DNA from: Methanobacteriota archaeon
Lineage (GTDB): Archaea > Thermoplasmatota > Thermoplasmata > Methanomassiliicoccales > UBA472
Direction of reading: 5' to 3'
DNA: 38,831 bases
Assembly (NCBI GenBank): GCA_012729095.1
Contig: JAAYDU010000031.1
Span: forward strand, 1-38,831
Shown piece by piece: positions 1 through 38,831 of this stretch. The first letter of the stretch is position 1. Each line of letters begins with the position of its first letter. A program made the translations under genes and the position numbers. The notes beneath the pieces were generated by a model. The model saw only the letters and a list, made by a program, of their open reading frames with translations. It was not told the DNA's origin and did not search any database.

Positions 1-185
1 ATCAGTTGTCCGACAGGGCATGCTGAGCAGCCACGCACTACTGGATAAGAGCTGAAAGCATCTAAGCTCGAAGCCACCTTGAAAAAGAGGCATCTTAGGA
101 CGCTCATAATTGATGAGCTTGATAGAACCGGGATGTACGCATCGAGGGCAACCGAGATGTTCAGTCCGCGGTAACTAACGTCCTT
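1..185 (+). rRNA. 23S rRNA, 3' end (partial)
   Basis: The first ~185 bases match the last part of archaeal 23S rRNA. The segment at about 48-70 (ATAAGAGCTGAAAGCATCTA) is the universally conserved stretch near the 3' end, and the GTACGCATCGAGG...GATGTTCAGTCCGCGG...CTAACG order at 135-180 follows archaeal 23S tails. The gene starts outside the window on the plus strand. The exact 3' end is estimated by similarity to other archaeal 23S genes and could be off by 10-20 bases. No 5S rRNA or 16S gene follows; the next plus-strand rRNA is the 16S start at 38743. Confidence 0.9.
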
Positions 186-345
186 CGCCGCGTAAGCACT
201 GTAGGCTTGCCTTAATGGTAGGCTTTGGCTTAACCGTTAAACAGGTTGCGTATGCAAAAAACCTCTTCCAAGTAAATCTATTTTCAATTTATCAGGTGGA
301 AGATGGTTGCGTATGATCGTTCCATCAGCTTTAGCTAAAAAAATT
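186..345 (+). repeat. 23S downstream flank with short direct repeats
   Basis: This stretch between the 23S tail and the DUF61 stop has no plausible gene. It holds two copies of GGTTGCGTATG (244-254 and 305-315, 61 bases apart), two copies of GTAGGCTT (201-208 and 218-225), and an imperfect hairpin whose arms are TCTTCCA (264-270) and TGGAAGA (297-303). The hairpin could be part of 23S 3' processing or a termination signal; the upstream half of any processing stem lies outside the window, so this cannot be tested here. Confidence 0.45.
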
Positions 346-753
346 TCAGTATGAGAACACAGTGTTTGTGGCCGTGGGTAATTTGTCCCGGACCTCCTTG
401 AGGCAGGGGTAGAATATCCTCATCTCGTCCTCCTTCTCAGGCTCTCTGCCTATCAGCCTGGAAATGACCTTGACCTCGATCTTTCCGATGACCTTCCAAT
501 ACCCATCACCATAGGATGTGTCGGTCATTATTAGGAGCGGGACCTTCAGACGGGGAACGTCCTCGATGTCCAGAAGGGAAGCGAGCAGCCGAAGCTCGTT
601 CGGATCGAGCTTGTACGAAGAGCCGTCCTTTCCCTGATAGCAGGGGTCTTGCTCGTTCAGAAGATGCTCTAGTGACCTTCTCTTCGTCGGAACGTGCTGG
701 TTCATGCTGGTGAACAGCCCTTGCATCGCTCGCTCGTTGAAGATGTCGGTCAT
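346..753 (-). CDS. DUF61 / UPF0216 family protein
   Basis: This 135-residue protein belongs to the archaeal DUF61 (UPF0216) family. The family pattern is visible: an N-terminal NxHVPTKRRSLEHLL motif, a central segment ending in the ELRLLASLL helix, a GYWKVIGKIEVKVISRLIGRE strand-helix unit, and a C-terminal LKEVRDKLPTATNTVFSY tail. The biochemical function is unknown. The frame is open 21 codons further upstream, but the ATG at 753 is preferred because a TATA-like box (CATAATAT on the minus strand, 779-786) lies about 29 bases before it, as in leaderless archaeal genes, and because family members begin near this position. The gene is divergent from nifB and ends facing the 23S tail. Confidence 0.85.
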   Translation of the reverse strand: MTDIFNERAMQGLFTSMNQHVPTKRRSLEHLLNEQDPCYQGKDGSSYKLDPNELRLLASLLDIEDVPRLKVPLLIMTDTSYGDGYWKVIGKIEVKVISRLIGREPEKEDEMRIFYPCLKEVRDKLPTATNTVFSY

Positions 754-817
754 GCGGATCGAAAAGAGCCGCGTCGAGCATATTATGGTTTTTGCCGAAA
801 CCTTGCGTAGGGACAAT

Positions 818-875
818 CTATAACTACGAATTGCTGAATAGTCACAGCCGATGTATCGTTCAGAACCGTTGGAGG
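818..875 (+). promoter_or_regulatory. nifB promoter and ribosome binding site
   Basis: A TATA element (CTATAA, 818-823) predicts transcription from about 845. A strong Shine-Dalgarno GGAGG (871-875) lies six bases before the ATG at 882. Unlike most genes in this window, nifB therefore probably has a short leader and an SD-dependent start, which also rules out the longer open frame that begins at 792. Confidence 0.55.
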
Positions 876-881
876 ATCTTT

Positions 882-2159
882 ATGAGTGATATCCCACCCC
901 AAGTCCAGGAAATGTTGGACACGCATCCCTGCTACAATGAGAAGGCTCACAAGAACTTCGCTCGCATGCACCTTCCAATTGCCCCGAGGTGCAACATCCA
1001 ATGCAATTACTGCAATCGCAAGTACGATTGCATGAACGAGTCCAGACCAGGAGTGACCAGCGAGGTACTATCCCCCGAGGAGGCCATCCATAAGATACGA
1101 TTCGTCAAGGAGAAGATGCCGTATCTTAGCGTGATCGGAATCGCAGGCCCTGGAGACCCTTTGGCGAATGAAGAGACCTTCACCACCTTGGAAATGGTCA
1201 AGAAGGAATTTCCTGAACTTACCCTGTGCCTAAGCACCAACGGGCTGAACTTGCCCAATGAGGTGGAGCGTCTGAAGGCACTGGGGGTAAAGTTCGTCAC
1301 CGTCACCATAAATTCGGTCGATGTCGAGGTCGGAAAGAAAATCTATGATTTCGTGATCTGGCAGGGGAAGATCCTCCGAGGGGAGGAAGCTGCCCGCAGA
1401 CTTATGATCAATCAGTTGGAGGGCATAAAGAAATGCGTGGAGGCGGGAATACTGGTCAAGGCCAACTCCGTTATGGTTCCCACGATCAATGCTGACCACC
1501 TTCCAGAAGTGGCCAAGAAGATGAAGGAGCTCGGGGTTTACATCCACAATATCATCCCTCTGATCCCGGTGCCGGACACGAAGTTCGCTAACATGCCCGC
1601 CCCAACCCCTGAGGAGCGGAAGAATCTGCAGGAGATCTGCGAGACAAGCATACGGCAGATGCGTCATTGCCGCTTCTGCAGGGCGGATGCTATCGGTCTT
1701 TTAGACAATGACCGATCGGCAGAGTTCGCCCATTTGACATGCGGACCCAAAGGTGCCCGATCGGCAGATCTCAAGGAAAACAAGCTGCAGGAAAAGACAA
1801 AGTTCAGATTGGCCGTAGCCACCTCCAATGGCGATATGGTTGACCAGCATTTCGGCCAGACCAGCAAGTTCTTCCTTTACGAACTGGAGAACGGAAACAT
1901 AAGCCAGGTAGGAAGCGTGGAGACCGACCCGCACATGAAGGACCCCATGTTCGGAGAGGTGCATCGACAGAAGCTCGAAAAAATGGTCACCGACCTCGCA
2001 GGTGTCGATGTGGTCCTGGCATCGGAGTTCGGAGAGAGGGCGGAGATGGAGCTCATGGAGAGGGGCATAAGACACTATCGACACGATGGCAAGGTGGACG
2101 ATGCCATCCACTGCTCGGTGGCGGACCTGTTCCACACTCGGGCCATGATGTTCGAGTGA
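882..2159 (+). CDS. nifB: Nitrogenase cofactor biosynthesis protein NifB (radical SAM, with NifX-like domain)
   Basis: This 425-residue radical-SAM enzyme belongs to the family that fuses [4Fe-4S] units and inserts a carbide to make NifB-co, the precursor of the nitrogenase M-cluster. The N-terminus reads HPCYNEKAHKNFARMHLPIA, then the SAM-cluster motif C37-NIQ-C41-NY-C44 with the NifB signature NRKYDCMNESRPGVTSE. A second cysteine group (CRFCRADAIGLL) ends the SAM domain. Residues from about 310 form a NifX/NafY-like cofactor-carrying domain (KFRLAVATSNG, DQHFGQ, FGERAE), as in longer NifB proteins. No nifH, nifD or nifK lies in the window. The stop is four bases before the next gene, so the two are very likely cotranscribed. 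The family call is firm; activity in nitrogen fixation here is not shown. Confidence 0.95.
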   Translation: MSDIPPQVQEMLDTHPCYNEKAHKNFARMHLPIAPRCNIQCNYCNRKYDCMNESRPGVTSEVLSPEEAIHKIRFVKEKMPYLSVIGIAGPGDPLANEETFTTLEMVKKEFPELTLCLSTNGLNLPNEVERLKALGVKFVTVTINSVDVEVGKKIYDFVIWQGKILRGEEAARRLMINQLEGIKKCVEAGILVKANSVMVPTINADHLPEVAKKMKELGVYIHNIIPLIPVPDTKFANMPAPTPEERKNLQEICETSIRQMRHCRFCRADAIGLLDNDRSAEFAHLTCGPKGARSADLKENKLQEKTKFRLAVATSNGDMVDQHFGQTSKFFLYELENGNISQVGSVETDPHMKDPMFGEVHRQKLEKMVTDLAGVDVVLASEFGERAEMELMERGIRHYRHDGKVDDAIHCSVADLFHTRAMMFE

Positions 2160-2163
2160 TGCC

Positions 2164-3741
2164 ATGAGAGCGGCCAGGCTGTTGGTGGATTGCCTTCTGT
2201 CGGAGGGCGTGGACCGCATATACGGCATCCCGGGGGAAGAGAACCTGGAGATCATGGACGCCCTGTACGAGGCGGGAATGCCCTTCGTGCTCACCCGTCA
2301 CGAACAGGCCGCGGCGTTCATGGCCGCCACCGCCGGTCGCCTCACGGGCAGGCCAGGAGTATGCCTTAGCACGTTGGGACCGGGCGCGACCAACCTGGTG
2401 TCCGGAGTGGCCGACGCTTGCCTCAGCAATCTGCCGATGATAGCGCTGGTGGCCCAGGCGGGCAGGTCCCGCCGCGATCCGCCCCAGAAGCAAGTACTGG
2501 ACCTCCTGGCCCTGTTCCGCCCCCTTACCAAAAAAGCCATGGACGTGGGCGAACCGGCCGATGTGCCCGGGTCCGTGAGAGAGGCGTTCAAGGTCGCGGT
2601 CTCCGAGAGGAGCGGTCCGGTGATGCTACAGGTCCCGGAGGACGTGATGAAGATGGAGGCATCGGGTTCCCCGCTGCCATTTTCGAGGAGGGCGCGCAGA
2701 AGGGCTACCGATGAGGACCTGGCGGTGGTGCGGGACGTGCTGTCATCTTCCGAGCGGCCGCTCGTCCTTGCTGGTCACGGCGTCCTGCGCGAGAACGCGG
2801 TCTCCGAGCTGAGATGCCTCAGTGACGCCTGGAACCTTCCGGTCGGATGCACCTGGATGGCCGCGGGAGCGATGCCCTTCGACAATGACCTTAGCTTGGG
2901 GACCGTGGGAATGCGAAACAGCGACCTGGTGAAGGAGTGCTACGACGAGGCGGACGCCGTTCTGCTGTTGGGATTCGATGCAACGGAGTTCCAGCCGCAG
3001 TATTGGAACCGGGGACGGACCAAGCGGATCGCCTATCTGGGACGTACCAAGCCTGCAGAGTGCCTGAACCTTAAGCCCGAGGTCGTGGCCCTGGGCGATC
3101 TTCCATGGTCCCTGGAGCGACTGATCCCGAATGCCGATCCTAGAAAGGAATGGCACCGCGCTCACCGCGAGAAGCTCGTTTACGAGCTGTCAGGGGATAC
3201 CGAAGGGCCCAAGGCCCTGGTGCAGGCCATGCGGCGCTGCTTGGGAAAGGAGGATATCCTGGTGAGCGACGTTGGGGCCCACCTGATCTGGTTGGCCAAG
3301 TACTATCCTTCATACGCGCCGAACACCCTGCTCCTGCAGAACGGGCTTATCCCCATGGGCGTGGCCATCCCCTCGGCCATCGCCGCCAAGATCGTGCACC
3401 CGGGAAGAATGGTCGTGGCTGCGGTGGGCGACGGGGGGTTCATGATGTCATCGGCCGAGCTGGAAACGGCGAAGAGGCTTGGCATCAATTTCGTCACGGT
3501 GATCTTCAACGACGGAGGGCTTGGACTGATCAGGGAGAAGATGCAGCGAGGCACGGGGAGGAGCTCCAACGTGGACCTGGGCAGCCCTGACGTGCCCGCC
3601 TATGCCCGCTCTTTCGGGGCGGAGGGTTATTCCGTAGAAGCGGGGGAGTTCGAACCGGTACTGCGCGACTGCTTGGAACGTGACGCCCTGGCGGTCATAG
3701 ATGTGAGGGTGGACTACTCGCACAACCGCAACCTGTTCTGA
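2164..3741 (+). CDS. Thiamine-diphosphate enzyme, acetolactate synthase large-subunit-like
   Basis: This 525-residue protein has the three-domain fold of the acetolactate synthase/pyruvate oxidase family. The N-terminal Pyr domain carries GIPGEENLEIMDAL and the catalytic glutamate E47 in RHEQAAAFMA. The central domain holds the VLAGHGV strand. The C-terminal PP domain contains the ThDP/Mg motif G422-D-G-G...N449-D-G-G. The sequence resembles catabolic AlsS-type and other stand-alone family members, and no regulatory ilvN/ilvH gene follows. Acetolactate synthesis for branched-chain amino acids is possible, since ilvD lies at 21131-22777, but another 2-oxoacid decarboxylase or carboligase activity cannot be excluded. 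The four-base gap after nifB implies one transcript, and the start probably relies on translational coupling because no clear SD is present. Confidence 0.85.
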   Translation: MRAARLLVDCLLSEGVDRIYGIPGEENLEIMDALYEAGMPFVLTRHEQAAAFMAATAGRLTGRPGVCLSTLGPGATNLVSGVADACLSNLPMIALVAQAGRSRRDPPQKQVLDLLALFRPLTKKAMDVGEPADVPGSVREAFKVAVSERSGPVMLQVPEDVMKMEASGSPLPFSRRARRRATDEDLAVVRDVLSSSERPLVLAGHGVLRENAVSELRCLSDAWNLPVGCTWMAAGAMPFDNDLSLGTVGMRNSDLVKECYDEADAVLLLGFDATEFQPQYWNRGRTKRIAYLGRTKPAECLNLKPEVVALGDLPWSLERLIPNADPRKEWHRAHREKLVYELSGDTEGPKALVQAMRRCLGKEDILVSDVGAHLIWLAKYYPSYAPNTLLLQNGLIPMGVAIPSAIAAKIVHPGRMVVAAVGDGGFMMSSAELETAKRLGINFVTVIFNDGGLGLIREKMQRGTGRSSNVDLGSPDVPAYARSFGAEGYSVEAGEFEPVLRDCLERDALAVIDVRVDYSHNRNLF

Positions 3742-3784
3742 TTGCGTTAAATATTGGCTGCTGCGTTCGAAGTCCGAGGATGCC

Positions 3785-4261
3785 ATGACGCTCAAGAAAG
3801 CCACCTTCGCCGCCGGATGCTTCTGGGGAGTGGAGGCCAAGTTCATGAAGGTCGAGGGAGTGGTCGACACGGAGGTCGGGTTCATGGGAGGACGTACCGA
3901 GTCGCCCTCCTACCGCGATGTATGCACTGACCGCACCGGCCACGCCGAGGTCGTTCACCTCACCTACGACGATTCCGCGGTTAGCTACGAACAGCTCCTT
4001 GATGTGTTCTGGGGATCGCATGATCCCACGCAGAAGAACCGGCAGGGACCGGACAGGGGGTCGCAGTACCGCACCGCCATATTCTATCATGACGAGGAGC
4101 AACGCAGGACCGCGGAAAGCTCCAAGGCCTCCCAGGACGCCTCGGGCAGGTTCAAGAGGCTGATAGCCACTAGCCTGGAGGAGGCGGGACCCTTCTGGAG
4201 GGCGGAGGAGTACCACCAGAAATACCTGTGTAAGAAGGGACTGGATACCTGCCATCTGTGA
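3785..4261 (+). CDS. msrA: Peptide methionine (S)-S-oxide reductase MsrA
   Basis: This 158-residue protein repairs oxidised methionine (S-epimer) in proteins. The catalytic GCFWGVE motif is near the N-terminus (residues 11-17), followed by VGFMGG, the DPTQKNRQGPDRGSQYRTAIF block and AEEYHQKYL, all typical of MsrA. Two further cysteines near the C-terminus (KYLCKKGLDTCHL) fit resolving cysteines used for recycling by thioredoxin-like partners. A TATA-like TTAAATAT at 3747-3754 and a GAGGA sequence just before the ATG support an independent promoter. The length is at the short end for the family, so it is a single-domain enzyme without MsrB. Confidence 0.95.
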   Translation: MTLKKATFAAGCFWGVEAKFMKVEGVVDTEVGFMGGRTESPSYRDVCTDRTGHAEVVHLTYDDSAVSYEQLLDVFWGSHDPTQKNRQGPDRGSQYRTAIFYHDEEQRRTAESSKASQDASGRFKRLIATSLEEAGPFWRAEEYHQKYLCKKGLDTCHL

Positions 4262-4298
4262 CTGGGACCGGGATGCAAAGCCGACGTCATGACAATAT

Positions 4299-4306
4299 TC
4301 TTATAA
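4299..4306 (+). promoter_or_regulatory. TATA box of alaS (leaderless)
   Basis: TCTTATAA lies about 27 bases before the alaS ATG at 4329, the spacing expected when transcription starts at the start codon itself. A second AT-rich element (CTTAAATA, 4312-4319) is too close to serve this ATG. Confidence 0.5.
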
Positions 4307-4328
4307 CGACCCTTAAATACAGCCAGTT

Positions 4329-7010
4329 ATGACCGGTTCGGAGTTCGACCTCGCCTTCTTCCGGGAGAAGGGTTTCAAGCGCAAGCAATGCCCAAAGTGC
4401 CAGAGGTACTTCTGGAGCCTGGGCGACTGGCCTTCTTGCGGGGAGCCCCCATGCGAGGAGTACACCTTCATCGGCAATTCTCCCACGAACAGGAAATTGA
4501 CCCTGCACGAGATGCGCAAGGCCTACCTGGATTTCTTCGAGGAGAACGGTCACGGCCGCGTCAAGAGATACCCGATAGTGGCCCGTTGGAGGGATGACGT
4601 GTTCTTCACCCAAGCCTCCATCTACGACTTTCAGCCGTGGGTGCTGAACGGGGTCATAGAACCGCCCTACAACCCCTTGACCATTTCGCAGACCTGCGTC
4701 CGCTTCAATGACATCGACAACGTTGGGAAGACCGGGAGGCATTTCACCTTCTTCGAGATGTGCGCCCACCACGCCTTCAACAAGAAGGACGGGGATTTCA
4801 TATACTTCAAGGACCGGACGGTCGAGCTGTGCCACCGTTTCTTCACCGAGAGCCTGGGAACGGACCCCTGCAAGATGCGCTACACCGAGGAACAGTGGGA
4901 GGGCGGCGGGAACGCCGGACCCTGCCTCGAAGTGATACTTGACGGTGTAGAGGTGGCCACCCTGGTCTTCATGATGTATCGGGACACGCCCGAGGGCCGG
5001 AAGCCGATGGATATGACCGTGGTGGACACCGGTTACGGGCTGGAACGCATGTGCTGGGTCTCCCAGGGCGTGTCCTCCGCCTACGAGGCGGTGTTCGGAC
5101 CGGTGGTGGAGTGGCTGAAGGACCTGGCCAAGGTGGACCCCGACCAGACCATCCTCACCGAATACTCTAAGGTGGCAGGGGCCACCAACATGAAGACGGC
5201 GGCGGACGTCAGGCGCATACGTGAGACCACCGCTGACCGCATAGGGATCGATTACGAGCAACTTATGACCACCATAGCCCCCCTGGAGGACATCTACGTG
5301 ATATGCGATCACTCCCGGGCGCTCATGATCATGCTCAACGACGGCGTGGTCCCTTCCAACGTTCGCGAGGGCTATTTCGCCCGCATGCTGGTCCGCCGGG
5401 CCCTGCGCTCCATACGCTCCCTCGATCTGAACATAAGGCTGTCGGACGCGGTGGGCCGCCAGATAGATCATTTCCAGGACATATTCCCGGAGCTGAAGGA
5501 GAACCGCGAGGACATACTGAACCTGGTGGAGGTGGAAGAGGGGCGCTACTTCGAAACACTGGGGAGGGGTGAGCAGCTGGTCGGCCGGCTGGTGAAGGAC
5601 CTCAAGAAGGGGGAGAAGCTGTCCAACGAGAAGCTGATCGAGCTGTACGATTCCCACGGCCTCAACCCGGAGATCGCCCAGGAGTTCGCCCCCGATCAGA
5701 TAGACGTGCCTGATAACTTCTACATGCAAGTGGCCGCCCGACACGAGAAGCCGGAGACGGAGACGGCCGAGGTCAAGGAGCGCCCGGAGAAGATGCCTGA
5801 GACCCGAATGCTGTACTACGAGGACCCGGAGATGGTGGAGTTCGAGGGCACGGTCATCGCTGAGATAGACGGCGGAGTGGTGCTGGACCGAACCGCCTTC
5901 TACCCGGAAGGCGGCGGGCAGGAATGGGACCTCGGAGTGCTGGACGGGAAGAGGGTGTGCAAGGTCATCAAGATCAAGACCACCGTCGTGCACTTTGTGG
6001 AGGGAGACAACCCCCTGATAGGAAGCAAGGTTAAGGGCAGCATCGACCTTGAGCGACGACAGCAGTTGATGCGCCATCACACTGCGGCGCATCTCATAAA
6101 CGGGGTGGCACGCAACCTGTTCGGCAATCATGTCTGGCAGGCCGGAGCCCACAAGGCCGTGGACCAGGCCCGCCTGGACGTCACCCACTTCGAGAACCTC
6201 AGCACCGAGCAGAGAGACCTTCTGGAAATGGAGGTGAACAGGGTGGTGCTTCAGGACCGGCCAATAAGCATACGGTTCATGCAGAGGGACGAGGCGGAAA
6301 GGCTTCACGGCTACCGCCTATACCAGGGAGGGGCCGTTCCGGGAAAGGTAATCAGGGTGGTGGAGGTGCAGGACCTTGACGCGGAGGCCTGCGGCGGGCT
6401 GCACTGCTCGCACACCGGCATGGTCGGCCCGGTGCGCATCACCCGAACCAAGCGCATCCAGGACGGGGTCGTCCGCATCGAGTACACCGCGGGCATGGCC
6501 GCCGTGGCTGGAATGCAGGCCGACAAGCGTTCGGTGGAGATCCTGGGCGATGCTTTGAACGTTCCAGCTGAGAAGCTCCCGGAAGCGGTGGGGAAGCTGC
6601 AGGAGGAACTGCGGGAGCAGCGCAAGAGCATGGAGCAGCTGTCCTCTGTCATAAACGACATGAGCGTCAGGGGGCTGGTCTCGGATGCCCCCAGGGTTGG
6701 TGAGGCCCGGGTCGTGGTGCATGAGGCCCTACCGGGCGAGGACCCCGAGCAGATGTCCAAGCAGCTGGCGTCAATGCCCTGTACGGTGGCCGTGATAGGC
6801 GTTCCGGGAGACAGGGCGAAACTGCTGGTGGCATGCTCGCCGGACGTCAGGATCGACTGCCGCAAGGCCCTGAAGGGGATCATGGCCTTGATGGGCGGGG
6901 GCGGGGGAGGAAAACCGGACTATGCGCAGGGCGGAGGTGGAGACCCCTCGCGCCTGAAGGATGCGCTCGCCAAGGCCTTCGATATCATATCCCGGGAGAT
7001 CGGTGCCTAA
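4329..7010 (+). CDS. alaS: Alanyl-tRNA synthetase (archaeal type)
   Basis: This 893-residue enzyme charges tRNA-Ala. It begins with the archaeal zinc-ribbon-like extension (KQCPKCQRYFW...CGEPPCEEYTFIGNSP), then the class II core (motif 1 region LTLHEMRKAYLDFFEENGH, TFFEMCAHHAF, and GPCLEV), a helical tRNA-binding region, and the editing domain with H584-TAA-H588 and C688-GGLHCSH. The C-terminal C-Ala part has the glycine-rich GGGGGG run and DYAQGGGGDPSRL. The length matches archaeal AlaRS and no frameshift is seen. A cognate tRNA-Ala(UGC) with the G3-U70 identity pair lies at 21011-21087. The gene stands alone, with the S13 promoter just downstream. Confidence 0.97.
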   Translation: MTGSEFDLAFFREKGFKRKQCPKCQRYFWSLGDWPSCGEPPCEEYTFIGNSPTNRKLTLHEMRKAYLDFFEENGHGRVKRYPIVARWRDDVFFTQASIYDFQPWVLNGVIEPPYNPLTISQTCVRFNDIDNVGKTGRHFTFFEMCAHHAFNKKDGDFIYFKDRTVELCHRFFTESLGTDPCKMRYTEEQWEGGGNAGPCLEVILDGVEVATLVFMMYRDTPEGRKPMDMTVVDTGYGLERMCWVSQGVSSAYEAVFGPVVEWLKDLAKVDPDQTILTEYSKVAGATNMKTAADVRRIRETTADRIGIDYEQLMTTIAPLEDIYVICDHSRALMIMLNDGVVPSNVREGYFARMLVRRALRSIRSLDLNIRLSDAVGRQIDHFQDIFPELKENREDILNLVEVEEGRYFETLGRGEQLVGRLVKDLKKGEKLSNEKLIELYDSHGLNPEIAQEFAPDQIDVPDNFYMQVAARHEKPETETAEVKERPEKMPETRMLYYEDPEMVEFEGTVIAEIDGGVVLDRTAFYPEGGGQEWDLGVLDGKRVCKVIKIKTTVVHFVEGDNPLIGSKVKGSIDLERRQQLMRHHTAAHLINGVARNLFGNHVWQAGAHKAVDQARLDVTHFENLSTEQRDLLEMEVNRVVLQDRPISIRFMQRDEAERLHGYRLYQGGAVPGKVIRVVEVQDLDAEACGGLHCSHTGMVGPVRITRTKRIQDGVVRIEYTAGMAAVAGMQADKRSVEILGDALNVPAEKLPEAVGKLQEELREQRKSMEQLSSVINDMSVRGLVSDAPRVGEARVVVHEALPGEDPEQMSKQLASMPCTVAVIGVPGDRAKLLVACSPDVRIDCRKALKGIMALMGGGGGGKPDYAQGGGGDPSRLKDALAKAFDIISREIGA

Positions 7011-7044
7011 ACCCATTCCAACGCCTTCCCCGTCCTGCAGAACA

Positions 7045-7231
7045 CTTAAATACGGCCTCGAGCTTGGCTTTTCCGACAGAATCGATACTGTTGAAGGAAC
7101 CCTTCATAAGAGGGGCTTGTTCCCGGACCGGTAGCCCTATCCGGAGATGGGAACTGCAAACCGTGCGCTTTGGCGCGGGGCGTACTTCGTGAGGGCGAGA
7201 TTCGATTCGCGATCGTCAGCGGGGGATACTC
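7045..7231 (+). promoter_or_regulatory. Promoter and long leader of the S13-S4-S11-RpoD operon
   Basis: CTTAAATA at 7045-7052 is the best TATA candidate and predicts a start near 7073, giving about 160 untranslated bases before the S13 start at 7232. The leader contains a small hairpin GCGC-TTTG-GCGC (7165-7176) and ends with the SD GGGGGAT (7221-7227). No credible small gene is present in it. It may be a 5' UTR with a role in autoregulation by a ribosomal protein, or it may hide a more proximal promoter that I do not recognise. Confidence 0.45.
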
Positions 7232-7735
7232 TTGGCTGAAGCGAAAAAGACAACTGACACTGAAGAGAAGGACGACTTCCGGTACATTGTCCGCATAGTA
7301 AACACGGACATTGACGGCAACAAGACCACCGTGGTCGGCCTGCAGAGCATAAAAGGCGTGGGAAAGAGAGTGGCCGAGGTCGTCGTCCAGAAGGCAGGCG
7401 TCGACCGCGCGGTCAAGATCGGCACCTTGGACGAGGCTACCACCGACGAGCTTGCCAAGCTGGTGTCCAGCTACTCGGATTACGCCCCCAACTGGGCCAT
7501 AAACCGCCAGCAGGACTACGAGACCGGTGAGGACCACCATATCGTGGGAAACGAGCTTGACATGGTGCTAAAGGACGACATCAACCGGCTGAAGATGATC
7601 AGATGCTACCGGGGACAGCGCCACGAGACCGGGCACAAGGTCCGGGGACAGCGCACCAGGTCCAACGGCAGGAGGGGACTGACCCTTGGCGTTTCCAAGA
7701 ACAGGAACCAGCCATCCGGTAAGAAGGGGGCCTGA
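7232..7735 (+). CDS. rps13: Ribosomal protein S13 (uS13)
   Basis: This is the 167-residue small-subunit head protein S13. The archaeal core is clear: FRYIVRIVNTDIDGNKTT, the helix-hairpin-helix LQSIKGVGKRVAEVVV, and the tRNA-contacting tail YRGQRHETGHKVRGQRTRSN. The start is a TTG codon placed five bases after a GGGGGAT Shine-Dalgarno; no ATG fits. The first ~15 residues are a charged, low-complexity extension. It opens an operon with S4, S11 and RpoD, the usual archaeal order. Confidence 0.97.
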   Translation: MAEAKKTTDTEEKDDFRYIVRIVNTDIDGNKTTVVGLQSIKGVGKRVAEVVVQKAGVDRAVKIGTLDEATTDELAKLVSSYSDYAPNWAINRQQDYETGEDHHIVGNELDMVLKDDINRLKMIRCYRGQRHETGHKVRGQRTRSNGRRGLTLGVSKNRNQPSGKKGA

Positions 7736-7737
7736 AC

Positions 7738-8424
7738 ATGGGTGACCCTAAGTTCCCGAGAAGGAGCTTCGACACTCCATCCCACCCCTGGCAGGGGGAG
7801 CGCATAAAGGAAGAGGCCTTGCTGGTGAAGCAGTACGGCCTGAAGAACAAGAAGGAACTGTGGAAGGCCAAGACCATACTGCGGAACCTGCGCAAGCAGT
7901 CCCGTGACCTGCAGGCACGCCTGAGGATCGGGGAGCACCAGGCCAAGATGGAGACCGAGAACCTGCTCCACAAGTGCGCCAGGATCGGCCTGCTGCCCAT
8001 GGAGGGAACCAGGCTGGACGATGTTCTGGGACTTTCCGACATCGCCTTGCTGGAGCGCCGCCTTCAGACCGTTGTGTACAACAAGGGACTGGCTTCGACC
8101 GTCGGTCAGGCCAGGCAGTTCATCGTGCACGGGCACGTGTGCATCGACGAGCAGAAGGTCACCATACCCGGATACATAGTCACCCGGGATGACGAGGACA
8201 GGATCAACATCAACCCGAGGTCGCCGATCGCGGACGAGCTGCACCCGTTGAAGCAGGCCCAGAAGGAGAGCGCTGCTGACAGGGCGAGGCGCGAGGAGGC
8301 CGAGGAGATGAGGAGGGACGCGGGCAAGAAGAAGTTCGTCAAGCACGTGCCCAAGGACGTGGAGGCCGCTGTCGAGGACGTCGAGGACGTTCCGGCAGAG
8401 CTTCCGACCGAGGAGGTGAACTGA
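7738..8424 (+). CDS. rps4: Ribosomal protein S4 (uS4)
   Basis: This 228-residue small-subunit body protein nucleates 16S assembly. Archaeal S4 features are present: the N-terminal [17 protein letters not shown], the [20 protein letters not shown] helix, and the S4 RNA-binding domain ([31 protein letters not shown]). The C-terminal ~45 residues are a long acidic/basic tail ([14 protein letters not shown]) beyond the folded core. It starts three bases after S13 with AGGGGG upstream, and its TGA overlaps the S11 ATG, so translation of the two is probably coupled. Confidence 0.97.
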
Positions 8425-8807
8425 TGGGAAAATGGGGAATAGCGAACGTCTTCGCCAGTTACAACAATATCATCATCACCTTGACCGACGTCACCGGCGC
8501 CGAGACCATAACCAAGTGCACCGGCGGAATGGTGGTCAAGGCGGCAAAGGACGAATCCTCGCCTTACGCGGCCATGAGGGCCGCGGAGAAGGTGGCTGAG
8601 ATAGCCAAGGAGAAGGGTATAGAGGGCATACACGTCAAGGTGCGCGCACCCGGCGGAAACCGCTCCACCTCACCCGGACCGGGCGCTCAGGCGGCCATCA
8701 GGGCATTGGCCCGCGCTGGACTGAGGATCGGACGTATCGAGGATGTCACCCCTATCCCGCATGACGGCACCAAGAAGAAGGGCGGGCGCCGGGGCAGAAG
8801 GGTGTAA
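8424..8807 (+). CDS. rps11: Ribosomal protein S11 (uS11)
   Basis: This 127-residue protein of the small-subunit platform contacts the mRNA exit region. Typical archaeal elements are visible: [20 protein letters not shown], the [18 protein letters not shown] block, the conserved [20 protein letters not shown] and the basic tail [11 protein letters not shown]. The ATG overlaps the S4 stop (TGATG) and follows a GAGGTGA Shine-Dalgarno inside the S4 gene. RpoD follows after 11 bases. Confidence 0.97.
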
Positions 8808-8818
8808 AGAGGCGCTTT

Positions 8819-9655
8819 ATGCAAATAAAGATGCTAGAGGAGATGGAGAACAGGGCCAAGTTCCTGATCACCGAAGGCAGCCCGGAGAAGGTCAACGCCC
8901 TGCGCAGGGCGCTGATGATGGACGTTCCCAAGCTGGCTATAGACGATGTGGAATTCCATCTCGGATCGTCCGTGGACGCCGAGGGCAACGAGTACGAGAG
9001 CATCAGCCCGGTCTTCGACGAGATCGTGGCCCACCGGCTGGGCCTGGTGCCCATACCCACCGACCTGGACCTGTTCGGCTTCCGGGACCAGTGCTCCTGC
9101 GGCGGCGAGGGCTGCCCGAACTGCACGATCTACTTCTCCCTGGAGAAGAGGGGGCCGTGCGAGGTGTACTCCGGTGACCTGAACTGCCTGGGCGATTCCA
9201 AGTTCCAGCCCAAGGACCAGCTGATACCCATAGTCAGGCTGGGCGAGCGCCAGGGAATACTGGCCTATGCCATAGCCGAGCTGGGCACCGGCCGCAAGCA
9301 TGCCAAGTGGCAGCCGACGCACGGCGTGGGCTACAAGTACTACCCCACCGTGACCATCGACCGCTCCAAGTGCGACAATGGCGGCACCTGCATAGAGATA
9401 TGCCCGAAGGGTGTCATGAAGTTCAAGGACCAGAAGGTCCAGGTGGTGGACAACGACGCCTGCGTATTGTGCGAGGATTGCGTCAAGGTCTGCCGCGCCG
9501 ACGCCATAAAGGTGAAGTGGTCCGAGGACAAGTTCATCTTCGAGTTCGAGACCGACGGGTCCCTGAGCGCGAGGGTGGCCCTGATCGCGGCCTTGGAATC
9601 CCTGGAGAGGTCCTTCGACGAGTTCCGGGAGAATATCGCTTCCTTGGAAGGCTGA
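8819..9655 (+). CDS. rpoD: DNA-directed RNA polymerase subunit D (Rpo3), with ferredoxin-like domain
   Basis: This 278-residue subunit corresponds to eukaryotic Rpb3 and bacterial alpha; with subunit L it nucleates polymerase assembly. The N-terminal dimerisation half has VNALRRALMMDVPKLAID and AHRLGLVPIPTDLD. An insertion carries C92, C94, C99 and C102 (CSCGGEGCPNC). The inserted ferredoxin-like domain has a complete second motif, C215-x2-C218-x2-C221-x3-C225, but an incomplete first motif: C185-x5-C191-x3-C195-P, with glycine at position 188 where the second cysteine is expected. The domain may therefore hold one intact [4Fe-4S] cluster plus a three-cysteine site. An SD (GAGGCG) precedes the ATG. 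The usual downstream L18e-L13-S9 genes are absent, and PolD converges from the other side. Confidence 0.97.
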   Translation: MQIKMLEEMENRAKFLITEGSPEKVNALRRALMMDVPKLAIDDVEFHLGSSVDAEGNEYESISPVFDEIVAHRLGLVPIPTDLDLFGFRDQCSCGGEGCPNCTIYFSLEKRGPCEVYSGDLNCLGDSKFQPKDQLIPIVRLGERQGILAYAIAELGTGRKHAKWQPTHGVGYKYYPTVTIDRSKCDNGGTCIEICPKGVMKFKDQKVQVVDNDACVLCEDCVKVCRADAIKVKWSEDKFIFEFETDGSLSARVALIAALESLERSFDEFRENIASLEG

Positions 9656-9686
9656 AACGGCGGACGTCCCGCCCCTTTCCAACCCT

Positions 9687-12600
9687 TTAATCCTTTATGA
9701 AATCATCCAGGCACACGCTTCGTTTACATCGCACCGCGCATTCCGGTTCTTCCTGCACCTCGTCTTCGGCGTCCGGGTCGAAGGGGATGTCCAGAGGCCG
9801 TTCGTCACCTCCCTCGTCGAAGGTGTCCAGGGTTGCCGGCGATGTGTCCGCCTCCTCCCCGAAGATCGAGGTGATGGACCTCTCAATGAGCCGTATCCGT
9901 TGCTGTGTGTATTCCGAAACACCGTAATCGCGCCCTATGCGGCTGGTGACCCCGAGATACTTCTTCACGCTGGCCTCGTACACCGTGAGGTTCAGCTTGT
10001 TGCCGCAATAGCAGTGACCGCTTAGCGGCACCCGGCGATAGCTCTCCCCGCACTTTGTGCAGCGGAACTTCTGACCGGAGAAGCTCTTCAGGTTGCCTAT
10101 CAGGTCGGGCAGGAAGTGCTTGGTGATGACGCGGTGCACAACATCCCCCGCGTCCACGGCCCTTATGCGCTTGGCAAGCTCCAGCTGGGCGGTCATCTTG
10201 TCCATCATGGTCTCCAGCGTCTTGTATGCGGATTCGGCCGGTCCCTCCGCTATGTCATTGGTGTCGTGGGTGAAGCCGAAGCCCTCGTACTGAAGCAATG
10301 ACTTGATGCGGTCGGACACCAGGTCCATCTTGCCCTGTATCTCCTTGGGGTGACGGAACTCCTCGCAGGCCCGGTAGAACTCCAAGGGATACTCCCAGTG
10401 AACGTCGATGTTCTGGGCCTCCTTGTCCACCTCGTTGGGGTCCAGCCTGAGCGCCAGAACCAGAGGGGCGTCCATTAGGCCGCCCCGACTGTCCGGCAGG
10501 TACGATCGTGAGAAGTTGAGCAGGCCGTCCAGCAACAACACGACGCTGTCCTCGTCCCCGTCGGCGTTGCGCCTCTTCGCCGCGTGAAAGAAAGGATGTC
10601 CGAAGCACACGCTTGCCTTGGTGAATCCTATTATACGGCATAGTATCCCGCCCGAGGTGTGCGGAGCGAGTCCGATGGCCAGATGACCGATGATGTCCTC
10701 CCTGGCCTTGGCTTTGTAATAACGGGGCAGGTCGTAGAACCTTTCCAGAAGGTCGTCTATGAAATCGGCCACCCGCACCATGAAGTCCCCGCAGGAGTTG
10801 GATGGCACTATGTCCTGCACCTTCAGCTCGCATAGCTGCTCGGGGTCGGTCAGGGGACGGTCGTGTATATCGTGCTCATAACCGAGCTCCCTGGCCTTCT
10901 CGACGCTGAGACCTATCTCCCGCGGGCGGAAATGGGTCAGTGGAACGTCCGTAAGGTCGAAGCGGATGGTCCCATCCTTGTTGACGTATATCTCGTGCTT
11001 GCGGCGCAGAATGCCCTTCTCGAGGGGTTCCGGGCACATGTCCTTTGACCTGAGCACCTTCTCCCCCTTGAGCTTCGGTGGTATGGCCCTCTCACCAAGC
11101 GCCTTCTTGGCTTTGTTTAGCTCCTCGGAGAGGTTGACCGGGACCTCCTTTGACTCCCCCACGGGCACTGTATGCCCGCCGCAGGGGCACTTGTAATAGA
11201 CGCGATGCTCTCCGCACTGCTGGCATTTCCTGACCCCCAGCTCCACGTTCACGGTTCCCTTTTCAGCCGCCTTCTCCATCAAGCGCTGCGGACCCCCGTT
11301 CATCCCTATGGGGAATATGGTGTGCGATGGGGCCTTGGCCGAACGGTCCTTGGCCTTCTCCGGACGGGCCATGCGGGAACCTATCCTGGTCACGGAACGC
11401 GGGTTGATCTTCACCCCGGCGCACCTGGACACCGCTTCCATGACCGTTTCTCCCTCCAAGGCCACCCGGTCCTCGATCCCGCTGTCGCCTAGCAGGCCCA
11501 GGCCGGCCAGTAGCGGTTCGGCGTATCTCTCCAGGACGACATTTCCGTCGATAACGCGGTGCAGGGCCCCCAAGAGCTCTAGCGTTCGTTTTTTGTCCGG
11601 GTCCATTGGAACCTGGAGAAGGCCGTTCCCCAGGGATGCTCTCTGCAGCACCCAGGCCCTCAGCCCTTGAAGCTCCTCCAGGGGGATGTCGTACCAGAAC
11701 AGGTTGTACTTGGGGTGCAGCGGGACGCTGTATCGCTTGGACATATCCAGGGCGGCCCGGAAGTCGGGGGGATCCTCCCATCCCTTGGGAAGATCCCCTT
11801 CGTTGGCTGTGTACAGCTCGGCGCGATGCCATTCCAGGTCGTAATCCCCCGGGACGAGCACGTGGTTGTTCTCCACGAACTCCCCGAACGGGAACAGTAT
11901 CTGGCCTACGTCGGTTATCTCCTTCACCCTGCCCTTGAAGGCCATGAACTGCTCGACGGTGTTGGCCTGCACCAGATCGCCATTGTCCAGAAGGAGTGTG
12001 GGGCCTTCCAGCCGGTCGCAGGGGGTAACCGCTCCGGCCTTCCCGGGCCGCTCGATCTTGATCTGAGTTCCGATGGCTAGGAAATCGTCCAGAGCGAACA
12101 TGGTGGCCGGGCTGATGGCGATGGCCGCGAGACCGGTGGTCCTGGCCCGGCCGTACCTTAAACGGAGCCCTCCCGGTCTTGACGGGTGACCGAGCACCGG
12201 CCGGCCGGCCACGATGTCCTTGAGGTACTTGTAGTCGGGGGTCACCTTGACCTCCTTCTGCTCCTTGGCCGCCCCCTTCTTGATCCTGAGGTACTCGCTG
12301 ATGAAGTCCCAGCCTTCCAGTCCAAGCTTCTTGACATGCTTCTCCAGCTTGGGCGCCTTCAGGCATAGCCCTTCAGCTATGACCAGGCAGACCCCGCCCC
12401 TCACCGCGTTGGTCTTGATGCGAGGCAGGTTGCGATAACCGGAGATCTCGGAGTCCTCGGTCTTTTCCCCATCTACGCATACGGGGCAGTTCCTGTAAAT
12501 GATCTCGATCTCCTGGTTGCTGGGAATGAACTGCAGGTGCTGGCATTGCTTGTAGAGGGGGATCTCCTCCTTGAGCCTCTCCACCTCCCCCACGGTTGGC

Positions 12601-13145
12601 TTATAGGTCCCGATCCCGAACTCCCGCCTTACCACATCGGCGATCAGCACGCTCATGGCCTGGGCGGTCCCCCCGGCCGCCCTGATGGGACCGTTGAAGA
12701 ACACCGACAGGTACTCGGTGCCGTCGGGGTTAGGATTGATCTTAACCCCGGCGATGCCCACTATGGGAGCGACCAGGATGCCTTCGGTGAGTACGGAGAG
12801 GCCCACCCTGACCGCCCGTTCTATGGCCATCTCCCTCCCCTCCTTGGCAGCGACCGCTTCCTTGGCCAGCTCCTTGGCGATGAACAGCGACACCTCCTCG
12901 CGGCTCTCGATGCGCTTGGATATGTCCCTGATGCGCTCGGCGACCCCTTCCACGTGCCAGTCGGACAGTTGCTTCTCCACCCTTGCCGCCAGGTCCTCGG
13001 CCTGGGGGATCTCCACCTCCGTGCTGGGGTCCAGGCCCTTGCGCCTGGCCTCGGCGGCCAGAGCGTAGCAGCGCTCGTTCTCCTCAAAGAGGATGGAGAA
13101 GTATCGGCGCATGGATTCGCTGCAGGCCAGTTCTTGTAAGGGCAT
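9687..13145 (-). CDS. polC: DNA polymerase II (PolD) large subunit DP2
   Basis: This 1152-residue protein is the catalytic subunit of the archaeal D-family replicative polymerase; the exonuclease subunit DP1 is not in the window. The N-terminus has RYFSILFEENERCYALA, then GIAGVKINPNPDGTEYLSVFF and GPIRAAGGTAQAMSVL. Zinc-binding groups are CQQCGEHRVYYKCPCGGH and, near the C-terminus, CTKCGESYRRVPLSGHCYCG. The catalytic loop N860-A-D-G-D-E-D866 is intact and uninterrupted, so no intein sits at this site. The last residues (VCLDDFIKD) resemble a C-terminal PCNA-interacting peptide. A GGGTGGG sequence precedes the ATG and an AT-rich box (13167-13180) gives a near-leaderless start. The gene converges with rpoD, with 31 bases between them. 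Confidence 0.97.
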   Translation of the reverse strand: MPLQELACSESMRRYFSILFEENERCYALAAEARRKGLDPSTEVEIPQAEDLAARVEKQLSDWHVEGVAERIRDISKRIESREEVSLFIAKELAKEAVAAKEGREMAIERAVRVGLSVLTEGILVAPIVGIAGVKINPNPDGTEYLSVFFNGPIRAAGGTAQAMSVLIADVVRREFGIGTYKPTVGEVERLKEEIPLYKQCQHLQFIPSNQEIEIIYRNCPVCVDGEKTEDSEISGYRNLPRIKTNAVRGGVCLVIAEGLCLKAPKLEKHVKKLGLEGWDFISEYLRIKKGAAKEQKEVKVTPDYKYLKDIVAGRPVLGHPSRPGGLRLRYGRARTTGLAAIAISPATMFALDDFLAIGTQIKIERPGKAGAVTPCDRLEGPTLLLDNGDLVQANTVEQFMAFKGRVKEITDVGQILFPFGEFVENNHVLVPGDYDLEWHRAELYTANEGDLPKGWEDPPDFRAALDMSKRYSVPLHPKYNLFWYDIPLEELQGLRAWVLQRASLGNGLLQVPMDPDKKRTLELLGALHRVIDGNVVLERYAEPLLAGLGLLGDSGIEDRVALEGETVMEAVSRCAGVKINPRSVTRIGSRMARPEKAKDRSAKAPSHTIFPIGMNGGPQRLMEKAAEKGTVNVELGVRKCQQCGEHRVYYKCPCGGHTVPVGESKEVPVNLSEELNKAKKALGERAIPPKLKGEKVLRSKDMCPEPLEKGILRRKHEIYVNKDGTIRFDLTDVPLTHFRPREIGLSVEKARELGYEHDIHDRPLTDPEQLCELKVQDIVPSNSCGDFMVRVADFIDDLLERFYDLPRYYKAKAREDIIGHLAIGLAPHTSGGILCRIIGFTKASVCFGHPFFHAAKRRNADGDEDSVVLLLDGLLNFSRSYLPDSRGGLMDAPLVLALRLDPNEVDKEAQNIDVHWEYPLEFYRACEEFRHPKEIQGKMDLVSDRIKSLLQYEGFGFTHDTNDIAEGPAESAYKTLETMMDKMTAQLELAKRIRAVDAGDVVHRVITKHFLPDLIGNLKSFSGQKFRCTKCGESYRRVPLSGHCYCGNKLNLTVYEASVKKYLGVTSRIGRDYGVSEYTQQRIRLIERSITSIFGEEADTSPATLDTFDEGGDERPLDIPFDPDAEDEVQEEPECAVRCKRSVCLDDFIKD

Positions 13146-13184
13146 CCCACCCGCACTAAGTGGACAGAAAATTAATAAGTTTGC

Positions 13185-14171
13185 TTAGAACATGGGCTCG
13201 GCCTGTTCCAGATGCTTGACGGTATCGCGCAGGGCGGCCATTACCTCCGGCACCCCTTGCCCGGTGGCCGCGCACATCTTTAGCCGGTCGGAGCCGCTGT
13301 CGAATATGTCGACCTTGTTCTCCACGACCAGGACGGGTACCCCGGGGAACAGCCCTTTGACCGACTCCAGCAGACCCATCTGCCCGTCCAAGTGATAGCC
13401 GCTGGTCTCCGAGGGGTCGAGTATGAACAGTATGGCGTTCGCCAGGTGCTTGAGCGCGGTGACCGCCTGCATCTCTATGCGGTTGCGGTTCTCCAGTTCC
13501 CGGTCCAGCAACCCGGGCGTGTCTATCACCTGATAACGGCGCCGGTTCGCCTCGTGTATGCCCACCTCTATCCCCTTGGTGGTGAAAGGATAGGCGGCCA
13601 CGTCCGGCTCCGCGGCGGAGATCGTGCGCAGGAACTGGCTCTTTCCCACGTTGGGAAAACCGGCTATTACGAAGGTGAGCAGGTCATCGTTGAAGTCCGG
13701 GACCTTTCGGAACTCGTTCCGGGCAAAGGTGAGGAACTCGAGATCGGGACCGACCTTGTTGACCACGGAGGACGCCCGGCCGTAGAAGGCCTTGCGGGAC
13801 AGGTCCGCAGCCTGCACGGACGATGATGTCATGACCTTGCTGGTATACTGCTTCTGCAGTTCTTTGATCTTGGAAGAGGCCCAGTCCAGATTGGAGAGCG
13901 CCTTCTTCAGCTTGTCCACGCCCACCGTCACCTCTATCATCTCCGCCAGAAAATCCCCTCGATCGTTGATGCTGGGGAAGGCTTTCACGTACTTCTGGAA
14001 GGTCGATGTTATTACGTCAGTGGCAGAGGCTATGCGGGCCATGGACTTACGCTTGACAAGCTCCACCTTGTCCGGCCCCTGCTTATCTATCTTGCAGACC
14101 TTGCGAAAGGCCTTGTCCAGGATCTCATCCGCAGTAAGAATGGTGGGGACACGCTTCCTAAGGTTCTGCAC
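13185..14171 (-). CDS. NOG1-family GTPase (ribosome assembly)
   Basis: This 328-residue GTPase belongs to the Obg/NOG1 group, which in eukaryotes and archaea is linked to large-subunit assembly. The N-terminal ~160 residues form the NOG1 helical bundle, followed by the G domain: G1 at G171-FPNVGKS, the G2-region YPFTTKGIEVG, G3 DTPG and G4 NKVD, then a G5-like CAATGQG. The start codon is GTG at 14171; the TATA-like TTTATAAA about 26 bases upstream (14195-14202) supports a leaderless mRNA. It lies 39 bases before the PolD start and the two may be cotranscribed, although PolD has its own TATA. Confidence 0.93.
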   Translation of the reverse strand: MQNLRKRVPTILTADEILDKAFRKVCKIDKQGPDKVELVKRKSMARIASATDVITSTFQKYVKAFPSINDRGDFLAEMIEVTVGVDKLKKALSNLDWASSKIKELQKQYTSKVMTSSSVQAADLSRKAFYGRASSVVNKVGPDLEFLTFARNEFRKVPDFNDDLLTFVIAGFPNVGKSQFLRTISAAEPDVAAYPFTTKGIEVGIHEANRRRYQVIDTPGLLDRELENRNRIEMQAVTALKHLANAILFILDPSETSGYHLDGQMGLLESVKGLFPGVPVLVVENKVDIFDSGSDRLKMCAATGQGVPEVMAALRDTVKHLEQAEPMF

Positions 14172-14194
14172 GGTTCGTCACAAAGTAGAGGTAG

Positions 14195-14202
14195 TTTATA
14201 AA
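14195..14202. promoter_or_regulatory. Shared palindromic TATA box (NOG1 / HTH-Nudix)
   Basis: TTTATAAA is a perfect palindrome. Read leftwards it sits ~26 bases before the NOG1 GTG (14171), giving a leaderless mRNA. Read rightwards it predicts a start near 14225, which would exclude the ATGs at 14205 and 14217 and favour the ATG at 14253 for the HTH-Nudix gene. It is the only good TATA in this short divergent gap. Confidence 0.5.
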
Positions 14203-14252
14203 ACATGGCTCACGCCATGACCTATGCCTTGCGGGCGGAACCGGTGCTCACT

Positions 14253-14906
14253 ATGGATGGACTGGACATCCTGGACATGGACGACCTCAGGCTGCTTGTC
14301 CTGCTCCGGGAGGGCGGGTTGGAAGGGGCTGCCCGTGCCCTTGCCCTGAAGGAGGGCACCGTACTCCGGAAGGCGCGCGCTATCGAAAGAAGGGTCGGGG
14401 GCAGATTACTGGAGAGCAACGCGCTTGGTCCAAGGGGCGTGGAGCTCATCGATGCTATGGAACTTTACGCGCGCTTGCTCGATGCTCAGCTCGAGAATCT
14501 TTGGCGCAAGCCCAGCCTGACCTGCGATGGCCTCCTGATCAGGGACGGGAAGGCCCTCCTGGTCAGAAGGGGGAGGGAACCGTTCCTGGGTCGCCATGCC
14601 CTGCCCGGGGGTTTCGTGGAATACGGGGAAAGTGTCGAGGACTGCGTGGTGCGGGAGGTTAAGGAAGAGACGGGACTGGACTCGGAGGTCGTTACGCTTG
14701 TTGGCGCATACTCCGAGATGGGCAGGGACCCCCGTGGTCATTTCGTAACACTTCTGTTCCTGCTCCGTGAGACGGGCGGGACCCTGAAGGCCGGCGATGA
14801 CGCCGTGTCGACCGGTTTCTTCGACCTGTCCGACCTGCCGGAGTTGGCCTTTGACCACGAAAGGATGATCAGGGACGGCCTGGGTGTGGCGGAACATCAT
14901 TTATAG
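14253..14906 (+). CDS. N-terminal helix-turn-helix fused to a Nudix hydrolase
   Basis: The 217-residue protein has two parts. Residues ~8-75 resemble a LysR/ModE-type winged helix (LLREGGLEGAARALALKEG, then AIERRVGGRLLES and GPRGVELI). Residues ~90-215 form a Nudix domain with the full signature G120-x5-E126-x7-R134-E135-x2-E138-E139-x-G141, which binds the metal and cleaves nucleoside-diphosphate-linked substrates. The PGGFVEYGES context is typical of ADP-ribose/NADH-pyrophosphatase-like members. In-frame ATGs exist at 14205 and 14217, but the TATA box lies only 8-20 bases before them, so the ATG at 14253 is preferred. The combination suggests a transcription factor that senses or consumes a nucleotide metabolite. 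An Lrp-type regulator follows directly. Confidence 0.8.
   Translation: MDGLDILDMDDLRLLVLLREGGLEGAARALALKEGTVLRKARAIERRVGGRLLESNALGPRGVELIDAMELYARLLDAQLENLWRKPSLTCDGLLIRDGKALLVRRGREPFLGRHALPGGFVEYGESVEDCVVREVKEETGLDSEVVTLVGAYSEMGRDPRGHFVTLLFLLRETGGTLKAGDDAVSTGFFDLSDLPELAFDHERMIRDGLGVAEHHL
14899..14906 (+). promoter_or_regulatory. TATA box of the Lrp/AsnC gene
   Basis: ATTTATAG overlaps the last codons and stop of the HTH-Nudix gene and lies ~25 bases before the first of three consecutive or near-consecutive ATGs (14925, 14928, 14931). This fits a leaderless transcript separate from the upstream gene. Confidence 0.45.
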
Positions 14907-14924
14907 TCCCGGGAATGGATACGG

Positions 14925-15374
14925 ATGATGATGGGTCAGGACGACCTGGACGAGACGGTCCTGCGCATGTTGCAGGGCAACGGCAAGATGACCATAGAAG
15001 AGATAGCCGATAAGCTAGACCGTTCCCCTTCCACCATAAGGGACCGCATACGCCGAATGGAGGAGGAACGGTTGATACTAGGGTACTCGACCATCGTCGA
15101 CCAGGAAAGGCTAGAGGTGGACGCCGAGGCGCTGATACTGGCCGATGTGGACCCGCTAGAGGAGGGGGCGGCGATCAGCGCCCTGATGTCCCTGGAGCAG
15201 GTCAGCGAGGTCATGAAGGTCACGGGTGAGCCGCGGCTCATGTTCCGGGTGCGCGCCTCGGACCGCAGGGAGCTGCTCAGCTTCCTGGACCGGAAGATAA
15301 GGCCGTTGGGCTTCCATCGCATTGATGTGCGCCTGATCCTTGACCGGGCGGTGAGATACCCGGGCTCCGTTTGA
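14925..15374 (+). CDS. Lrp/AsnC family transcriptional regulator
   Basis: This 149-residue regulator has an N-terminal winged helix (LDETVLRMLQGNGKMTIEEI, ADKLDRSPSTIRDRIRRMEE, ILGYSTIVD) and a C-terminal RAM-type ligand-binding and oligomerisation domain (alpha-beta segments around residues 65-145). Such proteins commonly respond to amino acids or related metabolites. The start begins with ATGATGATG, so any of the three could be used. The genes it controls cannot be read from the sequence; the nearest candidates are itself, the HTH-Nudix gene and the permease downstream. Confidence 0.9.
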   Translation: MMMGQDDLDETVLRMLQGNGKMTIEEIADKLDRSPSTIRDRIRRMEEERLILGYSTIVDQERLEVDAEALILADVDPLEEGAAISALMSLEQVSEVMKVTGEPRLMFRVRASDRRELLSFLDRKIRPLGFHRIDVRLILDRAVRYPGSV

Positions 15375-15414
15375 TAGCGTTGTTTAATAACCCATCATTT
15401 TCTATAACTACGGG

Positions 15415-16686
15415 ATGCAGACCATGACCTGGTTGGCGTTGCTGGTCTTCCTGTTCACCTATGCGCTCATTTCCATCAGGAGGGTGCGCAGCGTCAGCAT
15501 CGACCGCCCGGCCGCTGCCCTGTTCGGGGCGCTTCTCATGGTACTGCTGGGCCTCGTCTCCGCCGATCAGGTGGTGGCGGCCATAGACCTGGACATCATC
15601 GGTCTGCTACTGGGCATGATGGTCATCGTGTCCTGTCTGGAGATCACCGGGCTCTTTGACCGGGTGGCGGTGTTGATGGTGGCCCGCTGCGCGGACCGGT
15701 TCAGCCTTCTGTGGCTGAGCATGGGAGCGGTGGCCCTGCTTTCCGCTCTGATACTCAACGACACGGTCGTTCTGATGTTCACCCCCATACTGATCAAGGT
15801 GTGCCGTTCAATCGAGGTTAACCCCGTCCCTTACCTGGTCGGGGAGGCGTTGGCGGCCAACATCGGTTCCGTGGCCACGGGGGTGGGGAACCCGCAGAAC
15901 GCGTTCATTCTGATCCAATCGGGCATATCGTTCACAGATTTCACCCTGGCCCTCACCCCGTTGGCAGTGGTTTCCTTGGCAGTGGCGATCATCGTGGTCG
16001 CGATGGTGTTCCGAAAGGACCTTTTCGAGGAGGGTTTGCGCCCCCTCCCCATCGATCGATCGCGGGCCATGTCCGCAACCCCCCGGGTGCGCTTGGAAGG
16101 ACCCTTCTACCTGGTCCTGATCGTGCTGGCCGCTGTTCTCACGGGGTTTATCGCCTCCTCCTGGATAGGCGTGCCCATATCATTGGTGGCCTTCCTGGGA
16201 GCAAGCCTTTTGCTGCTGGCCTTGCCCCTGGTCAAGAAGGACACGGGCACCGCCCCCATTCTACGCGGCGTGGACTGGACGCTGATACTCTTCTTCGTCG
16301 GTCTCTTCATACTGCTGAAGGGAGTGGAGACCTCGGGCCTGATGGGATCGATGCTCGACGCGTTCGCGGACCTGGGGATCGGCATAACGAAGGTGACCGG
16401 GCTTACCTTCATCTCTTCCGTGCTCTCCAACCTCATCAGCAACGTTCCGGCGGTGATGCTGCTGTCTCCCGCGGTACAGGCGGGGAACGACGCGCTGTGG
16501 CTGAGCCTGGCTTCCTCATCCACGCTGGCCGGTAACGCCACCGTGCTGGGCGCGGCGGCCAATGTCATCGTGGTGGAGAAAGGGCTGAGCATGGGCGTGG
16601 AGGTGCGCATTCGGGACTTTCTCATGGCCGGACTCCCGGTCACCCTGGTGACGCTGATGATCTCCATTCTGTTCCTGGGAACATAG
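15415..16686 (+). CDS. SLC13/ArsB-NhaD superfamily ion or anion permease
   Basis: This 423-residue integral membrane protein has about eleven hydrophobic segments. It shows the ion-transporter superfamily signatures in two repeats: LILNDTVVLMFTPILIK with ANIGSVATGVGNPQN in the first half, and SNLISNVPAVMLLSP with ASSSTLAGNATVLGAAANV in the second. The NDT/NVP discontinuous-helix motifs and GNPQN/GNATVLG loops are typical of ArsB, NhaD and related YbiR-like carriers. The substrate could be a sodium ion, arsenite or an organic or inorganic anion; no ars gene is nearby. TTTAATAA (15383-15390) is about 29 bases before the ATG. The stop is TAG, and the gene converges with the peroxiredoxin. Confidence 0.85.
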   Translation: MQTMTWLALLVFLFTYALISIRRVRSVSIDRPAAALFGALLMVLLGLVSADQVVAAIDLDIIGLLLGMMVIVSCLEITGLFDRVAVLMVARCADRFSLLWLSMGAVALLSALILNDTVVLMFTPILIKVCRSIEVNPVPYLVGEALAANIGSVATGVGNPQNAFILIQSGISFTDFTLALTPLAVVSLAVAIIVVAMVFRKDLFEEGLRPLPIDRSRAMSATPRVRLEGPFYLVLIVLAAVLTGFIASSWIGVPISLVAFLGASLLLLALPLVKKDTGTAPILRGVDWTLILFFVGLFILLKGVETSGLMGSMLDAFADLGIGITKVTGLTFISSVLSNLISNVPAVMLLSPAVQAGNDALWLSLASSSTLAGNATVLGAAANVIVVEKGLSMGVEVRIRDFLMAGLPVTLVTLMISILFLGT

Positions 16687-16703
16687 AAAAAGTGAAAAGA
16701 GGT
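16687..16703 (-). terminator. Pyrimidine-rich tract after the peroxiredoxin gene
   Basis: Read on the minus strand, this segment downstream of the peroxiredoxin stop contains CTCTTTTCACTTTTTC, an oligo-T pattern typical of archaeal intrinsic terminators. It begins one base beyond the convergent permease stop. Confidence 0.4.
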
Positions 16704-16726
16704 TTCGAAGGAAATGGTTTTGAAGC

Positions 16727-17407
16727 TCAGAGCTTCTTGGTGCAGAACCACCAGTCGTAGCAGTCCTTGCCCTTGCCAACGTTCTTCTTCCGCTCCATCG
16801 CGGTGTCGTAGTCCTTCGGCGGGGGCAGTATTGCGCGGTCGCCAATGAGCTCGCTGTTGGGCCAGCCTTCCGGGGTGGCCAGACCGCTCTCGTCGCAGAA
16901 CTGCAGGGCCTTCAGGGCACGCACGACCTCGGCCACGCTGCGACCGATCTCCTGTGGGTAGTAGATGATAAGGCGTATGTTGGCCTTGGGGTCCACCAGG
17001 AACACGGCCCTGACGGTATTGCTGGCCTTTCCGGGGTGTATCATGCCCAACCTCATGGCCACGTCCCCATGGTCGGCAATGATGGGGAAAGGTATCTTTA
17101 CGCCGATGTTCTCCTCGATCCACTCCACCCACTTAATGTGAGAGAACACCTGGTCGATGGACAGCCCGACCAGGACCGCGTTCATCTTTTCGAACTCCGC
17201 GGCCCTATTGGCGAATGCCACGAACTCGGTGGTGCAGGTGGGGGTGAAATCAGCTGGGTGGCTGAAAAGCACCAACCACTTGCCCGATACGTCCTTCGGA
17301 AGGCTCATCGGACCGTGGGTGGTGGCCACGGTCATGTCCGGAAACTTGTCCCCTATCAATGGCAGGCCCATCATTGAATCTTCGATATCTTCGCACATGT
17401 CGATCAC
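16727..17407 (-). CDS. Peroxiredoxin (Prx6-type, archaeal)
   Basis: This 226-residue thiol peroxidase reduces H2O2 and organic peroxides. The peroxidatic cysteine is C58 in [13 protein letters not shown]. The Prx6-type C-terminal extension ([19 protein letters not shown]) is present, and C216 and C222 (CYDWWFC) match the extra cysteines that archaeal members use as resolving residues. The first codon is GTG at 17407, with an ATG three codons later; a TATA box (TATAAATATG on the minus strand, 17431-17440) lies ~29 bases upstream and supports a leaderless start here. It stands alone between the permease and NfeD genes and fits protection of an anaerobe together with MsrA. Confidence 0.95.
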
Positions 17408-17552
17408 TGTTTTCTCATACCCACCGTCACCATATTTATAGATTGTTCACTCTCTTGCAAATCGAGACCTCTAGCCAGTAGAGCTACATTCGGGCAAATA
17501 TTCACACATCTTAACCCAAATGTGATAAATAAACCCTTTAAGGGAAATAAAT

Positions 17553-17560
17553 GATATATA
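17553..17560 (+). promoter_or_regulatory. TATA box of the NfeD-stomatin operon
   Basis: GATATATA lies about 28 bases before the NfeD ATG at 17584 in an AT-rich gap (17408-17583), which also holds the divergent peroxiredoxin promoter. This predicts a leaderless mRNA for nfeD, while the stomatin gene downstream has its own strong SD. Confidence 0.5.
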
Positions 17561-17583
17561 CCGAGAGGCCCATTGGATAAATC

Positions 17584-18036
17584 ATGTCCCTAGCCACTGA
17601 CCTTTCGTTGGTATTCATAGTGATCGGGGTCCTGATGCTCCTATTGGAGCTCAGCCAGCCTGGGTCCTTCCTTCTGGTGCCGGCCACGGTGCTTTTGGCC
17701 TTGGGTGGCATCGGACTGGTATTCCCGGACCTGCTGCTGACAGTATGGTCCCCGATAATCGCGGTCATAATCCTGGTTCCCACAACGCTTCTAACGATCA
17801 AGCTGTATCAGAGGCTGGCTCCCCCGGCCCCGCCGCAGACCACGGTGGCCACCTCATTGATCGGAATGGATGGCGTTGTGGAGGTAGAGGTGGTTCCAGG
17901 CTCCATCAGGGGCAAGGTTCGCATAGCGAACGTCACCTGGAGCGCCACCTCGGAGACGCCCATATCGGTGGGGAAACGGGTCAAGGTGGTCCGCAGCGAG
18001 GGCGTGCACGTGACCGTGGAAGCGATATCCGATTAG
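17584..18036 (+). CDS. NfeD-like membrane protein
   Basis: This 150-residue protein has two or three N-terminal membrane segments (residues ~8-75) and a C-terminal OB-fold of the NfeD type (LIGMDGVVEVEVVPGSIRGK, ISVGKRVKVVRSEG). NfeD proteins are paired with stomatins and are thought to support their membrane assembly or quality control. It is the short form without the N-terminal ClpP-like protease domain. The stop (TAG) is 17 bases before the stomatin gene, so this is a classic NfeD-stomatin operon. Confidence 0.88.
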   Translation: MSLATDLSLVFIVIGVLMLLLELSQPGSFLLVPATVLLALGGIGLVFPDLLLTVWSPIIAVIILVPTTLLTIKLYQRLAPPAPPQTTVATSLIGMDGVVEVEVVPGSIRGKVRIANVTWSATSETPISVGKRVKVVRSEGVHVTVEAISD

Positions 18037-18053
18037 AACAGGAGAAGGTAAAC

Positions 18054-19157
18054 ATGGTAATAGGAGCTGAGATACTAGGTTTGTTGATACTGGCCATCAT
18101 CGCGGCGATCGTGATATTGGTCAATGGTGTCAAGATAGTCAGACCGTACGAGCAGGCGGTCTATATTCGATTGGGCAAGTTCATGCGAGTGCTGAACCCA
18201 GGGTTCAACTACGTTGCCCCACTCATTAACGAGACGGTCAAGCTGGACCTCAGGACGCAGGTCCTGGACGTACCGAGGCAGGAGGTCATCACCAAGGACA
18301 ACTCCCCGGTCAACGTGGACGCCATCATCTATGTGAAGGTGATCGACCCCAAGAAGGCCTACTTCGAGGTCACCGACTACAGATCGGCAACGGTCTACCT
18401 GGCCCAGACAACCCTCAGGTCTATCATAGGCGACATGGACCTGGACGAGATACTGTCCAATCGCGAGAGGATCAACCTGAAGCTCAGGGACATCCTGGAC
18501 GAGGCCACAGACCAGTGGGGCGTCAAGGTGGACGCTGTGGAGATCAGGGAGATCGACCCGGCCCCCAAGGTCAAGCAGTCAATGGAGGAGCAGACCTCCG
18601 CCGAGAGGCTGAGGCGCGCGGCGATCCTGAAGGCGGATGGCGCTAAGACCGCCGCGATCCTCAACGCGGAGGGGGAGAAGAGATCGCGCGTGCTGCAGGC
18701 CGAGGGACTCAGGCAGGCCAAGATCCTTGAGGCTGAAGGCGAGCGCCTGGCCATCATCCTGGAGAGCCAGGGTGAGGCACAGAAGCTCAGGATATTGAGC
18801 GTGGGCGCCAGTGCTCTGGACACCAAGGCCCTGACCGTGCTCTCCCTGGACGCCGTGAAGAACCTTGGAGATGGACAGGCCACCAAGATAGTGCTGCCCT
18901 TCGAGCTGACCCGCCTGGTTGAGGGCATCTCGGACTATGTCGGGGGGACCCGCTCGGTACCGGAGAGGGAGATCTCCAAGCCCGAGGACATCGAGAGAAT
19001 GGTCGGCAAGGCCGTTGATATTCTGGGGCCAATACCGACCCAGGAGGAGCTGCGCCGGGATATGAAGGAACTGGAGATCACCACCGCCAGGGAAAGGCGG
19101 GAAGCGGAAGCTATCAAAGCGGGAAGCCGGGTCTCCCTGGAAAAGGACCGCGACTGA
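18054..19157 (+). CDS. Stomatin/prohibitin (SPFH) family protein
   Basis: This 367-residue protein has an N-terminal membrane anchor (residues 4-25, rich in I/L/V) and a full SPFH domain: VRPYEQAVYIRLGKFMRV, PGFNYVAPL, VLDVPRQEVITKDN, VNVDAIIYVKV and TLRSIIGDMDLDEIL. It continues into a long alanine/glutamate-rich coiled coil (SAERLRRAAILKADG, repeated AEGE units at ~215-245). A charged tail of ~60 residues follows. Such proteins form membrane scaffolds and often work with membrane proteases. The open frame extends upstream, but the ATG at 18054 follows the SD AGGAGAAGG (18040-18048), which fixes the start. Confidence 0.93.
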   Translation: MVIGAEILGLLILAIIAAIVILVNGVKIVRPYEQAVYIRLGKFMRVLNPGFNYVAPLINETVKLDLRTQVLDVPRQEVITKDNSPVNVDAIIYVKVIDPKKAYFEVTDYRSATVYLAQTTLRSIIGDMDLDEILSNRERINLKLRDILDEATDQWGVKVDAVEIREIDPAPKVKQSMEEQTSAERLRRAAILKADGAKTAAILNAEGEKRSRVLQAEGLRQAKILEAEGERLAIILESQGEAQKLRILSVGASALDTKALTVLSLDAVKNLGDGQATKIVLPFELTRLVEGISDYVGGTRSVPEREISKPEDIERMVGKAVDILGPIPTQEELRRDMKELEITTARERREAEAIKAGSRVSLEKDRD

Positions 19158-19175
19158 GCATATTCCCTCAAAACC

Positions 19176-19197
19176 TCTTTTCTTTCACCTTTTTTAC
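19176..19197 (+). terminator. Pyrimidine-rich terminator after stomatin
   Basis: CCTCTTTTCTTTCACCTTTTTT begins about 18 bases after the stomatin stop. The repeated T runs are typical of archaeal intrinsic terminators. The gap to the convergent M28 gene holds nothing else. Confidence 0.5.
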
Positions 19198-19253
19198 CGA
19201 TGCGTAAAGCACGTCCTCCGGTTCCTGGGAAATTGCCTCCGTTGGCTGTGGGA

Positions 19254-20912
19254 TCAGGTGTCGATGCGCCACCTTCGCAGCATGAAGAACGCTATCACCA
19301 GGGTCACGGCGACCAGCGCTATCACGTAAGGCAGGTAATCGTAGTCAGGCTCGTATATCCCGATCCCGGAATACAGCGCCATAAGGGCGTATACCTGAGA
19401 ATGGTCCCGCAGGTCCTGCTCGTCTATCCAACCCCCGCTCTCCACCGCCTCGCGGGAATCAAGGGAGGTGTGTATGAGCCCGTTCGCATCGCTTCCAGGA
19501 TGGTCGTGCATTGTGAGCGGCTCGGAAAAGACGCACATGGTGCTGGTCGATTCCAACCCCCGGTCCATGTCCAGGTCCTTGCCCCAAATGCTGTTGAGCT
19601 CGTTGGACTTCCAATAGGGGAACATGAACGCGTAATGGTCGGACCCGGAAATGTCCTTGTAGGAGTGAACGATGCCCAGCTTCCCGCAGGCCTCGTCGGC
19701 CACGAAGTTGAGATCGATCTCGCCATCTGACCCTGCTAAGGTGACCTTAAGGTCCGAGGAGCCGATGGAATCGGCGATTATGCTTGCCACCTGGTCCTTG
19801 ATCTCACCCCGGTGAGCGCTCACATAGTGCAGGGACCCGGCCATTCCCATCTCCTTGCCGGCAAAGGCCACGAAGCGCAAGCCATATTTGAGCTTGAGCT
19901 CGCCAGAACCCACGGCTTCCTGCACCAGCCTGGCGGCCTCCATTACAGCGGCCACCCCGGCGGAGTTGTCCACGTACCCTTCGCTGAGCACCGTGTCGTA
20001 ATGGGCCCCCATGAGCACCAGCTTGGACGGGTGGTCATCGGAGACGACATCAGCGATTATGTTCCTGTGCGTGCCCTGGGAGATCACCGAGGGAACGCTC
20101 ATGTTCACCAGGCCTCCGTCGATGGCCGCCTGAACGAGCAACTGCCCGTCGCTGTAGTTGACAGAGCCCACCGGGATCTTCAGATCCCAAAATATAGGTC
20201 CCATACCCCCCAGGGGCAATCCCCCGCTGGAAGCCTGGGTGCTTTGCTCTGCGTAGCTCATCCAGGAGTAGTGGTAATGATACACGATGGCGGCCGGGGG
20301 TTGCGCAAGCAGCTTTTCCTCGAACACGCCCTCCCAACCAGAGGACCATCGCACCTCCCTGCCTATGAGCAGTATCTTCCCGGTGGTGTTCAGACCGTCC
20401 CAGGATTGCCTGTCGATGGCCCTTTTTCCGACCTCGGTGGGGTCGTTTGCCAGGGGGAGCGGGAGGTTGACCAGCTCGCCGATCAGCCCTTCTTTCAAGG
20501 TAGGCATGCTGAAGCTCTCACAGTTGAAGGACCGCATGTCCGTGGCATCATCTGTGGTGGACAGGTTTCCGTCCGTGTCCATGGTTAGGAACGGGTCGGC
20601 GGTGAGGTTCCACACAGGCATCGTGAAGTTCTCCACGGTCACTCGCAGCCCGTACTCCGAGAACCGGCTGGATATGAGATCGGCAGCCTCTTCCGCACCC
20701 TGCGAGCCGCTGACCCTGCATGCCAGGTACTTGGATGAGATCTCGCACAGCTCCTCGGTAAACGCCATTACGTTGTCCCCGTTCCAGTTGCTCTCTATGA
20801 GCCGGTCGGCCGAGGACCTGTCCACTCCAGCGGCGATAGCCCCCGGCATCAACAATAATGAGGGGAAGAGGACCATCAGGGCCACGAGCAACGCTAGGAC
20901 ATCATTTCGCAT
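19254..20912 (-). CDS. M28-family metallopeptidase homologue, membrane-anchored
   Basis: This protein has 552 residues. The N-terminus is a signal peptide or anchor (residues ~4-28). A C-terminal membrane helix (YLPYVIALVAVTLVIAFFML) is followed by a basic tail, so the peptidase part probably faces outwards. It contains a PA-like inserted region and the M28 zinc ligands H304 and D306 (GAHYDTV), D315 (VDNSAG), E354, D381 (ADSIGS) and H426 (SDHYAF). In active M28 enzymes the ligand glutamate is preceded by a catalytic glutamate (EE); here the residue is lysine, K353 (GKEMG). Metal binding seems kept but catalysis may be changed or lost. The ATG at 20912 is chosen over the longer frame because a TATA box lies ~30 bases upstream and the signal peptide begins there. 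Confidence 0.85.
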   Translation of the reverse strand: MRNDVLALLVALMVLFPSLLLMPGAIAAGVDRSSADRLIESNWNGDNVMAFTEELCEISSKYLACRVSGSQGAEEAADLISSRFSEYGLRVTVENFTMPVWNLTADPFLTMDTDGNLSTTDDATDMRSFNCESFSMPTLKEGLIGELVNLPLPLANDPTEVGKRAIDRQSWDGLNTTGKILLIGREVRWSSGWEGVFEEKLLAQPPAAIVYHYHYSWMSYAEQSTQASSGGLPLGGMGPIFWDLKIPVGSVNYSDGQLLVQAAIDGGLVNMSVPSVISQGTHRNIIADVVSDDHPSKLVLMGAHYDTVLSEGYVDNSAGVAAVMEAARLVQEAVGSGELKLKYGLRFVAFAGKEMGMAGSLHYVSAHRGEIKDQVASIIADSIGSSDLKVTLAGSDGEIDLNFVADEACGKLGIVHSYKDISGSDHYAFMFPYWKSNELNSIWGKDLDMDRGLESTSTMCVFSEPLTMHDHPGSDANGLIHTSLDSREAVESGGWIDEQDLRDHSQVYALMALYSGIGIYEPDYDYLPYVIALVAVTLVIAFFMLRRWRIDT

Positions 20913-20934
20913 GGGCTCGGTTTTGAATGAAAGG

Positions 20935-20950
20935 ATTGCTATAAAGCAAT
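20935..20950 (-). promoter_or_regulatory. Palindrome over the M28 TATA box
   Basis: ATTGCT-ATAA-AGCAAT is a perfect inverted repeat with six-base arms. It covers the TATA element (TTTATAG on the minus strand) about 30 bases before the M28 ATG. It could be an operator at which a dimeric regulator blocks TBP, or it may simply be a symmetric promoter. Confidence 0.4.
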
Positions 20951-21010
20951 ATTGAGCGGGGAGGCTTTGTCCATCGGAGATGATGCCCGCCCTGTTCAAA
21001 AGGGGAGCTG

Positions 21011-21087
21011 TGGTGGACGGGCCGGGATTTGAACCCGGGGCTTCCTGCTTGCAAAGCAGGCGATCTTCCGAGCTGATCTACCCGCCC
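21011..21087 (-). tRNA. tRNA-Ala (anticodon UGC)
   Basis: The minus strand folds into a complete tRNA: acceptor GGGCGGG pairs with CCCGTCC and includes the G3-U70 wobble that identifies tRNA-Ala. The anticodon arm CCTGC-TTTGCAA-GCAGG gives UGC. The T arm contains GGTTCAAATCC. The discriminator is A and the 3' CCA is encoded (21011-21013). AT-rich sequence 11-35 bases upstream could supply the promoter. No intron is seen. Confidence 0.97.
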
Positions 21088-21130
21088 AGTGTGGCCGCAT
21101 AAAAGGAGTTCGAATAAAAAGGTTTCGAGG

Positions 21131-22777
21131 TCAGCGGCATATGGCCCCGGAGGAGGCATCGCCCACCAAACGCCTGTACTTCGCCAGTACACCAGTGGGA
21201 TGACGGTCCACGACCTTGACATTGGCCAATCTTTCCTCCAGCTCCTTCTGGGGGACGAGCAGTTCTATTCTGCGGCCCGTTATGTCAATGGATATGCGGT
21301 CCCCATCGATTATCGCGGCTATGGGCCCCCTGTCGAACGCCTCCGGCGAAACGTGGCCGATGCACGGCCCCCTGGTTGCGCCGGAGAATCTCCCGTCGGT
21401 TATGAGCGCCACGCTATCGGACAGTCCCATGCCGGCTATGAGGCTGGTCGGCGACAGCATCTCGGGCATGCCTGGACCTCCCTTGGGGCCCTCGTACCGG
21501 ATCACCACAACATCCCCGGCAACTATCTCGCAGGCGGATATGGCCTCATAGGCGTCCTGCTCGGAGTCGAACACTTTGGCCGTGCCTTCGAACTTCATCA
21601 TCTCCGGCGATACCGCGGCCTGCTTGACCACCGATCCCATAGGTGCGAGGTTACCGTATAGCACCGCTATTCCGCCCTCCTTGTGGAAGGGACGTTCCTT
21701 GGGCCGTATGACCTCCTCGTTGCGCACCACCGCCTTTCGGGCGATCTCCTTGATGCGGGTCCCGTTGACCGTCATCTCGTCCGAGAGCTCATCGACAAGC
21801 CGGCTGAGCATTGCGGGCACCCCTCCTGCAGCATCGAAGTCCTTCATGTGATAGGGGCCGCTCGGTTTTATGCTGGTGAGATGGGGGACCCTCTTGGATA
21901 TCTCATCGAAGGTGCGAAGGTCGACGTCCACTCCGAAATCGGAGGCTATGGCAGGTATGTGCAAAGCTGTGTTGCTGGAACCGCCGATGGCCATGTCCAG
22001 AACGATGGCGTTGTTGAAAGAGCCTTTTGTCACCACCTTGCGGGCGTTCGTTCCTTCCTTCACTAGTTCGACTATGCGCCTCCCGGTGGCCCTGGCCAGG
22101 TCCTTCTTTCGGTCATCCGTGGCCATCATGGAACCGCAGCCGGTGAGGCTCATGCCCAGAGCCTCGGTCAGGCAGGCCATGGTGTTCGCCGTGAACAGTC
22201 CCGAGCATGATCCCTTGCCGGGACAGGCGCACCTCTCTATCTCCAGGACCTCCGACTCGCTCATGTTCCCGGCCTTGTTCGCGCCAAGGGCCTCGAACAC
22301 GCTTTGCAGGTCCAGGCCCTTGCCGTCCTTGAGGCCGGGTTCCATCGGACCGCCGGTGACCATAATGGCTGGAATGTCCAGACGCCCGGCGGCCATCAGC
22401 ATACCAGGGGTGATCTTGTCGCAATTGGTGACACCCACCCATCCGTCCATGCAGTGGGCCTGTACCATTATCTCCACGCAGTCTGAGATAGTGTCCCTTG
22501 ATACCAGCGAATAGCGCATGCCGGAATGGCCCATTGCCACCCCGTCGCACACCCCTGGAACACCAAATGTCAGAGGAACGCCGCCGGCCTCTATGACCCC
22601 CTTCCTGACCTCCTCGGCCAGTTCATTGAGGTGGATGTGCCCGGGGACCACGTCGTTCCAGGAATTGGCAATGCCTATGAGCGGCCTTTCCATGTCCGCA
22701 TCGGTCATTCCGGTGGCGCGCAGAAGACTGCGCTGTGGGGCCCGGTCCACCCCTTTCTTGACCGCGTCGCTTCGCAT
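21131..22777 (-). CDS. ilvD: Dihydroxy-acid dehydratase IlvD
   Basis: This 548-residue enzyme dehydrates 2,3-dihydroxyisovalerate and its homologue in valine and isoleucine synthesis. Iron-sulfur ligands include C119 (TNCDKITPGML) and C191 (GSCSGLFTANTM). The position that holds a cysteine in [2Fe-2S] plant-type enzymes reads VPGH, as in the oxygen-sensitive [4Fe-4S] E. coli type. RYEGPKGGPGMPEML and ITDGRFSG near the C-terminus are canonical. The ATG at 22777 is preferred over the upstream frame; TTTTTATTAT (22801-22810, minus) lies ~28 bases before it. The other ilv genes are absent here except for the ALS-like gene at 2164. Confidence 0.96.
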   Translation of the reverse strand: MRSDAVKKGVDRAPQRSLLRATGMTDADMERPLIGIANSWNDVVPGHIHLNELAEEVRKGVIEAGGVPLTFGVPGVCDGVAMGHSGMRYSLVSRDTISDCVEIMVQAHCMDGWVGVTNCDKITPGMLMAAGRLDIPAIMVTGGPMEPGLKDGKGLDLQSVFEALGANKAGNMSESEVLEIERCACPGKGSCSGLFTANTMACLTEALGMSLTGCGSMMATDDRKKDLARATGRRIVELVKEGTNARKVVTKGSFNNAIVLDMAIGGSSNTALHIPAIASDFGVDVDLRTFDEISKRVPHLTSIKPSGPYHMKDFDAAGGVPAMLSRLVDELSDEMTVNGTRIKEIARKAVVRNEEVIRPKERPFHKEGGIAVLYGNLAPMGSVVKQAAVSPEMMKFEGTAKVFDSEQDAYEAISACEIVAGDVVVIRYEGPKGGPGMPEMLSPTSLIAGMGLSDSVALITDGRFSGATRGPCIGHVSPEAFDRGPIAAIIDGDRISIDITGRRIELLVPQKELEERLANVKVVDRHPTGVLAKYRRLVGDASSGAICR

Positions 22778-22810
22778 CGAGCCCCGATATGCTGCAACGG
22801 ATAATAAAAA

Positions 22811-23677
22811 GTTCTTGGAACGTGTAAAAAAACCTGATGAGGTTCGATCCCCTATCGGTAGAAAGTGCAAGTACAGGACAGGGGGCCGTCCAGATAAAAT
22901 ATGCTCATTTGTAAATTTAATTAGCTCGAATCGAGCGGTATCCCTACGGCGATCGAAAGTAGCAGAGCATGGCTGGTAACCGGCTATTTATAGACGGGAC
23001 CGTGAAAAATGCCGCGGTAACGCGCCTGTTGCTTGGGCGAGACAGATCGACGCGATCGGTCCACAGCTATGATAACGCTCCTGCCGAGCGTTAGGGCTAC
23101 CCTGGCCACCAGTTTGTGGCTAGCGGCGAAATCCCTTACCGGGAAAAAATCGACCACAGGCGCCGCCATGCCCTAGATCCCCCGGTCGGGTCAGTGTTGA
23201 TGATCGTCCGGGCGATCACATACCTGTTCACCGACATATTCACCAGCGCGTTCATCACCGCGCTTGTGGCATCGATCATCGCATCCCTGGGGCCCTACAA
23301 GGGTTTGTCCAATGTTGGTTCATCGCATTTGCGATATCGATCCTGGCAGCCAGCCCCGATCAAGACGCCCGGATGCCCGTTTGGTCCTGCCTGAAAAATC
23401 GATGGGATCGGAACGAAATAGCGAAACAAAGGAACGCGTAGGTTATTAGGTGGTGTAGAACGGATCCCATGATGCTAGCTTGATGGAACCACCCTGTGTT
23501 TAGGTCCTAGATATCCGGTCAAAACCTCGGCACCCCGGCCATCAATAGCTTGAGAGGGTTCGATCGCTTTCCAATTCCTCAGAAAGCCCCGCAATGATGC
23601 ACCGCTCCAGCCATTCTTGATCACCGATCCGGCGATCGGCAATTATCCGTTCGGATCGATCGAAGCTGGTCCTTTCC
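22811..23677. other. Gene-poor stretch between ilvD and the MscS genes
   Basis: About 870 bases without a confident intact gene. It contains a probable frameshifted small membrane gene (23200-23441, listed separately), a weak 61-codon minus-strand frame (22984-23169) without recognisable homology, an isolated TATA-like TATTTATAG at 22984-22992, and a hairpin CCGATC-CGGC-GATCGG (23624-23639). The DNA is rich in CGATCG/GATC palindromes and its codon bias is weaker than in the flanks. I tested it by eye for tRNA, SRP RNA and RNase P RNA motifs and found none. Confidence 0.5.
23200..23441 (+). pseudogene. Probable frameshifted small membrane protein gene
   Basis: From the ATG at 23200 the first ~38 codons show the strong C/G third-position bias of real genes here and encode a hydrophobic segment (ITYLFTDIFTSAFITALVAS). 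Past about 23310 this frame loses that bias and runs to a TGA at ~23392. The frame two bases on encodes a second hydrophobic stretch (WFIAFAISILAAS) and ends at a TAG (23439-23441). Together the two halves look like an ~80-residue protein with two membrane helices and a charged tail, broken by a one-base loss near 23310. It could be a decayed gene, a sequencing error or chance. I recognise no family. GTG at 23194 is an alternative start. Confidence 0.35.
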
Positions 23678-24547
23678 TCACACGTTGCCGAACTCTATAC
23701 CTTCATCGGCGAAGTGGGCGTACAGCATGTCGAGATAGTTGGTGACGATATCGTCCCTCTTGGAGATATCCCTCGTCCATATCTTGATCTCCACCAAGAC
23801 CTTCTCGCCCTGTACGTCCTTTATTATCACGGTCGGAGCGAAGTGGGACGGGTCCAGCTTCTTTTCCAGGTATCTCCTGACGGCTTTGAGCTCGAACGTC
23901 TTGTTCACCTTCCTCTTCTCCTCCTCACCCACATGGGGCATGATCAGCGGGTTCTTGTCGGCCACGTCCAGAACGATGTCCTTGACACGGTCGAAGTTTT
24001 TCAGGGAGCCAAGCCAGACCGGGATGCGGATGGCCACGATCCCCGCGCGGGAGTAGTTGATGACCTTGTTGTTGACCATCACTGAGTTCGGTACGTACAG
24101 AATTCTGCCATCCAGGTCCTTGAGGACGGTGTTCATTAGGTTGATGTCCTTGACCCTTCCTATACCGGTGACGGGTAGGCCAGACACCTCGATCCACTCA
24201 TCCATCTTCACCGGTTTTATGATCGAGATCAGTATCCCGGAGAAGGCGTTCATGAGCACCTGCTGGGAGGCCAGGGCCACGCCTATACCGAGTATACCCA
24301 GGGAAGCCAAGAGGGCGGCGACGTCCAGCCCCAGTACCTCCCAGAAACCCAAATAGAAACCGAAGGCCAGCACGATATACTGGACCAGCCTGGCAATGGT
24401 CTTGGATGGAATATGGGATATCCTGCTCTCCAGCAACCTTCTTGTCAGTATGTTGGACCCCTTGGCCAGCAATAAGGTTGCCAGGACCACCAGTAGGAAT
24501 CCCACCAGGGCGGATACCGATAGCCCGAGAACGATTGGGTCTGCCAT
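23678..24547 (-). CDS. Small-conductance mechanosensitive channel (MscS family), copy 1
   Basis: This 289-residue channel opens under membrane tension to release solutes on hypo-osmotic shock. Three membrane segments occupy about residues 8-28, 52-75 and 78-108; the last contains the pore-helix signature GVALASQQVLMNAFSGILI. The beta domain follows (VKMDEWIEVSG, GRVKDINLMNT, LYVPNSVMVNNKVINY), then the alpha/beta vestibule domain with a charged segment at ~200-230. A TATA-like TATTAAAG on the minus strand lies ~28 bases before the ATG. It is adjacent to, and similar to, the second MscS gene. Confidence 0.93.
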   Translation of the reverse strand: MADPIVLGLSVSALVGFLLVVLATLLLAKGSNILTRRLLESRISHIPSKTIARLVQYIVLAFGFYLGFWEVLGLDVAALLASLGILGIGVALASQQVLMNAFSGILISIIKPVKMDEWIEVSGLPVTGIGRVKDINLMNTVLKDLDGRILYVPNSVMVNNKVINYSRAGIVAIRIPVWLGSLKNFDRVKDIVLDVADKNPLIMPHVGEEEKRKVNKTFELKAVRRYLEKKLDPSHFAPTVIIKDVQGEKVLVEIKIWTRDISKRDDIVTNYLDMLYAHFADEGIEFGNV

Positions 24548-24587
24548 CCGGACGACTAAGGCCCCGTGGCCTTTAATATGATTGCCT

Positions 24588-25451
24588 TCAAGGTACGGTC
24601 ATTCCCTCTCGCCCCAATCTGTCAATTATCTTGGAGAGAAGTTCGGACACCACGACATCCCGATTCTGGACCTCCCTGATCCAGAAGCGAATGCCCATGT
24701 TCACGCGCAGATTGCTGACCTCTTGAACGAGAACTCGGGGCATGAACTCCGTCATTTCCGTTCGATCTTCCAGGAAACGCCTGAGCTGGGGGATCCTTAG
24801 GTCCCTTTCTGTGGCCTTGAGCTCTGTCCCCTGTACATTGGGAAGCACCAGTGGATGTTCGGCCAGCACCTGCATTATGATGCCGACGACCTTGTCCCTG
24901 TCCGCCCCCACGGGAAGCGGGAAGGGAACAACGACCTCCAGGAAACCTGACTTGGTGTAATTTACCACCTGGTTCGTTATCATCAGGGAATTGGGAACGA
25001 TGGTCATACGACCGTTGATATCCCGCAAGATGGTCCTGGTGAGGGTGATGTCAACAACGCGGGATGGATCGTTGGAGGGATTTCCATTGATCTCTATCCA
25101 GTCCTCCATCCGGACCCGGCGGTCCAGCGCGATCATCACCCCGGCGATGAAGTTCTGAATTAGCTGTTGAGAGGAGAACGCCACCGCGATTCCGACCAGA
25201 CCCAACGAGGCCACCATGGCAGTGAGGTCCAGCCGCAGAACGCCTAGGACCCCGTATCCAATGCCCAGTGTCAAGATCACGTACTGGACGAAGTTGCTGG
25301 TGATCTTAGACTTCCTTTTCCCTAGCCTGAGGTCAAGAGCCTTGCGCAAGATCGAATAGGTGATCCTGGCGACAAGTATGGTCGTGAACAGGACCAGGAT
25401 GAAGACCAGCAGGTTCACCAGATTTACACCGAGTACGGTGGTATCGGCCAT
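24588..25451 (-). CDS. Small-conductance mechanosensitive channel (MscS family), copy 2
   Basis: This 287-residue paralogue has the same layout: three membrane segments, the pore helix AVAFSSQQLIQNFIAGVMIA, and the beta domain (VRMEDWIEINGNP, SRVVDITLTRTI, TIVPNSLMITNQVVNY). It differs in the glycine/alanine packing of the pore helix and in the C-terminal domain, so gating or conductance may differ. TTTTAAAA (25472-25479) is ~25 bases before the ATG. Only 40 bases separate it from copy 1, which also has a TATA of its own, so the pair can be made together or separately. Confidence 0.93.
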   Translation of the reverse strand: MADTTVLGVNLVNLLVFILVLFTTILVARITYSILRKALDLRLGKRKSKITSNFVQYVILTLGIGYGVLGVLRLDLTAMVASLGLVGIAVAFSSQQLIQNFIAGVMIALDRRVRMEDWIEINGNPSNDPSRVVDITLTRTILRDINGRMTIVPNSLMITNQVVNYTKSGFLEVVVPFPLPVGADRDKVVGIIMQVLAEHPLVLPNVQGTELKATERDLRIPQLRRFLEDRTEMTEFMPRVLVQEVSNLRVNMGIRFWIREVQNRDVVVSELLSKIIDRLGREGMTVP

Positions 25452-25477
25452 TGACCTTCATGGTGGGTGGCTTTTAA

Positions 25478-25502
25478 AAAAGTAAGGTTTGGAAAGGGAA
25501 AA
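25478..25502 (-). terminator. Pyrimidine-rich tract after rps10
   Basis: Read on the minus strand downstream of the S10 stop, this is TTTTCCCTTTCCA followed by a TTTTTT run. The 13-base TTTTCCCTTTCCA also occurs just after the EF-1 alpha stop (25855-25867). It probably terminates the ribosomal transcript; its T run merges with the promoter of MscS copy 2. Confidence 0.45.
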
Positions 25503-25523
25503 TGTTGTTTAAATGATTTAAGT

Positions 25524-25835
25524 TCAGGACCGAAGAACTATCTCGATGTTGACCCCGTCCGGGACTTGGATCCTCATCAATTGCCTCAGGGCCCTCTCGT
25601 CCGCATCCAGGTCGATGAGGCGCTTGTGTATGCGCATCTCCCACCTGTCCCAGGTCTCGGAGCCTTCTCCGTCCGGGCTCTTGCGGCAGGGAACCTGCAG
25701 CCTCTTGGTGGGCAGCGGGATCGGCCCGCGAATGGCCACTCCAGTACGGGTGGATATCTGCTTGATCTGGGTGCAGACGCTGTCCACTTTCTCCGGGTCC
25801 GTGCCGCTCAACGATATCCTTGCTCTCTGTGCCAT
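25524..25835 (-). CDS. rps10: Ribosomal protein S10 (uS10)
   Basis: This 103-residue head protein of the small subunit shows the S10 pattern: [20 protein letters not shown], the loop [20 protein letters not shown] and the strand pair [20 protein letters not shown]. It follows EF-1 alpha by 37 bases, the usual archaeal order. GGGGATT precedes the ATG. A pyrimidine-rich element between EF-1 alpha and S10 may let some transcripts stop before S10. Confidence 0.97.
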
Positions 25836-25849
25836 GTTTCAATCCCCAA

Positions 25850-25867
25850 AAAAATGGAAAGGGAAAA
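25850..25867 (-). terminator. Pyrimidine tract between EF-1 alpha and S10
   Basis: On the minus strand this reads TTTTCCCTTTCCATTTTTTT, starting five bases after the EF-1 alpha stop. It could be a partial terminator or an RNA-processing element. The same 13-mer recurs after S10. Confidence 0.4.
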
Positions 25868-25872
25868 GGGGT

Positions 25873-27150
25873 TTACATCTCCTTCTTTTCAACATCGATG
25901 CAGATGCCAGCAGCCACGGTCTGACCCATGTCGCGGATGGCGAACCTTCCCAGCTGCGGGAAGTCCTTGGCCTTCTCCACGACGAACGGCTTGGTGGGCA
26001 TGACCTTGACGATAGCGATGTCGCCGGTCTTCAGGAAGGTGGGGTTCTCCTCCTTGACCTGTCCGGTCTTGGGGTCCAACTTCTTCTGGAGCTCGATGAA
26101 GGTGCATGCTACCTGAGCGGTGTGGCAGTGGAACACCGGGGTGTATCCGACCGGTATGGCGGTAGGGTGGTTCAGCACGACGATCTGGCAGGTGAACGTC
26201 TTGGCAACGGACGGCGGGTTGTCCACCGGTCCAGCCACGTCTCCCCTCTTCACGTCGTTCTTGGCGATGCCCCTGACATTGAAGCCGACGTTGTCGCCGG
26301 GTTTGGCACTGGGAAGCACCTCGTGGTGCATCTCGATGCTCTTGACCTCTCCGACCTTGTTGGAGGGCATGAAGATGACCTTCATGTCCGGCTTAAGGAT
26401 TCCGGTCTCAACACGGCCGACAGGGACGGTCCCGATGCCGGTTATGGTGTAGACGTCCTGTATGGGCAGGCGCAGGGCCAGTCCCTCGGTGGAAACGGGG
26501 AGCTTCAGGTTGTTCAGGCACTCGAACAGCGTGGGACCCTTGTACCAGGGGGTGTTCTCGCCCTTAGCCTTTATGTTGTCTCCCTTGTAAGCGCTGATGG
26601 GGATGATCGGAATCTCATCCAGCTTGAAGCCAACGGACTTCAGAAGGGTGCTGATCTGATCCTTCACCTTATTGAACTGCGCCTCATCATAGGGCGGCTT
26701 GATGGCGTCCATCTTGTTGACGACGATGATGATCTGCTTGACGCCCAATGTCTTGGCCAGGAACACGTGCTCCCTGGTCTGTGCCTGCGGACCCTCGATG
26801 GCGGAGCACACCACGACAGCGGCATCGGCCTGCGAGGTACCAGTGATCATGTTCTTGACGAAGTCCCTGTGTCCAGGAGCGTCAATGACAGTGAAATAGT
26901 ACTTGTCGGTGTCGAAGCGCTTGTGCGAAACGTCGATGGTCACACCGCGCTCCCTCTCTTCCTTCAAACTGTCCATTACCCAGGCGAACTCGAAAGTTGC
27001 CTTTCCCTTCTCTTCCGCCTGCTTCTTGAACTTCTCGATCACATAGGGATCGATCGCGCCGGACTCCAAAAGGACCCTACCGACGGTGGTGGACTTGCCG
27101 TGATCGACGTGACCTATGAATACCAGGTTCATGTGAGGTTTATCAGCCAT
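25873..27150 (-). CDS. tuf: Translation elongation factor EF-1 alpha (aEF1A)
   Basis: This 425-residue GTPase brings aminoacyl-tRNA to the ribosome. G motifs are GHVDHGKS near residue 14, the switch region [23 protein letters not shown] and NKMD. Domains 2 and 3 follow ([56 protein letters not shown]). The ATG has a strong SD (GGAGGG). Its own promoter lies in the 84-base gap after EF-2, so it is not only read from the S12 promoter. No intein or truncation. Confidence 0.98.
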
Positions 27151-27213
27151 TTGTTTTCCCTCCAGATTGTTACTTAAATACTATAGGTTGGTTGCCTCTC
27201 GATATTATTCATT

Positions 27214-27227
27214 CTATATAACCGTTT
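27214..27227 (-). promoter_or_regulatory. Strong promoter of EF-1 alpha
   Basis: The minus strand reads AAACGGTTATATAG, a BRE plus TATA box; transcription would start near 27193, about 43 bases before the ATG. The 13 bases AAACGGTTATATA are identical to the 16S rRNA promoter core at 38471-38483. A second AT-rich element nearer the gene (around 27172-27181) may be a weaker alternative. Confidence 0.6.
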
Positions 27228-27234
27228 TTCATCT

Positions 27235-29439
27235 TCAGCCGGAGTAATATCCTGCGTCGTACGGCTGTGGGTTCAATCCCTTCCGCTTCCTTATATCTCC
27301 GACCACCTTTTCCTGCAGTTCCCTCGGCAGTATCACGAAGCCCGAGTTCTCGGTGGACCATAGGGCGCGCCCCTGCGTCGCCCCGCGTATGGCGCTGGCG
27401 AAACCGAACATCTCGGCGACCGGCGCCTTGGAGACAATGATCGTTGAATCATGGTCCTGGTGTATGTCCTCGATGGTGGAACGGCGCCCCTGCAGCTCGC
27501 GGGTGACATCGCCCATCATGTCCTGAGGGCAGTTGATGTAGACCTTCTGCATAGGCTCCAGCAGAACCCTGCCAGCCTGGCACATCGCGCCATAGATACC
27601 GGAACGGGTGGCCGGTATAACCTGACCGGGACCCCTGTGTATGGAGTCCTCGTGCAGCTTGGCATCGACCAGCATGACCTTCAGTCCGGCGACGCGCTCG
27701 TTTGCCAACGGACCCACGTCCATGGCCTCTTCGAAGGCCTGTTTGCACAGCTCCATGGTCTCGTGCAGGTTCTGGATACCTTTAGTGGTGTCCAGGAACA
27801 CGTTGTTGTTCTTGAACGAGACCACGCCCTTGGCCTGGTCCTTGTCCATGCCCAGATCGCTGAGCTGCTTGGCAAGGGCCTTGGGGTCCTTGATCTTTCC
27901 ATCGATCTTGATCTCGCCGTTCTTTATCGCTTCCACGATGGCTTCCTCAAGAGGCTCGACCACGATGTAGAACTTGTTGTGCTTGTTGGGCGACTTGCCC
28001 TCGAACGGACCGCCCCGACCCTTTATGCACTCACGGTACACGACTATGGGCGAGGAGGCTTTGATATCCACCTTGTGATCGTTGACTATACGGTACTGGG
28101 TGATCTCCAGATGCAGCTCCCCCATTCCGGACAGAAGGTTCTCCCCGGTCTCCTGGTTGATCTGGACCTGTATGGACGGGTCAGCCTTTCCAACCGATCT
28201 CAGCACTTCGACCAGCTTGGGCAGGTCCTTCATGTGCTTGGCCTCTATGGCCACGGTGACCACGGGTTCGGTGTAGTGCGATATCTTCTCGAAAGGCTCC
28301 ATATCCTTGTCGGACGAGCATGTGGCACCGGCGATGGCATCCTTCAGACCGGTCAGCGCCACGATATTCCCCGCCTCAACCTCTTCCACCGCTATGCGGT
28401 CGGCACCGACGCTCATGGAAACGGTCTGCACGCGGTTGGCATTGGGCATGCCGAGTATGTACATCTCCTGACCGCGAACGACCTTGCCGGAGAACATGCG
28501 GCCGACGGCCACCTCACCGGCGTGAGGATCTATCAGGATCTTGGTGCACATGAAGGTGGTAGGACCCTCGCGGTCGCAGTGCATCATGGCCCTGCCAACC
28601 TCGGAATCGATGTCCCCCTTCCATATGACCGGTATACGTATCTTCTGCGCCTCCAACGGATTGGGGACATGGGTGATGGCCATGTCAAGGAGCACCTCGT
28701 GCACCGGGGACTTCTTGGCCAATGTCCTCTGGTCCTCGTTCTTGCAGTAGTTGTAAACGTCCTTGAAGGATATGCCGCTCTTCTTCATGTACGGGGCGGA
28801 TATGGCCCAGTTGTTGAATGCGGAACCGAAGGCGACGGATCCGTCCTCGACCTTCACCTGCCACTTCTTCCTCATGTCCTCAGGAAGGTTGGCCGCGATC
28901 CTCTTGTTGACCTCGGCGATGATCTGAATGAAACGCTGCTGCATCTCCTGCTCTGTGACCTTGAGCTCGTTGATGAGGCGATCGACCTTGTTCACGAAAA
29001 GGACCGGACGGACCCTCTCCTTCAGGGCCTGGCGGATGACGGTCTCGGTCTGGGGCATGATGCCCTCCACCGCGCAGACCAGGATGATACAGCCGTCCAG
29101 AGCCCTCATGGCCCTGGTGACGTCCCCTCCGAAGTCGACGTGACCGGGGGTATCGATCAGGTTGATCAGATAGTCCTTTCCATCACCATACCAGGTGTGG
29201 ACCATCGAGGCGTTGGCCGCGTTGATCGTGATACCGCGGGCTTGCTCCTGTTCGTCGAAGTCCAGCATAAGCTGCTTGCCGGCGAGGTTCTCCGACATCA
29301 TACCCGCCCCGGCGATGAGATTGTCGCTGAGGGTGGTCTTCCCGTGGTCGATGTGCGCGGCGGTGCCGATGTTCCTGATGAACTCAGGCCTCAGCATGAT
29401 CTCCTGAGCTTTCTTGATATTGTCCTCTTTTCTGCCCAT
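27235..29439 (-). CDS. fusA: Translation elongation factor EF-2 (aEF2)
   Basis: This 734-residue translocase moves the ribosome along mRNA. The G domain has AHIDHGKTTLSDN, RGITINAANASMV, DTPGHVDFGGDV and NKVD. Domains II-V follow, with KSPNKHNKFYIVVEPLEEA and the diphthamide loop DSIHRGPGQVIPATR, whose histidine is the diphthamide site. The open frame runs far upstream through rps7, but the ATG at 29439 follows AGGTGGGG and matches the family N-terminus (MGRKEDNIKKAQEIM). It is 14 bases after S7 in the S12-S7-EF2 operon. Confidence 0.98.
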   Translation of the reverse strand: MGRKEDNIKKAQEIMLRPEFIRNIGTAAHIDHGKTTLSDNLIAGAGMMSENLAGKQLMLDFDEQEQARGITINAANASMVHTWYGDGKDYLINLIDTPGHVDFGGDVTRAMRALDGCIILVCAVEGIMPQTETVIRQALKERVRPVLFVNKVDRLINELKVTEQEMQQRFIQIIAEVNKRIAANLPEDMRKKWQVKVEDGSVAFGSAFNNWAISAPYMKKSGISFKDVYNYCKNEDQRTLAKKSPVHEVLLDMAITHVPNPLEAQKIRIPVIWKGDIDSEVGRAMMHCDREGPTTFMCTKILIDPHAGEVAVGRMFSGKVVRGQEMYILGMPNANRVQTVSMSVGADRIAVEEVEAGNIVALTGLKDAIAGATCSSDKDMEPFEKISHYTEPVVTVAIEAKHMKDLPKLVEVLRSVGKADPSIQVQINQETGENLLSGMGELHLEITQYRIVNDHKVDIKASSPIVVYRECIKGRGGPFEGKSPNKHNKFYIVVEPLEEAIVEAIKNGEIKIDGKIKDPKALAKQLSDLGMDKDQAKGVVSFKNNNVFLDTTKGIQNLHETMELCKQAFEEAMDVGPLANERVAGLKVMLVDAKLHEDSIHRGPGQVIPATRSGIYGAMCQAGRVLLEPMQKVYINCPQDMMGDVTRELQGRRSTIEDIHQDHDSTIIVSKAPVAEMFGFASAIRGATQGRALWSTENSGFVILPRELQEKVVGDIRKRKGLNPQPYDAGYYSG

Positions 29440-29453
29440 GTTCCCCACCTGGT

Positions 29454-30041
29454 TTATCGAGCTGAGGAAGCGACCCTTTCGATCTCTTCCTTCTTGGCCA
29501 CGGAGAAGCTGTTCATGTCGCCCTTGGATGCCAGGATGAGTTCCTCGGCCAGACACTGCTCGATCGGCTTGGTGTTCTTGAACGAGGAGTTGACCGACCC
29601 CTTGGAGATGTTGCGCAACGCTATGTCCAGCCTGCGAGAGGGAGCCACGTCGACGGCCTTTGGAACGGAGATCCCTCCGAACTGCAGCCTGGTGATCTCC
29701 TCCCGGGGAGCGGCGTTCTCCAGAGCCTCCACCAGAACCTGTATGGGGTTCTTCTTGGTGCGCTGTTCGATGATCTCGAAGGCCTTCTTGGTAACGTTGT
29801 ATGCCTTGAGCTTCTTGCCGGTGAAGACCTCGGTCCTCATCATGTTGTTGATGAGGCGCTCGACGATGTTCACCTTGGACTTTCCGAACCACTTGTTGGC
29901 ATGCCTGGCGGTGGTGTGGGGCACGGCGGTGGGGGTCAAGTTGATGTACTTGGCCAAACCCCCGTCCTTCACTACGACCTCGCCGCTGGCGTACTTGCCG
30001 AACAGCAAAATGTTGTCAAACTTGAAACTGCCTTCTTCCAC
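29454..30041 (-). CDS. rps7: Ribosomal protein S7 (uS7)
   Basis: This protein of the small-subunit head lines the E-site region. The core is clear: NKWFGKSKVNIVERLINNMM, AFEIIEQRTKKNPIQVLVEA, the RLQFGGISVPKAVDVAPSRR loop and FSVAKKEEIERVASSAR at the end. Two GTG starts are possible. The one at 30050 overlaps the S12 stop (GTGA); the one at 30041 has AGGTGAT four bases upstream, the same spacing as the S12 start, and is preferred (195 residues). The genes are closely coupled with S12. Confidence 0.95.
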   Translation of the reverse strand: MEEGSFKFDNILLFGKYASGEVVVKDGGLAKYINLTPTAVPHTTARHANKWFGKSKVNIVERLINNMMRTEVFTGKKLKAYNVTKKAFEIIEQRTKKNPIQVLVEALENAAPREEITRLQFGGISVPKAVDVAPSRRLDIALRNISKGSVNSSFKNTKPIEQCLAEELILASKGDMNSFSVAKKEEIERVASSAR

Positions 30042-30046
30042 AGAAA

Positions 30047-30475
30047 TCACCTGACCGGCTTCTCCTTTCTTCCCCTGACAAGTTCGTTCAGGGAGACGTT
30101 GTTGACTTGAATGACCTTGTACCTGACCCCGGGAATGTCGCCGTAGGAACGGCCCATTCTGCCTCCGATGCCTTCCACAAGTACCTCGTCGTGTTCATCG
30201 ATGAAGTTGATAGCACCATCGCCCACCGCGAAAGCGGTTATCTGGCGACCGTTCTTGATCAACTGGACCTTGACGCACTTTCTGATGGCGGAATTGGGCT
30301 GCTTGGCCTCGATACCGACCTTCTCCAGTACGATGCCTTTTGCCTGAGCTGCACCCTCGAGCGGATCGGACCTTTCCTTGAGCTTCAACAGCCTTCTCTT
30401 GTAAGACCTGTCGCTCCACCTAGACTTCTGCCGATCGTTCCTCAGCTTTCTGGCAGTGAATAATCCTTTTGCCAA
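30047..30475 (-). CDS. rps12: Ribosomal protein S12 (uS12)
   Basis: This 142-residue decoding-centre protein has the invariant [19 protein letters not shown] segment and [18 protein letters not shown], plus a typical archaeal N-terminus. The frame is open upstream, but the start is a TTG at 30475 preceded by GAGGTGAT with four bases between, and the protein then begins with the family sequence [13 protein letters not shown]. It leads the S12-S7-EF2 operon. The genes that often precede it in archaea (L30e, NusA) are not here; instead a promoter lies 46 bases upstream. Confidence 0.97.
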
Positions 30476-30520
30476 ATGTATCACCTCTAAATCAGGAGCA
30501 CCGCACCTATTACCGATTTT

Positions 30521-30528
30521 GTATATAA
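30521..30528 (-). promoter_or_regulatory. TATA box of the S12-S7-EF2 operon
   Basis: TTATATAC on the minus strand predicts a start near 30498, leaving a ~23-base leader that includes the SD GAGGTGAT. The 222 bases between this box and the DUF99 stop (30529-30750) show no gene or RNA I recognise; a GGTTCAAGCCC stretch at ~30747 looks like a tRNA T arm but has no matching acceptor. Confidence 0.55.
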
Positions 30529-30750
30529 GAATATGGGACTGTGAACGATGGCCAAAGCATGTTGCTGGAGCGCGTTTCGGCCCGGAGATTAGCCGGTGCA
30601 TTTTATCGAGAGGCATCGATGTCTCAAGTGCATTGTTCGGCCGGAAAGGAGTATGCAAGCGCAACATGTGGCCCGAACGTTCGAGCCTTGGCCGAAAGGT
30701 CCTAGAGATGAGGTCGGCCCTGTTGAGCCGCGCCATCGAAGGACGGGGGT

Positions 30751-31323
30751 TCAAGCCCTTCCATGCGACTCACCGCGCACCAAGGCAGTGGCCACGAGAT
30801 GGGCAAGACGAACTGGTTCGGGGAGGCAGCCTCGCACGGTGCACTTGAGGACCGCGGCGTCGGCCTCCCTCTCCTCGATGCCCTCCGAGGCCACGAACAC
30901 GCGCCCGTCAGGCACCTTCACCGCTCGCAACCGGTTGCGGGACATTATCTCGAAGCGCCTCTCCCAGTCCGGGAAATGTGCCTTTAAGGCCTCCATTATC
31001 GACGACATGTCAGGCTCGTCACGGGATATGGTCATCACCGGAAGGCCGAGCGCTTCGCTCAGAGCCCGGGCGTCCACAACGTTGAAGCCGCCGAGCGCGG
31101 CGCCGTCCACCATCACCATGCGCACCTGCTCGGAGAAGCGGGATCCCCTGACCATGCCCACTATGGCATCGTTGGCGTCATCCCCGTCCACCAGGCAGGA
31201 GGACGTCAGAACGCCTTCGACGTACGCGGGGGGACATACCAGAACCCCGGCCAGAGGGACCCGCGCCTGACCTTTGACGAAGGGACCGTCGTCGATGCCA
31301 AGCACGCGGGCCTGGTCCTTCAT
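30751..31323 (-). CDS. DUF99 / UPF0215 family protein
   Basis: This 190-residue protein belongs to an archaeal family of unknown function (DUF99), suggested in the literature to be distantly related to endonuclease V-like RNase H folds. Family landmarks are [10 protein letters not shown] at the N-terminus, [20 protein letters not shown] in the middle, [12 protein letters not shown], and the C-terminal [20 protein letters not shown]. The N-terminal GIDDG and the central DG could be acidic metal-binding sites, but I cannot assign an activity. The ATG directly follows the Pth2 stop (TGAATG), so the two are cotranscribed. Confidence 0.85.
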
Positions 31324-31683
31324 TCACATCATCCCCAGGTGCCCGGTGACCCGGTCCACCTCGGAGTTCGGCGCTGGGCCTATCCCGAGACATGTAACGG
31401 TGTTGGGAGGCAGCTCGGTCATCCCGGCATCGGTGATCAAAGAGGTTACCAATCCGAGGTCCTCGGCGGCCTGCTTGATCTCGTACAGCTCCGCTAGGTT
31501 CTGGACCTTGAGCACCACCTTCTTCTGACCCTCGCCATACCACCGATCGAAGTTGATGGACCTGCGCTTCTTGCTGACCAGAGCGCAGTTCACGGCGGCA
31601 TGTGCCACTTGAGCGGCCATCTTGCCGGGGGAGAGCTTGAGGTCCTTGCGGACGACTATCACCATCTTGTTGTCGAACTCCAT
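31324..31683 (-). CDS. pth2: Peptidyl-tRNA hydrolase, Pth2 type
   Basis: This 119-residue enzyme frees tRNA from dropped-off peptidyl-tRNA. It has the archaeal/eukaryotic Pth2 pattern: MVIVVRKDLKLSPGKMAAQVAHAAV at the N-terminus with the conserved lysine and histidine, then KKVVLKVQNLAELYEIKQAA, LITDAGMTELPPNTVTCLGIGP and the short tail. AGGTAGAT precedes the ATG. The gene sits between the zinc-ribbon gene (8-base gap) and DUF99 (no gap) in one operon. Confidence 0.95.
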   Translation of the reverse strand: MEFDNKMVIVVRKDLKLSPGKMAAQVAHAAVNCALVSKKRRSINFDRWYGEGQKKVVLKVQNLAELYEIKQAAEDLGLVTSLITDAGMTELPPNTVTCLGIGPAPNSEVDRVTGHLGMM

Positions 31684-31691
31684 GATGATAT

Positions 31692-31910
31692 CTACCTGTC
31701 ACCGAAGGCCAGCGGGAACTGTCTCCTAAAAGCCCTCTGCTGGTTCACCTTGGCTATCTCTTCCATCCTCTCCAGCTCCTCCTTGGTGAACTTGAAGCAG
31801 ATGTCCCTGCCGCAGATGGGACAGGGGAACTCGCGCCCTTCGAGGCAATCCTCCGCCCTCACCGTGATGAGTATCTCGCATAATGGGCAGCAAAGCACAA
31901 AGGAATCCAT
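31692..31910 (-). CDS. Small zinc-ribbon-like protein
   Basis: This 72-residue protein has two CxxC pairs, CPLC near residue 9 and CPIC near residue 31, that can bind one zinc, followed by a charged helix (FTKEELERMEEIAKVNQQRA). I do not recognise a family. The open frame is longer, but the ATG at 31910 is chosen because TATTATAT (minus, 31938-31946) lies ~31 bases upstream and the remainder of the frame is low-complexity and overlaps the divergent tgtA gene. It heads an operon with pth2 and DUF99, which suggests a role around tRNA or the ribosome. Confidence 0.7.
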   Translation of the reverse strand: MDSFVLCCPLCEILITVRAEDCLEGREFPCPICGRDICFKFTKEELERMEEIAKVNQQRAFRRQFPLAFGDR

Positions 31911-31983
31911 GTTATCAGCAATCCGCCATCCCTTGGCGATATAATATCTCTTTCCCGTAGAGTTTCGCCTTTCGCATATTACA

Positions 31984-31991
31984 TTTAATAT
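31984..31991 (+). promoter_or_regulatory. TATA box of tgtA
   Basis: TTTAATAT lies about 27 bases before the ATGATG at 32014/32017 and implies a leaderless mRNA. The same 100-base gap also holds the oppositely oriented box of the zinc-ribbon operon. Confidence 0.5.
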
Positions 31992-32013
31992 AGGGAGAGG
32001 AAATGGGGCGAAC

Positions 32014-33960
32014 ATGATGGAACTTATTCGCCGGGATGGTTTGGCGCGCATCTGTCGCCTGCATACCCGCCGGGGAGAGCTGGAGACCCCTTGTTTGCTC
32101 CCGGTGATCAATCCACGCCTGATCACCATTGCCCCCCGGGAGCTCTATGATACCTTTGGCTTTCGGGCCATCATCACCAACTCATACATAATAAGGAACG
32201 ATCCCCGCATCAGGGAGGACGCCCTCGCCAGAGGACTGCACGACATGCTCGACTTTCCGGGGGTCATAATGACCGATTCCGGCACGTTCCAGTCGCACAT
32301 GTATGGCGAGGTGGACCTGATCAACCGCGAGATCGTGGAGTTCCAGAGGGACATAGGTTCCGATATCGGGACGGTGCTGGACATCTTCGCAGAGCCGGAC
32401 TGGAGCAAGGAGCGGACCGCCGCTTCCATCGATATCACCCTGGAGCGCAGCAGGGAGGCCGCCCGGTTGAAGGGCGAGATGCTGCTGGCTGGAGTGGTGC
32501 AAGGTTCCGTCTATCCCGATCTCCGCGAGATGTGCGCCAGGCGGCTCTCGGAGATGGACATTGACGTGAACCCGGTGGGCGGGGTGGTACCGCTCATGGA
32601 GAACTACCGCTTCTCGGAGCTGGTGGACGTCATAGTGGCGGCAAAGAAGGGGCTTCGGCCGGACCGCCCCGTCCACCTGTTCGGGGCGGGGCATCCCATG
32701 CTCTTCGCTCTCGCGGTGCTGCTGGGTTGCGACATGTTCGACTCGGCCTCCTATGCCAAGTTCGCCCGTGACGACCGCTTCATGTTCCTAGAGGGTACGT
32801 TCCGCATCCAGGACATGAAGGCGCTGGAATGCAACTGCCCGGCCTGCACGGGGCATGACCTGGAGGAGGTCCGGGCATTGCCTCCGGCCAAGCGCACGGC
32901 CCTTATCGCCAGGCATAACCTTTGGACCTCCAAGATGGAGCTGGAAAGGGTGAAGAGGGCCATAATGGAGGGGGACCTATGGGAATTGGTGGAGAGGAGA
33001 TGCCGTTCCCACCCTGCCCTCCTGGATGCCTTGCGGGGCATAGGCAAGCACCAGCATTTCCTGGAGCGCTACGAACCTCTGTCCAGGGACCATGCCCTTT
33101 TCTACACGGGAGCGGAGACCTTCAACCGGCCAGCCTTCCTCCGGTTCCGAAAGCGCCTCATCGAGAGGTACGAGCATCCCGCCACGGAGGTGGGAATGAC
33201 CTTCGAGGAGCCGGAAAAGCCCTACTCGCGAACGTTGAGGCCGGCCATGGACTCCATACTGGCCATCAGCGATGCGCATTTTCAGGTCATATCGCCCTTC
33301 GGCCCGGTGCCCATCGAACTGGACGAGGTGTACCCCATATCCCAGTCCCTGTTCCCCAAGGACCGGGACCAGCAGACCCGGGAGAGGACCGACCGAATGG
33401 CGGAGGAACTGGCCCATGGTCATAACTACAAGATGGGAGCCGTGTGGGACGGGGAGGAGACCCTGGACTTCCTCAAGATGTTCTCGCAGGGAAGCGGCGG
33501 TTTCGACATAGACATGGCCAGGGTGAGGGCGGTCGCGGACTATCAGTTCGGAAAGGGCGCGGCCGAGGCGCTGCTTGACGGGAAGGTGTCCCTGGTGAAG
33601 TCCAGGAACGTGGACCGCATAAGGAACGTTCTGGTGGACGGGGAGCATGTGGTCTCCATGAGGGCCGAGGATGGTTTCTACACGTTGAAGCTGGCCGGGG
33701 CGCGCCGTTTGCTGAAAGGGCTGCCATCGCCGCACATGCGGGTTGTGGTGCAGGACGATTCGGTTGAGTTCAACAGGCAGGGCCGAAACGTCTTCTGCTC
33801 CTTTGTCACCGATGCCGACCCCGAGATCCGTTTGCAGGACGAGGTCATGGTGGTGGACAAGAACGATGCACTGGTGGCGATAGGGCGAGCCCAGCTCACC
33901 AGGGATGAGATGCTTTGCTTCCAGAAAGGTGTGGCGGTCAAGGTGCGGGAAGGCGCCTAG
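32014..33960 (+). CDS. tgtA: Archaeosine tRNA-guanine transglycosylase (ArcTGT)
   Basis: This 648-residue enzyme exchanges guanine-15 of archaeal tRNAs for preQ0, the first tRNA step to archaeosine. The catalytic (beta/alpha)8 domain has D88 in MTDSGTFQ, VLDIFAEPDW and GVVQGSVYPDLR. The zinc site is C273-x-C275-x2-C278 with H301. Middle domains follow, and the C-terminal ~80 residues form a PUA domain (DEVMVVDKNDALVAIGRAQL). The length fits the full archaeal form, not the split version. Either of two adjacent ATGs may be used. Its TAG shares CTAG with the stop of the convergent pcc1 gene. Confidence 0.96.
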   Translation: MMELIRRDGLARICRLHTRRGELETPCLLPVINPRLITIAPRELYDTFGFRAIITNSYIIRNDPRIREDALARGLHDMLDFPGVIMTDSGTFQSHMYGEVDLINREIVEFQRDIGSDIGTVLDIFAEPDWSKERTAASIDITLERSREAARLKGEMLLAGVVQGSVYPDLREMCARRLSEMDIDVNPVGGVVPLMENYRFSELVDVIVAAKKGLRPDRPVHLFGAGHPMLFALAVLLGCDMFDSASYAKFARDDRFMFLEGTFRIQDMKALECNCPACTGHDLEEVRALPPAKRTALIARHNLWTSKMELERVKRAIMEGDLWELVERRCRSHPALLDALRGIGKHQHFLERYEPLSRDHALFYTGAETFNRPAFLRFRKRLIERYEHPATEVGMTFEEPEKPYSRTLRPAMDSILAISDAHFQVISPFGPVPIELDEVYPISQSLFPKDRDQQTRERTDRMAEELAHGHNYKMGAVWDGEETLDFLKMFSQGSGGFDIDMARVRAVADYQFGKGAAEALLDGKVSLVKSRNVDRIRNVLVDGEHVVSMRAEDGFYTLKLAGARRLLKGLPSPHMRVVVQDDSVEFNRQGRNVFCSFVTDADPEIRLQDEVMVVDKNDALVAIGRAQLTRDEMLCFQKGVAVKVREGA

Positions 33961-34184
33961 TCCTCCACGTCACTGATCTCGTCGGCCACCTTAAGGCATG
34001 CCATGAGGTCCTCTAACGTGTGCAGCATGGACATCAGGCCCTTCGCCTCGCACTCTATCTTCAGGACGTTGCCTTCCGCCCACGAATTGGCATGATCGCC
34101 GTTGTCCATTTCCAAAGAACGGTTGACGTTCCGGACGCGCTCCTCGCTCCCGAGGTCCAGCTCAAGAAGGCATCTCACTTCCAC
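33957..34184 (-). CDS. pcc1: KEOPS complex subunit Pcc1
   Basis: This 75-residue protein matches Pcc1, the dimerisation subunit of the KEOPS complex that makes t6A at position 37 of ANN-decoding tRNAs. The pattern is VEVRCLLELDLGSEERV, a central NVNRSLEMDN, NVLKIECEAKGLMSMLHTLE and DLMACLKVADEI. A TTG at 34226 would extend it, but GTG at 34184 fits better: a TATA-like GATTTATT on the minus strand lies ~24 bases before it and the homology begins there. It stops within the TAG of tgtA, and tRNA-Gln lies just upstream. Confidence 0.82.
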   Translation of the reverse strand: MEVRCLLELDLGSEERVRNVNRSLEMDNGDHANSWAEGNVLKIECEAKGLMSMLHTLEDLMACLKVADEISDVED

Positions 34185-34241
34185 GAGGGTCCCATGCCCG
34201 AGAGGGAATAAATCCCTTTGCTGCAACGGTCAAATAGGTCA

Positions 34242-34317
34242 TGGTAGCCCCGTCCAGATTCGAACTGGAGTCGCCGGCTCCAAAGGCCAGCATGATTGAC
34301 CACTACACTACGGGGCT
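34242..34317 (-). tRNA. tRNA-Gln (anticodon UUG)
   Basis: The minus strand gives acceptor AGCCCCG with CGGGGCT, D arm TAGTGTAGTGG, anticodon arm CTGGC-CTTTGGA-GCCGG (UUG) and a T arm with GTTCGAATC. The discriminator is A and CCA is encoded (34242-34244). A TTAAATAG box (34346-34353) ~30 bases upstream overlaps the stop of the methylthiotransferase gene. No intron. Confidence 0.96.
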
Positions 34318-34346
34318 CTAGTGGACCTCGATGCGGTATCCCCTAT

Positions 34347-35597
34347 TTAATTTTCCATGTCCGCCACGATCTCCCCGTACAGATGGGTGGGGGCGTAGGA
34401 CGTGATCCTCACATCGACCCTCTGCCAAAGGGAGTGCTCGCCCTTAATGACGATCGGCGCGTAATCATCGCTGCGGGCCATAACGCTGTTCCCCTTTCCC
34501 TTCTCGTTGATCATAACGGAACAGGTTTTCCCCGACCGGGAAGCGTTGATCTCGGAAGAGATGCGGAAGCGCAGCGCGGTGAGCTCCCGCGACCTCTCCT
34601 TGGACTTCCAACCAGGTACCTGGTCCTTCATGGTCATGGCCACTGTGCCTGGGCGGGGGGAGAACCTGGTGACGTTGATTATGTTCGGCCTCATCTTCTC
34701 CATGAGAGCGACCGTGGCTCGGTGGTCCTCTTCGGTCTCTCCCGGGAACCCGGTGATGACATCGGTTGACAGCGTCAGATCGGGAACCGCCTGCCGCATG
34801 GCGGTCACCAGTCGCCCATACTCTGAGGCGGAGTACGCCCTTCCCATGTCCCTTATGATGCGGTCGCTGCCGCTCTGCACCGGGAGATGAAGGAACTTGT
34901 AAACCTTGGGATGGCTAAAGGCCTCGGCGGTATCGTCCAGTATCTCCTTCAGATTGTCCGGGTTCATCATCCCCACCCGCACCCGGAAATCTCCGGGTAG
35001 AGCGCATATGCCTCTGAGCAGGTCCGGCAGCCTCGATATCCCGTCCATACCGTAGGAGGCGGTGTCCTGGGATGTTACCAGGACCTCCTTCATGCCCCTT
35101 TCCAGAGCGGTCCTGACCTTGGAGAGAAGTTCATCGATCGGATAGCTTACCAGGTCGCCCCTGGCAAGTTTTGTGATACAGTAGGTGCAGGCACCGCTGC
35201 AGCCCTGGGCTATGGGGAGGATAAGGGTCCCCGCATCTGGCTCCTTTGATAGGTGCGTTCCTTTTCCGATCTCCTGGTCCAGCACGGCCATGAATCCTGG
35301 ATATTCGGTCGTGCCGCAGACTAGCGAGCCGGGGAACTCCTTCAGCAGCCCTTCCCGTCCCACGGAGGCCATGCAGCCAACTATGATAAGCCTCTTCCCG
35401 TCGTCACGGAGCTGGCGGAGGCGGCGCATGATCTTTCTCTCCGTGGGCTCGATGACCACGCAGGTGTTCACCAGGGCCGTGTCCGCTTCCTCCTCGGAGA
35501 GCACCTGCTGATGCCCTGTGGACCGCAGGTAGGAGCTTAGCTCAGCTGACTCCCCCTGGTTCATGGTGCAACCGTATGTCTCCACGAAGAACTTCAC
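34347..35597 (-). CDS. tRNA t6A37 methylthiotransferase (MtaB/CDKAL1-type radical SAM)
   Basis: This 416-residue enzyme converts t6A37 to ms2t6A37. It has the N-terminal UPF0004 domain (FVETYGCTMNQGES, VNTCVVIEPTERKI, VGCMA), the radical-SAM motif C133-SGA-C137-TY-C140 and the downstream VTSQDTASYGMD, LPVQSGSD, TDVITGFPGETEEDH and INVTRFSPRPGT motifs, and a C-terminal TRAM-like domain (RSGKTCSVMINEKGKGN...). This order is that of the archaeal e-MtaB group. Its t6A substrate depends on Pcc1, encoded nearby. The ATG lies ~22 bases from a TATA element shared with the divergent antiporter. Confidence 0.93.
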   Translation of the reverse strand: MKFFVETYGCTMNQGESAELSSYLRSTGHQQVLSEEEADTALVNTCVVIEPTERKIMRRLRQLRDDGKRLIIVGCMASVGREGLLKEFPGSLVCGTTEYPGFMAVLDQEIGKGTHLSKEPDAGTLILPIAQGCSGACTYCITKLARGDLVSYPIDELLSKVRTALERGMKEVLVTSQDTASYGMDGISRLPDLLRGICALPGDFRVRVGMMNPDNLKEILDDTAEAFSHPKVYKFLHLPVQSGSDRIIRDMGRAYSASEYGRLVTAMRQAVPDLTLSTDVITGFPGETEEDHRATVALMEKMRPNIINVTRFSPRPGTVAMTMKDQVPGWKSKERSRELTALRFRISSEINASRSGKTCSVMINEKGKGNSVMARSDDYAPIVIKGEHSLWQRVDVRITSYAPTHLYGEIVADMEN

Positions 35598-35615
35598 GGC
35601 GGCAAATATGTGACC

Positions 35616-35627
35616 TATTTATTATAG
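35616..35627. promoter_or_regulatory. Shared TATA region (methylthiotransferase / antiporter)
   Basis: The AT-rich TATTTATTATAG is a TATA candidate in both directions: ~25 bases upstream of the methylthiotransferase ATG (35597) on the minus strand, and ~35 bases upstream of the antiporter ATG (35658) on the plus strand, the latter giving a short leader with GGGAG. Confidence 0.45.
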
Positions 35628-35657
35628 ATAGTCAGAAAAACGTAGGGAGTCGGCATC

Positions 35658-36596
35658 ATGCTGATCGATATCCTTCTCATGGTCGGCGGGATATCCCTTC
35701 TCACCGTTGGAGGCAACTGGCTTTTGAAAGGCGCTTCAGCGTTGGCGACCTCCCTGGGAGTGAGCACGTTCGTGATAGGCCTCACCGTTGTGGCCATGGG
35801 CACCTCGGCCCCTGAAGCCTCCTTGGCCATAGCGTCCAGCCTCAAAGGGGACCCTTCCATCTCCTTCGGCGATGTCATAGGTTCCAACGTGGCCAACATC
35901 GGGGTGGTACTGGCCATCCCTTGTTTGCTTTACCCCTTGTCCACGCGCATGACCCTGTTCAAGCGGGAGGCGGTGTTCCTGGTGGTATCGATCGCCACCA
36001 TCGCGGTACTGGGTTACAATCAGATCATAGACCAGGGGAACGCGCTGGTCCTTATCACCATCTGGATCGCTTTCAATTACTTCATATTCCGTACGGCCAA
36101 GTTCGAGAGGACGGCCCGGCTTCTGGAGGTAAAGGCGGAGGGAGCGACCATGGGGCGATGGATGGCGCTCGCCTTCACCTTGGGCGGATTGGTCACCCTC
36201 ATCGGTGGGTCGGAACTTGTGCTGAACGGGGGGGTCGGAATGGCCCAGAAACTTGGTGTGGATGAGTTCATCATAGGGGCGACGATGGTAGCGGTGGGCA
36301 CCTCCTTGCCTGAACTGGTGGTGTGCGTGACCTCCCTGCGGCGGGGGGAGACTGGCCTCATCCTGGGGAACATCATGGGCAGCAATATTTCGAACAGCCT
36401 GTTGATCGTAGGGCTAGCAGGGATGTTCTCACCTATCACGATGCCAGGTGACTTCTACACCCTGGCCCTGCCGGTGACGCTGATAATCTATGGCGTGCTG
36501 ATCGGCTTCATGTACAAGAACAGAAAACTCGATCGGTTGACGGGCATCGCCTTGATCTCCTTATTCGTTCTATATATGACGCTGATATTGTTTTGA
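35658..36596 (+). CDS. Ca2+/cation antiporter (CaCA family, NCX-like)
   Basis: This 312-residue membrane protein exchanges Ca2+ for Na+ or H+. The two inverted alpha-repeats are clear: VAMGTSAPEASLAIASSLKG with GDVIGSNVANIG in the first half, and VAVGTSLPELVVCVTSL with GNIMGSNISNSLLIVG in the second. The acidic and GSN residues that form the cation sites are conserved. About ten membrane helices are expected and the length is that of the archaeal NCX group. The start at 35658 follows GGGAG. Confidence 0.93.
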   Translation: MLIDILLMVGGISLLTVGGNWLLKGASALATSLGVSTFVIGLTVVAMGTSAPEASLAIASSLKGDPSISFGDVIGSNVANIGVVLAIPCLLYPLSTRMTLFKREAVFLVVSIATIAVLGYNQIIDQGNALVLITIWIAFNYFIFRTAKFERTARLLEVKAEGATMGRWMALAFTLGGLVTLIGGSELVLNGGVGMAQKLGVDEFIIGATMVAVGTSLPELVVCVTSLRRGETGLILGNIMGSNISNSLLIVGLAGMFSPITMPGDFYTLALPVTLIIYGVLIGFMYKNRKLDRLTGIALISLFVLYMTLILF

Positions 36597-36690
36597 TGGG
36601 CGAGGCGTTCGAGCACATGCCCCCCTTCCACCTGGCAATCCACCGAGCTCTTGCATCAATGGCGAAAAGCGTTTGGCAGTGCGAGCTTGG

Positions 36691-37938
36691 TCAAAAGGCC
36701 TGTACGATCAAACCTGCCAACATGGTCACCGTTCCGGCGCAGAGCAAAGGTACGGTATACCTCCACGACACGGTCCTCACATCCTCGTGGGTGACCCTGG
36801 TGATGAGCCAGAAGAAAGGATCGGTCACGGTCGAGAACATGAACGCCCCGCCGCATATCATGAGGACCAGGGCCACGGGGTCCAAGGTAAACGGAAGCGT
36901 TGTGGTGACGATTATGCTGGTGGTGACGGTGGCGGTCACCACCCTTGACCCCTGGGCGGCCTGTATGGACATGGCCAGGATAAAGGGCAGCAGTATGGGC
37001 GGAATGACCCCCACCAGCAGGTCGAACACCTCGTCGGGGAAGGAACTTGCGGCAATTACGGCCCCGAAAGCCCCGGCCCCGCAGAGGTCGAATATTATAA
37101 GACCCGCGTTCTTGGTCCCCTCGTGAAGGGCCTTGGAGCGCACATCCCTGCCCACGACCGCCAGTGCCAGGAGGAGGGACCCGAACAGGGCGATGTTTAT
37201 GTTGGACAGAAAGGAAAGAGGAGGGAATACCAGGCCGACACCGATCAGGATGAACGGCATAAGCACGGGTAGCCAAGCCCTCCACCTCTCAACATCGGGT
37301 TCTTGTATCCGTCCCATGCTCTCTACCGTTCCCCTCCGTTTCAGCAACGCTCCGACGGAGCACAGGAAAACCAGAATAAGGACCAGGGAAAGGGGGACTG
37401 TGAAGAGATCGATCTTCCAGGGGTCTGCGATGTGGTCGGCCAGACCATCAACGATGGTCACCACCACTGGCGATGGGTATATCAGCACGTAGGAGAGCGT
37501 GGCCCCGATCGAGCTGGCGAAGAGCGTGTGTTTCAACACGTCCTTATTTACATTGAACCGGGACAGTATTGGCGATACGAGCACGAAAGTGGTTATTCCG
37601 CACATCAAGGGAACGGACAGGATATACCCGATCAACCCCCCGGTCCTGGTAGGTGCCTTGATCCTTTTCTGTACGTCGAACACTATCCTGTCTATGTTGC
37701 CGCTTTCCCGGAGGACCCTGGCTATGACCACACCGCTGAACACGATTATGCCCAGGACCTTGAATATCGATGCCGCGCCCCCTGTGACAGTGGAAGCAAG
37801 GAGCCCCATCCCCACGCCTTCCATGGCCCCGAACAGGAAAGCCGCGCCAACGAGTGAGACGAACGGCGGCATCCTGAACTTGACCGTGAGGACCAATATT
37901 ATCAAAATGCAGATGATGAAGGACAGAATGGCGCTCAT
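36691..37938 (-). CDS. GntP-like permease
   Basis: This 415-residue membrane protein with ~12 hydrophobic segments resembles the GntP gluconate/H+ symporter family. Indicators are the N-terminal VSLVGAAFLFGAMEGVGMGL, SVPLMCGITTFVLVSPIL, YPSPVVVTIVDG, the LCGAGAFGAVIAASSF loop and the C-terminal IQAAQGSRVVTATVTTSII with ICGGAFMFSTVTDPFFW. The substrate is not evident and may be a sugar acid or other organic anion. A TATA-like TTTATATC (minus, 37965-37972) lies ~30 bases before the ATG. It converges with the antiporter gene across a 94-base gap with nothing else visible. Confidence 0.85.
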   Translation of the reverse strand: MSAILSFIICILIILVLTVKFRMPPFVSLVGAAFLFGAMEGVGMGLLASTVTGGAASIFKVLGIIVFSGVVIARVLRESGNIDRIVFDVQKRIKAPTRTGGLIGYILSVPLMCGITTFVLVSPILSRFNVNKDVLKHTLFASSIGATLSYVLIYPSPVVVTIVDGLADHIADPWKIDLFTVPLSLVLILVFLCSVGALLKRRGTVESMGRIQEPDVERWRAWLPVLMPFILIGVGLVFPPLSFLSNINIALFGSLLLALAVVGRDVRSKALHEGTKNAGLIIFDLCGAGAFGAVIAASSFPDEVFDLLVGVIPPILLPFILAMSIQAAQGSRVVTATVTTSIIVTTTLPFTLDPVALVLMICGGAFMFSTVTDPFFWLITRVTHEDVRTVSWRYTVPLLCAGTVTMLAGLIVQAF

Positions 37939-38094
37939 TCAGTATATCCATGGATAACGTGCGATATAAATCATAGTGTAAATGAGATGCGCGGAAACGG
38001 CCCAGGTGGTCCTTCCGGCGATCATTAAGGGTATGAAAGGCCCTTTCGAACCGGACGAACGGATCCAATGGACGCTCGCAATAAAAGGAATGAA

Positions 38095-38181
38095 TGGCGC
38101 GAAGGGGGGGATTTGAACCCCCGGGTCCTTGCGGACAATGGATTAGCAATCCATCGCCTTGCCGGGCTGGGCCACCTCCGC
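38095..38181 (-). tRNA. tRNA-Ser (anticodon GCU)
   Basis: A class II tRNA on the minus strand: acceptor GCGGAGG with CCTTCGC, anticodon arm ATGGA-TTGCTAA-TCCAT (GCU), a long variable arm (GTCC-GCAA-GGAC) and T arm GGTTCAAATCC. The discriminator is G, as expected for tRNA-Ser, and CCA is encoded (38095-38097). A TTTTAATAA box (~38205-38215) is ~30 bases upstream. Confidence 0.97.
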
Positions 38182-38394
38182 CTTTCGGCTGCAAAAGCAG
38201 GAGTCGTTATTAAAAGCTTTTGTCAGCCCTCGATTTCCACCAGTGGGTCTCGGGGTCGAGACTTGTCTTATCGTCCAAGAACCTGAAGTTGAGCGGCGTT
38301 CCGGCATTGCTAGCGACCGGTGCGCCAAGGGACCGTATTGCACCCTCCTAATGGTGAAAAACGCCCCGGCAAGGGAAAAGGTGAAATAGCAATG

Positions 38395-38402
38395 CTATAA
38401 TG
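38395..38402 (+). promoter_or_regulatory. Possible upstream 16S promoter
   Basis: CTATAATG would start transcription near 38422, with no gene before the 16S rRNA. It may be a second, weaker rRNA promoter. The stretch from 38216 to 38394 shows no gene or recognisable element. Confidence 0.3.
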
Positions 38403-38424
38403 GGAGGGATGGAAGCGTTGAAAC

Positions 38425-38486
38425 CGCTTCGACTGAGGCGCTTAAGTCGCTTCAAAATGGGAGACCCCCGAAACGGTTATATAATA
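38425..38486 (+). promoter_or_regulatory. Main 16S rRNA promoter with upstream CGCTT repeats
   Basis: CGAAACGG (38469-38476, BRE) directly precedes TTATATAATA (38477-38486, TATA). The predicted start is near 38506. Three CGCTT copies upstream (38425, 38439, 38448) and an inverted AAGCG (38413) may be a regulator-binding array. The core is identical over 13 bases to the EF-1 alpha promoter. Confidence 0.65.
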
Positions 38487-38505
38487 GACCGAAGTTAAGG
38501 GGATT

Positions 38506-38742
38506 CTGCGCTGAAACACAGCGCCAAAAACGCCGAACTGGATGCTTGCATCTAGGGAGGTAAAATGAATGGGAATGGAGAAACAAGATCTCCGTCGAAA
38601 GACGTCGACGTGCCCTCTTGTTTCTGACGCTCGATGGCAGTAACATTTCTTCGGAAGTGGTACTGCTGGTGAAACTTGGTAACTCTGCCAATTTCTACAA
38701 GATAACATCCTAGGCGATCAATTAATGGTTGTCGAAGGATCA
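38506..38742 (+). other. 16S rRNA leader with processing hairpins
   Basis: Between the predicted start and the 16S gene are GCGCTG-AAACA-CAGCGC (38508-38524), GATGC-TT-GCATC (38541-38552) and a large stem AGAAACAAGA/TCTTGTTTCT (38579-38588 with 38616-38625), which encloses CGTC-GAAA-GACG (38593-38604). These probably fold in the pre-rRNA. The bulge-helix-bulge stem used for 16S release needs sequence beyond the window. Confidence 0.5.
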
Positions 38743-38831
38743 ATTCCGGTTGATCCTGCCGGCGGCCACCGCTATTGGAATTCGATTAAGACATGCGAGT
38801 CGAGAGTCGCAAGGACTCGGCGGACCGCTCA
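38743..38831 (+). rRNA. 16S rRNA, 5' end (partial)
   Basis: ATTCCGGTTGATCCTGCC is the conserved archaeal 16S 5' end (the archaeal forward-primer region), followed by GGCGGCCACCGCTATTGG and GACATGCGAGTCGAGAG, all standard for archaeal 16S. The gene runs out of the window. Confidence 0.97.

Follow-up and report, generated by a model that had tools for sequence, protein, structure and literature searches.

A ModE-type winged helix fused to an intact Nudix hydrolase across Thermoplasmatota: a candidate enzyme-regulator

Can a single protein be both an active Nudix hydrolase and a DNA-binding switch? The Nudix-based regulators described in the literature consulted are bacterial, carry the helix-turn-helix (HTH) domain last and have an impaired Nudix box; NrtR is described in this way, with its Nudix domain first (PMC4666351, PMC6800001). 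The window analyzed here, a 38,831-nt stretch of contig JAAYDU010000031.1 (GCA_012729095.1) from a Methanobacteriota archaeon (Methanomassiliicoccales, UBA472), encodes a protein with the opposite arrangement. The first-pass annotation had proposed a domain order reversed relative to NrtR together with an intact Nudix box, and our computational analysis bears out both: a ModE-type winged HTH occupies residues 11-94 and a Nudix domain residues 98-228. The gene stands in the order GTPase (minus strand), ModE-Nudix, Lrp and transporter (Table 1).

Table 1 Features of the ModE-Nudix locus in the window.
Feature	Position	Strand	Basis or remark
ModE-Nudix fusion gene	14217..14906	+	229 aa; alternative start 14205 gives 233 aa
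ModE-type winged-HTH domain, residues 11-94	14247..14498	+	model pLDDT 93.3; ModE 1b9n Z 11.4; hhalign probability 97.4
Putative recognition helix, residues 46-60	14352..14396	+	SYRHAW-type motif replaced by a mostly basic helix in the window's genus
Wing remnant, residues 61-71	14397..14429	+	RGGxxGG loop missing
Nudix hydrolase domain, residues 98-228	14508..14900	+	PF00293; 3gz8 Z 20.5, 2yyh Z 20.3
Complete Nudix box GX5EX7REUXEEXGU, residues 132-154	14610..14678	+	sequence pattern and alignment
Divergent spacer, 33 bp	14172..14204	.	gapless, 91% mean identity in nine carriers; contains TTTATAAA (14195-14202)
Divergent GTPase gene	13185..14171	-	Obg-like matches to the GTPase part, all below cut-off
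Lrp/AsnC-family regulator	14925..15374	+	18 bp downstream of the fusion gene, co-directional
CitMHS/ArsB-superfamily transporter	15415..16686	+	co-directional with the fusion gene

The open frame of the fusion gene spans positions 14205-14906 on the plus strand. The start at 14253 given by the first-pass annotation is too late and was rejected: the ATGs at 14205 and 14217 are both invariant in all nine same-genus genomes (the window's and eight others), versus an in-frame ATG at 14253 in the window alone, and a start there would cut into the first strands of the ModE-like domain, to which the residues on both sides of 14253 belong. The protein starts at the position equivalent to 14217 in more distant families, and the 229-aa numbering from this codon is used throughout. 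At two loci from family f6 (L021 373-2178 and L024 184-1989) the fusion frame reaches some 360 codons further upstream than the ModE-type start, perhaps by chance.

The HTH of the window protein is weak by sequence, matching PF00126 at E 0.0014, below the cut-off of that family, and the ModE profile TIGR00637 is not among the best 25 of the 31 families listed for it. The N-terminal domain was modeled separately because full-protein fold searches fill up with the Nudix part. AlphaFold2 gave the whole protein a pLDDT of 93.0 with a pTM of 0.69, so that the relative placement of the two domains is less sure, and gave the N-terminal domain folded alone a pLDDT of 93.3 with a pTM of 0.82. The best fold match of the latter was E. 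coli ModE (1b9n/1b9m; Z 11.4, 93 residues, 2.8 Å), followed by further ModE entries (Z 11.2 and 10.7), with LysR-type domains at Z 9.8 and lower; Foldseek also ranked ModE first. In hhalign, a profile of 36 N-terminal domains matched a manually entered E. coli ModE sequence with a probability of 97.4.

The relatives that we call canonical (alignment A1) are L014 together with 24 loci from the series of 30, L033-L062; of the six loci omitted from that series, four (L047, L048, L061 and L062) have eroded heads. All 25 match TIGR00637 (best E 8.9e-24) as well as PF00126 at E ≤0.01, and canonical relatives match PDB ModE at 1.2e-14. L014 itself reaches 78.8 with TIGR00637, below the curated cut-off of 98.5, and scores above the cut-off of PF00126. 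Canonical heads mostly keep a SYRHAW-type motif in the recognition helix and an RGGxxGG-type motif in the wing. Both the whole-protein and the N-terminal models were built on alignments that contain such relatives, and the window's own N-terminal fold is thus partly inferred from them. On model and profile evidence the N-terminal domain is a ModE-type rather than a LysR-type winged helix. It had been annotated as "LysR/ModE-like": the HTH fold and the ModE half of that label stand, and the LysR half falls, since PF00126 stays below its cut-off, the window protein has no LysR substrate domain and ModE is the better fold match. The accompanying doubt, that this part might not fold as an HTH, is dispelled by the confident model and its ModE match.

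The Nudix domain is recognized directly (PF00293, E 7.9e-24). The window protein has the full box pattern, as do 40 of the 41 fused proteins aligned; in L042 the last Gly is replaced by Ser. G132, E138, R146, E147, E150 and E151 are invariant in all 41. The top solved folds were tied, with 3gz8, the ADP-ribose-bound Nudix domain of NrtR, at Z 20.5, 2yyh from Aquifex at 20.3 and 3o8s, a Streptococcus "ADP-ribose pyrophosphatase", at 19.8. By these marks of sequence and fold the Nudix half is predicted to be a catalytically intact hydrolase of the ADP-ribose-pyrophosphatase-like group. PMC10311068 gives a proline rule for ADP-ribose hydrolases, at position 16 relative to the box. The window protein departs from it, with Met168/Gly169 at the corresponding site, which is Pro168 in 35 of 41 aligned fused proteins and in all 25 canonical relatives; Pro168 falls at position 16 only when the numbering takes the box's last Gly as position 1.

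The possibility that the fusion is unique to this genome, raised by the first-pass annotation, was dismissed once homologues were collected. Both parts lie in one frame without stops in at least 41 of 389 genomes of the phylum, from 19 families, where fused means a match from query residue ≤12 to ≥229, counted by hand; G001, G005 and G009 match partially in this search yet are fused in a separate alignment. Some match (E ≤0.001, weak paralogues counted) occurs in 57 of 61 relatives' genomes, the window's own included. Among 31 aligned sequences, 28 have the N-terminal domain, two (L031 and L032) stand alone and L029 is truncated where its contig ends. When named genomes were scanned, 13 loci among the best 80 of 579 relatives were fused over their full length, with titles naming Thermoplasmatota groups or just "Euryarchaeota archaeon" (3). 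The other 67 of these best 80 were mainly matches to the Nudix part, including Archaeoglobus, Methanosarcina, Thermococcus and some bacteria, and a few of them (L097, L109 and L111, for instance) have a longer frame before the Nudix domain. On a Nudix tree of 61 fused and 69 stand-alone rows, counted after five fused near-copies were dropped, the label changed 6 times versus about 43 in shuffles; the tree has too few columns for deep forks. Fused rows thus cluster, which fits a single old fusion followed by losses, as far as the tree can be read.

How does this protein compare with known systems? ModE shares the N-terminal winged HTH (TIGR00637 in 25/25 canonical relatives; fold Z 11.4), and its C-terminal part binds molybdate. 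In the fusion protein that part is replaced by a Nudix enzyme: no C-terminal molybdate-binding TOBE/Mop domains are found in it, the remainder being Nudix. Membership in the ModE family proper was rejected on this ground, as only the N-terminal winged HTH is shared and the window's sequence for it is eroded. Stand-alone archaeal Nudix hydrolases, presumably COG1051-like, have the same Nudix domain without the ModE-type HTH; the 67 loci that did not match over the full length (best 80 of 579) are 39-62% identical to the L014 fusion in their best segment. The bacterial NrtR/AraR regulators resemble the fusion in joining a Nudix-type domain of the same broad group (fold Z 20.5) to a winged HTH. 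In NrtR, however, the HTH comes last and the box is impaired (PMC4666351, PMC6800001), whereas the fusion protein opens with its ModE-type domain and has a complete box. The NrtR family was rejected for this reversed order, for the complete box and retained catalytic residues, and for a score of 31.9 bits against a cut-off of 400 with the NrtR model NF050029, which covers the Nudix part alone. RbkR, an archaeal HTH-riboflavin kinase listed as a bifunctional gene regulator and enzyme in a table of PMC8305020, is alike in having an archaeal N-terminal HTH joined to a metabolic enzyme; the enzyme is unrelated, and the dual role is reported for RbkR and inferred for ModE-Nudix. The terms "HTH" and "winged helix" are absent from the searched text of PMC5389931. 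The locus represents a conserved domain architecture of the HTH-enzyme fusion or Nudix-based regulator kind, and we found no description of this ModE-Nudix variant among the literature matches listed.

We then scored the heads and Nudix domains of 67 proteins, some of whose genes occur twice under two locus names, against profiles of each. Members of the canonical-head profile were scored with themselves left out, except five second copies (L017, L019, L022, L068 and L070), and members of the Nudix profile without leaving themselves out. Head scores were bimodal, with 42 at 103-142 bits, 25 at ≤71 and none between, and Nudix scores were 160-216 bits in all 67. The window's head scored 2.9 bits against the 103-142 of the 42 canonical copies. 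Twenty-four of the 25 low-scoring proteins fall within the window's order, in its families f1 and f6, and the remaining one is L097; in families f5 and f3, also of that order, the canonical head persists. The N-terminal part of L097, a Nudix protein from Thermoplasmata, is 106 residues long and scores -1.0 bits as ModE; its head may have decayed independently.

The window's genus, a member of family f1, has lost the diagnostic recognition residues and the wing. The ratio of head to Nudix divergence reaches 2.0 both in this genus and in f6 and 1.8 in the remaining f1 genera, compared with 1.24 for outer families and 0.92 for f5/f3. Head dN/dS ranges from 0.05 to 0.58 over six pairs from the window's genus and exceeds that of the Nudix part in five (e.g., 0.38 vs 0.10), the pair L008/L010 showing the reverse; canonical heads give 0.05-0.08 in three computable pairs with dS of 1.6-2.6, near saturation. 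These values are rough because dS is often high. The mean net charge of the recognition helix is +3.9 in the window's genus, where the helix is basic in eight of nine copies (the exception, L004, is at -1). The mean is -2.8 for the remaining f1 genera and -2.0 for f6, where two of nine copies are at 0, and the canonical groups average +1.0 and +0.8; basic residues are almost absent from the helix in the f1 sister genera and fewer in f6. Eight of the nine heads of the window's genus match PF00126 at E ≤0.05, with 24 Pfam families matched overall, mainly HTHs, and the reading frame of the fusion is kept in all nine. Taken together, the recognition helix appears to have been rebuilt in the window's genus, and DNA reading has probably been lost in the sister groups. 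Judged from these comparisons of sequence, the DNA-reading part in the window's lineage is stripped and rebuilt and the enzyme is intact, a mirror image of NrtR decay.

The Lrp regulator that had been noted downstream is indeed encoded there, and in the window's order it adjoins the fusion in all 21 loci examined (18 assigned by gene cluster and three, L146, L148 and L150, by tblastn). The divergent GTPase is one that we take to be Nog1-like. An AhpC/TSA-family peroxiredoxin gene lies at 16727-17407, convergent with the transporter gene, with tblastn matches of 66-92% in eight congener loci. At L158 6970-8344 (family f5), a C_GCAxxG_C_C redox protein and a MEDS sensory-domain protein adjoin the Nudix-Lrp pair.

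At 10 of 54 loci, all from lineages other than the window's, the nearest co-directional gene upstream of the fusion is hutU (urocanate hydratase); a small antisense frame intervenes in L163, and the pairs L074/L180, L068/L167 and L070/L181 each appear to be one contig. The hutU gene abuts the fusion gene in L065 and L165, and in G422 the ends of the hutU and fusion matches are 72 nt apart. FtcD (over its cut-off) and an FchA-like protein (195.5 bits, cut-off 275) are encoded upstream in L165, and ModE-Nudix ends a row ftcD-fchA-hutU for histidine degradation in L165 (2810-6733), L180 (5515-9480) and L182 (5962-9927), the upstream ftcD-fchA being assigned by gene cluster in L074/L180 and L182. 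At E 1e-50, hutU is found in 284 of 389 genomes of the phylum, and neither the window genome nor any of the six congeners drawn gives a match; for a gene this widespread, co-occurrence with the fusion is uninformative. A dyad scan of the regions preceding 27 canonical genes and five hut rows gave dyads above shuffles in several sequences (L017, 6 vs 0.84) and none in others, and no shared operator motif was seen by eye.

The spacer between the GTPase start (14171) and the ATG at 14205 is gapless and 91% identical in nine genomes, with 25 of 33 columns invariant, versus 60-71% identity for three further spacers in this row of genes (one measured in eight genomes). By its position, TTTATAAA (14195-14202) is the likely TATA box of a leaderless minus-strand GTPase gene. 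A 19-bp element beside it has a single exact copy per genome in the five carriers searched, where the remaining matches have three mismatches and equal in number those of the reversed pattern; nine other genomes contain no exact copy. Two-mismatch matches of the spacer element in G021 and G023 lie on contigs other than that of the fusion gene. Given the single exact copy per carrier genome, no wider regulon is seen in these five.

One congener, G006, offers a natural comparison. Its GTPase and Lrp genes are present, as is, judged by eye, the transporter start, with no ModE-Nudix between them: about 400 bp separate the GTPase and Lrp genes (L193 595-1500, G006:C31), with no recognizable remnant of the fusion gene in the gap, the best tblastn match there (E 0.07) being taken as chance. 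This gene-absent case is one genome, 94% complete, with a contig continuous through the site. An ATG is kept at the place of 14205 and begins an open frame of 289 aa that crosses the gap and enters lrp, which may be fortuitous. The spacer in G006 has the same length and is identical to the window's at 23 of 33 positions, versus 29-32 in the eight other carriers, yet the G006 GTPase gene shares 80% identity with that of the window, within the carriers' range of 77-85%. From this single case, constraint on the spacer appears tied to the fusion gene, whether as operator, promoter or both.

Our combined findings are best explained by a family of bifunctional enzyme-regulators in which a ModE-type winged helix is joined to an intact Nudix hydrolase, with activity and binding both predicted, a reading that we hold at about even probability. 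The protein would be dimeric, with its ModE-type domains binding DNA close to its own gene and its Nudix pocket binding and removing a nucleoside-diphosphate ligand, ADP-ribose or a relative. The level of this ligand would set DNA binding, and hydrolysis would let the protein reset its own signal. Since the head has been rebuilt in the window's genus, with a mostly basic helix and no wing, it probably reads a different, local site there, perhaps the 33-bp spacer; alternatively, the regulatory half may be in the course of being lost. Several observations weigh against the bifunctional reading: the spacer, with no wider regulon of its element in five carriers, may simply be a promoter; heads of the window's genus diverge twice as much as the enzyme, and the ratio in the outer canonical families (1.24) is not below 1; the window's head reaches 2.9 bits with the canonical profile, and L014 stays below the curated TIGR00637 cut-off; the L004 helix has a net charge of -1, the f1 sister helices are nearly devoid of basic residues and those of f6 have fewer; and the dyad scan revealed no operator in common. 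A more specific version is rather unlikely, though worth stating: an old Thermoplasmatota enzyme-regulator, mirroring NrtR, in which a hydrolase-sensor destroys its own signal while the DNA-reading half decays or is rewired, the wingless head of the window's genus being re-aimed at the frozen spacer shared by its own gene and that of the GTPase.

The protein could instead be a housekeeping Nudix hydrolase with a vestigial ModE-type head, formerly a reader of DNA, which in the window's genus would aid just folding or dimerization. The 2.9-bit score and missing wing of the window's head, its twofold divergence and elevated dN/dS in five of six pairs, the mostly acidic helix of sister groups, the stand-alone Nudix proteins in some relatives and the absence of the gene from G006 with its neighbors kept count in favor of this reading. 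The maintained frame in nine copies, the basic helix in eight, the matches to generic HTH profiles, the purifying selection on the head (slower than the Nudix part in L008/L010) and the frozen spacer in carriers count against it. For the family we regard this as a tentative alternative; within the window's own genus, its likelihood comes close to that of the bifunctional model. A narrower role, as a local switch of histidine degradation (ftcD-fchA-hutU) in canonical lineages that was rewired in the hutU-less genus of the window, draws on the adjacency of hutU in 10 of 54 loci, on the L165 row and on the missing hutU matches in the window genome and six congeners. We consider it improbable: hutU is far commoner than the fusion, canonical heads occur without linked hutU in family f8, the canonical-head f5/f3 genomes G023, G025 and G028 are not among the 284 with hutU, and the dyad scan gave no common operator. 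That the protein works exactly like NrtR, as a ligand-binding repressor without catalysis, would agree with the fold match of its Nudix domain to 3gz8 but is very hard to reconcile with the complete box, invariant catalytic residues, reversed order and low NF050029 score.

If the bifunctional reading is true, an archaeal family with the opposite domain order and an intact active site would mean that enzyme and switch can coexist in one protein. The natural variants described here, with canonical, acidic, rebuilt or no head, or with the gene absent, form a test set for the coupling between a nucleotide signal and transcription. A plain "Nudix hydrolase" label could then conceal a regulator across a phylum.
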